Shown: positions 1 through 64,000 of the stretch, piece after piece
Layout of the letters: the number at the start of each line of letters is the position of its first letter
Position numbering within the stretch: the stretch's first letter is position 1
Source: Segetibacter sp. 3557_3
Lineage (GTDB): Bacteria; Bacteroidota; Bacteroidia; Chitinophagales; Chitinophagaceae
Assembly (NCBI RefSeq): GCF_004354985.1
Contig: NZ_SMSK01000012.1
Span: forward strand, 1 to 64,000
Length of the DNA: 64,000 nucleotides
Reading direction: 5' to 3'
The notes under the pieces: model-generated
The model's input: the letters and a program-made list of their open reading frames with translations, nothing else
Databases searched by the model: none
What the model was told of the DNA's origin: nothing
Translations under genes and position numbers: made by a program

Positions 1-111
1 CTTGTGTCATAGGGTCTCTGTTTTTAAAGTGATTGATTATTCCTTAACTCAATTTACACTTTTACAGGACCCTTTTTTATTTACAAGTCTCCCGCATCTC
101 ATACATGAGAC

Positions 112-167
112 CTTGTACTTTTTGTATTTCTATTCACCATAAAGCAAACAGCTGCTCGGGATGTTAA
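112..167 (+). repeat. Repeat family A, 5' fragment
   Basis: This stretch matches 2756-2811 closely, including the shared run GCAAACAGCTGCTCGGGATG. A weaker match to its first half lies at 17950-17977. It looks like the 5' part of repeat family A without the hairpin part. The rest of 1-262 holds no gene that I can support. Confidence 0.6.
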
Positions 168-262
168 GCAGGGCACCGGACTTTTAGATTAAAGATTGTT
201 CCTTAAACAACTGACGTTGGAAGCGCCAGGTAATGTTGCGCTTCAGCACTTTCGTGTTATAT

Positions 263-561
263 TTATTTTAATTTGTTTCTTTCCGGATTGATCCTTGTGT
301 CGTACATATTTAAAATAACAATCCTGTTGCTTTCAATTCTGTAGTACAGTCTATTATGTTTGCTAATGCGGATGCTTCTAACATTTCCTATATGAAGTGA
401 AGGTTGCCCGATAGATGGTTGTTGTTGAATTGTCAAAAGCTTCTTATCAAGTTGCTTCGCAAATTTCTGTGCAACCAACAAGCCGAACTCATTTTCAATG
501 TAGGTAAGTAGTTTTCAAGCTTGTTCTGAAAGCGTTTCTTGAAGATTATTTAGTAAACCAT
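263..561 (-). pseudogene. Broken RelE/ParE-family toxin
   Basis: The longest open part (TTG at 479-481 down to 263) encodes a ParE/RelE-like C-terminus with the pattern IRISKHNRLYYRI...ILNMYDTR. The natural start is the ATG at 559-561, which overlaps the 3' end of the upstream antitoxin-like gene. From that ATG codon 4 is TAA, followed by a good toxin-like N-terminus (IIFKKRFQNKLE). The frame then breaks in an A run near 508-513, and one added base would join it to KLLTYIENEF. Two lesions, a nonsense codon and a 1-base loss, therefore inactivate it. The family call rests on the motif pattern and the genetic context. The A-run lesion could be a sequencing error; the nonsense codon is harder to explain that way. 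Confidence 0.7.
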
Positions 562-791
562 CGCCTTAACGAAGATTTCAGTTCATTGTAAGAAGTGGTG
601 TCTTTTTCCGGCGCCTCGTTCATCAAAGAAATAAGTTCTTGGTAGTCGCTCTTGGAAAGACCTTCAGCTTCATGAGGACTTGTTGCATGTATCCTGCTGC
701 TGGCTTCACTTAATAGGTCGTCAAGCAATACTTCATTGTTCGTTTGTTCAATCAACGAATGCAGTTTCTCCTTTATGTCTTGTATTGCCAC
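546..791 (-). CDS. Antitoxin-like protein of a type II TA pair
   Basis: This 81-residue, acidic, probably helical protein has no domain I can name. It sits directly upstream of the broken RelE/ParE gene and overlaps its start codon, the usual antitoxin-toxin order in such operons. The frame is intact although the toxin is not. The base that creates the toxin stop (553-554 region) reads ACT here, still threonine, so the change is silent in this gene. The role as antitoxin is inferred from position and size. A retained antitoxin without a toxin could act against related toxins elsewhere or be decaying. Confidence 0.6.
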   Translation of the reverse strand: MAIQDIKEKLHSLIEQTNNEVLLDDLLSEASSRIHATSPHEAEGLSKSDYQELISLMNEAPEKDTTSYNELKSSLRRWFTK

Positions 792-862
792 AACAACTGT
801 TTCTCAAATTTACTAATTATAGGGTATCCGAAGGTTTTTCTACCTTCTGATCACGGGTTTAA

Positions 863-1022
863 GCAATCGCTGTCGTTGATTTAACCAGGTTGTTTCAGTG
901 TCTTCCGCAGGTTGACCCGGAACCGGGTTAGAAGGAGGTCTTGCATCGCGCAAAGACAGCTGTTCTAAGAACAGCAATTATCCATGTTCGAGGTGCCCTG
1001 CGGAACACCTCGAACAACGCGG
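863..1022 (+). repeat. Repeat family A, copy A1
   Basis: A roughly 160-bp dispersed repeat with three hairpins: CCCGG-aa-CCGGG, GCTGTTCT-a-AGAACAGC and TTCGAGGTG-loop-CACCTCGAA. It matches 2810-2968, 17940-18104 and 18519-18662 over most of its length. It carries no coding sequence; open frames across it are shadows. Confidence 0.8.
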
Positions 1023-1117
1023 AGCTCCAAACAGTATGGGACGAAGAAAAGCCAGCTCTCGTTGCCGAGGAGGCGTTGGTTCCTGCACAATCGATGGAAC
1101 GTGTAATTAACTCGCAG

Positions 1118-1182
1118 GATTTAAGCTTAAATCTAAGCGCTGCAAGAGGCAATCGGTTTGACTCTTGCAGCGCTTTTTCTTT
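1118..1182 (+). terminator. Palindrome followed by intrinsic terminator
   Basis: A perfect 16-bp palindrome (GATTTAAGCTTAAATC, 1118-1133) is followed by a 13-bp stem AGCGCTGCAAGAG / CTCTTGCAGCGCT (1136-1148 and 1162-1174) and a T-rich tail. This is a strong rho-independent terminator shape, but no gene ends just before it. It may close a transcript of the A1 repeat or of a lost gene. Confidence 0.7.
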
Positions 1183-1188
1183 CTTCGT

Positions 1189-1333
1189 CCTGCCGGGGTC
1201 TCCTCAAAAGGATTTGGGTGGGGGGAGAGGGACCCTGGCATTCGCACAAGTTTTGTCCTGCTGGAGTCTGCCTTGAAGGGTTGGTCTGGAGCGGAAGAGA
1301 GACCTTGGCATTAACACATGCAGCCAGTTTTCG
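1189..1333. repeat. Degenerate tandem duplication
   Basis: Two diverged units of about 70 bp each begin GTCCTGC(C/T)GG(G/A)GTCT and share a GACC(C)TGGCATT core and a final AGTTTT. Nothing coding is evident. Related GGCATTAGC/GGTCTTACGC segments occur near 36,075 and 37,145. Confidence 0.5.
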
Positions 1334-1395
1334 TCACCCGTAACAAGGCTAGGCGTTGCCGAAGTACTTACAAGGGCGGAGGGCTTCTTTCAGCA

Positions 1396-2247
1396 CTAAT
1401 CCCATACTTTGATATTGCCCAATACTAGCCCCTCCCTTTTCATTTGAAGAAAGATTGTGTCCTTAAATTTTGGTTCTCTCAACACATAACGTCTATCTCG
1501 TACGTTCCGTTCCTGACCTTTTTTTATTAAAACAATAGCCCCTTTGACTGGTTCTGTCTGATAGCTGACTGCATAGGGAAACTCAATGTCTTCAAAGGTT
1601 TCTATTTCCTCATTTCTGTTTCCATACTGAAAAACTTTTTCTATATAAGGATTGAACTTTACAGTTCCATTGAAACTGTCAACCTTGTAGTGCAGGTCCT
1701 TAACATACACTCCGAGCTTTCTTGCCTTGATTACGTCTCCGTTTGTCGTTGAGGTCTGTTGCCAGCTAAATTCGTCCTTTCGAAAATTGATAGTTCTAAC
1801 AACCCGGTATACCCCGTAGACAATGAGGAGAGCCAATGACACTAACCCAACGGTAACTGCTTTCTTACCCAGCAAACTTTCTTCCTGTTTCTTTATTTTG
1901 ATGCGTATTAAGGCATAAGCTATTACATAAGCCCCTAGAAAAAGAGCGATAGAGACTAAAGGCATTACCAGGAAGATTAATCCCTCAGTAGAGGATGTGG
2001 GATGAAAGGCAGCCTGGTAGTATGCATTCACTTTAAATACACAAACCAAACAGGCTGCTATAAAAACGCTGATGTTGGATGCTGCGGCTGTTTTTTCATA
2101 GTTTATCCACGCAGCGAAACAACTCATAACAATGTAGGGCGATAAAATAAACAAAGCTCCTCTCGCTCCACTTTGGTTAAGAATATAGTTCGTAGCGAAA
2201 AAGCCCATTGCTAGAACAATGAACGTGAAAAATTGAAATAATTTCAT
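1396..2247 (-). CDS. Membrane protein of unknown function
   Basis: I prefer the internal ATG at 2245-2247, which starts MKLFQFFTFIVLAMGFF, a membrane segment; the longer frame adds 21 residues that look unlike a coding start. About five hydrophobic segments fill the first 180 residues (roughly 5-22, 30-46, 59-74, 91-113 and 130-150, counted from this start). A soluble C-terminal region of about 120 residues, rich in charged and beta-prone sequence, follows and ends NIKVWD. I do not recognise a family. It stands alone between repeat regions, and the flanks give no functional clue. Confidence 0.7.
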   Translation of the reverse strand: MKLFQFFTFIVLAMGFFATNYILNQSGARGALFILSPYIVMSCFAAWINYEKTAAASNISVFIAACLVCVFKVNAYYQAAFHPTSSTEGLIFLVMPLVSIALFLGAYVIAYALIRIKIKKQEESLLGKKAVTVGLVSLALLIVYGVYRVVRTINFRKDEFSWQQTSTTNGDVIKARKLGVYVKDLHYKVDSFNGTVKFNPYIEKVFQYGNRNEEIETFEDIEFPYAVSYQTEPVKGAIVLIKKGQERNVRDRRYVLREPKFKDTIFLQMKREGLVLGNIKVWD

Positions 2248-2700
2248 ATTAAAAATTTGAAGGGAGCAGTAATCCACAGCTTGAAATAGTCCATATCTCT
2301 TCGACTGCAAATTTTGACTGGGAAACCGGACTGTGTCCGAAATTTAAAAAAAGCTTATATGGAATGCAAAGTATATGCAGTTATATGTATAATTTATAGC
2401 TGACCACCTTTTCTGTGATAATCTAACTTACCACTTAATGAAGCTCCTCTGCCTTCTCTGCTATGCCGGTTTAGTGGTATCGTCTCGTGGAACACTACGG
2501 AGAGCAGGGGGTATCTATTTGCCTTTGTTAGGTGCCCATATCATACGACAAGTTCAAGTTATTCCAATCAGAAAAGCGAAAGCGTATCTGCACCAGTGCC
2601 GGGTAGGGGTGCCGTGGTCCCTTACTGTTACACAAGGCTATAAAGGAGACTCCAGCAGGGCGGCAAGGGTGTAGGTTTTTTTGGAGCCAGGCGAAGTGAT

Positions 2701-2968
2701 TTCAATCTGGCAGCCGTTGCCCGCGCGGCTGCGCCAGTCAGACGGGCGTCGCACTCTTGTAGTTATTGTCTTTCTACTCACCATTAAGCAAACAGCTGCT
2801 CGGGATGTTAATCGCTGTTGATGAATTAACCAGGCTGTTCCAGTGTCTTCCGCAGGATGACCTGGAACCGGGATAGACGGAGGTCTTAGACCTCGCGCAA
2901 AGACAGCTGTTCTAAGAACAGCAATTATCCCACGTTCGAGGTGCCCTGCGGAACACCTCGAACAACCG
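2701..2968 (+). repeat. Repeat family A, copy A2, with inserted REP-like palindrome
   Basis: This longest copy of family A has a 5' part at 2701-2811 and a hairpin part at 2810-2968. A 27-bp GC-rich palindrome at 2721-2747 interrupts GGCAGCCGTTGC|GTCGCACTCTTGT. That sequence is uninterrupted in copy A3 (about 17930-17954). The rest of the gap 2311-3145 holds no gene I can support. Confidence 0.8.
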
Positions 2969-3029
2969 GTGCTACCGTGTGTATACAGTACAAAATAACC
3001 TTATGGTGACAGGTTAGGTAGCCTTGCTT

Positions 3030-3690
3030 CAAAAGCCTGAAAGGCTTAATTCGAATAGCCGTCGGCGAAGCCAACGGTTAAGGCACGGGGCAACAAACAA
3101 CCCTGCAGGGGTTGAACGATTACAGTAAGAAAAAACCAGAGAGCTATGAGCACTTTTAGACAAATCTATTACCAGGTGGTATTTAGTACAAAAAATCGTG
3201 AGAACACCATAGCCGAACTGTACCAACAAGAATTGTACAAGTACATCTGGGGTATTATCAGCAATCTTAAATGTAAGCTGTACAGGATTAACAGTATGCC
3301 TGATCATGTACATATCTTCTCAGATTTACATCCTACATTATGCCTTAGTGATTATGTAAAAAACATCAAGGTGGCCAGTAATGTCTGGATGACAGGTAGT
3401 GGAAAGTTTCCGTTGTTCAAAGGATGGCAGGATGGCTACGGAGCATTTACGTATTCTGCAAAAGACAAGGACATGATAATCGATTACGTGAAGGACCAGA
3501 AAGAACACCACGAAAAGTACACTTTCCTGGAGGAATACAGGCATTTACTGACCGAGAACGGGATTGAGTTTGAGGAAAAGTATTTATTGTAGCAAAATAT
3601 TCAACCCCTTCAGGGTTGATAGTACAATCCGACTTATCCCCTGGTTTGCAACCAGGGCTATTTAAATTGAAGCCCGCCGGGCTTTTACTT
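3030..3690 (+). mobile_element. IS200-like / RAYT transposition unit with nested inverted ends
   Basis: The transposase gene 3146-3592 is bracketed by two nested sets of imperfect inverted repeats. The inner pair is ACAACCCTGCAGGGGTTGAA (3097-3116) against the reverse complement of 3600-3619, with two mismatches. The outer pair is AAAGCCTGAAAGGCTT plus a following AATAGCC (about 3032-3060), against a related sequence on the other strand at about 3655-3690. Each end is itself a small hairpin. This fits REP-associated or IS200-type single-strand transposases, which act on hairpin ends. The exact element boundaries are inferred. Confidence 0.65.
3146..3592 (+). CDS. IS200-like / REP-associated tyrosine (Y1) transposase
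   Basis: This 148-residue protein has the HUH metal-binding motif in PDHVHIF (His54, His56) and the Y1 signature IIDYVKDQKEHH with likely catalytic Tyr114. Such enzymes cut and join single-stranded DNA at hairpin-flanked sites. Its length matches the family and the frame is intact, so it may be active. No TnpB-like gene accompanies it. Palindromic ends on both sides support a RAYT or minimal IS200 unit; whether it handles the other repeats in the window is unknown. The start is the ATG after GAGAGCT. Confidence 0.9.
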   Translation: MSTFRQIYYQVVFSTKNRENTIAELYQQELYKYIWGIISNLKCKLYRINSMPDHVHIFSDLHPTLCLSDYVKNIKVASNVWMTGSGKFPLFKGWQDGYGAFTYSAKDKDMIIDYVKDQKEHHEKYTFLEEYRHLLTENGIEFEEKYLL

Positions 3691-3880
3691 ACCTCCAACA
3701 TAAACGTGTGTAAAGATGTGTACACACAGTAGGTACAAGTAAACGATGCCTCCTTCCGAACGGTGTTCATCCAGGCGGGCAACCGGAGCTTCATCAATGG
3801 TCATCTGCTCGCCCCAAAGAAATCGTTAACTAATATGACATCGATTTATACCCTACCTAATCCAACGATACCTCAGCCCT

Positions 3881-6379
3881 CTATAAACATTTGATTTTTA
3901 CCGTGGCCGGCTTCAGCCAAGGTCCACTAAAGCGAACCATCACTTCATCGGAGGGCTTACCTTTGGTTTGTATATACACAATCAACTTTCCCTGGAAAAC
4001 CCGCTGCTTGTTATCTGTGTAGTCACCAACATCCGTGTTATTTCCTGCTTCCATACCAAGCAACCGCGAATTTCCAGCAATTTCGCAGGTTATTTCATCA
4101 TCGGCGGTTACTACCGGAACACCATTTTCGTCAACAAGCCGAAGTTCAATCTGTGCAATTCCACCATCGCCCTTTACTTGGATTTGCTCACCCTGGAGCA
4201 GCTGAATTGCATGCGAACGCTTGCTGGATTGCAGCTGGTGACGAATGGTTTCCTGCCCGTTAGCGGCTGTTCCTATCACTTCAAGCTTACCCTCAGCATA
4301 AGGAACATCCCAGTAAATAATCCCGGTTTTTTGATCATAATCTTTGGCCTGGCCCACTACCGTTCCGTTCAGTTCCAAACGTGCTTTGGCTGCATTGGTA
4401 TAGGTTACCACCCGTATCATTTGACCGCTCTGATAATTCCAAACCGGCCATGCATCCATCGATGGTGCCTGGTTGCGTTGGGGTGCCTGTGTATTTTCAA
4501 GTACAGACCAGGCATCGCCCGCAGCACCCCCTACCCTAAGCGGGTAGGTGCCGAGATAGGCCATAGGCTTATCAGACCATAGCGATTGGCGGAAATACCC
4601 GCGGGGCTTGATGAAGCCGGCAAAATCCAGTAAGCCGGAATAGAATCCCCGGGTCGGCCAACGACCAGACTCACCTAAATAATCGATACCCGTCCATAGA
4701 AATTGGCCGAAGATGTGCTCGTTATCTACTACGGCTTTCCACGCTGCCAGGTCATGACGGTTTTCACTTCCGTAGATAACACGTTTGGGATAACGTTTGT
4801 GATCTGATGCGTAGCGGCTTTCAGTATAATTGTAACCCGCTATATCCAGGGTGCCCGGGTACTCGGTTTCGTTACTCATAGCAACCCCGGCCAAACCAGC
4901 AGTTACCGGGCGGCTAGGGTCATACTTTCTGACTACTGCGGCAAGCCTTTTGGCAATATCGCCCAGGCGCATTGCATCAGGCGCATCCTTTTTATAGCCG
5001 CCGTAAGCGGGCTGTGTAAAGCCAGCTTCCTTACTGCCATCAAGTACAGGGTGAGAGTAAGGATCGTTGGGGTAATCTACCTCGTTGCCAATGCTCCACG
5101 CGAAAATCGAGAGATGGTTACGGTCTCTTTTTACCATGTCGCCCAGGTCTTGTTCTCCCCACTCTTTAAAGAAATCGAAAGATCCCTGGTGTCCCGGAGT
5201 ACCTACGTTCCAGCCCTGAAGCCATTTACGCTTGGGGTATTCCCATTCATCAAATGCCTCATTCATGACCAACAATCCCAGTTCGTCACATAGGTCGTAC
5301 AAGGATGGAGCCTGCGGGTTATGGCTCGTGCGGATCGCATTTACACCGAGGGATTTTAGGGTAGCCAAACGGCGGCGCCACACTTCCGGGTATACTTCAG
5401 CGCCAAGCACACCTGCATCGTGATGCAGGCATACACCTTTCATCTTCATGTTCTTACCATTCAGCGCAAATCCCTTGTCGGGATCAAATGTATAGGTGCG
5501 AAAACCGGTGGTTACGGTGGTGCTGTCAATAATCTTTCTGTCTTGAAGTATCGTTGTCCGCAGTTGATAGAGATTTGGTGTCTCTATGCTCCACAATTGT
5601 GGGTTGTTTATAGCAAGGTCGGCCTTAATTTCCTGCCTGTTGTTTTTCGTCAGGGTCAGTTTGCTTGTTTTCGTGGCAAGAACGGCTCCGGTTCTGTCCA
5701 GAAGTTCATTAACCACAGATACCCCGGCGCTTAGTGGGGACTCGTTGCTAACGGCAGTTTGTATGTGTAAAACGCCTTTACTACCCTTCACTTCCGGAAA
5801 TACGTATACCCCCCATTGTTCAAGATGAACCGGGTTTGCACGAACAAGGTACACATCACGGTATATCCCCGAGCCCGTATACCATCGTGAATCGGCATCC
5901 TGGCTATGGTCTACACGAACTGTAACCTGGTTATCTGTGCCATACTTTACATGGGGAGTTATATCGTACCCAAATGAGATGTAACCGTTGGGCCGTTTTC
6001 CTACGGACTGGCCATTCACAAAAACTTCGCTACGGTTATAAACACCTTCAAAATAGAGGTAGAGCTTCTTTCCATCATCGGCTGCGGGAATGGTAATCGT
6101 CCGTTGGTACCAACCAATCCCTCCGGGCAGAAATCCTGTTGCACTCGCAAGAGAGGGGTCATAGTTTTGCTTAACGGTCCAGTCGTGGGGTAACTGCACA
6201 GCTCTCCAGGATCTGTCACGATTATCGATTGGTTTTGTGGGGTCCACCTCACCAAGGTGAAACCGCCAGTCCGCATTAATTTTTTCCGCTTTGCCAAAGC
6301 CTGGTTGGGCAGAAAGATTTACTTTAATAAGCAACAATAGGCTTAGTGCAAAAAAGGGGTGTTTGAAAAAAGGGATCAT
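3881..6379 (-). CDS. Glycoside hydrolase family 2 (beta-galactosidase-like)
   Basis: This 832-residue exported enzyme begins with a signal peptide (residues 1-24, ending LSA). The GH2 order is visible: a sugar-binding jelly roll (about 30-180), an Ig-like domain (about 185-295) and a TIM barrel (about 300-600). The barrel signature NAIRTSHNPQAPSLYDLCDE is present, with acid/base Glu433 in SIGNE and nucleophile Glu539 in YGSE. The C-terminal part (about 640-832) resembles the DUF4982 and Ig-like domains of Bacteroidota GH2 enzymes. The exact substrate, beta-galactoside or another hemicellulose side chain, cannot be fixed from sequence alone. The gene stands alone, and no LacI-type operator was seen upstream. 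Confidence 0.9.
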   Translation of the reverse strand: MIPFFKHPFFALSLLLLIKVNLSAQPGFGKAEKINADWRFHLGEVDPTKPIDNRDRSWRAVQLPHDWTVKQNYDPSLASATGFLPGGIGWYQRTITIPAADDGKKLYLYFEGVYNRSEVFVNGQSVGKRPNGYISFGYDITPHVKYGTDNQVTVRVDHSQDADSRWYTGSGIYRDVYLVRANPVHLEQWGVYVFPEVKGSKGVLHIQTAVSNESPLSAGVSVVNELLDRTGAVLATKTSKLTLTKNNRQEIKADLAINNPQLWSIETPNLYQLRTTILQDRKIIDSTTVTTGFRTYTFDPDKGFALNGKNMKMKGVCLHHDAGVLGAEVYPEVWRRRLATLKSLGVNAIRTSHNPQAPSLYDLCDELGLLVMNEAFDEWEYPKRKWLQGWNVGTPGHQGSFDFFKEWGEQDLGDMVKRDRNHLSIFAWSIGNEVDYPNDPYSHPVLDGSKEAGFTQPAYGGYKKDAPDAMRLGDIAKRLAAVVRKYDPSRPVTAGLAGVAMSNETEYPGTLDIAGYNYTESRYASDHKRYPKRVIYGSENRHDLAAWKAVVDNEHIFGQFLWTGIDYLGESGRWPTRGFYSGLLDFAGFIKPRGYFRQSLWSDKPMAYLGTYPLRVGGAAGDAWSVLENTQAPQRNQAPSMDAWPVWNYQSGQMIRVVTYTNAAKARLELNGTVVGQAKDYDQKTGIIYWDVPYAEGKLEVIGTAANGQETIRHQLQSSKRSHAIQLLQGEQIQVKGDGGIAQIELRLVDENGVPVVTADDEITCEIAGNSRLLGMEAGNNTDVGDYTDNKQRVFQGKLIVYIQTKGKPSDEVMVRFSGPWLKPATVKIKCL

Positions 6380-6473
6380 CGTGCAATAGGTAGATTTCGA
6401 TTAAGATTTGCTGGCTTAAAGATATGGCTGACTGCAGTACTTCTTTTATGAAAAATTTTATCTGTTATGTCTT

Positions 6474-6670
6474 CTGCATCCCGCCGTGTTCATCCTTGTC
6501 TTTTAAGCGCAAGCCCTCTCTCACAGATCCACAAAAACGCACATAAAATACAAGAAAAAGGGTTTTGTCATTTGCAACCGGCCGTGTTCATCCGTGTATT
6601 CTGCGCGCAAGCCCTATCTCACAGATCACACCGAAAGGCACAGAAAATACAAGAAAAACGGTTTTACCTT
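6474..6670. repeat. Two ~98-bp direct repeats
   Basis: Units at about 6474-6571 and 6572-6670 share GCCGTGTTCATCC, GCGCAAGCCCT, TCACAGATC and ATACAAGAAAAA in the same order. The boundary word TTGCAACC occurs again at 6671, so a third unit may once have been present. The remaining gap to 6958 holds only a -7-like TAATTTTG at 6932-6939 before the next gene. Confidence 0.7.
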
Positions 6671-6958
6671 TTGCAACCTTCCCAGTTCACCTGTTTGATT
6701 ACTTAGCCCCATTGGCGGCGTAGCATTCCACGTATTGTAAAAGCCCACAGAGGGAATTTGATGTCGTTTTCTTAAGATAATCTCCTTGCTTTTTTCCGCT
6801 GCGGAGATGTACCCATACCGTTCCTTAATCTTTTTAGTTTCGGTAAAAAAGCGTCATAACGTGATGTCTGTAACCCGTTACCATTGGCATTATTTCTTGA
6901 TGCATGGCAGACGCTCATGTTATAGGCAGCGTAATTTTGCACTTCAAAAATTTATATT

Positions 6959-8677
6959 ATGAAATTCAGAATATTACTCTTAACGCTTGCTTTTGCTTCG
7001 GTAGCAACACGGGGCAGGGCACAAACATGGCAGCTACTGGGTTCAAATGAACAAACCAATCAGGCACTAACAAGAACAGCTGCACCCGTAACCTATACTG
7101 CAATAGATGCAAATGGCACCCCTTACATCAGTTATTTGGACGACATGCAAGGGCCGGCTAACGCGAACGACTTCAAGGTGCATGTAAAAAAGTGGGTCAA
7201 TAACCAATGGACAGACCTGGGGGGCGTATCTACCGAAATTCCGTACACCGATTATTTTCCGATTGCATGCGACGGTAACAACCTTTATTTAGCTTATTCA
7301 GAGTCAGCCGTCAGTTCTACCGGTGCGGGTAAGATTACCGTGAAGAAGTATAATACTACCAATAACAACTGGGAATATGTCGGCAGTCCTGCATTCTCCG
7401 CCGGCACGGCCAGTTATACCGGTATTACCGCAGCTAACGGAAAAGTTTATGTGGCTTATACTGATGCGGGAACGCAGAATAAGGTTGTCGTAAAATATTT
7501 CGATAACAGTAGTCCTAACCTTGGCTGGCGCACATTGGGTTCGGCCCCGATTTCACTCGGTACTGTGGGCGGACTTGCCGGAAATAATATTAACCTCAGT
7601 GTTGATAATGATGAGTTGTATGTCGCCTATATCGACTTTGGCGTTAACAACGGAAATGGCGGTCTCATGGTAAAAAGATTTACAAATGATACCTGGATAA
7701 CCGCTGGCAATGGTCTTGCCTCAGGAAGCGAACGTGCAACAAATGCCAGGCTCCGTTTTGATGGCAACCATAATCTATACGTCTCATATATTGAGCCGGT
7801 AAGTATGCAACTGAAAGTACGGTTGTTAATCAATAATGTATGGGCCGACTTCACCAATAACGTGGTAGCAACAAACGTCCGCCATAATTCGTCGTTTACT
7901 ATTTTAAACAATACGCTGTATGTAGCTTATGTTTTCGCCAACAGCGGGGAACAGGGCCAGGCTTATGTAAAGAAGTTTGACAACACGAACTTAACCTGGG
8001 AGAATGTAGGCGCTCAACCAGTAACCGCAAGCACCATCGAGGTAAATGATGTTAACCTTACCGCAACTCCCGCAGGTATGCTTCACCTAAATTTTCACAC
8101 GTTCAACAATGCCGTTTATGCAAAAAGCTTCAACGTCGGCGGTGCCTTACCTGTTACCTGGAAAAGCTTTACAGCAGAAAGAATAAACGATAAGGCGGTG
8201 CTAAAATGGAAAGTAGCCAACGAGGTAAATAACAAATTATTCGTAGTAGAACATAGCAGAACAGGTCAAAGCTTTAGCAAGGTTGGAGAGGTTGCTGCCA
8301 ATGCCGGAAATGCAGCGGAACGGCACTATACTTTTACCAGTTCCGGGCTTGATGAAGGGGTGCATTATTACAGGTTGAAGCAGGTTGACAAAGACGGAGC
8401 ATTTTCGTATTCACCTATAGTTAATGTTTCAATTTCGTCACCCACGACAACAACGATCAGGCTATATCCAAATCCTGTAACGGAGACATTAATTGTTTCA
8501 GGAAATTTAACCACCAATGCACCAGTTGTGATTACAACAGCAGACGGCAAAGTGGTTAAAAAGGCTATCATCACCAGCGAACAACCCCGATTAAACGTGA
8601 ACGAATTAGCGCAAGGCAGATACTACCTAACCATTTACGGCAGTGGCGCACCCCAAACACTTCCATTTGTAAAATAG
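6959..8677 (+). CDS. Secreted repeat protein with type IX secretion sorting domain
   Basis: This 572-residue protein has a signal peptide (1-22, ending RAQ). Residues about 25-390 carry repeated short motifs such as LYVAYID, VYVAYTD and LYVAYVF, with Trp-containing strands, suggesting a beta-propeller-like fold. An FN3-like segment (PVTWKSFTAERINDKAVLKW, about 396-490) follows, then a type A T9SS C-terminal domain (LYPNPVTETLIV...GRYYLTIY). It is therefore probably moved to the cell surface or released by type IX secretion. The ligand or activity is unknown. A strong terminator follows directly. Confidence 0.85.
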   Translation: MKFRILLLTLAFASVATRGRAQTWQLLGSNEQTNQALTRTAAPVTYTAIDANGTPYISYLDDMQGPANANDFKVHVKKWVNNQWTDLGGVSTEIPYTDYFPIACDGNNLYLAYSESAVSSTGAGKITVKKYNTTNNNWEYVGSPAFSAGTASYTGITAANGKVYVAYTDAGTQNKVVVKYFDNSSPNLGWRTLGSAPISLGTVGGLAGNNINLSVDNDELYVAYIDFGVNNGNGGLMVKRFTNDTWITAGNGLASGSERATNARLRFDGNHNLYVSYIEPVSMQLKVRLLINNVWADFTNNVVATNVRHNSSFTILNNTLYVAYVFANSGEQGQAYVKKFDNTNLTWENVGAQPVTASTIEVNDVNLTATPAGMLHLNFHTFNNAVYAKSFNVGGALPVTWKSFTAERINDKAVLKWKVANEVNNKLFVVEHSRTGQSFSKVGEVAANAGNAAERHYTFTSSGLDEGVHYYRLKQVDKDGAFSYSPIVNVSISSPTTTTIRLYPNPVTETLIVSGNLTTNAPVVITTADGKVVKKAIITSEQPRLNVNELAQGRYYLTIYGSGAPQTLPFVK

Positions 8678-8694
8678 CAAATACCGGTTTGTAT

Positions 8695-8735
8695 AAAACC
8701 CCTTACCGCAATCACCGGTAAGGGGTTCTTTTATT
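8695..8735 (+). terminator. Intrinsic terminator after the T9SS protein
   Basis: A stem AACCCCTTACCG / CGGTAAGGGGTT with a 6-7 base loop is followed by CTTTTATT. It lies about 20 bases after the stop codon at 8677. Confidence 0.85.
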
Positions 8736-8843
8736 ATCAAGAGACGGTGTCCATCTCCCTGCAGGCTTACACCGGGGGATAGGGTTCCAAAGTATCAACC
8801 GCTTACTCGCGATACGTTACTTGTAGCACGTGTATTTTGCAAA

Positions 8844-8906
8844 GCCATTCTAAGAACAACAATTATCCTGGGTTCGAAGTGCCCTGCGGAACACCTCGAA
8901 CAACGG
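8844..8906 (+). repeat. Repeat family A, partial copy A5
   Basis: Only the last two hairpins of family A are present: a decayed CATTCTAAGAACAAC and an intact TTCGAAGTG-loop-CACCTCGAA. The surrounding gap to 9156 also has GGGTCGCACTC near 9045, like the 5' part of the family, but no gene. Confidence 0.7.
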
Positions 8907-9156
8907 GGAACGAACCAATGTTCATTCACTTATGGATCCTGGTTAATTAAACAGGTTTATGGTCCCGGCTATGGAACAGCATGAGACGGCCGTGGCGCCC
9001 GGCTGCCCAAGTAGGACCGGCGCCGTGCCCCCAACCCCTTGGTGGGTCGCACTCCTTTACTTCAGATAACACTATTCAGCGGAATTTCATTGCAGGCCTT
9101 ACCCAACCGACATCAACACCATTCGCGATTCACCATTCCTCCTTTATCTTTATCTC

Positions 9157-10413
9157 ATGGAGCCCACCAACACAAACAGGCAAGCCAAAATACCCTTCAC
9201 CGGTTACCAAAAGTTCGTAATCTTTATTCTTGCTGTTACCCAATTTTCCGTCGTGCTCGACTTTATGATCATGGCGCCATTGGGTGATCTGTTGATGAAA
9301 GTGTTAGCAATGAAACCTTCACAATTTGGTTCAGCAGTTTCGGGTTATGCATTTAGTGCAGGTATAGCAGGGCTGTTAACAGCGGGTTTCGCCGACCGGT
9401 TTGACCGTAAAAAGTTATTGCTGTTCTTCTACATCGGATTTATTGCAGGTACCATTTTTTGCGCCCTTGCAAACTCTTATGAAACCTTGCTTGTGGCACG
9501 CATCATCACCGGCTTGTTTGGTGGCGTTATCGGTTCAATTTCCCTGGCTATTGTTGCCGACCTGTTCGATATGCACCAGCGTGGTCGTGTCATGGGGTTT
9601 GTGCAAATGGGTTTTGGTGCAAGCCAGGTGCTGGGGATTCCTATCGGGCTTTATCTTGCCAACCACCTGGGATGGCGTGCACCGTTTTGGCTCGTCGTAG
9701 GCATGAGTACCTTGATAGCAGTGATGATTGTTGTAAAACTAAAACCCGTAACTGCTCACCTTGCAGCACAGCACGACCATTCACCGCTTCGCCATTTATT
9801 AAACACCTTCGCCAAAACAAATTATCGTATCGGCTTCCTGGCGACCGCCTTTTTGTCAATCGGCGGATTTATGATGATGCCCTTTAGCAGCGCCTTTGCA
9901 GTCAACAACCTGAAAGTGACCCATGAACAATTGCCCCTTCTATTCATGGTTTCCGGGTGCAGTTCTCTCCTTATTATGCCGCTGATAGGGCGGATTGCCG
10001 ACCGCATAGATAAGTTCACTTTATATACGATTGCATCGGCATGGATGATGATCGTGGTTGTTATCTATACCAATATGTCGGTAAGCCCGCTGTGGTTAGT
10101 GATGCTTGTAAACGTATTGATGATGATGGGAATACTCAGCCGCATGGTTCCTGCGGTGGCGTTAACAACAGCCATACCCGACCTCGCAGACCGCGGAGCA
10201 TTCATGAGTGTCAATTCATCATTGCAACAAATAGCTGGTGGGGTAGCTGCTGCGGCCGGGGGATTGATTATAAAGCAGCAGACCGAGTTCAGTCCACTCG
10301 AACACTACAACACGGTTGGCTATGTGATGGTGTGTATATCATTAATCAGCGTGTTCCTGCTTTACCGGGTAAGTGTAATGGTGAAGAAGAAGATGGGGGA
10401 GAAGAAGGTATAA
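9157..10413 (+). CDS. MFS transporter, DHA1-like
   Basis: This 418-residue inner-membrane protein has about 12 hydrophobic helices. It carries the major facilitator A-motif after helix 2 (GFADRFDRKKLLL) and a matching motif in the second half (GRIADRID). The helix 5 sequence GFVQMGFGASQVLGIPIG resembles motif C of drug and sugar efflux proteins of the DHA1/AraJ type. The likely role is proton-driven export of a small molecule; the substrate is unknown. The start at ATG 9157 follows a region with no clear ribosome site. No neighbouring gene on the same strand points to a pathway. Confidence 0.85.
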   Translation: MEPTNTNRQAKIPFTGYQKFVIFILAVTQFSVVLDFMIMAPLGDLLMKVLAMKPSQFGSAVSGYAFSAGIAGLLTAGFADRFDRKKLLLFFYIGFIAGTIFCALANSYETLLVARIITGLFGGVIGSISLAIVADLFDMHQRGRVMGFVQMGFGASQVLGIPIGLYLANHLGWRAPFWLVVGMSTLIAVMIVVKLKPVTAHLAAQHDHSPLRHLLNTFAKTNYRIGFLATAFLSIGGFMMMPFSSAFAVNNLKVTHEQLPLLFMVSGCSSLLIMPLIGRIADRIDKFTLYTIASAWMMIVVVIYTNMSVSPLWLVMLVNVLMMMGILSRMVPAVALTTAIPDLADRGAFMSVNSSLQQIAGGVAAAAGGLIIKQQTEFSPLEHYNTVGYVMVCISLISVFLLYRVSVMVKKKMGEKKV

Positions 10414-11008
10414 GGATTTATTGTTGGACCGGCTTCATTCCTTTATTTTGCCTGGTTGTTGCCCAACCCGGCACTCCCTCCCACGACCGGGATCATTCCG
10501 TCCGAGTGGCGTCTGCCCGCGCGGGCACTTGTACTTCCAGCATATGCTTTGGCTAGCTTATCAGCCTGGCCGTTGTTACCCCCGGATGACCAGTCGGACG
10601 GGTCTCAACCAACTGAGTGTTCGCTTTATGAGTCGGTAGCTGCTTCGATTGCAGTTGACAAAACGATACAAGGGCGCTGCTACAAGCAAGACCGGGAAGG
10701 TTAGCGTCGGCAATCACCACGGGATGCTCTGCCCCGTTTGCAGGTGACAACAGCATGCAGAGGCGTGCTTTAAGGGAGCGAAACATCTTCGGCAGAAACT
10801 GGACTTTTTTACGCATGATTACCAACAAAGAAAGTTAATCATAGATCGCTACGGCTTCTTTCCGTTTGAGACCGCGTGCTTTTGCTTACGTTCACAGCTT
10901 ATTTGTTGCAATCAGAAAATAAGCCTTATTTCAAGCTTCCATGACTCCAGCATATGCAAGAGGTGAAACAGGATAAATAAAAGCAGATACCCGAATAGTA
11001 TAAATAAT
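10414..11008. other. Intergenic stretch with two REP-like palindromes
   Basis: Copies of the ~28-bp GC-rich palindrome lie at about 10498-10526 and 10577-10601. Minus-strand frame 10553-10828 is open but looks like a shadow, with no recognisable protein features. I see nothing else I can name. Confidence 0.4.
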
Positions 11009-11398
11009 ATGAAAACGGCAACTACAATTTCCCGGGTTTTACTTGGGTTTATTTACCTGGTTTTTGGGCTGGATTACTTTTTCCGTTTTATTCCGTATCA
11101 ACCCAATCATACGGGTATTGTAGCGGCATTCAAATCAGGACTATTGGGCGTAGGATATTTTTACCCGATGTTAAAATCGATACAGATTATTGGTGGCCTA
11201 TCCATGTTAGTAAATCGATATGCGCCCTTTTTTGCTGTCGTATTGTTTCCAATAAGCTTAAACGTATTTCTTTATCACACCATCCTGGTTCCTTCCGGTT
11301 GGTTGATGGGTGTATTGCTGATTGTACCCAACCTTTTTTTAGGATATGCATACCGCAAATACTATCATGGAATGTTTGTAAAGAAGCCAGTCTTGTAA
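11009..11398 (+). CDS. DoxX-like small membrane protein
   Basis: This 129-residue protein has four hydrophobic segments (about 7-27, 42-62, 72-90 and 94-114) and an N-terminal motif SRVLLGFIYLVFGLDYFF resembling the DoxX/DoxD-like family. Such proteins sit in the cytoplasmic membrane, and most have no proven function. The gene is monocistronic, with convergent TonB receptor and long spacers on both sides. The assignment rests on topology and the first helix only. Confidence 0.65.
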   Translation: MKTATTISRVLLGFIYLVFGLDYFFRFIPYQPNHTGIVAAFKSGLLGVGYFYPMLKSIQIIGGLSMLVNRYAPFFAVVLFPISLNVFLYHTILVPSGWLMGVLLIVPNLFLGYAYRKYYHGMFVKKPVL

Positions 11399-11538
11399 AC
11401 CCGGCTATGTTGAGTTGTTGTGCTAAAGACTAAATACTTGCTGTCAAAAGATACTGCCCAAGCAAGTACGAAGTTTGCCGAAGATCCAGGTCAGAACCCA
11501 CGATAGAAGAAGTTGTTTGGAACAGTGAGGAACAAAAA

Positions 11539-13974
11539 TCAATTCCCACTACCCACCCGGTTGATCTCCTCTGTTGCTCCACCCTCAGATCGTTTCAGGG
11601 CTTTCAGCGTCTGCCCAAACCGCCAGCTGAAAGTCAGTCGCGCCACTCTCGAATCCCATTGTATCCTAAACGGTTCATGCGAATTCTCGAACGTTGAATA
11701 GCCTGAATAATTCTGGAAATAAGTGATATCGCGGATGCCCAGTTTGAGGGATCCTGCACCCTTTAAGATTTGCTTGGAAACACCAAGGTTCAGTTCGCCC
11801 TGGGGCTCCAGCCATTCCTGTAAGTCGATCTGGCTCCGCGTTTGGTAATAGCCGCTGATTTCGGCGCCCCATCCTTTATTGAATTGGAACTGGTTGTTGA
11901 GGCTGATGTTAAGCTGGCTGATGTTTACTTTAAGGGGAGCCCATACAACCCCCTTTATGATCTTGTGATTGAACTGGGCAACTGCAGTAAGGTTCCACCA
12001 CCTTGTTACCGGGACCTGGTAGGTTTCGCTTAGGCCGAAATTCTGGAAAGAACCCACGTTTCCACGTGTGTAGATGATAATATTTCTGTTGATGTTACTG
12101 CTGCTGGAGTCGATAACGAATATCTGTGAAAAGTAATCGCGCAGGTAGCCGTACGACAATTCCGTGGTAAGCCGTTGCTTGTAGGTGTGTGCCAATGCAA
12201 AGTTCCAGGTGTACTGTGGTTTTATAAATGGATTGCCGCCTTCATAGGTGTATTTGTTTAGTGTTCTCAAAAAAGGATTCAGGTTTTGAAACGGCGGCCT
12301 GTCTATCCTTCTTCCTGTCCGAAGGGTGAACATGTTATTGCTATCGGTCTTGTAAGAAACAAAGGCGGTAGGAAAGAGGCTGCCATAGTTCCTGTTGAAT
12401 GCAGAATCCTTGATTTCGGCATTCCCAAGTTGGTAGGCTTTGTATGAAGTGATCTCGTATCTTAACCCGGCCTGCCAGTGCCATTTGCCTTGTTTTGCGT
12501 CTATACTCCCATAGGCGGCGCTGATCTTTTCTTTATACAAAAAATGGTTACTCCGGCTGAGGTCCGGAACCCAGTTGGCGGAATAGTACTGGAAATATTC
12601 GGCAAGGTTGTCGGTTTTGTTGATCGCGGTTTTGACTCCGGTTTCGAGCTGAAAACCTTTAAATCGCTTTGCGTAATCAACCTTGAACGTTACAATATCG
12701 AGCTTCGACGGGGTGTTCCCTTTTGTGGCCAATATCGGGCTGCCCGGTGCCAGCAACTGGGTTTGATAATTTTGATCGTTTGCAATGTTGAACTTCACAT
12801 AGTCTACGTCGAAACTCCATTCGCTGCTTGCATCGATGGTATGCCTGGCGTTCAGATTTATGCCGCCCCTTCTGAACCCCATATTGTTTTCGCCCAGGGT
12901 ATTAATAGTTGAGTCTGTTTGAAACTTAGGGTCCATCCATTTGATTGCGCTGGTAAAGTTATTCACCCGGTTTAAGGTGCTGCCGGTAAATACCAAACTC
13001 AACGTCGTGCGGCTGCTTACAAAGAAGTCTACGCCAGTTTTTACATTCTGGCCCGAAACTGTGTTCTTGCCAAAGTTCGGTTGCTCAAGCAGGGCAGAGT
13101 CTGCCCCGCGGCGGCTGAAGTAGGTGCGAAGACTCCAGATGTCCTGGAACTCGGTGTTAGCACGGAACCCATAGTTCATAAACAGGTTCATTTTTCCTTC
13201 GCGGTAATTCAGGTTGATTGTATTACCTGTTTTCGAATAAACCCCCTGCCCGATGCTTACACTTAACGAGCCATTGAATCCCCTTTGTTTGTTGGCCCTC
13301 GTTTTTATGTTTATGATACCAGCGTTGCCAGCAGCATCATATTTGGCACCCGGGTTTTCAATGAGCTCAATGACTTCTACCAGCGATGCACTCATGCCCG
13401 ACAGGTACGACTGCAGCTCGGCGCCACTGAGTTGTGTAGGTTTGCCATCGATAAACACCGAAACCGCGGGTTTGCCTTTCATGATAATGGAGCCATCTTT
13501 TCCAACGGTTAAGCCGGGCGATTTTTCGAGTACTTCCATAACCGTTGCACCTGCGTTGGTAATGTTGGCTTCGGGGTTGATCACCGTTTTGTCGGGCAGA
13601 AATTGAACGAAAGCTTTTTTAGAAAGTACCGTTACATTGTTCAGTAACCGGGCTTTCAATTGCAGCACAATCGTATCGGTCACAACAGTATCTAAGTTTA
13701 GATGGATCGGTTTGCCAAACTGGTCTTCATGGCCCGATGCGCTGGCCTTTACGAGGTATGTTCCGGGGTTCATTTCACCAAACTCAATGCTGCCCGTGGA
13801 GTCAGCCGCGGCGGTACGGATGGTTACTGAATCCCCTGTTAGTAAGTTTACCGTAGCACCCGGAAGTGTTGCTTTCCGGTCGTTCAGCACAGTAATGCGG
13901 ACAAGCGGTTTTACCTGCGCGTACACATGGGTATAAAAACAGATCAAAAGAAAAGCGACGAGTGCTTTAAGCAT
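11539..13974 (-). CDS. TonB-dependent receptor, OMP beta-barrel family
   Basis: This 811-residue outer-membrane protein has a signal peptide (1-19, ending VYA) and a carboxypeptidase-regulatory-like beta-sandwich (about 22-105). The plug domain contains SGMSASLVEVIELIENPGAK and IINIKT (about 115-230). A long beta-barrel rich in aromatic strand ends follows, closing with TFSWRFG near the C-terminus. This architecture is common among non-SusC TonB receptors of Bacteroidota. No SusD partner lies next to it, so it is not a glycan uptake pair in the usual sense. The ligand is unknown. Confidence 0.85.
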   Translation of the reverse strand: MLKALVAFLLICFYTHVYAQVKPLVRITVLNDRKATLPGATVNLLTGDSVTIRTAAADSTGSIEFGEMNPGTYLVKASASGHEDQFGKPIHLNLDTVVTDTIVLQLKARLLNNVTVLSKKAFVQFLPDKTVINPEANITNAGATVMEVLEKSPGLTVGKDGSIIMKGKPAVSVFIDGKPTQLSGAELQSYLSGMSASLVEVIELIENPGAKYDAAGNAGIINIKTRANKQRGFNGSLSVSIGQGVYSKTGNTINLNYREGKMNLFMNYGFRANTEFQDIWSLRTYFSRRGADSALLEQPNFGKNTVSGQNVKTGVDFFVSSRTTLSLVFTGSTLNRVNNFTSAIKWMDPKFQTDSTINTLGENNMGFRRGGINLNARHTIDASSEWSFDVDYVKFNIANDQNYQTQLLAPGSPILATKGNTPSKLDIVTFKVDYAKRFKGFQLETGVKTAINKTDNLAEYFQYYSANWVPDLSRSNHFLYKEKISAAYGSIDAKQGKWHWQAGLRYEITSYKAYQLGNAEIKDSAFNRNYGSLFPTAFVSYKTDSNNMFTLRTGRRIDRPPFQNLNPFLRTLNKYTYEGGNPFIKPQYTWNFALAHTYKQRLTTELSYGYLRDYFSQIFVIDSSSSNINRNIIIYTRGNVGSFQNFGLSETYQVPVTRWWNLTAVAQFNHKIIKGVVWAPLKVNISQLNISLNNQFQFNKGWGAEISGYYQTRSQIDLQEWLEPQGELNLGVSKQILKGAGSLKLGIRDITYFQNYSGYSTFENSHEPFRIQWDSRVARLTFSWRFGQTLKALKRSEGGATEEINRVGSGN

Positions 13975-14101
13975 AAAGAGATACAGCTTTAAACGAAAGT
14001 ATAGAAGGCGGGTAAATTAAGCCGGCTATTTCCTTCAGCGGCAATAATCTAATACGAGTTCCCGCTTTTGTTAATACCCAGAATCAATCGCTTAGCTTCA
14101 G

Positions 14102-14133
14102 TTGTTCCAGGTGTTCCGCAGGGCAGCTCGAAC
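14102..14133 (-). repeat. Repeat family A, terminal hairpin only (A6)
   Basis: On the minus strand the sequence GTTCGAGCTGCCCTGCGG followed by AACACCTGGAAC matches the last hairpin of family A with two changes, one in each arm. The two changes do not restore pairing with each other perfectly. The gap 13975-14451 otherwise contains only shadow frames. Confidence 0.55.
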
Positions 14134-14451
14134 CTGAGTCCATTGTAGTTATATGGTCGAAGGGCTGCCGGATGGAAATGGAAAACACGCTGAAGGCCCT
14201 GTGCCAGGCTTTGTGGCGGATTTGGAATGAACAGCCGGAACCACTGATGATGGAGAACCCCCTGTTGAATGCCCCAAGAAGAAATTTTTGTCGATAGCAA
14301 CGGCATTTAGCAGGTCGATTGCTTCGCTGGTATTTCTCCCAACCCGTTCGCAAAAGACCCGCCCACCGCTGGCAAACCCAGGGGCGCCGTTCGCTTACGC
14401 AAATTGTTTGCAGACGATTTGCAACGCATTTTTGGTGCTCAAACATCTACC

Positions 14452-15075
14452 ATGAAAATCTTATTGCAATTTTTGCTTGCAGTTACCATAACACAATTAA
14501 CGTGGGCACAACCTGCAAAAAAGTGGACAGACGAGGATCGCAACACGTTGACCAGGCTATTGTCGGACACCAAGGTTAAACTCGCTGAAGCCACTAAGGG
14601 ATTATCAGAACGGCAACTGGCCTTTAAACCCACCGATACCAGCTGGTCAATCAAGGGGGTAACCGAACACCTGGCCAGCTACGCAGAATATTACTACTGG
14701 GAACTCGTCACCACAACCCGGTCGGCACTTCCGCAATACCTCGACTCGACCCGGTGCGCAGATCAACATTTTATGACCCTCGCCGACACTACAGAGAAAC
14801 ACGTAGCAACCGGCTTATTTTTACCCAGGGACAAGTACGGTGACTTCGCCAATACGCTGAAGCAGTACAACCTGTTTAAAGACGCGTTCCTAATATTCGT
14901 AAAGGAAAACCAACGGAACTTCCGGGAATACTTTTCGGTGCGGCCGGCCAGGGGAGTATTTGATTGCCGGTGGAGAGACGCGCACCAGGTGGTGCTTGTT
15001 GAAATCGCGCATGTTCTCCGGCATCTGAAGCAAATCGACCGGATCAAAAACCATCCGCAATTTCCGAAAAACTAG
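14452..15075 (+). CDS. DinB-like protein with signal peptide
   Basis: This 207-residue protein starts at the ATG 14452 (MKILLQFLLAVTITQLTWAQ), which gives a clean signal peptide; the frame extends upstream without support. The rest resembles the DinB/YfiT four-helix bundle: SWSIKGVTEHLASYAEYYYWEL supplies a likely metal-binding His and AHVLRHLKQID a second. Members are often metal-dependent small-molecule transferases or of unknown role; a secreted form is less usual and is common in Bacteroidota. A degraded copy of its 3' third lies at 20108-20296, so a paralogue once existed nearby. Confidence 0.75.
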   Translation: MKILLQFLLAVTITQLTWAQPAKKWTDEDRNTLTRLLSDTKVKLAEATKGLSERQLAFKPTDTSWSIKGVTEHLASYAEYYYWELVTTTRSALPQYLDSTRCADQHFMTLADTTEKHVATGLFLPRDKYGDFANTLKQYNLFKDAFLIFVKENQRNFREYFSVRPARGVFDCRWRDAHQVVLVEIAHVLRHLKQIDRIKNHPQFPKN

Positions 15076-15182
15076 CTACTTGCCAGACAAGGGATGATCA
15101 GCCGCGGAAGCTGATTTTTGCGAATGTAGCAACGTGACCCACAACGGCTGTAAGCATCAGGGATGCAGGTTCAGCGCAAGAA

Positions 15183-15231
15183 ATAGCGCAGGTAATAAGT
15201 CTTAAATCGATGGACTTATCACCTGCGCTAT
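15183..15231. terminator. 19-bp inverted repeat between convergent genes
   Basis: Arms 15183-15201 and 15213-15231 are complementary at 18 of 19 positions around an 11-base loop. It lies between the convergent DinB-like and GH9 genes and probably ends transcription from both sides, although neither side has a clear T tract. Confidence 0.6.
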
Positions 15232-15274
15232 AAAGTACGGTTTAGGTCAGTGATGATCTAAAGGGTATAGCAAC

Positions 15275-17803
15275 CTATTTCACTAAATTCTTAAAAGCCG
15301 ATCCAAAAATCAAATACTGGGTATTTCCACCAATAGTACCCTCGTTTTGTCCCCAAAAGAAAGGCCAGTCGTCGTAGTTTTCAAAGTGGTCGGGTTTCCT
15401 GAACAGTAAGCCAGGCGCAACATTGCCGGGAATAAAGGAGAAATCAGCCCTGTTGTTGCCATAAAACACTGACTTCGGACGTGTAGCACCAACGGTTGCA
15501 ACCAGGGAATAGTTGTGATAGGGATGACAACCATATAGATAATCAGCGGCCTTAAAAGCATGCCTCTTGTCGATGATTTCAGGAAAGTATTTGCTGGCAA
15601 AGCTGACCGTTGTACCAAAGTTCGTCACGTCGCCGCTGCCTGCCCAGTTGCCCAGACCAATAGGTACCCCGTATGGATTATTCTTTTCCAGGCCGGTGAT
15701 ATACTCTTTGTATTTCACCATGTACGGCCGAAGCTTTTCTTTATATGCCGCGTCCATGTGCGGTATCGCGTCTAATGCAGTCAGCAGGTTCATATTAACG
15801 TTGCGGTCAAGTGCGGGCCATAAGAGTTCCTGGAATTTATTTAAGTATTGTTGCTCCCTGGTGGAGATGTACAATTGAAGATTGGTTGAAATATTCGAAC
15901 CGCCCCTTCTGCCTAAACTATCCTGCGGCCGGTTGGCCAGTAATTCGGTTGCTTCCTTTAGCAGTCTTTTCGACTGCTGCAACGCTCTCGCCGATAGATC
16001 ATCGTTATAACCCTTTAGTGCCCGGCTTGCTGCAGCCAGCATCGTTGCGGCACTAAGATCGAGGCCGGGATTACGGCTGGTGAACGCCCACAAATCATCC
16101 TTAACCCCGCTCGACCTGCCATCAGCGGCTACCTCGTAAGGACCAAGGTTGGGATTGTAAGGAAGACCGTCTGTTAGTGAGGCTGCGTCGCCAAGGTGAT
16201 GATAGTTATCGAGAACAGCGTTGGAAAGTGTTTGGGTCATATGGCCCACAATCTCTGCCTGGGCTACCAGGTTTAGTACCCCATGCTCAATAAACTGCAA
16301 TACATCGGGGGTTCCATCGGGGCGATGGAGATCCACATAGCGTTGCTTCTGGTCAATAAAAGTTTGATCGCGCTTTGGTTGAAAATATTCCCATGTTCTC
16401 ACAAAGTTTTGCACCACGCTGATATTTGATCCGGTCTCGATATCAAAATCACCGGCGTCGAAATAACCACCCACGTTCAATCCCGGGATTAAGTCAAGTG
16501 CTTTATACTTCGTATCGGTTGTTGGTCCCTGGGCATGAAGATCGAAGTGATCGGTGTTTGGTGGCGCCTGGCGATAACCTTCTTTAAAAGGCTCGCCATG
16601 CCATACCCGGTAAGCCTCGTTTACAAACATATGATCCATATGTATCGGGATCCATATGTCGCTGGTGGCATCAGTGATCTTGTTGTAAACAGTACTGTCG
16701 ATTAAGAAGTTGTTGGTCTTAAGTGCTCCATATTGGATATAATAGATGCCCGGAGTTTTTACCGAAGAGAAATCAAACTTAACGTAGTTGTATTTGAAGT
16801 AATTACCCCATGGTGTAATGTTGCCGCTGAATACTTTGGTAGCGGCGCCATCAGCCCCGATTTTGTATAAAGCCGAAGTGGAGAGCGGTTTGTCTTTCTT
16901 GTCGAGTTCGATAACGGCAACTTTTGGTTGCGCAGGCAGGTAGCCTACCTGGGAAAAACCGATGTTCGGCTCCCGTATCCAGTTAGGAATAGCATTTGGT
17001 TCAACCGTCCAGGTTAGCACCTTGCCAGTTTTTCCTGCAGGCAGCATACTGCGCACTACAAACCAGCCGTTTTGGGCAATCATACGACCGTCAAAGAGCA
17101 TAAGGTCAGCATCCTGCGAGGTAATTTTTACCAGCCGTGAGGGCTCATCAGGTGCCAGCAGAAAAGTACGCCCCTTTTCAAGCGGAAGCGGATCGATGTA
17201 TTTTCCCGTGCCCCTGTCGTCTGCGGTTTTATACCCTTTGTACTGCTTTGGTTTTTCGCTGTTTGGTCGGGTAGTGGTATTACCTACCACATAACGGGGG
17301 AACCGGTTATAGCGCCCATCCATCAAATAGGTTTTTTGCCAATACTGCGATGGCAGAAACTCGAGGTTAAAACCGGCACTACCTTCAAGTGCCTTAGGGA
17401 GGGCTTTATCCAGGTAAACGGATATTTCAACCCCTTTGCCCTTGGCGGTGACGACCACCCGTGAGTTAAACTCGTAATCTTTATAACTTAAGGTAGCCTC
17501 GATGGTTTTCGCCGCACGGTCTATCTTCCGGTTGGATATATCGGGAACAAGATCCCACTGCTCCGGGGTATTAGAAAGCCGTACTGCGCCACCTTGCCCT
17601 GTACGAACACCGTGGTGGATCAGCTCTATCCCGGCGTTTTTTTCATCGTTAAAACCGCCGGTAAAAAGGTTATTGTACACCAGCACATTCACCCCTTGCC
17701 TTTCAAAATACTCCAGGTCGTTAAGTTTTAAATCCTGCCCTGAAGCATAATGGACTGCCGCAAGTAGCAGTATTCCAAGTGATAGAAGTTTCTGTTTGTT
17801 CAT
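15275..17803 (-). CDS. Glycoside hydrolase family 9 (cellulase-type glucanase)
   Basis: This 842-residue exported enzyme has a signal peptide (1-22). An unassigned N-terminal beta-rich region of about 250 residues comes first. A CelD_N-type Ig-like domain follows (about 279-368, GFSQVGYLPAQPKVAVIEL), then the GH9 alpha/alpha barrel (about 372-842). Catalytic features are DAGD (449-452, base and nucleophile-activating Asp pair) and NEG with acid Glu821. The likely substrate is beta-1,4-glucan or mixed-linkage glucan. Upstream lies a LacI-type operator just after a -7-like box, so repression by a LacI protein is likely. The gene is transcribed alone and away from the PUL. Confidence 0.88.
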   Translation of the reverse strand: MNKQKLLSLGILLLAAVHYASGQDLKLNDLEYFERQGVNVLVYNNLFTGGFNDEKNAGIELIHHGVRTGQGGAVRLSNTPEQWDLVPDISNRKIDRAAKTIEATLSYKDYEFNSRVVVTAKGKGVEISVYLDKALPKALEGSAGFNLEFLPSQYWQKTYLMDGRYNRFPRYVVGNTTTRPNSEKPKQYKGYKTADDRGTGKYIDPLPLEKGRTFLLAPDEPSRLVKITSQDADLMLFDGRMIAQNGWFVVRSMLPAGKTGKVLTWTVEPNAIPNWIREPNIGFSQVGYLPAQPKVAVIELDKKDKPLSTSALYKIGADGAATKVFSGNITPWGNYFKYNYVKFDFSSVKTPGIYYIQYGALKTNNFLIDSTVYNKITDATSDIWIPIHMDHMFVNEAYRVWHGEPFKEGYRQAPPNTDHFDLHAQGPTTDTKYKALDLIPGLNVGGYFDAGDFDIETGSNISVVQNFVRTWEYFQPKRDQTFIDQKQRYVDLHRPDGTPDVLQFIEHGVLNLVAQAEIVGHMTQTLSNAVLDNYHHLGDAASLTDGLPYNPNLGPYEVAADGRSSGVKDDLWAFTSRNPGLDLSAATMLAAASRALKGYNDDLSARALQQSKRLLKEATELLANRPQDSLGRRGGSNISTNLQLYISTREQQYLNKFQELLWPALDRNVNMNLLTALDAIPHMDAAYKEKLRPYMVKYKEYITGLEKNNPYGVPIGLGNWAGSGDVTNFGTTVSFASKYFPEIIDKRHAFKAADYLYGCHPYHNYSLVATVGATRPKSVFYGNNRADFSFIPGNVAPGLLFRKPDHFENYDDWPFFWGQNEGTIGGNTQYLIFGSAFKNLVK

Positions 17804-17823
17804 GTCAGTTTTACAATCGTTAA

Positions 17824-17837
17824 TGTAACCGATTACA
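17824..17837 (-). promoter_or_regulatory. LacI-type operator upstream of GH9
   Basis: The sequence TGTAACCGATTACA fits the LacI-family consensus TGNAANCGNTTNCA and is identical to the site at 53604-53617, including flanks (AATGTAACCGATTACACG). On the minus strand it follows a -7-like TACCTTTA by about 6 bases, so a bound repressor would cover the start of transcription. A weaker related site is at 17876-17889 (GGAAATCGGTTGCA). Confidence 0.75.
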
Positions 17838-17924
17838 CGCGAATAAAGGTAAAGTAAACCCTCCTAAATACCGGGGGAAATCGGTTGCACTAAACATCTT
17901 TATGGACCCGGCTCCGGGAACATC

Positions 17925-18104
17925 AGGGAGGCAGCCGTTGCGTCGCACTCTTGTGCTTTTTGTAATGCTATTCACCAGGTTGTTCCCCTATCTTACGATG
18001 ACCCGGAACCGGGATAGAGGGAGGTCCTGGACCTTCCGCAAAAACAGTTGTTCTAAGAACAACAATTATCCCCAATTCGAGGTGCCCTTCGGAACACCTC
18101 GATA
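17925..18104 (+). repeat. Repeat family A, copy A3
   Basis: It carries the 5' part without the palindrome insertion seen in A2, then the three hairpins. The middle hairpin is GTTGTTCT-a-AGAACAAC, where A1 and A2 have GCTGTTCT/AGAACAGC, so both arms changed together. Confidence 0.8.
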
Positions 18105-18168
18105 ATCAGCAAACCTGGCCTGCTTAAGGCATCCTTGAGAGGGAGATATGTTCCACGTTATGTATACT

Positions 18169-18490
18169 CGCTTTCTCCGCTTCGATCTCCCCTGTGGACG
18201 GCCTTATACAAAAGGCGTTAAGAACTTTACTTCAAAGATGCGTTAAGCAGCGAAAATGGAGAACTTTGTACAACTGGGATTTATGAGTCCTCGCTAAGCA
18301 AAGATCCACAGCCCGGCTTTAGCTTTTTCGCTGTAGCATCGTGAAGTAAAGTTTAGCCTTTTGTATACAGCCCCGTCCGACTGGCGTCAGCCGGGCGGGC
18401 TTGATCTTTTTGCTTCTTTTTGCCCGTCCGAATGGCTTCAGCCGGGCGGGCATCAAAGCCTGTCCCGACAAAGTCGGGAGCAAAAAGAAG
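18169..18490 (-). repeat. Repeat family B, copy B1 (long hairpin) with two REP-like palindromes
   Basis: In the minus orientation a CTTCTTTTTGC/GCAAAAAGAAG stem comes first, then a 28-bp palindrome (18372-18399). The left arm is 18312-18370, a loop follows, and the right arm is 18200-18258. Both arms carry TATACAAAAGGC and ACTTTACTTCA. A second palindrome at 18422-18451 fills the loop of the first stem. No coding sequence is present. Confidence 0.8.
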
Positions 18491-18518
18491 AGCATAACAC
18501 AAGCATTTGCCTCCAAAC

Positions 18519-18662
18519 GATTAACCAGTTTATTCCACTGTCTCTGCAGAATAACCTGTAACCAGGATAGCAAGAGGTCTTAGGCCTCGAGCAAATAGAG
18601 CGTTTTAAAAAACAACAATTGTTCCCAACTTAGAGGTGCCCTGCGGAATACCTCGAACAACG
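18519..18662 (+). repeat. Repeat family A, copy A4
   Basis: A more diverged copy. Its first hairpin is CCTG-taac-CAGG where A1 has CCCGG/CCGGG, again with paired changes. The middle hairpin is decayed and the last is GAGGTG/TACCTC. Confidence 0.7.
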
Positions 18663-18699
18663 GGTGTCCTCGATCAAGAGCTGTCCTCTATTACCGAAT

Positions 18700-18800
18700 A
18701 TCCACAGCGCGGTTTAGCTTTTTCACTGTAGCAGCATAGTAAATTTCAGCCGTTTCAATACAGCCACGCCGACTGGCGTCAGTGGACGGGCTGATCTTTT
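18700..18800 (-). repeat. Repeat family B, half copy B4
   Basis: Only the left arm (TTTAGCTTTTTCACTGTAGC onwards) and a REP-like palindrome (about 18762-18790) are present; the right arm is missing. It lies between A4 and the YtxH-like gene. Confidence 0.6.
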
Positions 18801-18969
18801 CGACTATAAATTGACGCTAAGTTGCCTCGTAAAATACAACTGTAGGGTAGATAAGCAGCAGATCCATCTCATCGTCAAGCAGTCGCGGATATGTACATCT
18901 ATTCTACTGTTTGGCATCGTTTTTATATGTTTTTAATCACTTATACATTCATTACTCAAAACCTATATC

Positions 18970-19323
18970 ATGAATTCAGACTTAACAGAATACTCGGATT
19001 ACAACTACCTTGACAGCGACAGCCAGGACTCCAAACGCGAGCTAAAGAAAGTTTTGATTGGCGTTCTAGCAGGCGCTGCGCTGGGTGGATTGGTCGGTGC
19101 AGCATTCACCGAAAAGGGTAAGAAAACAACCAGCCGTCTTACAAGAAGTACAAAGCAACTTGCTGAGAACATCAAAGAGAAGGCTGTATCCAGTGGTGTT
19201 GCGGATAGCCTTGCACGTACTTACGAAGCAGCAAAAGACAGTGTTGTTGACGCTATCGGAAAAGAGGCACAAAACTTTACCTCGGGAGGTAAAACCAATA
19301 GCGGGTCAACTGGCAACGTATAA
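18970..19323 (+). CDS. YtxH-like membrane-anchored protein
   Basis: This 117-residue protein has a charged N-terminus and one Gly/Ala-rich hydrophobic segment (VLIGVLAGAALGGLVGAAF, about 29-47). A KGKKTTSR-type basic stretch and a long amphipathic helical tail follow. This is the pattern of YtxH/general-stress small proteins, usually made in stationary phase or under stress; the role is unproven. The gene is monocistronic with its own terminator 25-55 bases after the stop. Confidence 0.75.
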   Translation: MNSDLTEYSDYNYLDSDSQDSKRELKKVLIGVLAGAALGGLVGAAFTEKGKKTTSRLTRSTKQLAENIKEKAVSSGVADSLARTYEAAKDSVVDAIGKEAQNFTSGGKTNSGSTGNV

Positions 19324-19342
19324 GCCGATAAGGGGACGCAAG

Positions 19343-19380
19343 AAAGGCTAAGGGGTATTCCTTTAGCCTTTCTTTTTTAT
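19343..19380 (+). terminator. Intrinsic terminator after the YtxH-like gene
   Basis: An AAAGGCTAAGG / CCTTTAGCCTTT stem with a short GTATT loop is followed by CTTTTTTATT. Confidence 0.85.
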
Positions 19381-19477
19381 TAAGAGTAGTTCAAGGCCTA
19401 GGCATTCCCGCCCTTAGCGTTGTTCTTCATACGCACACATGCGCCATGTGTATTATGCCGGGCAGCAGACTCAAAAA

Positions 19478-19506
19478 TTGTATTTACCCTTATAGGCATA
19501 TCTTTG
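19478..19506 (+). promoter_or_regulatory. Bacteroidota-type promoter
   Basis: TTG (19478-19480), an 18-base spacer and TATCTTTG (19499-19506) match the -33/-7 pattern of the Bacteroidota primary sigma factor. It would start transcription near 19512 and serves the tiny basic ORF at 19609. Confidence 0.65.
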
Positions 19507-19608
19507 ACCACTTATGGTTTGGCTGTATAGGTGCCGCTTCTCAAAGGACAACATGGAGGAACGGGAAAAAATACTTCACAGCCATAGGTAATTTTTTATC
19601 ACCTTAAA

Positions 19609-19704
19609 ATGAATTGTATGTCTAAGAAGACAGCGCATCCCAAAAAGAATAAGCCTACCAAAAAGAAAAGCTCAGCCCAGCGGAAACCGAGCAGAAAGAA
19701 ATAA
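19609..19704 (+). CDS. Tiny lysine-rich basic protein
   Basis: A 31-codon frame reads MNCMSKKTAHPKKNKPTKKK and then SSAQRKPSRKK, with 13 Lys and 2 Arg. A second ATG at 19618 would give 28 residues. It has its own good promoter (19478-19506) and a strong terminator (19727-19758), so the whole transcript would be about 245 bases. The composition is that of histone-tail-like or ribosome-associated small proteins, but no family is recognised. The transcript could also act as RNA. Confidence 0.55.
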   Translation: MNCMSKKTAHPKKNKPTKKKSSAQRKPSRKK

Positions 19705-19726
19705 GTACGGTAAGGTCAAAACGCAG

Positions 19727-19758
19727 CGCGCCCGGTTCACAGAGCCGGGCTTTTTTTT
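19727..19758 (+). terminator. Intrinsic terminator after the tiny basic ORF
   Basis: The stem GCCCGG-ttcacaga-CCGGGC is followed by eight T residues. It lies about 25 bases after the stop codon. Confidence 0.9.
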
Positions 19759-20065
19759 ACGCCAGAGTTGGTATTTTGGTTAAAGACTTCCAGCACCAGG
19801 TTTTCTTCGCCAGCAATTTGTCCTATTTGTCTCGCTTCGCTAAGACTTTGAACAACCGAGCGTACGACGGAACACTTAGGGGGAACAGAAGAGGGGTATT
19901 ACATATCGCCAGGTGGAAATGGACAAGGTTAAATACACGTGGTCCTAATCTGATATTTGTTTATTTGGGCGGGCTTTTATTTCGGTTATGATGTTTTTTC
20001 AATGTTCTCAATGAGTGCTTTGCAATTCGCTGCTACTCCTCGCCTCCTACGTCGGCTGCTGCAAT

Positions 20066-20094
20066 CCCGGTCCGACTAGTCATCCGTGCGGGCC
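20066..20094. repeat. REP-like palindrome, isolated copy
   Basis: A diverged copy of the ~28-bp palindrome (GGTCCGACTAGTC...GCGGGCC) lies just before the DinB remnant. The gap 19759-20065 holds nothing else I can name. Confidence 0.5.
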
Positions 20095-20107
20095 TCATTT
20101 ATACGCC

Positions 20108-20296
20108 GACTCATGAAAGTTCGTAAGGGATAACCAACGGAACTTCAGAGAATATTTTTCGGTGAGGCAGGGCAAAGGCGTTTTTGAGTGCCACTGGAGA
20201 CATCCGCACAAGGTGCTACTTGTTGAAATAGCCCATGTTTACCGGCATATAGGAAATGGACAGGATCAAAAATCATCCCCAGTTCCTAAAGACTAA
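20108..20296 (+). pseudogene. 3' remnant of a DinB-like gene
   Basis: Translation of 20117 onward reads FVRDNQRNFREYFSVRQGKG and continues VFECHWRHPHKVLLVEIAH. This matches the C-terminal third of the intact DinB-like protein at 14452-15075 (FVKENQRNFREYFSVRPARG...). After HI at about 20252 the frame shifts by one base; the other frame then continues EMDRIKNHPQF. No 5' part is present. It is a decayed paralogue or a partial duplication. Confidence 0.75.
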
Positions 20297-20626
20297 TTAC
20301 CCTTCACGGGTGTGCAACACTGTATGGCCAGCCAAAGGTGGGATTTTTGCTTGTGAATGTTGTAAGTGACTACAAAAGTGGTAAGCAGCATAGAAGCGTG
20401 GGTTAGCTACTAGTATCATTTTTGTTTAGCTAGTAAAGGCGCCTAATAGAAGTAGGTAGGTAGAGCGGCATCGTTTGCAAGTAAGCCATCGTTCAGCGAA
20501 TAACGTGTAGGAATGCCGAACCCAGGTGTAACCCCCAAGAAGAACATCAAAACATACAATATCTGTAACCTTTAAGAAGTTTTGTAAAGAGCAATGTTAT
20601 TTATCATTGTTGCGTTCTTTGCCGTG

Positions 20627-21343
20627 TTAAGCTTTTAATAAGTATCGAAACTTCCAATTCAAATGACTGCAAAGACCCATGACGTCGGGAAACAACGTTC
20701 TGTTATTAATTCCAAATACAGAAAGTTTTTTTATAATTTCTTCTTTAATGATGGCGGGAATCACGATTAGAGTTAAGAGATTTTTTATGCCGCCATTGCT
20801 TTCTAGCTCTACAAACTTCTTGTCAGAAGTAGAATATTTATGAGCAGTAAACCAACCGGATTGAGCAACTATTCGAACATTATTAAGTGATGGTCTTAAA
20901 ACCTTCGTTCGCTCATTTGTAAAAGGAGATTCGTTCTTGTTTATATCTACGATAAAGTCGTCACTTGCTTCAAAAATATAAACAAATGAGTCGTTTGATA
21001 TTTTATATTCATTAGAACAAGCAAACCATAGGGCAACTAGAGGATTGCTGCTCCAATCTAATAATCTTGTTTTCAGGCCAAAATGCTGCGCAAAAACCAA
21101 CCAGTCCCAATCGTTTTTAAAGTTAGGAGTAATTAAAAGTGGTGAACGCCTTTTAAGTTCATCCAACATGTCTATTTCAACTGCTGTAGTATCCTTTTGG
21201 CGGCTTTCTCGTGCCACTGTGGGGATTAACGGTTTGCTATCTGATTGTCCTCTATATAAAGTGATTCCTTTTCCCACGGTATCCAGCCTTTCTATCACTT
21301 CCAGATATTCAGAAAATGAGGAGATTTTTATTTTACTTTTCAT
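20627..21343 (-). CDS. FRG-domain protein
   Basis: This 238-residue soluble protein has the FRG-domain landmarks LYRGQ (29-33) and QHFGLKTRLLDWSSNPLVAL (89-108). The domain is of unknown biochemical role and often occurs in mobile and antiviral gene neighbourhoods. It is the last of three minus-strand genes with the 1257-aa nuclease-like protein and the SIR2 protein upstream. Its own upstream segment (21448-21502) resembles that of the 1257-aa gene, which suggests shared control. AT-rich coding sequence relative to flanks hints at acquisition. Confidence 0.8.
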   Translation of the reverse strand: MKSKIKISSFSEYLEVIERLDTVGKGITLYRGQSDSKPLIPTVARESRQKDTTAVEIDMLDELKRRSPLLITPNFKNDWDWLVFAQHFGLKTRLLDWSSNPLVALWFACSNEYKISNDSFVYIFEASDDFIVDINKNESPFTNERTKVLRPSLNNVRIVAQSGWFTAHKYSTSDKKFVELESNGGIKNLLTLIVIPAIIKEEIIKKLSVFGINNRTLFPDVMGLCSHLNWKFRYLLKA

Positions 21344-21447
21344 CTAGATGATTTCTGAACTGTTCTAATTATTAAATTGATACTTTGAGAAATATCCTTT
21401 TATGTCAATCAATGAATTTCTTTTCCCCTTTGTAGGTGTTCTTGACC

Positions 21448-21502
21448 TGCAACCATAGCCGAAAGAAGAGTTGTTGGTTAACAACACCAATAACGAAGAA
21501 AA
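21448..21502 (-). promoter_or_regulatory. Shared promoter-like segment before the FRG gene
   Basis: On the minus strand CGTTATTGG..., TTCGGCTATGGTTGCA and the -7-like TATGGTTG (21450-21457) match the segment at 25394-25447. It lies about 105-160 bases upstream of the FRG start codon. Confidence 0.55.
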
Positions 21503-21533
21503 CTACTCTAAACGGTAAATCTCGTTTGCGTGC

Positions 21534-24500
21534 TTAGTAATCAAGTTTATCCCGCTCAGCGCTTTCATCTTCCTTTTTTGCATCCTCTTCATAGCGCACG
21601 GTCAAATGCTCAAAAATTGAGGCAACCGCTGGAAATCGATTTTGGTGTAATTGGGATAAGTTTCTGTAGTAGTTAGCCAAAACTCTCTCTTGATTACCAC
21701 CCTCGAAAGCGCCTCTCGTTGTAACACCTCTGCTATTTATTATCGCAGTGTAAAAGTTGTTCTTTAAGCTATCCGTGTTGATAGTTTCGATAACCTTACA
21801 GATTGCATCTGGTGGCCAAACAGCGTCATTCCTAGGAAAGCCTGTTAAAACCTCGCCAATGTATGCGTCAGCAGTATTTAATCGGCCGTAGCTTTCGGCA
21901 AAGTTCCTGACCTGCTCTATCCAAGCCCACAAGAAAGCTTCATTTATCATCAGATTATCTTCTAAACCGGGTATTTGACGCCAGGTTCGAAGGAGATCAT
22001 AAGCTTGCATACCTCTCGCGTGGGTTTGTTCATCAACCATATTAACTTGTTCTTTATTTGTCTCGTCATTCTCAGACTTATAAACCCATTTGAATACTTC
22101 AATAAAAAAATTAGGGTTCTTTGCCAACTCTTTGTGCAAATGCTTTGGGCTCCTTGCATACCCGTATGATGCCAAAGTCGGCAAATAAAACCATTCTAGC
22201 TGCAACAGCAATTGAGGCTCTACGTCTTGCCGCCGGTCAAACAACTCAAACAACATCTGAATTTCGTTGGATCGTACCCGATAATCCTCGCTCGCCTGAT
22301 CGATGGCAGCTTTCGTCAAAACTTCGACAACAATGACACTTGGAAGTTCTTCAGCATAATGGTAGCATACATTGATCGCACTGAAGTACCTTTTGTGCTC
22401 AATGAGAGTATTAAGCCCTAAAATTTTTCCCTCTATGGGCAATTCCCAAAATGACGGAATAATTTTAAGCCAATACTCTTTCCTCACTTCTCCGTTTATT
22501 TCATCTATAAACCTCCATAGATCTAATGTTTGCCTAACTGGCACAAAAAACATTGCCAACGCATGATTTGAAAGTGCTGCTTCTTTCAAAAGACTATATG
22601 TGTCCCTTACCCAATCAAAGTGGTGAAGAAACTGTTTTCGTGACACAAACGCCTGAATAAACCTAAGATCAATTCCCTCATTCTCAAGGTGCAAGCATAA
22701 CAATACAATGTCTTTTTTATCTTGAATAATATAAGCAAGTGTATCGCCGAGGATCCAAGGATCCTGTAAAGCGGCAGCTATTTCTTCTATTTGGTGCAAT
22801 CCGTACTCCTTATGAATATTTGTTAAGGCTTCTACTCGCCTATTAGTAATGAGTATTTGATGTTCATCTGTAGATACCGCCTTTCGTTGAAATCCCTCAG
22901 GAAAACTTGGCCAATGCTCGTCAAACAGCCAGAGAACTTTTAAAATGTTATCATTTGGGGCTAGGGCATTATAAACGTTCTCATATAGCGCCAAGATTTC
23001 TTCAGGTAACGCCCAAGGACTTTCAGGGTAGGAACGGTGGCGCGCCAAAATGCCCCGTAAGGCATGCCATGTGGTATAGTGCACTTGATGTATTTCTTCT
23101 ATGGCAGCTCCCACATACTCAAGGATTTTGTTTCTATCTCCGGGACGAAGTTCTACAGACTTTTGAATTAGGGTAGCAATTTGATCTTCGGATTTATTAC
23201 ATATTGAAATAAGAAGATCAACCGCACTAGAATATGTTTCCCATATCTCGTTGTACGTGTACGCCTTTTCCGTAATTTGGTCAAACAATCTCCACCTCAT
23301 CCTATGTGTAAATTGCCCTACGCCATGAGGTTCAGGTAGCATCCGAATTAGAAGTGTCCAACCAACTTCCTTTTCCCTTTCGCAAATTAAATTGAGAGCC
23401 GCGAATCTTGCCTCAGATGTTGCATTTGTCTGATAGTGCCACGGCTTGAAAATTTCGGCTAAACTGTTTATGGGTCTATTAGATAGACTACCACCGGGAT
23501 CAATAGCGGCAATCCTCGCAAGTAAAAGAACAGACCTAGAAAAATAATCTGGCAACCAAGCAAGATTTTCCAATGCCCAAAGCAACCCGGTATGATAGCT
23601 TTGTGAATGCAAAAAACCCGTTTCTTCATCGAAAAGACTTTTTACAGGTGAATTTACAGTTGGCATATTTTTTTCTATGGCTTCTAAAAATGCCCTTGGT
23701 GATGCTTCGGCCAGCAATGGGAATTTACTTTCGATAGATTTCCATAAAAGTGGATCATCAGAGCTTAGAAGTTCAGCAATAATACCATCCACCCATAAAG
23801 GACCGCTAACAGGTAAATCAAACCTTAGATCATTACCAAATATTGATACTAAAGTCAGTGATTGTGTAATACCCTCACGTATTGACCCAGAAAAAGTTCT
23901 CTCTTTACCATAAAAAGAAGACATGTGTCTTTGTTCTGGCGTTATTTCAAAGGCAGGATTGATTTCACCTAATATTTCAAGAAATGAACTCCGTAATATT
24001 TCGAAATCATTTTTGGTCAGATATTTTGACACGTTGGCCCAAGCGTCCAAAGGTGAAGCTACGCGCCACGTGTCTCCGATTTTGAGAAGTGGAGAGTCAG
24101 CGCTATTTAGCCACCGGCTAAGCTTTTTTGCATGTTCTTCGTAATCTTCGCCTGCAAGCTTTGCTAATATATTCTTATCATTATGGTAACGATCATCCCA
24201 CCTTCCTACAATGAGAGCCGGCAGGATTTCTCGCACAATTTCAGGTTTTGCCCATTCTGGAATATTTCTATTGAACTCCAGTTGTCGCCTAAGTATCGTT
24301 AAGTTCCTCACTGACTCTTTTGAATACCTTTCCGCTATCTCCTCGGGTATACCAATATTAACTAGTGCATTTACAAAGGCTTTTCTTTCCAGTTGTGTAA
24401 GCACGATCTTATTTTTCCAGTTATCGGAAGCATCAGCTCCCAAAGGCACTATGACAGAATGGCCATTTAAAACAGCGCGGTTTATTACCCCAGAGTCCTC

Positions 24501-25307
24501 AAACCTACTAATGAGAATCAGTGGGCTAGTTATTACGGAAAGCTTCCGGAATGTTTCTTCATTGTCTACTATAATGCTTCTTGCAAAAAAGCCTTCAGAC
24601 AAAGTCGTCTCATGTTTATGACAGGCGACAATGAATGCCAAAGCTTCTTCTCTTGAGGTCGCTTGTACCGAAACGATGGAAGGCTCTTTGACTGATTCAA
24701 GCAGTGATTTCCTTTGTGACTCTCTGCCTCCAAGAAGTAGGTCTGGACTCAACTTGAGTTTCGGCCCGCTTGACCATTCCTCCCAGAAATCTTCTGTAGA
24801 TTGTATTCCTCCATCTCGAAATTTTCCTAAATGTTTGGTGGCCAGCCAAGCTGCAACTGTTGGAGCGATTTCTAACCATTCTTCCAGTATTGCTGCATCA
24901 ATCACTTTGATGTCTTTCCAAACACCGCCCTTTTGCTTTTCTTCTATCCATTCCTCCCTCTTTGTCCATAAACGTGGGGTTACAAAAACATAAGTACATT
25001 CTGCAGGATTGTATCCCAAAGGGTTTTTAGTACGCTTTTCGTAATCCTCATCCGCTTTAGCTTTTACGCCGGAGTTTGCTCCGAACTCCCAGACCGATAT
25101 ACCGTCCGGTACATATTCAATTCCACTGGTAAGAATTGCAACTCCGTCCCAGCCTCCAATTAAAACGTTTTCACCAGATGGAAAATGTACACTTTCAATG
25201 GAGTCAGATGTTGCACGAATCAGCTTTCTAATAAGTTCCGGTAGTGTGTCTTGGCAATTTCGTCTGCTAGCCCAGTGCCGTATATCTGTAGTATCAATCC
25301 ATTTCAT
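21534..25307 (-). CDS. Large protein with putative PD-(D/E)XK nuclease N-domain and degenerate NTPase-like region
   Basis: A 1257-residue soluble protein. Residues 50-92 (GGWDGVA, then WEFG, then KAKADEDYEKRT) give Asp54, Glu74 and Lys82/84, the spacing of a restriction-like PD-(D/E)XK fold. A second conserved-looking block follows (FVTPRLWTKREEW...ILEEWLEIAPTVAAWL, 108-155). Residues 190-300 have the strand-helix rhythm of a STAND-type NTPase, but the P-loop position reads VSVQATSREEALAF with no Walker lysine. The remaining ~850 residues are helical and repeat-like. The layout resembles effector-NTPase-sensor antiviral proteins, but this is inference. A promoter-like segment lies just upstream. 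Confidence 0.7.
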   Translation of the reverse strand: MKWIDTTDIRHWASRRNCQDTLPELIRKLIRATSDSIESVHFPSGENVLIGGWDGVAILTSGIEYVPDGISVWEFGANSGVKAKADEDYEKRTKNPLGYNPAECTYVFVTPRLWTKREEWIEEKQKGGVWKDIKVIDAAILEEWLEIAPTVAAWLATKHLGKFRDGGIQSTEDFWEEWSSGPKLKLSPDLLLGGRESQRKSLLESVKEPSIVSVQATSREEALAFIVACHKHETTLSEGFFARSIIVDNEETFRKLSVITSPLILISRFEDSGVINRAVLNGHSVIVPLGADASDNWKNKIVLTQLERKAFVNALVNIGIPEEIAERYSKESVRNLTILRRQLEFNRNIPEWAKPEIVREILPALIVGRWDDRYHNDKNILAKLAGEDYEEHAKKLSRWLNSADSPLLKIGDTWRVASPLDAWANVSKYLTKNDFEILRSSFLEILGEINPAFEITPEQRHMSSFYGKERTFSGSIREGITQSLTLVSIFGNDLRFDLPVSGPLWVDGIIAELLSSDDPLLWKSIESKFPLLAEASPRAFLEAIEKNMPTVNSPVKSLFDEETGFLHSQSYHTGLLWALENLAWLPDYFSRSVLLLARIAAIDPGGSLSNRPINSLAEIFKPWHYQTNATSEARFAALNLICEREKEVGWTLLIRMLPEPHGVGQFTHRMRWRLFDQITEKAYTYNEIWETYSSAVDLLISICNKSEDQIATLIQKSVELRPGDRNKILEYVGAAIEEIHQVHYTTWHALRGILARHRSYPESPWALPEEILALYENVYNALAPNDNILKVLWLFDEHWPSFPEGFQRKAVSTDEHQILITNRRVEALTNIHKEYGLHQIEEIAAALQDPWILGDTLAYIIQDKKDIVLLCLHLENEGIDLRFIQAFVSRKQFLHHFDWVRDTYSLLKEAALSNHALAMFFVPVRQTLDLWRFIDEINGEVRKEYWLKIIPSFWELPIEGKILGLNTLIEHKRYFSAINVCYHYAEELPSVIVVEVLTKAAIDQASEDYRVRSNEIQMLFELFDRRQDVEPQLLLQLEWFYLPTLASYGYARSPKHLHKELAKNPNFFIEVFKWVYKSENDETNKEQVNMVDEQTHARGMQAYDLLRTWRQIPGLEDNLMINEAFLWAWIEQVRNFAESYGRLNTADAYIGEVLTGFPRNDAVWPPDAICKVIETINTDSLKNNFYTAIINSRGVTTRGAFEGGNQERVLANYYRNLSQLHQNRFPAVASIFEHLTVRYEEDAKKEDESAERDKLDY

Positions 25308-25393
25308 AATTGTCTAAACAAGAACCACTCTTTTCTATTAATATAAGTTATATTATTCTGGTGACGAAAAAGACTTTGTGATCGATCTTTACG

Positions 25394-25447
25394 TGCAAAC
25401 ATAGCCGAATGAAAACTAGTGGTGAAGAACCCCAATAACGGTGAAAA
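25394..25447 (-). promoter_or_regulatory. Shared promoter-like segment before the 1257-aa gene
   Basis: On the minus strand it contains a perfect -7 box TATGTTTG (25396-25403) inside TTCGGCTATGTTTGCA, with CGTTATTGG about 30 bases earlier. It matches the segment at 21448-21502 and would place the transcript start about 80 bases before the gene. Confidence 0.6.
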
Positions 25448-25569
25448 TGCCAACCAAAGCCGCTATTTTTAATTGCCTATTGTCCTGCCGCCATTAGGTC
25501 TGGTGGAGTAGGTCGAAAGCTCAAAGACTTTGTATAATCATACTCTGTACCTCTTTAAATCTTAAACAC

Positions 25570-27033
25570 TTAGTAGTTTCTATAATCAGTTGATGTTGTT
25601 GAAGTATGCTCTCTTAAATAGCTCTCAACTTCGTCCAAACTAATATTGCCTTCAAAAGTATTCCACATAATACAGTTCATCTTATTCGAAGCAGAAATGT
25701 GTTCATCGTCAAAGATTTCCTGAATGGAAGTATGCCTTACCTGACATTGTCCCGGCATATGTTGCATGCATGAATCAATATTCTTAATTTGTTGATTTGT
25801 CAGTTTTTCAGAATTTTCCAAATTACCATTGATCTTTTGAAAACCCAATATAGGAAAATATTGCGTGCTCTGAATTGTATACTTATCAATCAAACTTAAA
25901 ATTTGGGAATTTAACTCATCTATTATACTAAAGTAATTAGAGAGCAACTCAGCAGCTGTTTCATAGTGATAGGTTATAGTTTTAGATGATCCTATTGCTA
26001 AAATCTTGTCACCATTTTTCAATGTATCTAAATCTTCTGTAATGCTTACTTTTATATCCCCACCGGCATAAATTTCCTTCACGATATTTTGAACTTTTCT
26101 TACATCAAGTGCAGTTACAGGCAAATGCAAGTTTGAAATAGCATTGTAAACTGAAGAGAAGTTGTCTGTTTTAATTTTATTAATTCGAATAGTTAAACCA
26201 CCGTCAAGAACGATGTCATGTTCACTAATCATTTCATTCTTTGAATCTTTTCCGTATTCAACTAGTAAAAAGTTATTCTTAATTTTAGAAGCTAATTCAG
26301 AATTAGGTTCAACATACGAGAATATTGTCTTTAGAATTTTTTTGATAATATCATCTCCCACACTGTAACCTAAAAAGATAATCAGTTTATGAATAAATAA
26401 AGATAGCAGTTGTGCTCTTATTAGTTCAAATTTGCTGTCGAAGTCAAAATAGTCTTTTTCAGTAATTATGATCCTTTCCGGACTTTCAAAACAACCATGT
26501 ATTTTATAAACGGATCCGTAGGGATTACTCAGCAGAATACTATTTCCAATCAACTTTGTAAACTCAAATACACTTTCAATCAATCCATCGTAGTTTGTTG
26601 TAATAATTGAACCAATGTTTTTCCTGATTTTTTTGAGGTCTTTGAGTTCTTCTGCCATGTCTTCTCGAAACTCAAGTTTTGAAAATACTTCGGCTATGTA
26701 AATTTTAAATCTGCTTAAATTTACTCCATTTGCCATACTTTCATAGAAGATATCATTAATTCTTTTGAATTTGCCATTCCTATCTTCCTGCAACACATTA
26801 TTGAACTTATCCTCAAGAATAGTGGCAATTTTTAGATAATTAAAGCTTCCGCTTTCGTGACACCTTCCCTTCACATCAAAATAGTATTCAAGATTTTCAG
26901 TCAAATCAAAAGCGATTTTACTTAATAGATCGTTCCAGTTATAAGAACCTTTTAAATAACGTAAACTAATACCAGTGCCAACAAAGAGAATAGGGTGGTT
27001 CCTGTATTGTTTAATAAATTCTTGGATCGTCAT
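25570..27033 (-). CDS. SIR2-like NAD-dependent protein, defence type
   Basis: This 487-residue protein has an N-terminal SIR2-like domain (about 10-260): GTGIS (19-23, NAD-binding loop), TTNYD (145-149), KIHG with candidate catalytic His179, and LGYSVGDD (221-228). The C-terminal 200 residues match nothing I recognise and may sense a trigger. SIR2 proteins of this type (as in Thoeris ThsA, DSR and some Avs systems) deplete NAD+ during phage attack. The very AT-rich coding sequence contrasts with the flanking metabolic genes and points to horizontal gain. It is first in a minus-strand trio with the nuclease-like and FRG genes, with a 262-base gap before the next. Confidence 0.85.
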   Translation of the reverse strand: MTIQEFIKQYRNHPILFVGTGISLRYLKGSYNWNDLLSKIAFDLTENLEYYFDVKGRCHESGSFNYLKIATILEDKFNNVLQEDRNGKFKRINDIFYESMANGVNLSRFKIYIAEVFSKLEFREDMAEELKDLKKIRKNIGSIITTNYDGLIESVFEFTKLIGNSILLSNPYGSVYKIHGCFESPERIIITEKDYFDFDSKFELIRAQLLSLFIHKLIIFLGYSVGDDIIKKILKTIFSYVEPNSELASKIKNNFLLVEYGKDSKNEMISEHDIVLDGGLTIRINKIKTDNFSSVYNAISNLHLPVTALDVRKVQNIVKEIYAGGDIKVSITEDLDTLKNGDKILAIGSSKTITYHYETAAELLSNYFSIIDELNSQILSLIDKYTIQSTQYFPILGFQKINGNLENSEKLTNQQIKNIDSCMQHMPGQCQVRHTSIQEIFDDEHISASNKMNCIMWNTFEGNISLDEVESYLREHTSTTSTDYRNY

Positions 27034-27252
27034 AGTTTGCTTCGATTTAGCTTGTGTTAAATGATGTCAGCAGCAGTGGGTTACACAATATAACATCCTT
27101 TTGCTTATTTAATTGGGCTGAACGTATGATGTCTTCCAGGTTAAGACCAACAAAACTCGACAAGTACAAGTGAGTGATGGCACTTGAGGGCGCCACAGCT
27201 CCGCGATGCTGAACAAAGAACAACGTCGGTTCCATAAAAAGTTCAATAAAAC

Positions 27253-27286
27253 AAAAAAACCGGTTATGAGAACCGGTTTTTTTGAC
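27253..27286. terminator. Bidirectional intrinsic terminator
   Basis: AAAAAAACCGGTT-atga-gAACCGGTTTTTTT has runs of A and T on both sides, so it can act on either strand. A near copy lies at 27677-27703. Confidence 0.8.
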
Positions 27287-27420
27287 CAGTTTATGACTAC
27301 ACCAGCATCAGTTTGCTGGTAGCCGTTACTTAATTCTCAGCTCTCTACTTTGAATGCATGGTCCCTTGCCTTAGTACAAAAGCTAACTAAGTAAACGCTG
27401 GCAAGACGAATACAACTTAT
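27284..27420 (-). pseudogene. Decayed 3' gene end, copy 1
   Basis: On the minus strand the sequence reads VYLVSFCTKARDHAFKVES then a stop. This aligns with VSLVSLPRGKGTVIQGTKVS of copy 2 at 27707-27817, and both are followed by the same terminator type. It is a diverged duplicate of an unidentified gene end. Confidence 0.35.
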
Positions 27421-27526
27421 CAAGATGCTACTTTTCTAGAAATACCTTTAATGCTATCGCTGCAAGAACCTTTATTCATCATGGGATAACTCGACAGCAA
27501 GTATCTAGTTTGGTTTGCGTTGCCAA

Positions 27527-27656
27527 AGCTGCGTAAGGGATAGGAGCGGAAAGCCCGCAATCCCGACGAAGGAGGGTGAGGACTTGGAGCGTCCGCCCGG
27601 ATGACAAGGTCGGACGGGGATAGCCCGGCCCCTTGCGTAGCTTGGGGACACGCCCC
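27527..27656 (+). repeat. Repeat family D, copy D1, with inserted REP-like palindrome
   Basis: The conserved order is GCGTAAGGGATAGGAGCGGAAAGCC, split here as GCGTAAGGGATAGG and AGCGGAAAGCC. Then come GGACTTGGAGCG, GATAGCCCGGCCCC, a hairpin and GGGGACACGCCC. A 27-bp palindrome (27592-27618) splits AGCG|GATAGCCC. A reverse copy without the insertion is at 53262-53390. It may be a structured RNA element common in Bacteroidota intergenic regions. Confidence 0.7.
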
Positions 27657-27676
27657 AGACAAAAACTTCTTTATAA

Positions 27677-27703
27677 CAAAAAACCGGTTACAAGAACCGG
27701 TTT
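27677..27703 (-). terminator. Terminator downstream of the xylanase
   Basis: AAACCGG-tta-cAAG-aaccggttt forms a stem; on the minus strand it ends CCGGTTTTTTGTTAT, a good T tract. It would end the xylanase transcript after the decayed gene end at 27707-27817. Confidence 0.7.
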
Positions 27704-27706
27704 CCC

Positions 27707-27817
27707 TTACAATTTTATCGCTGTACCAGCCAGCTCTTCCTGTAAACCTTCATAAATGCTCACCTTTGTACCCTGAATGACGGTTCCCTTGCCTCGGGGA
27801 AGGCTGACTAAGGAGAC
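27707..27817 (-). pseudogene. Decayed 3' gene end, copy 2
   Basis: Thirty-six open codons read VSLVSLPRGKGTVIQGTKVS and then IYEGLQEELAGTAIKL and a stop, with a stop codon immediately before and no start. It looks like the true C-terminus of a lost protein I cannot identify. It lies between the xylanase stop and a terminator. Confidence 0.4.
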
Positions 27818-27864
27818 CTAAGCAGGACGAAGAAGTGGAAGTGGTGTTTGCGGCAGGACAAAAT

Positions 27865-29064
27865 TTATTTCGTCTTACTTGCCTCAAGAACTGCGGTAAA
27901 AGCCGGCTTAGCGTTTAGCTCTCCATCAAATAGGAGCGCATCCTGCCCCCTGCGCCATGAGCGGGTATCGCTTAGGCCCCAGAAGGTTACGCGGTCAATA
28001 ACTTTTTCGTGACGCATGAAGATTTCGAACAACTTTTTATAGACCTCAGCCTGCTTTTCATAATTCTCTGCCGGAATTTTCCGGTCTCCCTGGTTTACAC
28101 CCATAGCGCCACTATTACTTCCTGTTGCTGTTACGTCCAGTTCGGTAATAGAAACCTTGAGACCTAGGGCCGCATAGTTTTCAATAGCTTTTTCCACATC
28201 GGCGAGGTTGGTGTTCAGGTGCCAATGTCCCTGGATGCCTACACCGGTGATTGGAGCACCTTCTTTAAGGAGTCGCTTAAGCAGTAACAGGGAGCTTGCG
28301 TGTTTGCCTTTATTTTCCACCGCGCCCTGCTCGATGTTGTAATCGTTGTAGTACAACTGCGCCTTAGGATCAGCTTCATGTGCCCACTTGAAAGCCTGGG
28401 TGATCACTTCTGGTCCAACGGCCTTATACCAACTCCAGGTTCTGAGGTTTTCTGTTGAGCCGTCACCGCCGTCGGCAATGGATTCATTAAATACATCCCA
28501 GCCGGTAATACGTCCTTTGTATCGTCCGGCTACGGTCATGATATGTTTCTTCAGACGTTCCAAAACGACTTCTTTGCTTGCGAGCGGACCGGGAATAAAG
28601 CCCGGCGGGTTGCGACGTGGCCTGCTAGTGTCGCCTGGTTGCCGAGGAGTTGGCGGAGGGGGTGGAGGGGTTGGGGTGGCGGTCGCCGCACCTTTCTCCT
28701 GGAAGAACCATTGCGGGGTTTGTCCATGCCAGGCTAAGGTATGTCCCCAAACCTTTACATCGTTCTTCATACACCAATCCACCATGGCATCGGCGGTTTC
28801 AAATGTGTAGGTGTCCTCGGTAGGATGCGTGCGCTCCGGTTTCATGCAATTTTCCGGGGTAACGATGTCGTAATGTTTTTTGATACTTGCCTGGTAGGTT
28901 TCTGAGTTCATCCTTAAATCATCGGCAGCCCCTATCCAGAACTTTCCTTTATAGGCCTGCTTTAATGATTTTTGAGCCGCTACAGGGATCTTTTCCTGTC
29001 CGACTGCACTGACAGCCACCGTTGCACTCAAGATGATGCTTGTGACCAGTTTTTTGTTAATCAT
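27865..29064 (-). CDS. GH10 endo-1,4-beta-xylanase
   Basis: I start at ATG 29062-29064 (MINKKLVTSIILSATVAVSA, a signal peptide). The longer frame begins at about the predicted promoter, so it is not supported. The 399-residue enzyme has the GH10 barrel with WGHTLAWHGQTP, acid/base Glu194 in WDVFNE and nucleophile Glu308 in SITELD. Residues about 125-158 are a Pro/Thr-rich, low-complexity insert (TPTPPPPPPTPRQP then a basic stretch) inside the barrel, which is unusual. It cuts xylan backbones in the periplasm or outside. A LacI-type operator and a -7 box lie upstream; an esterase gene faces away on the other side. Confidence 0.93.
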   Translation of the reverse strand: MINKKLVTSIILSATVAVSAVGQEKIPVAAQKSLKQAYKGKFWIGAADDLRMNSETYQASIKKHYDIVTPENCMKPERTHPTEDTYTFETADAMVDWCMKNDVKVWGHTLAWHGQTPQWFFQEKGAATATPTPPPPPPTPRQPGDTSRPRRNPPGFIPGPLASKEVVLERLKKHIMTVAGRYKGRITGWDVFNESIADGGDGSTENLRTWSWYKAVGPEVITQAFKWAHEADPKAQLYYNDYNIEQGAVENKGKHASSLLLLKRLLKEGAPITGVGIQGHWHLNTNLADVEKAIENYAALGLKVSITELDVTATGSNSGAMGVNQGDRKIPAENYEKQAEVYKKLFEIFMRHEKVIDRVTFWGLSDTRSWRRGQDALLFDGELNAKPAFTAVLEASKTK

Positions 29065-29181
29065 TGTTTTTACGTTGGGTTGTATTAAGTTAATGGTATC
29101 GATGCTGTGTTTTATTGTTCCCCGTACCGGATAAAAGGTTTGCTGTTCCTTCTTTTTTAAAGTTGAGACTGCAGTGTTTCC

Positions 29182-29189
29182 CAAACATA
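29182..29189 (-). promoter_or_regulatory. -7 box of the xylanase promoter
   Basis: TATGTTTG on the minus strand matches TAnnTTTG. Transcription would start near 29176, about 110 bases before the chosen start codon. No convincing -33 box was seen. Confidence 0.55.
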
Positions 29190-29223
29190 GCTACGAACCC
29201 GCAATTTACGCCCTAATTGAGAA

Positions 29224-29237
29224 TGAAACCGATTGCA
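29224..29237 (-). promoter_or_regulatory. LacI-type operator upstream of the GH10 xylanase
   Basis: TGAAACCGATTGCA fits TGNAANCGNTTNCA and shares AATG(T/A)AACCGATT with the GH9 and SusC sites. It lies about 35-48 bases upstream of the -7 box. Confidence 0.65.
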
Positions 29238-29486
29238 AATGCAGGTAAAACCGGGGCTCGCCGATTATCAAAGCACAACTGCCGATAGAAGTATTCAGCC
29301 GAACGGGGATAGTATTTGAAAAATCAATGTTCGTATGCTTTGCAGGAGCCTATCGTCCTGTTTGCATCTCAGGACTTTTTAATCCTGAAAAGGTCCGGCT
29401 TTTCATTTATATCCGAGATCGGAGACATATCCATAGTCGGGGTTCATTGAAGCAAACTAAGGCGACTCCCGCAGCACGAAGGATTA

Positions 29487-29765
29487 TGTTTTGCTTTTCT
29501 TTTTGTCTTGATACAAAAAGAAACAAAAAGATCAAGCCCGCCCGGCTGACGCCAGTCGGACGGGGCTGTATAGAAAAGGCTAATCTTTACTTCAGGCTGC
29601 TACAGCGGAAAAGCTAAAGCCCGGCCAGGAATCACCTGTCAGGTAAGACTTGTGAAATATCACTGTGCACAGCTTAGCATTTTCGCTGCTTAACGCATCC
29701 TTGAAGTAAAGTTCTTAACGCCTTTTCTATAAGGCCAAATCAGCGAAGATCGAAGCGTATCAAGC
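29487..29765 (+). repeat. Repeat family B, copy B2 (long hairpin)
   Basis: A TTTCTTTTTGT-cttgat-ACAAAAAGAAA stem comes first, then a 28-bp palindrome (29537-29564). The left arm is 29565-29620, the loop 29621-29670 and the right arm 29671-29736. Both arms carry TATAGAAAAGGC and CTTTACTTCA in complementary form. The gap 29238-30087 holds no other feature I can support. Confidence 0.8.
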
Positions 29766-30087
29766 GAATTGACCTGGTGGTCAAGGGCGTTCAATTCAAA
29801 AGTACATAATCGTGTTACTGGAAAATAGGTTAACACGTATGCCGAACTTTGTTGTTGGAAGCATGTGTCTCTGTAGGCCCCCAGCCCGGGCGAAAAACCA
29901 TATGTCACAACCGTTTCACCTATCGGAACTGAACCGTCACCTAAAGCCTCGACGTGTTCAATTTCGATTTGGATCAACGCTTATCTTTAAGGCTTGGATT
30001 GCTGCTACTGCCAGGCACTAAAAGCTATCATTATCTCGGTAGTTGCAATTCCATAGATATTTTAAATCGCTCTTAAATCATCTTAAT

Positions 30088-31038
30088 ATGTCCACTTATC
30101 TATCTAATCGGGTTAAAACCGGCCTATTCTCTATATTACTATTTTCTGCTGTATCTACCATGGCGCAGGATGGTACCATCTATCCGCTTGAGGCCCCCCC
30201 GGAGCCAAATGCTATTCTCCTTGGTACGGGTGGGGTAAATGGACAGAAGGCGAAAGAAACCTGGTTCCGCCAATGGGGTGACCCTATGGCCCGAAATGTT
30301 ACCACGGCAACCCTGACCCCGTTCCTGCCCGCAAAAGGCAAGGCAACCGGTGCTGCGGTAATCGTGGCACCTGGCGGTGGCTTCAGGTGGCTCTCAATGG
30401 ACAATGAGGGTTGGGAAGTAGCAAAGGCACTTGCTGATAAAGGCATAGCCGCCTTTGTACTCAAGTACCGGCTCCAACCCACTCCCGAATCGCCGGAAGA
30501 CTTTAAGGCATCCATGAATGCACCACGGCCTGCACCACCTGCGCCTTCGGCCACCACGCCTGCTACAACCTCGGCCGCAGCGCCGCAGCGGGACCTTTCT
30601 AACCAGCTGCAGGACGCGGAAGCCGCCTACACACTAATCCTCAAACGAGCCCAGGAGTGGGGTGTTGATACGGATAGGATAGGCATGATCGGCTTTTCGG
30701 CAGGTGCCATGCTTACCATGCATGCAACACTACAATCTAAAACCATGAAGCTTGCCTTTATTGGTCCGGTCTACGGCGGTATGGGCCCCGTGGAAGTGCC
30801 AAAAGACGCTCCTCCAATGTTCAATGTCATCGCCTCCGATGATGGTCTTTTCAGGGGTCAGTTCGGCGTGGTGGACTCCTGGTTTAAAGCAGGCAGGCCT
30901 GTTGAGTTCCACCTTTACCAGAATGGCGGCCACGGCTTCGGACTGGGTAATCCCGACCGGACCAGTAATAAGTGGTTTGATGCCTTTATGCACTGGCTCG
31001 ACGTGAATAAGTTTCTAAAGGCGAAGCAGGGGAAGTAA
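30088..31038 (+). CDS. Alpha/beta-hydrolase esterase (xylan esterase-like)
   Basis: I start at ATG 30088 (MSTYLSNRVKTGLF...), giving a signal peptide that ends STMAQ. The 316-residue protein has the alpha/beta-hydrolase fold: an oxyanion segment VAPGGGF, nucleophile Ser in GFSAGA, Asp in SDDG and His in GGHGFG. Similar secreted enzymes remove acetyl or other acyl groups from hemicellulose. Between the first strands and the nucleophile sits a Pro/Ala/Thr-rich insert (RPAPPAPSATTPATTSAAAP), echoing the Pro-rich insert in the neighbouring xylanase. It is divergent from the xylanase and followed by an SGNH hydrolase gene. Confidence 0.82.
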   Translation: MSTYLSNRVKTGLFSILLFSAVSTMAQDGTIYPLEAPPEPNAILLGTGGVNGQKAKETWFRQWGDPMARNVTTATLTPFLPAKGKATGAAVIVAPGGGFRWLSMDNEGWEVAKALADKGIAAFVLKYRLQPTPESPEDFKASMNAPRPAPPAPSATTPATTSAAAPQRDLSNQLQDAEAAYTLILKRAQEWGVDTDRIGMIGFSAGAMLTMHATLQSKTMKLAFIGPVYGGMGPVEVPKDAPPMFNVIASDDGLFRGQFGVVDSWFKAGRPVEFHLYQNGGHGFGLGNPDRTSNKWFDAFMHWLDVNKFLKAKQGK

Positions 31039-31268
31039 TTACGCCATCATTTGGGTAAGCGCTGTTTCAGTTCAGGAAACTTGTACAAAAAATGACAATC
31101 GCTATTTTTCCGTTTCAGTGGATGATGGACCGCTAACCTAAAAAGTAAGGCATAACACTTGAATGAACGTACTCCGACCCTCCATGGATTATGTAACAAG
31201 GTTGTAATACAAAGAGGAAAACTGTTTACAATGACGATTTGAAAATATCTTGTTAGCTCATTTTTTCA

Positions 31269-32045
31269 ATGGAAGAAACAACAACCAACAAGCGAAGAGA
31301 ATTTTTGAAAAAGGCACTTGCAGCTAGCGCGGCAGCTGCCTTGACTCCGCAGCTCTTAAATGCGACATCCAACGGACAGAAGTACACGAAAATCGGAGAT
31401 GGATTCACTTTTTTGTTTCAGGGGGACTCCATTACCGATGGCAATCGTACCCGCAACAACGATTGGAACCATGTGATGGGTCACGGCTATCAATACATCA
31501 TTGCAAGCAAGTTGTGGTATGATTTTCCAAAAAAAGGATTCAAAATTTTCAACCGGGGCATTAGTGGTAATAAGGTAACTGACTTAACTGCACGCTGGCA
31601 GCAAGATACATTGGACCTAAAGCCGGATGTCTTGAGTGTATTAATCGGCATTAACGACGTGGCAGCCTTCGTTGCCGGCAACAAGGATTTTTCGGTGGAG
31701 CAATATGAAAATGGCTATCGTTCATTGCTGCAACAAACCAGACAGCAATTACCTGACATACAAATGGTGTTGTGCGAACCATTTATTCTTTTGGTCGGAA
31801 AATTGAAGGCGAAATGGGAAGACTATTCAACCGAAGTAAAGAAGCGACAGGCGGTAGTACAGCGGTTAAGTGAAGAACACAATGCGGTTTTTGTTCCGTT
31901 TCAATCTGCATTTGATAAAGCATTGTCAAAGGCACCCGCCGACTACTGGATCTGGGATGGGGTTCATCCGATGCCTGCAGGTCATGAACTGATGGCAAGG
32001 GAGTGGATGCACCATGTAAGTAAAAGAATAAGGTTTATAAAATAA
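31269..32045 (+). CDS. SGNH/GDSL-family hydrolase with Tat-type signal
   Basis: This 258-residue protein has an N-terminal twin-arginine signal KRREFLKKALAASAAAALTP. The SGNH blocks are visible: FQGDSITDG (nucleophile Ser), GISGNKVTDL (Gly), IGINDVA (Asn) and DGVHPMPAGH (Asp and His). It is probably a periplasmic or surface esterase acting on acylated glycans, in line with the xylanase and esterase before it. The 230-base gap to the esterase and the lack of a terminator leave open whether they are co-transcribed. Confidence 0.85.
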   Translation: MEETTTNKRREFLKKALAASAAAALTPQLLNATSNGQKYTKIGDGFTFLFQGDSITDGNRTRNNDWNHVMGHGYQYIIASKLWYDFPKKGFKIFNRGISGNKVTDLTARWQQDTLDLKPDVLSVLIGINDVAAFVAGNKDFSVEQYENGYRSLLQQTRQQLPDIQMVLCEPFILLVGKLKAKWEDYSTEVKKRQAVVQRLSEEHNAVFVPFQSAFDKALSKAPADYWIWDGVHPMPAGHELMAREWMHHVSKRIRFIK

Positions 32046-32204
32046 TTTCACTAATAATCGCTCTTGTTTAATTCGGCTAGTGGTTTAGGGATTTGCTCCG
32101 GCAGGCTATGCCGTACAAGAGTGCGACCCACCCATCAATTGGGAGCACCGCGCAACGATGCTCTATAAAATTCCTGCTGTTCGATTCATAATAATTCGTA
32201 ACCA

Positions 32205-32248
32205 AACCACGAAAACTGATCGGTTGCAGCCAGGTCGTTTTCGTGGTT
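32205..32248. terminator. 12-bp inverted repeat, possible terminator or operator
   Basis: AACCACGAAAAC (32205-32216) and GTTTTCGTGGTT (32237-32248) are perfectly complementary around a 20-base loop. No T tract follows directly. It lies between the SGNH and propeller genes. Confidence 0.5.
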
Positions 32249-32304
32249 GCTGACTTTTCTATTTACTGTTAAGCCCGTTATCTTTACCACTACAAACCTT
32301 TATT

Positions 32305-33120
32305 ATGAAATACATTCTCTCCACTATTTTGGTTGCACTTTCAATTGGCGCAACAGGGCAGAAGCATTCGTTGGAAAAGATATGGGAAACAGATAGCATT
32401 ATTGCTGTACCGGAATCTGTTTTGCCGGAAGGGAATATCCTTTATACCTCTTTAATTGATGGAGCGCCATGGGGAGCAGATGGCAAAGGTGGGGTTGCAA
32501 AACTTACGTTAGCAGGAAAGGTTATCGACACGACATGGGTGACCGGCTTACATGCACCAAAAGGAATGGGACGGGTTGGCAACAGCTTATATGTAGCAGA
32601 TATTACCGAAGTGGTTGTGGTTAATGTTACGAATGGAAAAATTGAAAAGCGGATTAAGGTTGAGAGTGCGGTTGCACTAAACGACGTTACCGTAACAGAC
32701 AGGGGCATAGTCTATGTTTCCGACTCCAGAACCGGAAGAATTTGGCGTCTTGAAAACGATGTTCCCCAGTTGTTTCTGGAAAACATGACCAATGTAAACG
32801 GATTGAAATGGGTTAAAAATGAATTATACATTGCCTCGGGAAAGTCTTTTGTAAGAGCAGATTCAAATAAGAAAATAACTGCCATAGCCGAACTACCCGA
32901 AGGCGGAGACGGTGTTGAACCTGTTGGTAATGGAGATTTTATCGTCACCTCATGGATGGGTTATGTTTACTATGTAACTGCAGACGGTAAGGTTGAAACA
33001 TTACTTGACCTGACGAAAGAAAAAAAGAATACTGCTGATATTGGATACGATCCCGCAAAACGCATTGTTTATCTTCCGACTTTTAATGGTAAAACGGTTG
33101 CTGCATACAGGCTGAAATAG
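32305..33120 (+). CDS. Secreted SMP-30/NHL-like beta-propeller protein
   Basis: This 271-residue protein has a signal peptide (1-18). It is followed by propeller-like repeats such as NSLYVADITEVVVVN, GIVYVSDSRTGRIWRL, NELYIASGKSFVRAD and GYVYYVTADGKVETLL. This resembles SMP-30/gluconolactonase-like and NHL-repeat proteins. Whether it is a lactonase or only a binding protein cannot be told; no clear metal-site set was identified. It starts at ATG 32305 with no strong ribosome site. Confidence 0.75.
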   Translation: MKYILSTILVALSIGATGQKHSLEKIWETDSIIAVPESVLPEGNILYTSLIDGAPWGADGKGGVAKLTLAGKVIDTTWVTGLHAPKGMGRVGNSLYVADITEVVVVNVTNGKIEKRIKVESAVALNDVTVTDRGIVYVSDSRTGRIWRLENDVPQLFLENMTNVNGLKWVKNELYIASGKSFVRADSNKKITAIAELPEGGDGVEPVGNGDFIVTSWMGYVYYVTADGKVETLLDLTKEKKNTADIGYDPAKRIVYLPTFNGKTVAAYRLK

Positions 33121-33307
33121 CCCGCCTCTCACAGGTGCTGCGTAAGACTATGCTTTAATCGTTAGTGTTTTTAAGGCCTGCCCCAGAAGTGAACCGACGG
33201 CCAGGAGTCCCCCATTATCTGAAAAGTAGTTGGAGAAAAGTTTGGAGGATTTTGTTTGAGGACCTTACTACAATATAACCCATAGGCCATACCTAATCTT
33301 TTTAATT

Positions 33308-33337
33308 ACCGGACCCAGTCCGGTTTTTCTTTTTTAT
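33308..33337 (+). terminator. Intrinsic terminator
   Basis: The stem ACCGGAC-cca-GTCCGGT is followed by TTTTCTTTTTT. It lies about 190 bases after the propeller gene and probably ends its transcript. Confidence 0.75.
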
Positions 33338-33387
33338 GGGTAGCCGTAACCAGCCGGATGATGAAGTCCCTTCAGTGCAGCCGGTTG

Positions 33388-33545
33388 TTAAGCCATTAAT
33401 TCGTTTTTAGAACAATTGCTGGCAGCGATAATATAACCCGGATCACCACCTAAGGGCAGTGAGGCTGTAGCACTGTTCAGTTTACAAACGTTTTTACCAT
33501 CGGCGCTTTTAATTTCTGTAGTGTGGGATTTCAAAAGGTACCGGT
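33388..33545 (-). pseudogene. Possible 3' gene remnant
   Basis: On the minus strand an open run reads KSHTTEIKSADGKNVCKLNS and then ATASLPLGGDPGYIIAASNC, ending SKNELMA and a stop. A stop codon lies 5 codons before it and no ATG is present (one TTG is). The sequence looks like a genuine protein end, but I cannot name it. It could also be a 48-residue gene with a TTG start. Confidence 0.35.
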
Positions 33546-33609
33546 CAATTCACCAGGCCTACTTTTTCCTATATTGCAACTAACTAATCAATTGCCGTGT
33601 TATTTTAAT

Positions 33610-35922
33610 ATGATGAAGCGTATAGTATGTTGTATACACCTGGTAGTCTTGTTGTATGTAATTCAGTTGACGGCTTGTAACCCAGGTACAGGCAAGGGTA
33701 GCAGCGCCCCGGTTGATACGGCAGCAATCAAACGATCTATTGCTGATGCCCCGGTACTATCGCCGGAGGAGTCGATGAAGCGGATGCAGCTGGAAGACGG
33801 CTTCGAGATCCGGTTAGTAGCTGCAGAACCGCTTGTGACTGCACCGGTTGCTATAAAGTTTGATGAGCGTGGGCGCATCTGGGTTTGTGAAATGATGAAT
33901 TATATGCCTGATACGCTTGGTACAGGTGAAGATCAACCCACCGGTAGAATTGTTATTCTCGAAGATACCAACGGGGACGGGCTAATGGACCGTAGAAAGG
34001 TTTTTATGGACGGCCTCGTGTTACCACGCGCCCTTTGTCTTGTAGAAGGGGGAATACTGGTAGCTGAACCCCCTAATCTATGGTATATCGATATCCGCAA
34101 TGACAAACCTGGCAAACGCGTGTTGGTAGACCCTACCTATGCTGCAGGAGGCAACCCGGAGCACCAGGCTAATGGTCTCATCTACGGATTAGATAACTGG
34201 ATCTACAGCGCCGATTGTGACAGCCGCTACAAGAAGAAAGGATCGAAATGGCTGATCGAACGGACACATTCAAGAGGGCAGTGGGGGATATCGCAGGATA
34301 ATGACGGTCGTTTATATTACAATCATAATTCTGCAAACCTATTGGGTGATTATTTCTTGCCCAAACTTGGCGCCGGTAATACGGATCAAAAGAACATTGC
34401 AGGGTACCAGGAAGAGATCGTGCGGGATAAGCGGGTTTATCCATTACGGCCCACGCCGGGCGTTAACAGGGGGTATATGGAGGGCATCCTGGATGATAGC
34501 TTAAAGCTTAGAAACTTTACTGCCGCCTCTGGTCCGGTTATCTATCGTGGCGACCTGTTTGGAAAAGCATACCAGTCGAATGCTTTTGTTGGCGAACCTG
34601 CCGGCAATCTTATCAAAAGAAATATACTTGAAGAAACGGGATATCGTGTGCAGGGCAGGCAGGCGTATGAAGGAACGGAATTTCTATCCAGCAGGGATGA
34701 ACGTTTCCGGCCGGTAACCTTGTATGGGGGCCCTGATGGTGCCTTGTACGTGGTGGATATGTACCGCGGTATTATTCAACACAAAACTTACCTCACCGGC
34801 TACCTTAAAGAAGAAATAAAAAGCAGGCAATTAACAGAACCGCTTACGTGCGGAAGAATTTATAAAATAGTACCAATAGCAACCGGGACCAACCGGTATG
34901 CCGGATTGCCAACCAGGGCGGATAGCCTGGTAAACCTGCTGCAACATCCCAATGGTTGGGTACGTGATAAAGCCCAACAGCTGATTGTAGAACGAAGGTT
35001 GACACAGGTAATCCCTTCTATCAAACAACAGTTAAAACGAACAAATAACCCGCTGTTGGTAAATCATGCTTTGTGGACGCTGGAAGGTTTGGATGCATTA
35101 AGCCCGGATGATATCAGTCCGCTTTTGACGAGCGCAAACTGGAAGTTCCAGGTGCAGTCACTAACCGCACTACCATCTGTAATAACTAAAACAACGTTGG
35201 GCCAATACCTTCCCTTGCTAAACCAGCTGGTAGAAAAAAAAGATACGCTAATAGCGCCTTACCTGGCTTTTATAACCGGGACCATAAAGCAGTTTGATTC
35301 TGTAGCCGCGAATAAACTTGCGCTAAACATAGCTGTTGCACACCCCAACAGTGTATATGTTGCTGATGCCATCATCAGCAATATAAACGGCACCGAAGAA
35401 ACTTTTGCAAAGCAGGTAAGTTTACAGGTTACGGATCGCGCAATGGCAATAAACAAGTCGTTAAACACGATAATAACAAACATTCAAAATGGGAAAACAA
35501 TAAATAGCGAGGCTTTGAAAAAAGACTTTCCTAAAGGCCTCGCCCTGTATAACGCGGTATGTCAAACTTGCCATGGTGCGGAGGGCAATGGGATAAAAAC
35601 ACTTGCGCCACCCTTACGAAATTCTGATTGGGTTGTTGGTGATAAGAACAGGCTGATCAAAATTGTTTTGTATGGATTAACCGGGCCTGTAACGGTAAAT
35701 AAAAAGGTTTATAAAGCACCTGAAATCACTGGCGAGATGCCGGGAATTGGCAATAACACAGATTATTCAGATGAAGATATCGCACAGGTATTAAGCCTGA
35801 TCCGCAAGTCGTGGAGTAATAATGCCGACAAAGTGAAGGCTGAAGAGGTAACTGATGTTCGCAGGAAGCTAAGCGGTCGACAGAAGGCGTTTACAACCGA
35901 TGAGTTGAATAAAAATAATTAA
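33610..35922 (+). CDS. Lipoprotein with sorbosone-dehydrogenase-like propeller, HEAT-like region and cytochrome c
   Basis: I start at ATG 33610, which gives a lipoprotein signal ending QLTAC. The first ~400 residues look like the membrane-bound dehydrogenase/PQQ-type propeller (EIRLVAAEPLVTAPVAIKFD, GRIVILEDTNGDGLMDRRKV). A HEAT-like helical segment follows (about 450-620), then a C-terminal cytochrome c domain with the haem motif CQTCH. Such three-part proteins are common in Bacteroidota and Planctomycetota and may oxidise sugars, passing electrons to the periplasm. Co-factor and substrate are inferred. It is transcribed alone. Confidence 0.82.
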   Translation: MMKRIVCCIHLVVLLYVIQLTACNPGTGKGSSAPVDTAAIKRSIADAPVLSPEESMKRMQLEDGFEIRLVAAEPLVTAPVAIKFDERGRIWVCEMMNYMPDTLGTGEDQPTGRIVILEDTNGDGLMDRRKVFMDGLVLPRALCLVEGGILVAEPPNLWYIDIRNDKPGKRVLVDPTYAAGGNPEHQANGLIYGLDNWIYSADCDSRYKKKGSKWLIERTHSRGQWGISQDNDGRLYYNHNSANLLGDYFLPKLGAGNTDQKNIAGYQEEIVRDKRVYPLRPTPGVNRGYMEGILDDSLKLRNFTAASGPVIYRGDLFGKAYQSNAFVGEPAGNLIKRNILEETGYRVQGRQAYEGTEFLSSRDERFRPVTLYGGPDGALYVVDMYRGIIQHKTYLTGYLKEEIKSRQLTEPLTCGRIYKIVPIATGTNRYAGLPTRADSLVNLLQHPNGWVRDKAQQLIVERRLTQVIPSIKQQLKRTNNPLLVNHALWTLEGLDALSPDDISPLLTSANWKFQVQSLTALPSVITKTTLGQYLPLLNQLVEKKDTLIAPYLAFITGTIKQFDSVAANKLALNIAVAHPNSVYVADAIISNINGTEETFAKQVSLQVTDRAMAINKSLNTIITNIQNGKTINSEALKKDFPKGLALYNAVCQTCHGAEGNGIKTLAPPLRNSDWVVGDKNRLIKIVLYGLTGPVTVNKKVYKAPEITGEMPGIGNNTDYSDEDIAQVLSLIRKSWSNNADKVKAEEVTDVRRKLSGRQKAFTTDELNKNN

Positions 35923-36224
35923 TTGGTAGACCTGGTGACAAAAGTGTTCCTCAGGTTTAGAGCATGAAAGCCTTTTCATTTCTAGTCGCTCCTGAGTGTT
36001 CCGCAAGTTTTTTTAGCTGCGGGGTAATGTAAATCCCTGCTGGGAGTTTCCTGTGAAAGACTTGTGCCTAGATGAGGGACCCCGGTCTTACGCTAACACC
36101 ATTAAATAAATAGGTTGTTAGTGGTAATGGCAATATAGAAAACCACCTTGTAAACAGCACGAGTACCTCGTAAAAAATGTATCTTTACACACAACATTTT
36201 TACTTTTATTATACAGCTTACATA
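35923..36224. other. Intergenic, one shared segment
   Basis: The stretch around 36057-36100 (GACTTGTGCCTAGATGAGGG and following) resembles 37115-37158. Otherwise I see nothing. Confidence 0.4.
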
Positions 36225-36401
36225 ATGAAGAAGTTGAAACGGTATGACAGCTTCGAGAACCTCAAAGCAAGTGCAGTAGGTACGTCTAAACCCTTAAGAA
36301 AGCGGGAAGCAGGCCTGAGAAGTGTGTTTACAAACCTAAGTCAATATAAGGTTACTCAAGAGAATAGAACAGACAACAGGCCAGGCAAACATGGAGGATA
36401 A
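36225..36401 (+). CDS. Small protein paired with a nucleotidyltransferase
   Basis: Starting at ATG 36225 this gives 58 basic residues (MKKLKRYDSFENLKASAVGT...). Its 3' end overlaps the start of the nucleotidyltransferase gene by 11 bases, which points to translational coupling. Size, charge and order fit an antitoxin or accessory protein of a nucleotidyltransferase module; no family is recognised, so the role is inferred from context only. Confidence 0.6.
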   Translation: MKKLKRYDSFENLKASAVGTSKPLRKREAGLRSVFTNLSQYKVTQENRTDNRPGKHGG

Positions 36402-36915
36402 ACTAACCGACATAATACTACGTATTTGCGAGGTACTTAATAGCTGCAGTGTGCGCTACATGATTGTCGGTGGTTCTGCGGTGGCGTTACATGGTTTCTT
36501 TCGATGGTCACAATCAAAATCTGGCACGCCGACAGAAAAGTTTGATTTAGATGTTTGGTATGATCCCATGTACCCAAATTACTTCAACCTGCTAAGTGCA
36601 CTAGAAGCTTTAGGAGAAGATGTCAGTGAATTTCGGGATGAACAAAGTCCCGATCCCCATAAATCATTCTTTAAGTTCGAATATGAAGAATTTACTTTAG
36701 ATTTCTTACCATCGATTGGGGAATCCTCAAAATTTCGTAACTCGTATGATACACGTGACTTGATAAATGTAGAAGGTATTGAAATCCCTTTCATTAATCG
36801 TGAGGATCTTATTGTTAACAAAGAACGACAAGGAAGACCTATAGATCTGGAAGATGTAAGCCAACTTAAAAAGCTCAGAAAATCTGACAGCACTGACGAC
36901 GTTGATTTCCGCTAA
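36391..36915 (+). CDS. Nucleotidyltransferase-fold protein (AbiEii/MNT-like)
   Basis: This 174-residue protein has the minimal nucleotidyltransferase motif: MIVGGSAVALHGF (GGS) followed by KFDLDVW, where the two Asp residues would bind metal. A third acidic position is likely in FTLDFLP. Such proteins transfer nucleotides to RNA, protein or small molecules, and several are toxins of TA pairs. The preceding 58-aa gene overlaps it. The biological target is unknown. Confidence 0.7.
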   Translation: MEDKLTDIILRICEVLNSCSVRYMIVGGSAVALHGFFRWSQSKSGTPTEKFDLDVWYDPMYPNYFNLLSALEALGEDVSEFRDEQSPDPHKSFFKFEYEEFTLDFLPSIGESSKFRNSYDTRDLINVEGIEIPFINREDLIVNKERQGRPIDLEDVSQLKKLRKSDSTDDVDFR

Positions 36916-37354
36916 CATGTTGCTTGCACCGGGCGGCTAAACAACAAAGATTGACCATCCTTTTTTAAAAGAATTTATATGTTTTTCGTCTTGCTGGGTC
37001 TTCTTCAAGCCTCTGCGTAGTGTTCCGCAACACAACTTCGGACGCAAATTACAAACCTGGTTAAGTCTGGTATTTGGAAATTGATCGTTCCTTTTTATTG
37101 TCCGGTTGGTGTATTCCAAAAGATTTGTGCATGGACGAAGGAGCCCCGGCATTAGCGAAGCAAGTGGCTTTCTGGTGTTCAGAAAAAGGATCGCCACGAG
37201 AACACACAACGCGTTTGAATTTGAAGCTGAAGGTGCCCAACGCGTTGCAGTATAACCGAGCCCGTCCGAATGGCCAGCCGGGCGGACGTGGCAACGTTGA
37301 TGCTATAGAAAACCAATGTTGGTAACCAAAAGAATCTCAACAGGAGACCCGCAG
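36916..37354. other. Intergenic with a REP-like palindrome
   Basis: A copy of the ~28-bp palindrome lies at about 37259-37288 (GCCCGTCCGAATGGCCAGCC...). The stretch 37115-37158 resembles 36057-36100. No gene is evident. Confidence 0.5.
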
Positions 37355-37747
37355 TTAATTGACCGAAGCCTCTGCCTTATGCATTCCCTTCTTCACCATT
37401 TCTTTATGCTTTGCGCCCCATTCACTGAGCGCCTGTAGCACCCCACCCAGGGTTTCGGCGTATTCCGTCAACTCGTACTCCACCACCACCGGTGTGCCGG
37501 TATACACCTTCCGGCGTACAAAGCCGTTTAGTTCCAGGTCTTTTAATTCGGTTGACAACACTTTCGCGGAGATGCCCTCGATCAACCGTTGCATTTCATT
37601 AAACCGCCTGTTGCCTTCTGTTAGCGCGACAATAATTCTGAGCTTCCACTTACCGCCGATTACATACAGGGCATCTGCAACAGAGTTCAGGGTGGATTTA
37701 CACTGTGCATGCGAAGTGATCTCCTTATCCATTTTCAACTTGGCCAT
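37355..37747 (-). CDS. HxlR-family transcriptional regulator
   Basis: This 130-residue winged-helix protein carries the HxlR landmarks: a Cys in HAQCKSTL, GGKWKLRIIVAL, RRFNEMQRLIEGISAKVLS (recognition helix) and YELTEYAETL. It is divergent from the YceI gene, and an inverted-repeat operator lies between them. It therefore probably controls YceI and itself, often in response to reactive electrophiles or oxidants in this family. Confidence 0.88.
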   Translation of the reverse strand: MAKLKMDKEITSHAQCKSTLNSVADALYVIGGKWKLRIIVALTEGNRRFNEMQRLIEGISAKVLSTELKDLELNGFVRRKVYTGTPVVVEYELTEYAETLGGVLQALSEWGAKHKEMVKKGMHKAEASVN

Positions 37748-37770
37748 AACAGGAATTTTACTGCTTACTT

Positions 37771-37805
37771 AAAGGTAACTAGTAACCTTTAGTATACTGG
37801 TTACT
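37771..37805. promoter_or_regulatory. Operator in the HxlR-YceI divergent gap
   Basis: AAAGGTAACTAGTAACCTTT (37771-37790) is a near-perfect palindrome. Its AGTAACC half (37781-37787) is also repeated inverted as GGTTACT at 37799-37805, giving a second dyad. Both suit a dimeric winged-helix protein. Confidence 0.65.
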
Positions 37806-37865
37806 TTATGAAAGTAAAGGTAGGTAGTTTTGCTTCATCAATTTAAACAATCAAAAAAAACAATT

Positions 37866-38414
37866 ATGGCAACAACAAAATGGGTATTGGACCCAACACA
37901 CAGCGAACTGGGTTTTAAAATAAAACACCTGATGATCAGCCACGTTTCAGGAACGCTGAAAAACTTTAAGGCTGAAGTTGAAACAGTGGGTGAAGATTTC
38001 ACCACAGCTAAAATTAACTTGTCGGCCGACATGGCTTCGCTTTCAACCAACAATGAACAGCGTGACGCCCACCTGCGCAATTCCGATTTTTTTGAAGTAG
38101 AAAAGTATCCGGAGTTGAAGTTCACTTCTACAAGACTCGAAAAGATAGACGGGGAAACCTTCAGCCTGTTTGGCGAGCTGACACTTAAAGGCGTAAGCAG
38201 GCCGGTAAAACTGCAGGTTGAATATAACGGCGTAACCAAAGATCCATGGGGTGGAGAAAGAGCGGGTTTTGTGGTTACGGGTAAGATTAACCGAAGCGAA
38301 TGGGGTGTAAACTTCAACAGCGTGCTTGAAACAGGTGGGGTAGCACTAAGCGAAGAACTGAGAATATTCAGTGAAATACAAGTTGTAAAACAAGGGGTAA
38401 GTGTTGCTGCTTAA
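37866..38414 (+). CDS. YceI-family protein
   Basis: I start at ATG 37866 (MATTKWVLDPTHSELGFKIK). The 182 residues show the YceI lipocalin-like pattern: HSELGFKIKHLMISHVSGTL, DAHLRNSDFFEVEKYPELKF and FGELTLKGVSRPVKL. No signal peptide is present, so this is a cytoplasmic form. YceI proteins bind isoprenoid-like lipids; in Bacteroidota they often lie beside an HxlR regulator and pirin as here. Confidence 0.88.
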   Translation: MATTKWVLDPTHSELGFKIKHLMISHVSGTLKNFKAEVETVGEDFTTAKINLSADMASLSTNNEQRDAHLRNSDFFEVEKYPELKFTSTRLEKIDGETFSLFGELTLKGVSRPVKLQVEYNGVTKDPWGGERAGFVVTGKINRSEWGVNFNSVLETGGVALSEELRIFSEIQVVKQGVSVAA

Positions 38415-38525
38415 AAAGGTAGCTGCGCTTTTCTTCAATGAATCACTGCTCCTTATTCAATGTAATTTGCTTAAGCTGCTCGCTTGGATTGCAGATATAT
38501 CATAAGCCTCCTTATATGCAGTGTT

Positions 38526-38775
38526 GTCACTTTCTTTTTCTTGAAAAAAAGAAAGTGACCAAAGAAAATTCAAGGCTGTATAAAAATCGGCTAAAATTGC
38601 CTAATGTCTCTACAGCGAAAAAGCTAAAGCCGGTCTGTTTGTCTTTTGTCTGCGGAAACTTGTGAATATCATAGGGCTACAACTCTGCATTTTCGCTGCT
38701 TAACGAGACATTAGTCAATTTTCTTAACGCCATTTTTATAAGGCCGGACGAGCGAAGATCGTAGCGTAAAAGTTT
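38526..38775 (+). repeat. Repeat family B, copy B3 (long hairpin, no palindrome insertion)
   Basis: A CACTTTCTTTTT-cttga-AAAAAGAAAGTG stem comes first. The left arm is 38575-38630, a loop follows, and the right arm is 38686-38745. Both arms carry TATAAAAAT and a segment close to AATTGCCTAATGTCTC in complementary form. The palindrome seen in B1 and B2 is absent between TTCAAG and GCTGTAT (38575). Confidence 0.8.
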
Positions 38776-38850
38776 CCAGGGCTACATGAACAACATTGAT
38801 TGACCATTCACTTCAAATAGCAAAACGAATAACAATTAATAATAGCAACT

Positions 38851-39723
38851 ATGGTTATTAAACGAAAATTAGTGAGAATAGAAACGCCGAAAGCCGAACC
38901 TGGTTTTCTTGGTCCTGATCATACGGCCCGGGCTGTAATAACAGGTGGCTTTTCCACTAGTGATCCGTTCATAATGCTGATGGACGATTACCTGGACAAG
39001 AAAGATAATACCCCTGTTGGCGGTGCTCATCCGCATGCAGGTTTTGAAACAGTATCCCTGCTGTTGGAAGGCGAAGTAGGTGATGCAGCACATACGATGA
39101 AAGCCGGCGACTTCCAGCTTATGACTGCAGGCAGTGGCATTGTGCATACAGAAACAATCGACAAGGCTGCTACCATGCGCCTGCTACAACTATGGGTGAA
39201 CCTGCCTAAGCAAGACAGGTTGGCCCAACCAAGGGTGCAGGATCTGCCGTTCGAACATGCTCCAACTTTACACGAAGGCGGTGTACATATAAAACTGTAC
39301 AGCGGTTCACTGGCAGGTTTGACTTCGCCTGTTAAAAATCATACGCCAATGACGATTGCAGATGTCAGCATTGATCCCGGTACGACAACTACCCTTGAAA
39401 TACCTGCCCACTTCAATACCTTTTTATATGTGCTGGATGGTAGTGTGCTTATTGGTGATGACCAAACGGTATTGAACAAGGGCCAGGTAGGCTGGTTAGA
39501 TTTGGGAACGGATGATTCTGCAAGTGCGTTAGGGTTAACAGCGGGCTCACTCGGCGTTCGGTTTGCGCTGTACAGCGGTAAACCAACCGGGGACAAGATT
39601 GTTTCACATGGTCCCTTCATTGCAGACACTTCAGAGGACATCAGTCGTTTTTACAGCGAATACCGGCGGGGCAAAATGAAGCACATATCAACCGTACCGG
39701 AAAGTCAGCGCCTGAGTTGGTAG
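38851..39723 (+). CDS. Pirin-family protein
   Basis: This 290-residue bicupin has the metal-site motif GAHPHAGFETVSLLL, and HTE in GSGIVHTET supplies further ligands. A second cupin lies in the C-terminal half (about 170-270). Pirins bind iron and may be quercetinase-like dioxygenases or regulators. The neighbours YceI and HxlR suggest a redox or xenobiotic response cluster. The start is ATG 38851 after an AT-rich leader. Confidence 0.88.
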   Translation: MVIKRKLVRIETPKAEPGFLGPDHTARAVITGGFSTSDPFIMLMDDYLDKKDNTPVGGAHPHAGFETVSLLLEGEVGDAAHTMKAGDFQLMTAGSGIVHTETIDKAATMRLLQLWVNLPKQDRLAQPRVQDLPFEHAPTLHEGGVHIKLYSGSLAGLTSPVKNHTPMTIADVSIDPGTTTTLEIPAHFNTFLYVLDGSVLIGDDQTVLNKGQVGWLDLGTDDSASALGLTAGSLGVRFALYSGKPTGDKIVSHGPFIADTSEDISRFYSEYRRGKMKHISTVPESQRLSW

Positions 39724-39876
39724 AAAAAAAAGTTGAGCGACCCTGTACCGCAAAATGTCGATCATCTTTGCAGGTGAAATGGGTTGCAACGATTTTAGTT
39801 GACACCGATTTCTGACAAATTTTCAATGGCATTCCAATTGATCATCCTTTTGAAAAATTACAAAAAGGAGGAAGAT

Positions 39877-40167
39877 ATGAGCAAGGGATTGGAACCAATT
39901 GCTGAGGCAATTTTAGAGCTTTGCATATTTGCTTCTTTCTTTATAGTTGCCCTGGCTGTGGGTATTATGTTAATGCCGGTAGCTTCTATTATCGTACTGG
40001 TTATGGCCATCCGGGAGGTAATCAAATGGAAGAGAAAAGATCGTACCAGGAACGTCCCTATAACAAAGAGGGACTCTTCTACGGCCATAACTCCCATTAA
40101 CAAGCAAACGCCAGGCCCGGTAGAAAGTTTCAGCATTTATAGCTGGCCGGTAAATTATCAGCGGTAA
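39877..40167 (+). CDS. Small two-helix membrane protein
   Basis: I start at ATG 39877 because AAGGAGG lies six bases upstream, one of the few strong Shine-Dalgarno sites in this window. The 96 residues have a long hydrophobic stretch (about 10-47, enough for one long or two short helices) followed by a basic KWKRKDRTR segment and a polar tail. No family is recognised. The longer upstream frame lacks such a signal. Confidence 0.55.
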   Translation: MSKGLEPIAEAILELCIFASFFIVALAVGIMLMPVASIIVLVMAIREVIKWKRKDRTRNVPITKRDSSTAITPINKQTPGPVESFSIYSWPVNYQR

Positions 40168-40603
40168 TTGCCCGCCATGCTTAACTTTTAAAAGTGTACC
40201 AGAGATTGAAAATATAAGGGAGACAAAAACAACACCACCTGGTTGTTAGCGTATCAAAGTATCAGTGATTAGTGCAGTAAAAGAAGTTCGAGCGAATAAT
40301 GCCAACCAATGAATACATTGCCCCTGCGCGAATATAAGATGCCTATGTGGGTACCTGCGGTGGGTTCCCTGATGTTTCAGCGTTGCGACGCTCCATTCAA
40401 CTGCAACGCTCCGGTTGAGCAGGTTTTGCGTACGGCCAAATTGCTAAACTGCTCGTGATTTAATATTGTACTTCCGCCGCATACGGCCATTGCTGAGCCA
40501 ACTTTTTTCCTCGTCATATAGTTAATACAAACCTGCTTGCCATAGGATGCCAGGTGGGGTATAGCAAGTACCTTCGTAAAATATTGAAATAAAAACCAGT
40601 AGT
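40168..40603. other. Intergenic, -7-like box near the end
   Basis: TACCTTCG near 40569-40576 resembles TAnnTTTG and could serve the following oxidoreductase gene. I see nothing else. Confidence 0.35.
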
Positions 40604-41641
40604 ATGGAAATAGGTGTTGGGATGTTTGGCGATCTGCACATCAACAGTAAGGGCGAAGTGCAACCTGCACAGCAGAAGATGCAGGAATTGATAGAAGAGA
40701 TCAAATTGATGGATGAGGTAGGGCTTGACTTTTTTGGAATAGGTGAACATCATCGTCCTGATTATGCGGTCTCGACTCCTGAAATTATACTGGCCGCAGC
40801 GGCAACGGTAACAAAACGGATCAGGCTCGGAAGCGCTGTTTCGGTATTAAGTTCGTCGGACCCTGTTCGGCTCTACCAAAGCTTTGCTACAGTGGACCTG
40901 ATCAGCAACGGGCGTGCTGAACTGATGGTAGGTCGCGGAAGTTTTACGGAGTCTTTTCCCTTGTTTGGTAATAACCTGCAGGATTATGATGAGTTGTTTG
41001 AGGAGAAACTAGAACTACTGTTGCAGATCAATAGGCAGCCCCGGGTAACATGGAAAGGCAAGTTCCGCCCGGCTTTGGAGAACCAACAGGTCTTACCACG
41101 TGCAGTAAACGATGCCTTAGACATTTGGGTTGCCATTGGTGGTACGCCGGAGTCGGTAGTAAGAGCTGCGAAGTATAACCTTCCTGTCATCTTTGCGATC
41201 ATTGGTGGTAATCCCGCACAGATCAAGCCCCTGTTCGAATATTACCGGCGGGCGCTCGAGCATTTTGGCCACCCTACGGCAGCACTAAAAGTAGGGGTGC
41301 ATATACATGCATTTTTTGGTGAGCACAGCAGGCAGACGGCAGAGGATTATTATTCGGTATATGCTGCCCAAATGAACCGGGTTGGTAAGCAAAGGGGATG
41401 GCCGGCATATACAAAGCAACAGTATGAACAGGGCCGTTCACCACAAGGTCATCTCATTATCGGCGACGCAAATGAAGCGATTGATAAGATCCTCCACATG
41501 CACGAGATGTTTGGTCTGACCCGTTTTTCCGCCCACATGGATGTTGGCGGACCATCGCATGAAACGATGATGAAATCCATCGAGATATTTGGGACGAAGA
41601 TTGCACCTAAGGTTAGAGAAGCTTTGGGTATTAAGGCATAA
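40604..41641 (+). CDS. LLM-class flavin-dependent oxidoreductase
   Basis: This 345-residue protein has the bacterial luciferase-like TIM barrel: LDFFGIGEHHRPDYAVSTPE, KRIRLGSAVSVLSSSDPVRL, GRAELMVGRGSF and IWVAIGGTPES. Members use reduced flavin (FMN or F420) to oxidise small molecules, and the substrate here is unknown. The frame is complete. It is transcribed alone with no flavin reductase nearby. Confidence 0.88.
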   Translation: MEIGVGMFGDLHINSKGEVQPAQQKMQELIEEIKLMDEVGLDFFGIGEHHRPDYAVSTPEIILAAAATVTKRIRLGSAVSVLSSSDPVRLYQSFATVDLISNGRAELMVGRGSFTESFPLFGNNLQDYDELFEEKLELLLQINRQPRVTWKGKFRPALENQQVLPRAVNDALDIWVAIGGTPESVVRAAKYNLPVIFAIIGGNPAQIKPLFEYYRRALEHFGHPTAALKVGVHIHAFFGEHSRQTAEDYYSVYAAQMNRVGKQRGWPAYTKQQYEQGRSPQGHLIIGDANEAIDKILHMHEMFGLTRFSAHMDVGGPSHETMMKSIEIFGTKIAPKVREALGIKA

Positions 41642-42122
41642 GATGCTAAAACGTCTTTAATACAATATCGTTTCAATAGAGTTTGCGGCATGTAACGCAA
41701 CACTTTCCTGGAGTACAAACCCGGTTGGCAAACACCAATACAAAGAAGGTTGCCGCCGGATTGACCCCTAACTATGCCGGGCCATATTGCAGGTTAGTAA
41801 TCACAAGGGTGCTCAACTAAACGACGTGTGATTTCGGATCAATAATGTTTAAACAACCCCGAACTCGCAGGGGACCGATTTCCTGGCTAGCGACATAAAT
41901 CACCTTATCATTTCGTAGAAGTTTGCTCTCTCAACTTTAAGAAGCCTGACCCAGCACCGGATGCCAAACGTTACACTTTGATTAGTTTCATCTTTATGTA
42001 TCTTTAGAAGGTTCCCGTTCGCCTGCAACTTTGTAAGCTCCAGTTCATCCGGCGGTCATTACAATTGGAGCTTAAATTTGGAAAAGGACCAAATCAATTT
42101 TCTACCTACTTAAATACCAGGT
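41642..42122. other. Intergenic, nothing recognised
   Basis: No open frame, hairpin or repeat stood out in this stretch. Confidence 0.3.
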
Positions 42123-42656
42123 GTGAACATTCAAAAAAGAATCCGGTCATGCTTTCTCTTTCTGATGTTATTCCTTGGGGCAAGTATTGCAAAGTCGCAA
42201 ACCGTAAACAACTTCAAACTGATAAGCTCAGCCTTCAGTAACGGTAAACCTATTCCGGCCAGATATACCTGCGATAGCACGAATGTATCGCCGCCACTTA
42301 GCTGGTATGGATTTCCTGAAAAAACAAAATCTTTTGCTATCATCCTTGACGATCCTGACGCACCAATGGGTACGTGGGTGCACTGGGTGATATACAATAT
42401 ACCAGGCACAGTTACGAGTCTCGAGGAGAAAAAGGGTATCGCAGATTTTAAAGCAACAGACGGTCTAAATAGTTGGGATGAAAAGGGATACAATGGTCCT
42501 TGCCCCCCGGGTGGAACGCATCGTTATATTTTTACCATATATGCGTTGGATATAAGCTCGCCTCAAAAAGAGGGGATGAACAGGGAGGAACTTGTAGAGG
42601 CTATGAAAGGTCATATACTGGCTGAGACTACATTGACCGGATTATTCAGGACGTGA
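42123..42656 (+). CDS. YbhB/YbcL-family (PEBP-like) exported protein
   Basis: This 177-residue protein, with a GTG start, has a signal peptide ending AKSQ. The PEBP fold motifs are present: FSNGKPIPARYTCD, SPPLSW, FAIILDDPDAPMGTWVHWV and GPCPPGGTHRYIFTIYALD. It is of the bacterial Raf-kinase-inhibitor-like type; ligands are small anions and the function in bacteria is largely unknown. It is complete and monocistronic. Confidence 0.88.
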   Translation: MNIQKRIRSCFLFLMLFLGASIAKSQTVNNFKLISSAFSNGKPIPARYTCDSTNVSPPLSWYGFPEKTKSFAIILDDPDAPMGTWVHWVIYNIPGTVTSLEEKKGIADFKATDGLNSWDEKGYNGPCPPGGTHRYIFTIYALDISSPQKEGMNREELVEAMKGHILAETTLTGLFRT

Positions 42657-42848
42657 CAATAGACGCATTCATGCTATGGTTTAACAAGATTTAATTGCTT
42701 TGAAGATTTGCTCTTGAAATTGAACATCGCTCGCAAAGCTTCCGATTTTAATTATTAATAAAGAGTAATTGTACGCATACCTGGAGACCTGAAACCAATA
42801 TAAACGGGGCGTAACCGAAAAGCCAAAAGAGTAGGACGTAGCTATACT

Positions 42849-43229
42849 ATGGGAATATTTTCTTCTTTACTGGGAAACGCAGGTGCTGTGAGCCGCGAGG
42901 ATTTGAAGAAGTCATATGGTCAACTGCTGGTTAAAGGTGAAGAACTTGAGCTGGGCTTTAAGCTGATCAGGGACACGTTTATATTCACCAATAAACGGTT
43001 AATTCTTGTAGACAAGCAAGGGCTAACCGGAGGTAAGGTCGAATACACATCGATTTCTTACAAAAGTATATCCCGATTTAGCATAGAAACTTCGGGGACC
43101 TTTGACCTTGACGCTGAACTGAAGGTCTGGGTATCCAGCGAACAGACCCCCAGTGTCAGGAAGCAATTTAACAAGTCGGTTAACGTATACGATGTACATA
43201 GGGTACTTGCAACCTATGTGCTAAAATAG
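42849..43229 (+). CDS. Bacterial PH-domain protein
   Basis: This 126-residue soluble protein has the bPH_1 pattern: GEELELGFKLIRDTFIFTNKRLILVDKQ, then VEYTSISYKSISRFSIET and a C-terminal helix VYDVHRVLATYVL (the first motif spans roughly residues 30-57). Homologues are short, of unknown role, and may form rings. No partner gene is next to it. The following gap to 43591 shows nothing I can name. Confidence 0.8.
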   Translation: MGIFSSLLGNAGAVSREDLKKSYGQLLVKGEELELGFKLIRDTFIFTNKRLILVDKQGLTGGKVEYTSISYKSISRFSIETSGTFDLDAELKVWVSSEQTPSVRKQFNKSVNVYDVHRVLATYVLK

Positions 43230-43591
43230 TGTTTGGCTATCTTCATCAGGGCTAGTGGATTGCTGCTGAACAACCAGAACTGGATGCTAACCCTTGCCTG
43301 TATCCACCACCTTTATACAAGGTACACCTATGTGCTTAAGCCATATAATTAGCACAAGGCTTGCGAAGCTTTGATTCTGGCAATCAGTCGGCCGGAACTA
43401 AACAGTCCGCGCGGGAAGGACAGCAAGGCTATCTAAAAGCAGAAAACCCGTTCCAAGATACGAGTGGGTCAATGGGCAGGGTTGAATTCTTCCCTAAAAC
43501 CGGCCAATGCTAAGTGCTTTGTTGTATCTGCTTACTTCCACTTTGAGACCCGGGTAAGAAGAGCCAGATTTGTTCGGTAATCATACCCGTT

Positions 43592-45379
43592 ATGCAACAA
43601 CCTACATCGATCTCAAAAACCGTTCAGCTTAACCAGCAGCAGCGGCAATCAAGCCGAAGTTCTACATATAACTCTCTCGCTGCTAGGAGCTGTGTAGCGC
43701 CTAATCTCTGGCTCGTTTTTGCCTTGTTTACCTGTCTCAATCTTAGCGGGTATGCACAAAGAACAGACACGGTGCTACGCGCTTTTGATGCTGACACTAC
43801 TTCCTGGCGATATAAAATGGAGAACGGGGGCGAACGTTGGCAGCGCGGTAGGGCAGCGAAAGACTTCCAGCTTTTTGTTAAATGGCACTATCCTGCAAGT
43901 GACTCCTTAATTCGGTTAAGGGCCAATGTCAGTTATTACGGAACAGGTACTTTGTACTGGCTCAACGGTGCTGCTGAAGTGGAGATTGCCGCAGCAGGGA
44001 TCACCCCGCAAAACAAGGACAGCTTTCTTTATCATATTACCGTCAACGACAGCATTGAAGTTCAATCGTGGGCAAGCCCAACGGAATTCAGAACTACCAA
44101 TGGCCTGACCTATGCATACCTTGGAAAGTTTAGGGCCAAACAGAAACTTATCAGGCTCGAGCTTTATCGAAAAAACAGGTATTACGACCGCAGTGTATCC
44201 ATCTTTAATGACCTCTACATGCCAGCGCCCCGGCTGCAATCAATAGTGGTGAACCATACGAACCAATACCTTTTCAGGCCTCACCAGCAGCACTACATAC
44301 CCAACAACAAACAATTTCATTTTAGCCGGGAACAGTGGGAGAAAGGGCGTATAAAATTCGACTGGTCGGATAGCATCAATCATCTGGCTGTAAGCATGGA
44401 TCCAACAGTCCAGAACGACTTGTACAATGTTTACCTTAAACGCACCATCGGTAAAAAGATCGACACGGCGTACATATCTAATGCATGGGAACTTTCGTAT
44501 TATGGTAGTTCTCCATTCCTTAGAATCAATAGCTCTTTTTTTAATAAGGCAGGACAATACGAAATCATGGTTGTTCCGGAAGTGCCGGGCGATTTTCGCA
44601 AAAACAATATGGCACGGGCGATTGTTGTGCCCTTTACGGTACAGGCCGCGAACAACACGCTCTTTTCGCTCCGGGAAATGTTATCCGCCTTAGGAGTCTT
44701 ATTCTTGTCTGGTGTCGTGTTGGTCACTTATTTACAACGTCGTAATAAAAACAGGTTAGCCCTGGCCGCACGCCAGCGTGAGATGGCAAGACTTCAGCTT
44801 ACTTCCGTAAGGGCCCGGCTTAATCCACACTTTCTGTTTAACGCTCTGGCCGGCATCCAAAACCTGATTAATAAAAACGATATGGGTGCAGCTAACCTCT
44901 ATCTCTCCAGGTTTGCCCGCATAACCCGAAGTGCCCTCAACGAAAACAAAACCGACCTGATCAGCATATCCGAAGAAGTTAAACTACTTGATGATTACCT
45001 GCAAATGGAGCAACTGCGATTTAACTTCAGCTACCATATTGAAACATCAGGAGACATAGACGACGTAAATACAGAAATACCAGCAATGCTTATTCAGCCT
45101 TTTGTGGAAAACGCGGTAAAACATGGTGTTGCCCCACTCGGGGAAAAAGGGCTGATTAAGGTATTGCTGAAACGGGAAAACAATAACCTGGTAGTGACTG
45201 TACAAGACAATGGATCCGGATTCGACGAAGCACTGCAACCCGGCGGCATGGGGCTGGAGTTGTCTAGGAAGCGTATTGAACTATTGAATAACTTTCACCA
45301 GGAACCACCCCTGGTTTTAAAGATCAATTCGGGAACAAACGGAACAACAGTTTTAATTACCCTTCAAAATTGGTTGTAA
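43592..45379 (+). CDS. LytS-type sensor histidine kinase
   Basis: This 595-residue protein has an N-terminal membrane or signal segment (about 36-56). A large periplasmic beta-rich sensor of about 300 residues follows, then one transmembrane helix (about 365-384) and a His_kinase domain with NPHFLFNAL (His413). The ATP-binding region has FVENAVKHG and DNGSGF. It phosphorylates the LytTR regulator encoded two bases downstream. The periplasmic sensor is not one I recognise, so the signal is unknown. Confidence 0.9.
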   Translation: MQQPTSISKTVQLNQQQRQSSRSSTYNSLAARSCVAPNLWLVFALFTCLNLSGYAQRTDTVLRAFDADTTSWRYKMENGGERWQRGRAAKDFQLFVKWHYPASDSLIRLRANVSYYGTGTLYWLNGAAEVEIAAAGITPQNKDSFLYHITVNDSIEVQSWASPTEFRTTNGLTYAYLGKFRAKQKLIRLELYRKNRYYDRSVSIFNDLYMPAPRLQSIVVNHTNQYLFRPHQQHYIPNNKQFHFSREQWEKGRIKFDWSDSINHLAVSMDPTVQNDLYNVYLKRTIGKKIDTAYISNAWELSYYGSSPFLRINSSFFNKAGQYEIMVVPEVPGDFRKNNMARAIVVPFTVQAANNTLFSLREMLSALGVLFLSGVVLVTYLQRRNKNRLALAARQREMARLQLTSVRARLNPHFLFNALAGIQNLINKNDMGAANLYLSRFARITRSALNENKTDLISISEEVKLLDDYLQMEQLRFNFSYHIETSGDIDDVNTEIPAMLIQPFVENAVKHGVAPLGEKGLIKVLLKRENNNLVVTVQDNGSGFDEALQPGGMGLELSRKRIELLNNFHQEPPLVLKINSGTNGTTVLITLQNWL

Positions 45380-45381
45380 GT

Positions 45382-46149
45382 ATGCGCGCACTGGTTGTAG
45401 ACGATGAGGCCTCAAATCGTGAAAACTTACGGGAGTTACTGAGGCAGTTTTGTCCCGGTGTAACCGAAGTCGCCGAAGCAACGGGCGTTCAGGACGGTGT
45501 TTCGATGATCCGCCAAAAGTCTCCTGATGTGGTTTTTCTTGACATCCGTATGCAGGACGGTACAGGTTTTAGTTTACTGGAGCAACTGGGTAGTGTAGAC
45601 TTCGAGGTAATCTTTGTTACCGCATACGATCAGTATGGTATCCAGGCCATCAAGTTCGCTGCATTGGATTACCTGCTGAAACCGGTAGATATAGGTGAAT
45701 TGCAGCAAGCGATTGCAAAAGCGAAGATCAGGATAGCGGTACGACAAAACAATGAAAGAATAGATTACCTATTGCAACATCTCAACCAGGGTATCGACCT
45801 GCCGGTCCGCATTGCATTGCCGCTATCCAATGAAACGTTGTATGTAGATTTGGACAAGATCATTCGTTGTGAGTCTAACAACTCCTATACCTGGTTTCAC
45901 CTGACATCCGGTGAAAAGGTATTGGTATCTCAAACGCTTAAAGAATATGAACTGTTGTTGGCGCACCAGGGCTTTGTTCGAACCCACCAATCCCACCTGG
46001 TAAATGTATTATTTGTAAGAAGCTGGTTAAAAGAGGACGGTGGCGCATTACTCTTGAAGGATCAAACAAAAGTGCCGGTATCGAAGCTGAACCGCGAGAA
46101 GGTTAAAGCCGCGCTAACCAACAGTATCAGGTCCCGCAGTCCTGGCTGA
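45382..46149 (+). CDS. LytTR-family response regulator
   Basis: I start at ATG 45382, two bases after the kinase stop. The 255-residue protein has a receiver domain with VVDDE, phospho-acceptor Asp54 in FLDIRM and LLKPVD. A LytTR DNA-binding domain follows, with RCESNNSYTWFHLTSGEKVL and FVRTHQSHLVNV. It forms a two-component system with the preceding kinase. No adjacent target gene is apparent, since the next gene is convergent. Confidence 0.92.
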   Translation: MRALVVDDEASNRENLRELLRQFCPGVTEVAEATGVQDGVSMIRQKSPDVVFLDIRMQDGTGFSLLEQLGSVDFEVIFVTAYDQYGIQAIKFAALDYLLKPVDIGELQQAIAKAKIRIAVRQNNERIDYLLQHLNQGIDLPVRIALPLSNETLYVDLDKIIRCESNNSYTWFHLTSGEKVLVSQTLKEYELLLAHQGFVRTHQSHLVNVLFVRSWLKEDGGALLLKDQTKVPVSKLNREKVKAALTNSIRSRSPG

Positions 46150-46426
46150 TAGGGATCTGTTTTCCTTCTTCGCATCGCTTCCCGGTTATCGTTTGCTGTG
46201 CAGGTACAACCCTCCGGGTGCGACGTAAACAATTTACAATAGCAATAATGACCATGGGCTCAAAGGATATTCCTTAGCAAAAGGAATTGTCCCTGTTTGC
46301 GTATTAGCGATTCCTGAGGAGTCTAATGTTGTCTTGAGGGAAACTTAGTGAATAGTCTTGCTGGAACCCGGGCTTAATTCTTCTTCGCGATTAAGTGGCA
46401 AGCGTTGTTGATCGCGGTTACATCGC

Positions 46427-47467
46427 CTAAGGTGCTTCAACAGTTTTTTGAACAATTTTACGGATCACATCATCCAACTGTGTTGCGCTTTGATTTAGCA
46501 GTCCGAAAAGGCTTCGGATTTCGTCGTTCATATCCATGGTTTCGATTATCGAGAGCAGGCCAAGGATGTTCGTCAAAGGCATACGCACCGGGTGCGATTG
46601 TTCAAAAGCGATTTCCCTAAGTGCATTGGATTTTTTCAGGATGATTTCGCCGGCCTGTTCCAGGCGGGTGTTGAGCTTGTTCAGGGCGTTCCATTCATCT
46701 GCTTTTTGCTTTTGAATGTTTGTACATGACCCAAACCACATTTTAACCTCCCCCGCATCATCCTGGTAGGGAATGAGCCGGACAAGAAACCACTCGTAGT
46801 TGCCGGGTGAATTCCTGAGCCGGGCCACAAGCTCCAGCTCCTTTTCACTCTTGAACGTTCCCATCCATTTTGCTATGGCATTCCTTCGGTCGTCGGGGTG
46901 AATGTTCTCGACGATCTTGTCGAATACGTAATCATCCTTTACAAAGTTGAAGTAGGTTAAAACCTGTTGATTTACAAAATCTACTTTTCCTTCCCTGGAG
47001 GTCGTAAATATCAGGTGCGGGATGAAGTTGGCCAGTGACTGGAAGCGTTTCTTTTGTTCATTGGCAAAGTTCTTCTGGTTTCGTAATTCGACCTCGTATT
47101 TCTTTCGGTCATCAATCTTTAAGACTGACGCATGGGCACTTTCTGTTCCGTCGGGGTTCCCTACATAAACGACATTCACTAAACAAGAAAAGGTGTCGTT
47201 GTCAGCATTTCTGAAATCAAGGTTTACTTCGTTCACAAACCGTTGCATATTTAGCAATGGCAACATGATCATCTGGTAGTAAAACTTTGCTCCTTTACTT
47301 AAAATTGATGTAATCGATCGGTTCAACAGATCGTCGTGCCCGATCTTCAGCCATTTCAACATGGTCTGGTTGCAAGTAACAATACTGCCGTCCGGTTGAA
47401 ATGAAATCAGGCCGCAAGGTGCTTGCTGATAGTAGAAACTTTCGCGCGTAAAAGATGTTTCTTGCAT
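46427..47467 (-). CDS. PAS-PAS protein with histidine dimerisation helix but no ATPase domain
   Basis: This 346-residue protein has a PAS domain at about 8-125 (CGLISFQPDGSIVTCNQTML) and a second at about 145-260 (LIFTTSREGKVDFVNQQVLT), followed by PAC-like YEWFLVRLIPYQDD. The C-terminal 80 residues form a HisKA-like helix pair, REIAFEQSHPVRMPLTNILG, with His292. The protein ends about 50 residues later with no HATPase domain. The RsbQ-like hydrolase gene lies 145 bases upstream on the same strand. It may receive or relay a signal from that partner. Confidence 0.8.
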   Translation of the reverse strand: MQETSFTRESFYYQQAPCGLISFQPDGSIVTCNQTMLKWLKIGHDDLLNRSITSILSKGAKFYYQMIMLPLLNMQRFVNEVNLDFRNADNDTFSCLVNVVYVGNPDGTESAHASVLKIDDRKKYEVELRNQKNFANEQKKRFQSLANFIPHLIFTTSREGKVDFVNQQVLTYFNFVKDDYVFDKIVENIHPDDRRNAIAKWMGTFKSEKELELVARLRNSPGNYEWFLVRLIPYQDDAGEVKMWFGSCTNIQKQKADEWNALNKLNTRLEQAGEIILKKSNALREIAFEQSHPVRMPLTNILGLLSIIETMDMNDEIRSLFGLLNQSATQLDDVIRKIVQKTVEAP

Positions 47468-47612
47468 GTGTGCTTTGTCGATTGCTGTAGAGCTGCGGTA
47501 GTATCCTTACACCGACCAGGAAAATAAAGGGATGTAGCGTGGTTTGCAGGGCTACCGTGTTGCCGGGTTGTAATCACCGGTGAAAGGCAGGTCGTATAAA
47601 CGTTTCAGTGCC

Positions 47613-48422
47613 TTAGTTTAGAAAAACCTCCAGCTGTTTAATGATCTCCATTGGTGAACTAAGGTGTGGACAGTGTCCCGTTGCGCTCAAAATAACCATG
47701 GAGTTTTCAGGCGTGTGTTCCTGTATATACGCTCCTACTTCTGTTGGCGCCAGCGGATCCTCAACGCATTGCAACGTGCGACTTTCTACGGTTAAGTTTT
47801 GCAACTGCGAACGCGTGTCCGACATAAAGGTCACTCTTGCAAATTGTTTGGCGATTTCCGGGTCTGTTGAACAAAAGCTGTTTGCAAGGGCTTGCCCGAG
47901 TTCTGGTTTATCGGCATTACCCATTACTACGGAAGCCATACTCTGCGACCATCCCAGGTAGTTGCTGTCCATCACTTCCAGTAGGTCCTCTAAGTCGTTT
48001 GATTCCATTCCTCCGCTATAGCCATTGTCATTTTTGTAACAAGGGGAAGGGCTTACAAAAAGAAGTTTGCTGAAAAACGTCGGCTCTGCAATGGCAGCCA
48101 GGGTGCCAATCATACTGCTAACGGAATGCCCTACGAAAATGGCGTCATTAATCTTTAATTCGCGGCAAATCTCCAGCACGTCCTCCGCATAACCGTTAAG
48201 GTTGCTATATCGCATTTCATCATAGGCAGTAAGATCCGAATTGCCTGCACCCACATAATCAAACAAAACAATGGTGTAATCCTTTTCGAATGCGGGAACG
48301 ATGTGCCTCCAGGTATTTTGATCGCACCCAAAGCCATGGGCAAAAATCATAAAGGGTTTTCCGTGTCCAATTACTTTAACGTTGTTTCTTCTTAGAATAT
48401 CTTGCATATACTTAATTGACAT
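47613..48422 (-). CDS. RsbQ-like alpha/beta hydrolase
   Basis: This 269-residue soluble hydrolase has the catalytic set Ser100 in FVGHSVSS, Asp in the CVEDPLAPTEVG region and His in ATGHCPHLS. The N-terminal LRRNNVKVIGHGKPFMIFAH and FDYVGAGNSDL match RsbQ and the plant D14/KAI2 type. In Bacillus, RsbQ works with the PAS protein RsbP in an energy-stress pathway. Here a PAS-PAS protein follows on the same strand, so a similar small-molecule sensing pair is likely. It may start at Met6. Confidence 0.85.
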   Translation of the reverse strand: MSIKYMQDILRRNNVKVIGHGKPFMIFAHGFGCDQNTWRHIVPAFEKDYTIVLFDYVGAGNSDLTAYDEMRYSNLNGYAEDVLEICRELKINDAIFVGHSVSSMIGTLAAIAEPTFFSKLLFVSPSPCYKNDNGYSGGMESNDLEDLLEVMDSNYLGWSQSMASVVMGNADKPELGQALANSFCSTDPEIAKQFARVTFMSDTRSQLQNLTVESRTLQCVEDPLAPTEVGAYIQEHTPENSMVILSATGHCPHLSSPMEIIKQLEVFLN

Positions 48423-49026
48423 CTATCAAAACGGTCAGCCACGGTCTTTATTGTCGTATCGTTGATGGAAAGGATCTTTTAAAATACCCTGGCATGGCTG
48501 GCTTAAACCGGGTTTTTAAGTCGGTAGCTCGGACGAGAACTTTTCAGCCAATATGCAAACATCCAGCACTTCACAGATCACATTTAGTACGGGCATAATG
48601 GCTCATGGAGGGTTGGTTTAGGGTTGGTTTTATCCGGCGGCTGCTCCTGTACCTAACTTCCTGCCTCGGTTCAGGCAGCGACTTCGAAAAGTTCAATCCT
48701 TTTATAACACTGCGCAACTGCTTACAATCCCCCAAACGCTTCAATCTGTTTAAAATAAAACATTTGTCTTAGAGGTTTCAACAAACAATGCAGTTAAAGG
48801 AACCAGCCAACGATAATTTTGGATGCATACTGTTGTTGATAACAGGAATGGTGTTTGAACCAGCGGGCAGTTTTGTTTAGGTTTCTTGTCTGTCCCTGAC
48901 CACTATAAAGCCAGAGTGCCGGTCCGGGGTACCGGACGTTCAAACGGGCAATACGGACAGCAAAACAAAGGTTTAAAACGAGTTGCTTCAGGATTTTTCC
49001 CTTGCCTGCTTAATGCTAAATGTCAT
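48423..49026. other. Intergenic leader of the LacI gene, nothing recognised
   Basis: Open frames here are shadows or a weak upstream extension of the LacI gene. No LacI-type operator was found in this leader. Confidence 0.35.
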
Positions 49027-50049
49027 ATGCTAAAAAAAGAGATTACGATCTACGATATCGCGAGAAGACTTAAAATATCCAGTGCTACAGTCAGCCGCGC
49101 TTTTATGGAAAATTCCCCCGTTCGAACTTCTACCCGAAAAAAAGTTTTTGATCTAGCTGAACAACTCGGATATCGCAGAAATCATTTTGCTTGTAGCCTT
49201 CGACGGCTGCGTTCCTATACCATCGGGGTAATCGTACCGGAAATCAATGATTATAGTGCAGGCATAATCTCCGGAATGGAAGAAGTTGCCCGGCACGAGG
49301 GTTATAATATTATCATCAGCCAGTCATTCAATAATACTGCAACAGAACGAGCAATTGCCAAAAACATGTTTAACCTTCGCGTCGATGGGTTAATCGTTGG
49401 GATGGACTCCAATGCTGCAGACAGCGAGCTTTTTGATATGCTGTTGAGAAAAAACATTCCGATACTCTTTTTTGGCAATCATACCTGTAACGCCAATTCG
49501 GCAAGTCTCTCATTCAACAACCTCAATGCAGGTTATAAAGTTACCGAACACCTTATTCAAGCCGGTTGCAGGCGCATTATGCACATTACCTCATCTACGG
49601 ATGGCACTATATATACAGAGCTTTTAGAAGGTTACAAACGGGCGCTGCAAAAACACCAGTTACAAACCGGTAATCATTTGGTGCTTCAAAACAACCTTAG
49701 CGTAGAAGCCGGTATCGAAGCGGCAAGAGCAATCGCAAAGTTGACCCACTTACCGGATGGAATTTTTGTAGCAAACGATACCTGCGCAGTAAGTTGCATG
49801 GCTGAATTAAAGAGCCTCGGTATCCGTATTCCTGTTGATATTGCATTTGCTGGGCTCAACACCAGCATGCTCTCGGGTATTGCAGAACCCGCACTCACAA
49901 CCGTAGGGTGGCCCGGTAAAATCGCCGGTGAGACCGCTGCCCGAAAGTTAATCAACAGCATTAATGACGAGGTGCAACTGGATCCATCATCCACGTTCGC
50001 CATCGAGGCGGAATTGATCATCCGCGCTTCGTCGAGCCGGTCAAATTAA
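49027..50049 (+). CDS. LacI-family transcriptional regulator
   Basis: I start at ATG 49027 (MLKKEITIYDIARRLKISSA); the longer frame adds 47 residues unlike the family. The 340 residues have the LacI helix-turn-helix (TIYDIARRLKISSATVSRAF) and hinge. A periplasmic-binding-protein-like sensor domain follows (YTIGVIVPEINDYSAGIISG...DGLIVGMDS...GIRIPVDIAFAG). It lies 80 bases before the GH43 gene of the PUL and is the only LacI gene seen. It is the natural candidate to bind the operators at 17824, 29224 and 53604. Confidence 0.9.
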   Translation: MLKKEITIYDIARRLKISSATVSRAFMENSPVRTSTRKKVFDLAEQLGYRRNHFACSLRRLRSYTIGVIVPEINDYSAGIISGMEEVARHEGYNIIISQSFNNTATERAIAKNMFNLRVDGLIVGMDSNAADSELFDMLLRKNIPILFFGNHTCNANSASLSFNNLNAGYKVTEHLIQAGCRRIMHITSSTDGTIYTELLEGYKRALQKHQLQTGNHLVLQNNLSVEAGIEAARAIAKLTHLPDGIFVANDTCAVSCMAELKSLGIRIPVDIAFAGLNTSMLSGIAEPALTTVGWPGKIAGETAARKLINSINDEVQLDPSSTFAIEAELIIRASSSRSN

Positions 50050-50129
50050 AACGGAACACCTGGTTATCCCGTAATCGGGCGTTTCGCATTGCTATAACAC
50101 TTAAGTTGCTATTCCAAAAAGACCCTTTC

Positions 50130-51734
50130 ATGAAATTTATTCCAGCCGTTTTTACCTTCATGCTTACGATTGCCCTTGCCATCCAGGTCGGAGCGCAACG
50201 GGAGGCTACAAACCCCGTGATTTTTGCTGACGTGCCAGACGTGTCCATTGTCAGGGCAGGCAACACCTATTATATGAGCAGCACCACGATGCACATGAGT
50301 CCGGGCGTACCGATCATGAAATCAAACGACCTGGTTAACTGGCGATTGGTAAGCTATGCCTACGACACCCTCGCAAACATGGATGCCCTGAACCTAGAAA
50401 ACGGTAAAAGTACTTATGGCAGGGGATCATGGGCGAGCAGTATCAGGTACCACAAAGGCACTTTCTATGTAAGCACCTTTGCGCAAACGACAGGTAAAAC
50501 ATATATCTACTCCACCAAAAACATCGGGAAAGAACCGTGGAAAAGAATAGCGTTTGAGCCCAGCCTGCACGATCACTCCTTGTTTTTCGACGATGATGGT
50601 AAGGTTTACATGCTCTATGGGGCAGGAAAACTTACACTGGTTGAACTGCGTGATGACCTTTCCGGCATCAAACCCGGCGGTGTTAACCAGGTGGTTATCG
50701 AAAACGCCAGCAAGCCCAGCGAAGTGGAAGGCAGAAGGGGTGGTCTCGGCGCCGAAGGTTCTCAGCTGTACAAGGTAAATGGCAAATATTACCTGTTTAA
50801 TATTACATGGCCTCCGGGAGGCATGCGTACCGTGGTTATCCATAGAGCAGATAAACTTACCGGACCCTGGGAAGGAAAAGTCGGCCTCCAGGATCTGGGT
50901 GTTGCACAAGGCGGGTTAATCGACAGGCCTGACGGTAGTTGGTACGCTTACCTGTTCCGCGACTTTGGTGCAGTTGGCCGCATTCCCTACCTGGTGCCCG
51001 TTAAGTGGGAGAATGGATGGCCCATCCTGGGTGTAGACGGCAAAGTGCCCGGAAGGCTTGATCTTCCTGCAAGTAAGGGACTTATTCCCGGGATCGTAGC
51101 TTCAGATGAATTCACCAGGAAAAAAAACGAACCTTCACTCCCGCTGGTATGGCAGTGGAACCACAATCCCGATAACAGGTTTTGGTCACTAACAGCCCGG
51201 AAAGGTTTTCTGCGGCTCACAACCGCACGCGTCGACACAAGTTTTTTAATGGCGCGCAACTCGCTTACGCAGCGAACCTTTGGACCTGCTAGTGAAGGCT
51301 CAACAGCGTTGGATATTTCGAATATGAAGGATGGCGACATTGCGGGTTTAGGTCTTTTACAGAAAAATTTCGGGCTTGTTGCAGTACGGGCAAGTGGTAA
51401 TAGTAGGAGTCTGGTGATGATCAATGCAGGCACAGGAGCACCGGTTGAGATTGAAAGCATTCCGCTTAACCAAACAGTGGTGTACCTGAAAGCTTCATGT
51501 GATTTCCTGAATAAAAAGGATATAGCAACGTTTTCGTATAGCCTCGACGGAAAAACCTGGTTACCGATCGGCTCACCTTTAAAAATGGCTTATACGATTC
51601 CCCAATTCATCGGGTATCGTTTCGCATTGTTTAACTACGCCACCAAAACTCCCGGCGGTTCGGCTGATTTCGATTATTTCCGGGTCAAAGATATCTCCGG
51701 TACAGCAAACCTAGGGGCAGTGGGCCGCAATTAA
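50130..51734 (+). CDS. Glycoside hydrolase family 43 (beta-xylosidase/arabinofuranosidase type)
   Basis: I start at ATG 50130, giving a signal peptide ending VGAQ. The 534-residue enzyme has the five-bladed GH43 propeller: base Asp in FADVPDVSIVRAGNTYYM, a second Asp in HDHSLFFDDDGKVYML and acid Glu in GGLGAEGSQLYKVNGKYYLF. A C-terminal beta-sandwich (about 330-534, SDEFTRKK..., with WQWNHNPDNRFWSLT) follows, as in two-domain xylosidases. It would release xylose or arabinose from xylo-oligosaccharides. It lies between the LacI gene and the CE1-like esterase. Confidence 0.9.
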   Translation: MKFIPAVFTFMLTIALAIQVGAQREATNPVIFADVPDVSIVRAGNTYYMSSTTMHMSPGVPIMKSNDLVNWRLVSYAYDTLANMDALNLENGKSTYGRGSWASSIRYHKGTFYVSTFAQTTGKTYIYSTKNIGKEPWKRIAFEPSLHDHSLFFDDDGKVYMLYGAGKLTLVELRDDLSGIKPGGVNQVVIENASKPSEVEGRRGGLGAEGSQLYKVNGKYYLFNITWPPGGMRTVVIHRADKLTGPWEGKVGLQDLGVAQGGLIDRPDGSWYAYLFRDFGAVGRIPYLVPVKWENGWPILGVDGKVPGRLDLPASKGLIPGIVASDEFTRKKNEPSLPLVWQWNHNPDNRFWSLTARKGFLRLTTARVDTSFLMARNSLTQRTFGPASEGSTALDISNMKDGDIAGLGLLQKNFGLVAVRASGNSRSLVMINAGTGAPVEIESIPLNQTVVYLKASCDFLNKKDIATFSYSLDGKTWLPIGSPLKMAYTIPQFIGYRFALFNYATKTPGGSADFDYFRVKDISGTANLGAVGRN

Positions 51735-52040
51735 ACCGAACCCACCACGTTTTACACCAACCGGAATAGATAAAGGCTGCGAAAAGGTGGTCAGATGGAG
51801 GGAATTATACGACCGGGGTCGAGGAAAGCGGCTTAACCAGCAGGATTTTGAAGAATTCGGGTGCAACAATTTTTTCATTTCTTTCGTCAATTTTTCCATT
51901 CCCTGAACAACCACATTGATAATTTTGTCGTTCATCGATATACCATAATTTTTAGCGATTGTAACCACTGCTGTATTCCTCCCGCTTTGTCGCACCTCTG
52001 CACCAGAGGTAGATTGGGCACCGTAATGGGTTCCGTCCAT
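51711..52040 (-). CDS. Doubtful small ORF
   Basis: This 109-residue minus-strand frame has a plausible helical first half (MNDKIINVVVQGMEKLTKEM within it). The second half is the antisense of the GH43 end region. No family is recognised. It may be a remnant or chance; I list it because the gap 51735-52075 holds nothing else. Confidence 0.2.
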   Translation of the reverse strand: MDGTHYGAQSTSGAEVRQSGRNTAVVTIAKNYGISMNDKIINVVVQGMEKLTKEMKKLLHPNSSKSCWLSRFPRPRSYNSLHLTTFSQPLSIPVGVKRGGFGLIAAHCP

Positions 52041-52042
52041 AA

Positions 52043-52960
<918 letters not shown>

Positions 52961-53261
52961 CAACAAGGGTGGCTCAATCCTCGGCTCTCTTCAAATCTTT
53001 AACCAACATAAAGGTGCTCGCCGGTTTCGATCAGGTATCGGCTAATCCGGAGGGAATAATACTAATTATATGTTCCCCCCTTCCAAATCGATTGCGAACC
53101 GGGTGGTGAGGGGGATTGCTCCTGAGAACTGTTCGAAAAATACCGTGAGCAGAGCGATTGATTTCTTCTATAAGTTATGTTGCCTACAGATCATGATTGG
53201 TTTGTCCAAATTTGAACAGTCAGGTGCAAGTCGATTGGTTATTGTTCAGGAAGGGGGTAGT

Positions 53262-53390
53262 AGAAGAATTTTGGGCGTGCCCCCATTTCCGGCTGATGCC
53301 GGAATGGGGTCGGGCTTTCCGCTGCAAGTCCCGGCGCCAGGGCGCCGCGGCTTTCCGCTGCAATCCCTCACGCGAAAGGGCCTGCTCGCA
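53262..53390 (-). repeat. Repeat family D, copy D2
   Basis: On the minus strand the order is GCGTGAGGGATTGC, AGCGGAAAGCC, a GGCGCC-rich hairpin, GGGACTTGCAGCG, GAAAGCCCGACCCC, a CCGG hairpin and GGGGGCACGCCC. It is the uninterrupted counterpart of D1 at 27527-27656. The rest of 52961-53261 shows nothing I can name. Confidence 0.7.
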
Positions 53391-53435
53391 TCAAGTCTGT
53401 TTATACAGTGGAAGTTTCTGCAACATTTTTAAACA

Positions 53436-53449
53436 GTAACCGATTGCTA
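53436..53449 (+). promoter_or_regulatory. Weak LacI-type site
   Basis: AGTAACCGATTGCT keeps the AACCGATT core but loses both outer bases of the consensus. It lies 155 bases upstream of the good operator at 53604 and could allow looping. Confidence 0.35.
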
Positions 53450-53603
53450 CAAAACACGCGAAACGCAGCTGGGGAACGGCAACCTTGTGGCTTTTACCTG
53501 CGTGTACCTGGCAAACCCATTTGTTTGTAATAATACGCAACTCGTAGTGAAAACATGGCTAGCAAATTTAATTTAGAGGGTAGATTAGTTGTAAATTAAA
53601 GAA

Positions 53604-53617
53604 TGTAACCGATTACA
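53604..53617 (+). promoter_or_regulatory. LacI-type operator upstream of the first SusC
   Basis: TGTAACCGATTACA is identical to the site before GH9 across 18 bases. A -7-like TATCTTAC at 53631-53638 follows, so the operator would overlap the -33 region. The first SusC starts 351 bases after it. Confidence 0.75.
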
Positions 53618-53954
53618 CGAAAAAGAGCGCTATCTTACATTTTGTTTAAAGTTTAGTTTCAGCAGAGCCATAATGATAAATCAGACAACATTGATACTTA
53701 ATGAGATAATTGTCCTGCAGCTACACTTTGAACATTTGTCGCATAGAAATCAACATTTCAGCTAGTCGTTCGACTAACACTATGTTAAATTTATCGTCTA
53801 ATTGATTGCTAATACCAACCCAACCAAAGTCATATGAACAATTTTACCTGACCCTCCGCGCCCGAAAACGGGCATTGCCGCCAACCGGCCAGCCTGCTAC
53901 TTCACCAAGGCTACTAACGAACCAACCCCCTTATCACATTACTTATTTAAAAGC

Positions 53955-56900
53955 ATGAAAAATTTGTATCCGGATTTACCACTCGGCGGCGCTTGCCGGG
54001 CCTTAAAAAAGCTTTTGATAATCTGTTTACCATTACTTCTTTCCATTGTTTCACCACAGGCACAGGCCCAGAACTTAAGGGTTAATGGCCGGGTGGTTGA
54101 TGAAAAAGGCGCACCAATGACCGGTGCCACTATCTCCGAGCGCGGCACCAAATCTACCGCAGTAACCCGCGAAGATGGTTCATTTACCATTTCTCTTTCT
54201 AAGTCGAAAACAGTACTTGATGTTTCTTTCGTTGGCTACTCTCAACAGCAATTTGAAACAGATGGTGCTGCTCCCATTGTTATAAGAATGGTGCCAGCCA
54301 GCCAGGCAATCGATAGCGTTATCGTTGTAGGTTACGGTAGACAACGAAAAGAAAGTGTTGTTGCTGCCATTACTCAAACTACCGGTAAAGTATTGCAACG
54401 GGCCGGGGGAGTTTCTAATATCGGCGCTGCCCTCACCGGGAATGTTCCCGGGGTAATTACGGTTCAGGGAACCGGCATGCCAGGGCTTGAAGATCCTCAG
54501 ATTTTCATCAGGGGCCAGGGTACATGGAACAGTTCGGGTCCGCTGATCCTGGTGGATGGTATTGAGCGCTCCATGAATGGGGTTGATATCGGCTCGGTAG
54601 AAAGCATCTCAGTACTAAAAGATGCTGCAGCAACTGCGGTCTTCGGGGTTAAAGGTGCGAATGGAGTGGTTTTGATAACCACAAAAAGGGGAGTTGATGG
54701 TAAGGCCAACATTAATGTTATCGTGAACTCAACATTGAAATTGCCATCCCGGCTTCCCCAGAAGTACGATGCTTTTGATGCTTTAAGGATCAGAAATCAG
54801 GCAATTGAACGAGAACTAGGCGTAAACCCTGCATCTTGGCAGGATTACACCCCTCAGGCAATCATTGATAAATACCGCAGTCCGGCAAACTTGCAGGAGG
54901 CAGAACGTTATCCAAATATCGACTGGCAGGATGAGTCTTTACGAAAAGTAGCTACTGCGCAAAATGCTAACCTCAGTATTTCCGGCGGATCGGGTTTTGT
55001 AAAGTATTTTACTTCAGTCGATGTGCTTCATGAAGGTGATATCATGAAGATACCTAATAATAATAAGGGTTATGATCCGGGCTTTTTCTACGACAGGCTA
55101 AACCTTCGTGCAAACCTCGACTTCAAACTTACAAAGAGTACCACATTATCAACCAACCTTTCGGGCCTTCATGGCAAACGCCAGACGACCTATAGTGGTT
55201 TCGAATATGCATGGTACCAGGGCATTTACGGTAATGCTCCCGATCTTTTTTATCCCCAGTACAGCGATGGCTCTTATGGATATTATCCAAATGATCCAAT
55301 CGCAACAAACAACCCTGCTCACATCCTTGGAAACAATGGGGTAAGAAATGAGAAGACAACACAGATGACTACGGATTTTATCCTTAGCCAGGATCTAGGC
55401 GCGCTTGTTAAAAACCTCAGTTTCAGGGCTTCGTATTCGTTAGACAATACTTTTCTTGCTGTGGGCGGTATAACTGATGGCGGAAGTACGATTACCAAAT
55501 GGATCGATCCGAATACAGGGGCGGTTCGCTATGGAAATACTGCGGGCATTAACCAGTTTGACTATGTGGTACCGCAATGGGGAGTGGCATCAGATGCTTT
55601 CCAAAACAATGCAACCCGTAGAAGAACAGTTTACCAGGCGCAATTAAACCATTCAGCTAGAATCGGCAGGCACAATATTTCTACAATGGGCTTGTTTATG
55701 CGTAATGAGAGTGCTACTGGTAGCGCCTTCCCTGATTTTCGTGAAGACTGGGTTTTCAGAACAACCTATAATTATGGCAACAGGTATTTTGCCGAGTTTA
55801 ATGGTGCTTACAACGGTTCACAAAAGTTTGGTCCGGATTACCGCTTCGACTTCTTTCCTTCCGCCGCTGTGGGCTGGACGTTAACCAATGAGCCTTTTAT
55901 GAAGAAGGTTCCGTGGGTGTCCTCTCTTAAGGTTCGTGGTTCATACGGTTTAGTAGGAAATGATAATGTTGGAAACGCGAATTACCTGTATGTGACCCAG
56001 TGGAGCTTTGGTGGAGCATCTCGTTTGGGCGAGAACAATAACAACGCTAATAGCCCATACCAATGGTTCAGGGAGAGTGTGATCGGAAACCCCGAGATAC
56101 ATTGGGAAACAGTTGCAAAAGCTAATATTGGTGTAGACTACTCCTTATTCAGGGGCCTTATCGAAGGTAGTGTCGAATTATATCGCGACTATCGGACTGA
56201 TGTCTTAATTGCCGGTAACCAAAGGGCAGTTCCCGTCTACTTCGGGGGCACACCACCACCGGCTAATCTGGGTGAGACAGTGGTGAAAGGCTACGAAATA
56301 GAAGTTAAGTTCAATAAAAACCTTAACAGGGATATGCGCCTCTGGGGCAACATTGCAATTACCCACGCAAAGGACCAGATTATTGACAGGGACGATCCAC
56401 AATTATTAGATGACTATCTTAAACAGGCTGGCTACCAAATCGGCCAGACCCGTTCTCTCATCCGTACAGGCTACAATAATTCATGGGATGAGGTTTATGG
56501 AAGCACCAGGGTTGATCAAAACGACAACCACAAGCTACCAGGACATTTCAATCTCATCGACTTCAATGGTGATGGCGTTATCAATAACTTCGATAATGCG
56601 CCTTATGCCTTCCCGCAAAGACCTCAGAATACCTATACTGCCAGCGTAGGCTTCGACTACAAACGCTTTGCTGTATTCGTTCAGTTCTACGGTGTAAACA
56701 ACGTAACACGCGAGCTTACACAAACAAACTTCAATGCTAAATTGAATTCGGTTTACCAGCAGGGTGACTATTGGTCAAAGGATAACCAGGATGCTGATGG
56801 CCCAATGCCAAGATGGAAATCATTGGCATACGGCACTGGGTATGGAGATTTCTTTCAATACGATGGTTCTTATCTGCGGTTAAAAACCGCCGAAATTTCC

Positions 56901-57095
56901 TACACCTTAAATCCGGCATGGGTAAAGAAAGCCGGGGTTCAATCTATGCGCCTGTTTGTTAATGGTAACAACCTTACGTTCTGGAGTAAAATGCCGGATG
57001 ATCGTGAAGGTAACGTAGGTAACACCAACACTTCTGGACAGGGCGCATATCCAACCGTTCGCCGGGTCAACTTCGGTTTCAATCTTAGTTTATAA
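53955..57095 (+). CDS. SusC-like TonB-dependent glycan transporter 1
   Basis: This 1046-residue outer-membrane transporter has a signal peptide ending AQAQ. A carboxypeptidase-regulatory-like domain comes first (about 39-115, VNGRVVDEKGAPMTGATISE), then a TonB-box-like DSVIVVGYG. The SusC plug contains IFIRGQGT, LILVDGIER and VESISVLKDAAATAVFG. A 22-strand-type barrel follows, ending in FGFNLSL. It pairs with the SusD at 57112 to import oligosaccharides, probably xylan-derived given GH43, CE1 and the operators. It is controlled by the promoter and operator near 53604-53640. Confidence 0.93.
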   Translation: MKNLYPDLPLGGACRALKKLLIICLPLLLSIVSPQAQAQNLRVNGRVVDEKGAPMTGATISERGTKSTAVTREDGSFTISLSKSKTVLDVSFVGYSQQQFETDGAAPIVIRMVPASQAIDSVIVVGYGRQRKESVVAAITQTTGKVLQRAGGVSNIGAALTGNVPGVITVQGTGMPGLEDPQIFIRGQGTWNSSGPLILVDGIERSMNGVDIGSVESISVLKDAAATAVFGVKGANGVVLITTKRGVDGKANINVIVNSTLKLPSRLPQKYDAFDALRIRNQAIERELGVNPASWQDYTPQAIIDKYRSPANLQEAERYPNIDWQDESLRKVATAQNANLSISGGSGFVKYFTSVDVLHEGDIMKIPNNNKGYDPGFFYDRLNLRANLDFKLTKSTTLSTNLSGLHGKRQTTYSGFEYAWYQGIYGNAPDLFYPQYSDGSYGYYPNDPIATNNPAHILGNNGVRNEKTTQMTTDFILSQDLGALVKNLSFRASYSLDNTFLAVGGITDGGSTITKWIDPNTGAVRYGNTAGINQFDYVVPQWGVASDAFQNNATRRRTVYQAQLNHSARIGRHNISTMGLFMRNESATGSAFPDFREDWVFRTTYNYGNRYFAEFNGAYNGSQKFGPDYRFDFFPSAAVGWTLTNEPFMKKVPWVSSLKVRGSYGLVGNDNVGNANYLYVTQWSFGGASRLGENNNNANSPYQWFRESVIGNPEIHWETVAKANIGVDYSLFRGLIEGSVELYRDYRTDVLIAGNQRAVPVYFGGTPPPANLGETVVKGYEIEVKFNKNLNRDMRLWGNIAITHAKDQIIDRDDPQLLDDYLKQAGYQIGQTRSLIRTGYNNSWDEVYGSTRVDQNDNHKLPGHFNLIDFNGDGVINNFDNAPYAFPQRPQNTYTASVGFDYKRFAVFVQFYGVNNVTRELTQTNFNAKLNSVYQQGDYWSKDNQDADGPMPRWKSLAYGTGYGDFFQYDGSYLRLKTAEISYTLNPAWVKKAGVQSMRLFVNGNNLTFWSKMPDDREGNVGNTNTSGQGAYPTVRRVNFGFNLSL

Positions 57096-57111
57096 CGATT
57101 AAAGTCTCAAT

Positions 57112-58935
57112 ATGAAAACGTATCTAAGAGCAATTTTATCTGTAAGTACACTACTTATAGTATTTGGACTAGCGTCCTGTAAAAAATATCTTGACAGGCC
57201 GCTGGACGCAAACATTTCTGAACAAGACGTGTTTACGAATTTCAGGAGTTTCCAGGGCTTCACGGAAGAGTTATACCATTGCCTGCCCGACATGTCGAAG
57301 AGCACATGGAACAACGAGTGGAATATGGGTGACGATATCCTGTCGACAACCAATGCACAATATCGGTTGGGTGCAGAGTTCGACAACGGAAACTACAGGG
57401 CTTGGCAAACCGGTGGTGGTGGCTGGGATAATAGCTGGCTCGACGACGGTGGTCCGAACACAAGTAACGACCCACATAGAAAGGGATTGTGGCCTTTAAG
57501 CTGGTACGGCATCCGTAAAGCAAACCTTGGGCTTGCAAACCTTGATAAATTGGTAACGGCTACCCAGGATGAAAAAAATGTCCTGAGAGGTCAACTACTG
57601 TTTTTCCGAGGCTTTTTTCACTTTCAGTTAATGAGTTTCTGGGGCGGGCTTCCCTATATCGATACTGTATTATCAAGTACAGCAAAACTGGAACTGCCTA
57701 GGTTAACTTACCGCGAAACAGCTCTTAGAGCCGCTAAGGATTTCGAAGATGCAGCTGCTCTATTACCAATCAATTGGGACAGTTCACCCGTTGGCGATCT
57801 AACCAAGGGCCTCAATCAACAACGCGTAACTTCATCAGTGGCGCTTGCCTATAAGGGTAAAGATTTGTTGTATGCAGCCAGCCCAATGATGAACCAACTA
57901 ACAACAGGTGGTAACACTTACGACCAGGAATTGTGCAAACAAGCCGCAGAGGCATTCTCGAGGGTGCTCAAATTATCTGAAACCGGAGCGTCCCAGTACA
58001 AACTGCTGCCCTGGGATCGTTACAGTGAAAATGTGTTTACAATTTCACCAAACGGCAAACATCCTGGCTTTCCTGAGGTCATCTTTGGCCCACCAAGTTT
58101 TAGTCCCGGTAATTCAAGGTGGTCATTGGTAAATATGTTCATCCCACCACCATTGGGTGGAGAGGCCGGAATATCATCACCAGCTGCCAACTATGTTAAT
58201 TATTTCGGTATGGCAAACGGTTTGCCCATCGACGCAGCCGGTTCAGGATACACTACTGCTGATCCATGGACTAACAGGGACCCACGGTTCTATAAGGCGA
58301 TTACTTACGATGGCGTACGCATGATACGTGGTACCGCCAATGCTGCTTATCGTTTTGCTGAACTCTTCAATGGCGGAAACTTACGCCTCGATAATACCGC
58401 CAGCCGTAGCGGATACCTGGTTCGCAAATTTGTAACCGACGGTTGCAACAGTACCGACAACGAATGGAATAACATTAATATCGTAATTCCTTATCTGCGC
58501 TTAGCTGATGTTTACCTTATGTATGCTGAAGCAGTTGTGCAGGGATATGGAACCCCTCAAAGCAGTGTTCCAACTTTCATTTCTGCAATCGAAGCGGTAA
58601 ATAAAGTAAGGGCGCGGGCTACAGTACCAGATGTGGATAGCAGGTACGCAAACTCAAAAGACGCTTTCATGGGCGAACTGATGAGGGAAAGAGCGGTTGA
58701 ACTGGCTTTCGAAGGTTTGCGTTGGCATGACCTCCGTCGCTGGAATGTGGCCGAACAAATGAAGTACCGCGAAAAAACTGTTATTGATTTTGACCGTGGC
58801 CCGAATGGCAAGCCGCTCAACCTCAGGGAAAGAGTTGTTGTGACAAGGGTATTCGAAAAGAAACACAACTGGCTTCCTTTACCAAATAATCAGGTAAATC
58901 TATATCCCTCATTTGGGCAAAACGAAGGATGGTAA
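57112..58935 (+). CDS. SusD-like glycan-binding lipoprotein 1
   Basis: This 607-residue surface lipoprotein has a lipobox ending FGLASC (Cys23) followed by KKYLDRPLD. The SusD pattern is clear: an N-terminal helical repeat region (FFRGFFHFQLMSFWGGLPYI) and a C-terminal RagB/SusD domain with RERAVELAFEGLRWHDLRRW. It starts 16 bases after the SusC stop, so the pair is co-transcribed. It forms the lid of the transporter and binds the glycan. Confidence 0.93.
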   Translation: MKTYLRAILSVSTLLIVFGLASCKKYLDRPLDANISEQDVFTNFRSFQGFTEELYHCLPDMSKSTWNNEWNMGDDILSTTNAQYRLGAEFDNGNYRAWQTGGGGWDNSWLDDGGPNTSNDPHRKGLWPLSWYGIRKANLGLANLDKLVTATQDEKNVLRGQLLFFRGFFHFQLMSFWGGLPYIDTVLSSTAKLELPRLTYRETALRAAKDFEDAAALLPINWDSSPVGDLTKGLNQQRVTSSVALAYKGKDLLYAASPMMNQLTTGGNTYDQELCKQAAEAFSRVLKLSETGASQYKLLPWDRYSENVFTISPNGKHPGFPEVIFGPPSFSPGNSRWSLVNMFIPPPLGGEAGISSPAANYVNYFGMANGLPIDAAGSGYTTADPWTNRDPRFYKAITYDGVRMIRGTANAAYRFAELFNGGNLRLDNTASRSGYLVRKFVTDGCNSTDNEWNNINIVIPYLRLADVYLMYAEAVVQGYGTPQSSVPTFISAIEAVNKVRARATVPDVDSRYANSKDAFMGELMRERAVELAFEGLRWHDLRRWNVAEQMKYREKTVIDFDRGPNGKPLNLRERVVVTRVFEKKHNWLPLPNNQVNLYPSFGQNEGW

Positions 58936-58969
58936 TTAGTACCGGCCTTGGTTGTATCGGGTAAAATCA

Positions 58970-59151
58970 ATGTCGTTTAGTTAAGAGATTGCTTTGGTTC
59001 CAGCCGGAGTATTTGAACGGGCATTGTTTCCTCTCCCGCAACTATACAGTTGAATGGGCGTTGAACTTCCGTCGGCATGAGCCGGACAGGCTCTTACTGC
59101 ATACAATCAACGGTAACAGCAGGTGAACAAACGGCTTAACTAAACGACATC
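58970..59151. promoter_or_regulatory. Candidate invertible segment (inverton) upstream of the second SusC
   Basis: A perfect 16-bp inverted repeat, ATGTCGTTTAGTTAAG (58970-58985) and CTTAACTAAACGACAT (59136-59151), flanks 150 bases between SusD 1 and SusC 2. Near its centre CAACTATACAGTTG (59039-59052) gives a -7-like box on either strand (TACAGTTG forward, TATAGTTG reverse). A TTG lies 18 bases before the forward box. The geometry matches phase-variable promoters of Bacteroidota; no recombinase gene is in the window. Confidence 0.5.
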
Positions 59152-59210
59152 GTTTCAAAATCAATTAGCACTAAGGCATAAACGAAGGAGTTAATTTCAA
59201 AAGTTACTTA

Positions 59211-62200
59211 ATGAAGTATTTCAAAATATGGATGGCATTCTTGGTAATTCTCTCGTGTCTTTGCAAGAATGTAGCAGCACAAGATGCTAACCAGGTTACA
59301 ATTGTTTCAGTTATTTATGACAATAAGGGTCTCCCTGTCGCCAATGCGCTTGTAAGCGGCAATGGCGGGCAAACAACAGCTTACACTGATGAAAGTGGCA
59401 AATTTTCCATCACCGTACCAGCAAACGCCGTTGTTTTAATCAATGCCAAAGGATTCAAAATGCAGTCACTCCGGGCAGGTGCAATACCCGCGAGAATTGG
59501 CCTTACTGTAGACAATGAGGCCGAAATGATATACCTTCCTTTTAGTAGAGTCAATAGGCAAGACCGTCCGGGTGCAATCAGCGTATTAAATCCTGAGACA
59601 TATATCGATCGCGACTATAATTTCACTGTCGAAGGTGGAATGAACGGGAGGGTAGCGGGCTTGTTATCCAGTAATAATATCTGGGGCATGGAGAATGCTA
59701 TGGTGATGATTGACGGGATCCGTCGTGAATTTAGCGATATCACTTTTCCTGAGGTACAACAGATATCAGTTCTAAAAGGCATCAACGCAGTTGCGCTTTA
59801 TGGTAGCCAGGCAGCCAAGGGCATTATCTTCATCACAACAAAAAAAGGTGAGGTCAATACGCGTAAAATAAGTGTTCGGGTAAATTCAGGTATTGCGCTG
59901 CCAAGGGCTCTACCAAACTACCTGAATTCTGCTGACTATATGACCTTGTATAATGAGGCACGCCGTAACGATGGTCTGCCGGAATTGTATACCCCTGCTG
60001 CTATCGAAAGTCATCGTACGGGAAATTCTTTTCGCTACCCCAATGTTGATTATTACTCATCAGAATACCTGAAGAAGTTTCAGAACGCTACCGATGCGAA
60101 CGCTGAATTCTCCGGGGGATCAAATGTTGCACGATTTTACTCGAATGTTGGTTATTCAAACAGTACGACCCTGCTGAATGTGGGAGAAGGTAAAGACGAA
60201 GGCGACAACCGTTTAAATGTTAGGGGAAATGTCGATTTAAAGTTGAATGACAAGATATCCAGTTCGATTTACGTATCTGCAATATTCCGTGAAAGCCGCA
60301 GGGCTCGTAGCAGTGTTGCAGGTGCCAATTACTGGAACAATGCCGCTACGTTGCTTCCCAACAGATTTACCCCGCTTATTCCTATTAGTTCAATATCTCC
60401 TAACGACAAGGCTACGCTCGGTGTTGTAGGAGCAAGTCGTAATTTGATTAATGGACAATACTTATTAGGTGGACTGCAAAGCTTTCAAACGAACCCTATT
60501 GCCGACTTGTATGTAGCCGGATACGATAAAAACATACAACGTGTGTTTCAGGTTACAAATGAAATCAATGCCGACCTGGGTGCAGTAATTCAGGGCCTTT
60601 CTTTTCACACATTGTTCAACCTTGATTATTCAAACTCTTACCTGCAGTCGATCAGTAATACTTACGCGGTGTATACACCTACCTGGAGTGCTTCAGGCGA
60701 TACGATTACCGGGCTCCAGAAATTCGGTGAAGATACCCGGCCAGGTACGCAGAATATCAACAACACAGCTCAGCGGCAGAATAATAGCTTTTCAGCGTGG
60801 CTGGGTTACGACAGAAGCCTGAATGCAGTTCATAACATATCTGCCAAGTTGCTGGGTTATACTTCATCTATTACCGTTAATGATATCTACCAGCCCATTA
60901 CCAATTCACACCTGGGACTACAACTGGGTTATAATTACAAACACAGGTATTGGGCAGATTTCAGCGGTGCCTATATTAATTCTACCAGGTTGCCGGATGG
61001 TAACAGAACAGGATTTTCTCCTACCGCAAGTGTGGGATGGTTACTTACCTCTGAACGCTTTCTTGCGAATTCCAAAGCTGTCAATTACCTGAAACTGTCT
61101 GCATCTGCAGGCATCCTGGACACTGACCTGGATATTAGAAGAAACAATCAGGATGCATTTTACCTGTATAACAATATTTATGGACGTGGTACAACCTACA
61201 GGTGGAATGACGATGTTGCGGGTGCAAATCAAACCACTACCTCAAACCAGGGAGCAAGCCCTGACCTTGGTTTCCCAAGCAGAAAAGAAGTGAATGCAAG
61301 TCTCGAAGGTTCTTTCTTCAACAACCTGATAACACTTCAAACAACTGTCTTTAAAACAAAAATGGACGGTCTTGCAACACAACGATTCTCACAGTATCCA
61401 AACTACTTTAGCACATTTATTCCTTTCACCAATTATAATGCTGACCAACGTAGTGGATTTGATGTAATGTTTAACGTGAACAAAAAAGTTGGGAATGTTG
61501 AATTAAGTCTGGGAACAAACGCCACCTATGCGGTATCAAAAGTGATAAAACGCGATGAGCTCTTTTTAGATAGTTACCAGAACAGGGCTGGCAGACCAGT
61601 GGATGCAATTTTCGGCCTGGTAAGTAATGGTTTCTATATGGATCAAAATGAAATCAACAGCCAGTCAAGACAGTTGTTTGGTGAAGTGAAACCCGGAGAT
61701 ATCAAGTACGTTGATCAAAACGGAGACAAGTTGATTGACACAAGGGACGAAGTAATAATTGGTCGCTTTGTTGCCCCTTTTACTTACGGTATCAACTTCA
61801 ATGTTGCTTATAAAAATTTCAATCTGTTTGTGTTAGGCACAGGTAGTAAAGGTGGAAATAATCTAAGAAATAACAACTACTTCTGGGTAAGTGGTGATTT
61901 AAAGTATTCTGATGTTGTACTTGGCAGGTGGACAGAAAGTACCAAAAGCACCGCCACATTCCCTCGTTTAAGTGCACAGCAGAGTGCTAACAATTTCCGT
62001 ACTTCTGATTTCTGGCTTTATAGTACAGACAGATTTAACCTTAGCAAAGTGCAGCTTACCTACAACCTGCCTGAGAAAGTTTCAGGTAACGCCTTAATTA
62101 GAGGTTTGGTAGTATATGTCGCCGGCTCAAATTTGTACACGTTTTCAAAAAACCGTGAAATCCTGGATTTGTCCATTGCCAACACGCCTCAGTTCAGAAA

Positions 62201-62231
62201 TTATATTGTAGGTATCAGGGCAAAATTTTAA
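59211..62231 (+). CDS. SusC-like TonB-dependent glycan transporter 2
   Basis: This 1006-residue transporter has a signal peptide ending NVAAQ. A shorter regulatory beta-sandwich (about 28-105) follows, then a plug domain with AMVMIDGIRREFSDITFPEV, QQISVLKGINAVALYG and KGIIFITTKKG, then the barrel. The plug is more diverged from the SusC consensus than that of transporter 1; for example the usual DGVP-like turn reads DGIRREF. It pairs with the SusD at 62262. The candidate inverton sits directly upstream, so it may be expressed in only part of the population. Confidence 0.92.
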   Translation: MKYFKIWMAFLVILSCLCKNVAAQDANQVTIVSVIYDNKGLPVANALVSGNGGQTTAYTDESGKFSITVPANAVVLINAKGFKMQSLRAGAIPARIGLTVDNEAEMIYLPFSRVNRQDRPGAISVLNPETYIDRDYNFTVEGGMNGRVAGLLSSNNIWGMENAMVMIDGIRREFSDITFPEVQQISVLKGINAVALYGSQAAKGIIFITTKKGEVNTRKISVRVNSGIALPRALPNYLNSADYMTLYNEARRNDGLPELYTPAAIESHRTGNSFRYPNVDYYSSEYLKKFQNATDANAEFSGGSNVARFYSNVGYSNSTTLLNVGEGKDEGDNRLNVRGNVDLKLNDKISSSIYVSAIFRESRRARSSVAGANYWNNAATLLPNRFTPLIPISSISPNDKATLGVVGASRNLINGQYLLGGLQSFQTNPIADLYVAGYDKNIQRVFQVTNEINADLGAVIQGLSFHTLFNLDYSNSYLQSISNTYAVYTPTWSASGDTITGLQKFGEDTRPGTQNINNTAQRQNNSFSAWLGYDRSLNAVHNISAKLLGYTSSITVNDIYQPITNSHLGLQLGYNYKHRYWADFSGAYINSTRLPDGNRTGFSPTASVGWLLTSERFLANSKAVNYLKLSASAGILDTDLDIRRNNQDAFYLYNNIYGRGTTYRWNDDVAGANQTTTSNQGASPDLGFPSRKEVNASLEGSFFNNLITLQTTVFKTKMDGLATQRFSQYPNYFSTFIPFTNYNADQRSGFDVMFNVNKKVGNVELSLGTNATYAVSKVIKRDELFLDSYQNRAGRPVDAIFGLVSNGFYMDQNEINSQSRQLFGEVKPGDIKYVDQNGDKLIDTRDEVIIGRFVAPFTYGINFNVAYKNFNLFVLGTGSKGGNNLRNNNYFWVSGDLKYSDVVLGRWTESTKSTATFPRLSAQQSANNFRTSDFWLYSTDRFNLSKVQLTYNLPEKVSGNALIRGLVVYVAGSNLYTFSKNREILDLSIANTPQFRNYIVGIRAKF

Positions 62232-62261
62232 AGAAACATCTTACGTAGTAAAACGATAATC

Positions 62262-64000
62262 ATGGGTAAAAACTTACTGGTACTTCTTATAGTCGCACTA
62301 GCGTTCGGCGGCTGTAGAAAGAACCTTGTTCCTCTCGACGATAACCATCGCACATTAGAAGATATTTATGCTGACGCCGGCTATGCCGAAGGAATATTAA
62401 TGAATGCTTATACAAGGCTTCCAACAAATACATACACGTTTACCGAAGTAGCCACAGACGATGCGGTGACCAACAACAAATTCAGCCCACTCCTTAACAT
62501 GGCCCTGGGCTCATGGTCAGCTGCTAGTAACCCGGTTGATCAATGGAACAACTCTTATACCGCCATCATGTACTTAAACCTTTTTCTCCGGGAAGTTGAC
62601 AGTGTTAACTGGGCGCCCATGAGTAATAAGGATGTCCGCAGGTTATTTTCGGATCGTCTGAAAGGCGAAGTTTACGGGCTAAGGGCACTTTTTATGTTTC
62701 ATCTTCTTCAGTCTCATGCCGGTTACAGTACCAGTGGCGAACTATTGGGTGTGCCGATCATTACTGAAGCACTTGAACCAGGTTCGGACTTTAAAAGGCC
62801 ACGTAATACATTTGATCAATGTATGCAGCAGATATATGCTGACCTTGCAGAGTCTGAGAAGTATCTTCCATTGGACTATCTCTTCCAGGATATTACAAAC
62901 CCTTCTCAATTGCCCGCAAAATACGCTGGTGTTGCAACGGGCGATTATAACCGGGTGTTTGGCAGGTTTGCAAGGCAACGTATGTCGGGCCGTATTGTAA
63001 AAGCGATCAGAGCCAAGGCAGCCCTGCTTGCCGCAAGTCCGGCATTCAATCCACAGTCACTGCAAAGTAAGTGGGAGGCTGCAGCAAATTTTGCAGGAGA
63101 AGTGCTGACCTTAAATGGAGGTGTCAACGGCATGGACCCCCAGGGAGGTTTGTTTTACACTTCCACGAATATCAATGCACTTAATCTCAATCCATCGTCA
63201 GGTTCACCAGTTGAACAACGCGAGATGTTGTGGAGAGGCAATATTGTAAATACAAGCAACTTAGAAGTCGACAATTACCCTCCAACTCTCTTTGGAAATG
63301 GACGGGTTAATCCAACGCAAAACTTAGTTGACGCCTTTCCTATGGCAAACGGCTACCCCATAACCAATCCTGCAAGTGGATATGTAGCGACTAACCCGTA
63401 TAATAACCGGGATCCTAGGTTGAGGAACTACATAGTTGTTAACGGCACCACCATGAGAAGTACTACCATCTTTACCAAGTCCGATAATCCCACAAACGAT
63501 GCGGTTGATGTACTTCCCACCTCCACCAGAACCGGCTATTATATGCGCAAGTTGCTTAACGAAAGTGTGAACGCTAACCCCACCTCCATCAGCAATCAGC
63601 GACATTACCCGGTCCATATCCGGTACACCGAGATATACCTGATTTACGCGGAAGCAGCAAACGAAGCCTGGGGACCTACAGGTACGGGAACCCACGGGTT
63701 TTCGGCCCGCGATGTTATTGCCGCTATACGCAGGAGAGCGACGATAACTCAGCCGGATAATTACCTGGCAACAATTGGTACAAAAGAAGAGATGCGCAGC
63801 CTGATCCGCAACGAAAGAAGACTGGAACTGAGCTTTGAAGGTTTTCGTTTTTGGGACCTGCGCCGCTGGAAGGAAAACCTGAATGATCCTGCAAGAGGGG
63901 TGCTCATAAACAATAACGTTTACAACATCAGAACGGTGGAAAGCAGGCAGTATACCAATGATATGTATTATGGTCCTATTCCTTTAACCGAAGCACTGAA
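62262..64000 (+). CDS. SusD-like glycan-binding lipoprotein 2 (3' end outside window)
   Basis: The frame starts at ATG 62262, 31 bases after the SusC 2 stop, and stays open to the window edge (579 codons seen). The lipobox ends LAFGGC (Cys18), followed by RKNLVPLDD. SusD features include YGLRALFMFHLLQSHAGYST near the N-terminal repeats and IRNERRLELSFEGFRFWDLR near the C-terminus. Only a short tail is missing compared with the usual length. It is the partner of SusC 2. Confidence 0.92.
   Translation, partial: MGKNLLVLLIVALAFGGCRKNLVPLDDNHRTLEDIYADAGYAEGILMNAYTRLPTNTYTFTEVATDDAVTNNKFSPLLNMALGSWSAASNPVDQWNNSYTAIMYLNLFLREVDSVNWAPMSNKDVRRLFSDRLKGEVYGLRALFMFHLLQSHAGYSTSGELLGVPIITEALEPGSDFKRPRNTFDQCMQQIYADLAESEKYLPLDYLFQDITNPSQLPAKYAGVATGDYNRVFGRFARQRMSGRIVKAIRAKAALLAASPAFNPQSLQSKWEAAANFAGEVLTLNGGVNGMDPQGGLFYTSTNINALNLNPSSGSPVEQREMLWRGNIVNTSNLEVDNYPPTLFGNGRVNPTQNLVDAFPMANGYPITNPASGYVATNPYNNRDPRLRNYIVVNGTTMRSTTIFTKSDNPTNDAVDVLPTSTRTGYYMRKLLNESVNANPTSISNQRHYPVHIRYTEIYLIYAEAANEAWGPTGTGTHGFSARDVIAAIRRRATITQPDNYLATIGTKEEMRSLIRNERRLELSFEGFRFWDLRRWKENLNDPARGVLINNNVYNIRTVESRQYTNDMYYGPIPLTEAL

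Follow-up and report, generated by a model that had tools for sequence, protein, structure and literature searches.

A dispersed family of drifting hairpins with a pseudoknot leader in Bacteroidota, probably selected as RNA of the complement strand

The long hairpin at 29.5 kb in a 64,000-nucleotide stretch of the Segetibacter sp. 3557_3 genome (contig NZ_SMSK01000012.1; the window) belongs to a dispersed non-coding family whose sequence drifts while its fold stays. The element is built of this hairpin and of a short "leader" which, as judged from compensatory changes in both of its stems, is an H-type pseudoknot.

Architecture and co-variation of the element

Three full copies lie in the window, labelled here B1 (29.5 kb; 29495-29757, + strand), B2 (18.2 kb; 18200-18490, − strand) and B3 (38.6 kb; 38527-38767, + strand), and the short leader and long hairpin are common to all three. 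In B1, the predicted leader pseudoknot (29495-29536, +) combines the stem CTTTTTG/CAAAAAG with pairing of the loop CTTGAT to a downstream ATCAAG, and the same pairs co-vary over 218 leaders. It is followed by an inserted REP-like palindrome (29537-29563, +), by the long co-varying hairpin that forms the core (29564-29736, +, the selected strand probably being the complement) and by a short AGCGAAGATCGAAGCG-like tail (29737-29757, +), common by alignment to the own-genome copies. B2, on the − strand, carries its core at 18200-18372, a REP-like palindrome at the leader–hairpin junction (18373-18399) and a leader (18400-18490) whose loop is enlarged by inserted palindromes; a partial copy at 18713-18800 (−) consists of the REP-like palindrome and 5′ arm only (83% over 88 bases). 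B3 comprises a leader pseudoknot (38527-38573, +) with a CACTTTCTTT-type stem and a loop CTTGAA pairing with downstream TTCAAG, the core (38574-38745, +) and the common tail (38746-38767, +). An earlier note on this DNA had described the copies without these insertions, and its description is corrected accordingly for B1, with a palindrome between leader and hairpin, and for B2, with one there and more inside the leader loop. The REP-like palindrome within these two elements is CCCGCCCGGCTGACGCCAGTCGGACGGG; 34 of 44 own-genome sequence matches span just this palindrome, and a relative of it sits inside a 3′ arm in L009/L010. A GH10-family glycoside hydrolase gene (27865-29184, −) adjoins B1, and the sole Rfam match of the window is a DUF805 RNA at 42776-42841 (+).

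The claim that the hairpin's arms differ between copies yet match within each copy, made in the earlier note from the letters of the window, is borne out at 29.5 kb and in the sister copies. TATAC, TATAG and TATAA recur in both arms at 18.2, 29.5 and 38.6 kb, respectively, an agreement which assumes that the B1 of that note is the 18.2-kb copy; CTTTACTTCA is found in the arms at 18.2 and 29.5 kb, and a different arm pair takes its place at 38.6 kb. The region 29487-29765 folds with z = −6.7, none of 200 shuffles folding as well. The covariance model and covariation test proposed in the note yielded compensation far beyond chance that continues across the phylum. Among six own-genome copies, both-side changes occurred in 20 cells versus 7.5 in shuffles (0/500), and 94.1% of cells paired versus 34–50% with slid partners; the number of further pair types was not unusual, being reached in 81 of 500 shuffles. 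A wider sample was filtered from 249 leader matches to 138 copies of the hairpin type, recognised by two motifs, and to 67 after removal of near-copies. In these 67 non-redundant copies, drawn from many genomes, arms scored 23.1 with their own partner and 11.0 when swapped, with 0/10,000 permutations reaching the own mean, and the own partner ranked first in 43 copies and not in the remaining 24. The drift of the arms is accompanied by persisting loops, pseudoknot pairs and an asymmetric motif, GCTAAAA opposite TTTCTTAACGC.

The small leading stem around CTTGA, for which the same behaviour had been claimed, also compensates, and corresponds to the two stems of the pseudoknot. The 218 distinct leaders count sequences and not independent events, some being close copies from one genome. 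Their free stem pair is Watson–Crick in 211 (92 expected if independent), and so is the free loop-to-downstream pair, likewise in 211 (100 expected). The four outer stem pairs are Watson–Crick in 204 to 209 of the 218 (92 to 140 expected), and pairs beyond them fade out.

Distribution, genomic setting and spread

Searched over its 6.75 Mb and 35 contigs, the own genome was matched seven times by a covariance model derived from six of its copies, the seventh copy (C30) carrying very different arms between the same anchors. The same model found matches in 45 of 244 genomes of the taxonomic family, the own genome included, at E ≤ 1e-3 and in 52 of 244 at E ≤ 1; since at most 11 candidates were scored per genome, copy numbers are lower bounds. 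All 29 best loci outside the own genome match the model again. By eye, their plan runs from the leader through G(G/A)CTG or similar, a drifting arm, GCTAAAA and a further drifting arm into a terminal domain, which occurs in about three kinds, and from there through TTAACG, an arm, TTTCTTAACGC and another arm to a GGCC-like end. Such a structure model was needed because exact own-genome sequence patterns gave chance-level matches only in other genomes. Of 395 genomes of the phylum, 78, under 15 family codes, contain a leader pattern in which three single positions and the linker were left free, a count that takes single matches in distant families without individual inspection; the reversed-pattern control gave 0 genomes among the matches listed. 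The leader was found in 24 of 29 chosen carrier genomes, with a maximum of 83 matches in G128.

Blastn against plasmids and phages returned no match, and Rfam, at the curated gathering score, gave none at an element in the window and nine loci with copies. Literature searches by sequence strings and topics, including the parts consulted of PMC6006769 and PMC3733652, did not find the element described. As far as these searches and Rfam reach, it is undescribed so far.

Two further modules were seen by eye or at individual loci. A terminal domain with a conserved GAACTCG...CTCAAACAG occurs in L101, L103, L107, L109 and L114, and on the complement it could form tandem G-A beside U-U mismatches, an RNA internal-loop motif. 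In L116, L120, L221 and L241, the same leader is followed by a short hairpin with a loop like ATTACAGCC and a drifting stem of its own; this second module often stands at the element's far end in inverted orientation.

The copies are intergenic, with 3 of 138 overlapping an ORF of at least 150 amino acids. Where both neighbours are near (115 copies in genomes), these are convergent in 40, tandem in 65 and divergent in 10, and there is no orientation bias to the flanking genes, a complement-sense gene leading into the copy in 75 of the 115 and a +-sense gene in 70. Runs of copies in the same orientation, spaced 245–485 bp apart, occur in several genomes. Pairs of leaders 2 kb apart (L116, L123) turned out to be separate short elements flanking unrelated genes.

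How copies spread is most legible in one genus, g54, whose genome G063 holds 45 nearly alike leaders in 41 stretches. Most of these lie inside a unit of about 480 bp with the ends ACTGAGTATCCGC and GCGGATAGTCAGT, which has 12–13 bp terminal inverted repeats (TIRs), 8–9 bp AT-rich target duplications and no gene. An exact flanking repeat of at least 8 bp accompanies 24 of 39 distinct TIR-bounded g54 copies and is absent from 15, whereas mismatched flanks reach such a repeat in 0.8%; an earlier tally of 43/68 had counted most copies in both orientations, and 39 is the number of distinct copies. Internally deleted versions of 99–126 bp also exist. At one orthologous place the unit is absent from a related genome, the spacer there being too diverged for a clean empty site. 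The arrangement differs elsewhere: in G172, an inverted leader and a short hairpin stand at the far end. In G128, TTGTCCGANTAAAGT-like inverted ends were noticed by eye on both sides of the copies at L304 and L307, with 9–12 bp direct repeats further out, which suggests another carrier unit.

No transposase was recognised by eye in or beside the units read (30 loci at ±1.5 kb; TIR sites number 35 in G063 and 24 in G222), and neither TIR nor duplication was recognised around the own-genome copies by eye and blastn. Among neighbouring proteins no family stands out, with only small clusters of common families, and no autonomous parent was seen. The family is, very probably, dispersed and at least partly mobile. 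The earlier note had offered copying through a folded strand as one source of the compensation; where spread was dissected, in this one genus, its marks are instead those of ordinary DNA transposition, namely TIRs and target duplications.

Viral contigs carry the leader as well, in 27 stretches of 25 contigs, of which at least 6 stretches are, by eye, chance leader-like matches lacking the hairpin, five of them sharing one phage gene. In two related phage contigs, L349 and L365, with 57% identity between their major head proteins, a copy separates the gene for the major head protein from a phrog_673 (head scaffolding) gene, and in L349 a small ORF lies in the same interval. The models locate five copies, three of them in L349 and the other two in L365, all between minus-strand genes, so that the complement is in sense for these copies. 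The sixth copy, truncated where contig L365 ends, comes after a + gene, and copies in other viral contigs occur in both orientations.

The strand probably under selection

A palindromic fold can be drawn on either strand, and the mismatches within it tell the two apart. Were the + strand the selected RNA, G·U would be tolerated and A·C not expected. The alignment treats G·T and A·C alike, and a strict count, requiring two Watson–Crick pairs on each side of a mismatch, gave 36 A·C versus 7 G·T on the + strand of the 67 copies (p = 9e-6) and 69 versus 11 over all 138. An A·C on the + strand is a G·U wobble on the complement. The imbalance holds at 24 versus 2 (p = 1e-5) once recurring conserved sites, chosen by eye and accounting for 12 of the 36 A·C and 5 of the 7 G·T, are removed; a further 56 mismatches of the transversion type in the strict count were left unused. 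Conserved loops dominate a loose count, which is therefore almost even (G·T 146, A·C 188). Taken by themselves, the leader stems show no significant one-sidedness (G·T 11, A·C 19, p = 0.2).

Folding energies largely point the same way. With RNA parameters, 58 of the 67 copies have their more stable fold on the complement (mean −6.8 kcal/mol); with DNA parameters, 49 do, and 17 have it on the + strand. The consensus fold of the six own copies reaches −37.6 kcal/mol on the complement versus −33.6 kcal/mol on the + strand, and in the same six, what looks like a bulged motif on the + strand becomes a helix with invariant G-U pairs on the complement. A U-run of at least four follows the complement hairpin in 66 of 67 copies. 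Covariance models of the two strands are more divided: of 47 comparable matches, 28 score better with the complement model and 18 with the + model, and 1 is a tie. At L224 and L229, all eight matches score higher with the + model; single-sequence folding of eight copies from that side of the phylum favoured the complement in seven.

On this sequence evidence, RNA of the complement strand is probably what selection acts on, and RNA is favoured because the mismatches are of the wobble type on one strand. The part of the earlier note that invoked selection on a folded strand thus stands on the compensation and on the one-sided wobble mismatches, its alternative of copying through the fold finds no support so far, and the strand that it had folded is probably the wrong one, the wobble strand being its complement.

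Rival readings and a possible role at RNA 3′ ends

Matched arms in intergenic, multicopy sequences might also be those of DNA palindromes with no selected function, in which templated mutation or gene conversion between the arms (quasi-palindrome correction) keeps them similar, a process able to account for matched arms in any sequence. This is unlikely here, because plain arm-to-arm homogenisation should erase conserved loops and departures from symmetry, and the asymmetric motif, the loops and the pseudoknot pairs all persist despite arm drift; nor does it predict mismatches one-sided between strands. A different DNA-level reading takes the element for REP-like single-stranded DNA that, in the manner of REPs and REPINs, owes its mobility to a Y1/HUH transposase (RAYT). 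Like those repeats, it is intergenic, dispersed, palindromic, multicopy and sometimes tandem, with arms that stay paired, and the window itself holds a Y1_Tnp (IS200/RAYT-like) ORF at 3146-3592 (+; 82 bits). In Bacteroidetes, RAYT genes of subclass 2.6 are flanked by atypical structures with copies elsewhere, according to the part of PMC6006769 consulted. Unlike REPs and REPINs, however, the element, about 250 nt long, includes two to three internal motifs as well as a pseudoknot, and is unlinked to the Y1 genes examined. A Y1_Tnp match (E ≤ 0.001, a threshold below which a divergent Y1 could fall) occurs in 14 of 20 carrier genomes and is missing from 6, including the many-copy G172 and G109. 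The element lies near 1 of 31 Y1 loci (L136) within 1.5 kb on each side, and L149 and L159, which have the transposase sequence of L136, lack it at that place. All six loci resembling subclass 2.6, read as such from a motif, carry other palindromes, and the ends in G172 are, as far as read, of the DNA type only. Movement by RAYT is accordingly rated distinctly unlikely, and Y1 as a general mobiliser was dropped, since Y1 loci and carriers do not match the distribution of the element. Repeats with an inner palindrome TTCGAGGTGCCCTGCGGAACACCTCGAA stand near the Y1_Tnp ORF of the window (957, 2905, 8843, 18046, 18600) and may be its own REPs. Integron attC sites show core-site complementarity, and by eye none of that type was seen in the element.

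Three readings that start from RNA fare no better. A family of genes for trans-acting small RNAs, each under a promoter of its own and multiplied by duplication, would suit the strong fold and the terminator-like hairpins behind some copies (L225, g54), but a TAnnTTTG-type promoter is not enriched (8/67 and 4/66 by strand, against about 10% in shuffles), and copy numbers of up to 83 and spread with TIRs and target duplications also speak against a reading that we regard as improbable; three small-RNA-type readings were dropped for want of promoters above shuffles. Very improbable, too, is a retroelement-like, bacterial SINE-like life cycle in which a trans-acting reverse transcriptase would copy the folded RNA into DNA and insert it. 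A structured RNA, a 3′ pseudoknot and many dispersed copies would agree with it, as would, in a single case, a retron-type reverse transcriptase between two copies in L116 of G172 (11318-12223, −; best PADLOC model RT_VI, 1.5e-59), but the unit that spread in g54 has TIRs and target duplications. In omega/reRNA-type guide RNAs, a pseudoknot lies next to the element end. That general likeness would be the ground for a guide RNA of a TnpB-like nuclease, its guide taken from the flank beside the pseudoknot, and it has hardly any probability: PF07282 is above cut-off in 0 of 28 carrier genomes and below it in 2, Rfam gives no match, and the candidate was not borne out.

Comparison with known systems brings out what is particular to the family. 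The g54 unit, and it alone, resembles a MITE in its size, TIRs, target duplications, internally deleted versions and lack of a gene; unlike a MITE, it conserves at its core a folded strand whose motifs are strand-specific, this core is common to genomes in which such TIRs were not seen, and no parent transposon was found in the loci read. On the complement, the sequence signals of an intrinsic terminator are present, that is, a stable hairpin with a G-C base followed by a U-run, rare between divergent genes, but the arms measure 55–60 nt, a conserved GA interrupts the U-run and a conserved pseudoknot lies behind. ENEs and telomerase-RNA-type pseudoknots are triple-helix 3′ elements, and the leader recalls them in its U-rich loop beside an A-rich stem, its H-type pseudoknot, its position on the 3′ side of the RNA and a loop length that tracks stem length: read on the complement strand, a longer A-run in the stem goes with a longer maximal U-run in the linker (Spearman 0.65, 85 distinct combinations). 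It differs from them in being bacterial and lacking a poly(A) tail, and its U·A-U and C·G-C base triples are putative; triple-helix orientation scores are 3.15 for the own arrangement, 3.32 mirrored, and 3.01 on average and 3.25 at most when swapped.

The preferred account, selection on complement-strand RNA, would place the parts in the order 5′-long hairpin (drifting complementary arms, conserved loops)–U-run–H-type pseudoknot-3′. Mobile DNA would have carried the copies along for at least part of their spread, in one genus inside the unit of about 480 bp. The complement would be transcribed, probably by read-through, as no promoter signal was found; hairpin and U-run would then stop or slow the polymerase, and the pseudoknot, with its U-rich loop beside an A-rich stem, would hinder 3′ decay. 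A function in 3′-end termination or protection, suggested by sequence features, is accordingly possible though rather doubtful. The overall picture of a phylum-wide structured family, selected as complement RNA, carried by mobile DNA and acting as a 3′-end module, is put forward tentatively, at somewhat less than an even chance. Its boldest form, unlikely as it may be, is a phylum-wide bacterial and phage RNA module ending in a telomerase/ENE-like U·A-U triple-helix pseudoknot that would guard the 3′ end, and that would be spread by, and perhaps serve, mobile DNA.

Eukaryotic transposon RNAs carry triple-helix elements, and the triple-helix reading, if true, would supply their bacterial counterpart. 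The count of A·C against G·T mismatches can show which strand of a palindrome is selected, an inexpensive check that suits many repeats of this kind. The family, carried by about a fifth of the genomes sampled in the phylum, keeps its fold under free sequence drift and has no Rfam family, and if the RNA reading is true, it would be a testable 3′-end element and an example of mobile DNA that spreads the fold of an RNA, not a gene.
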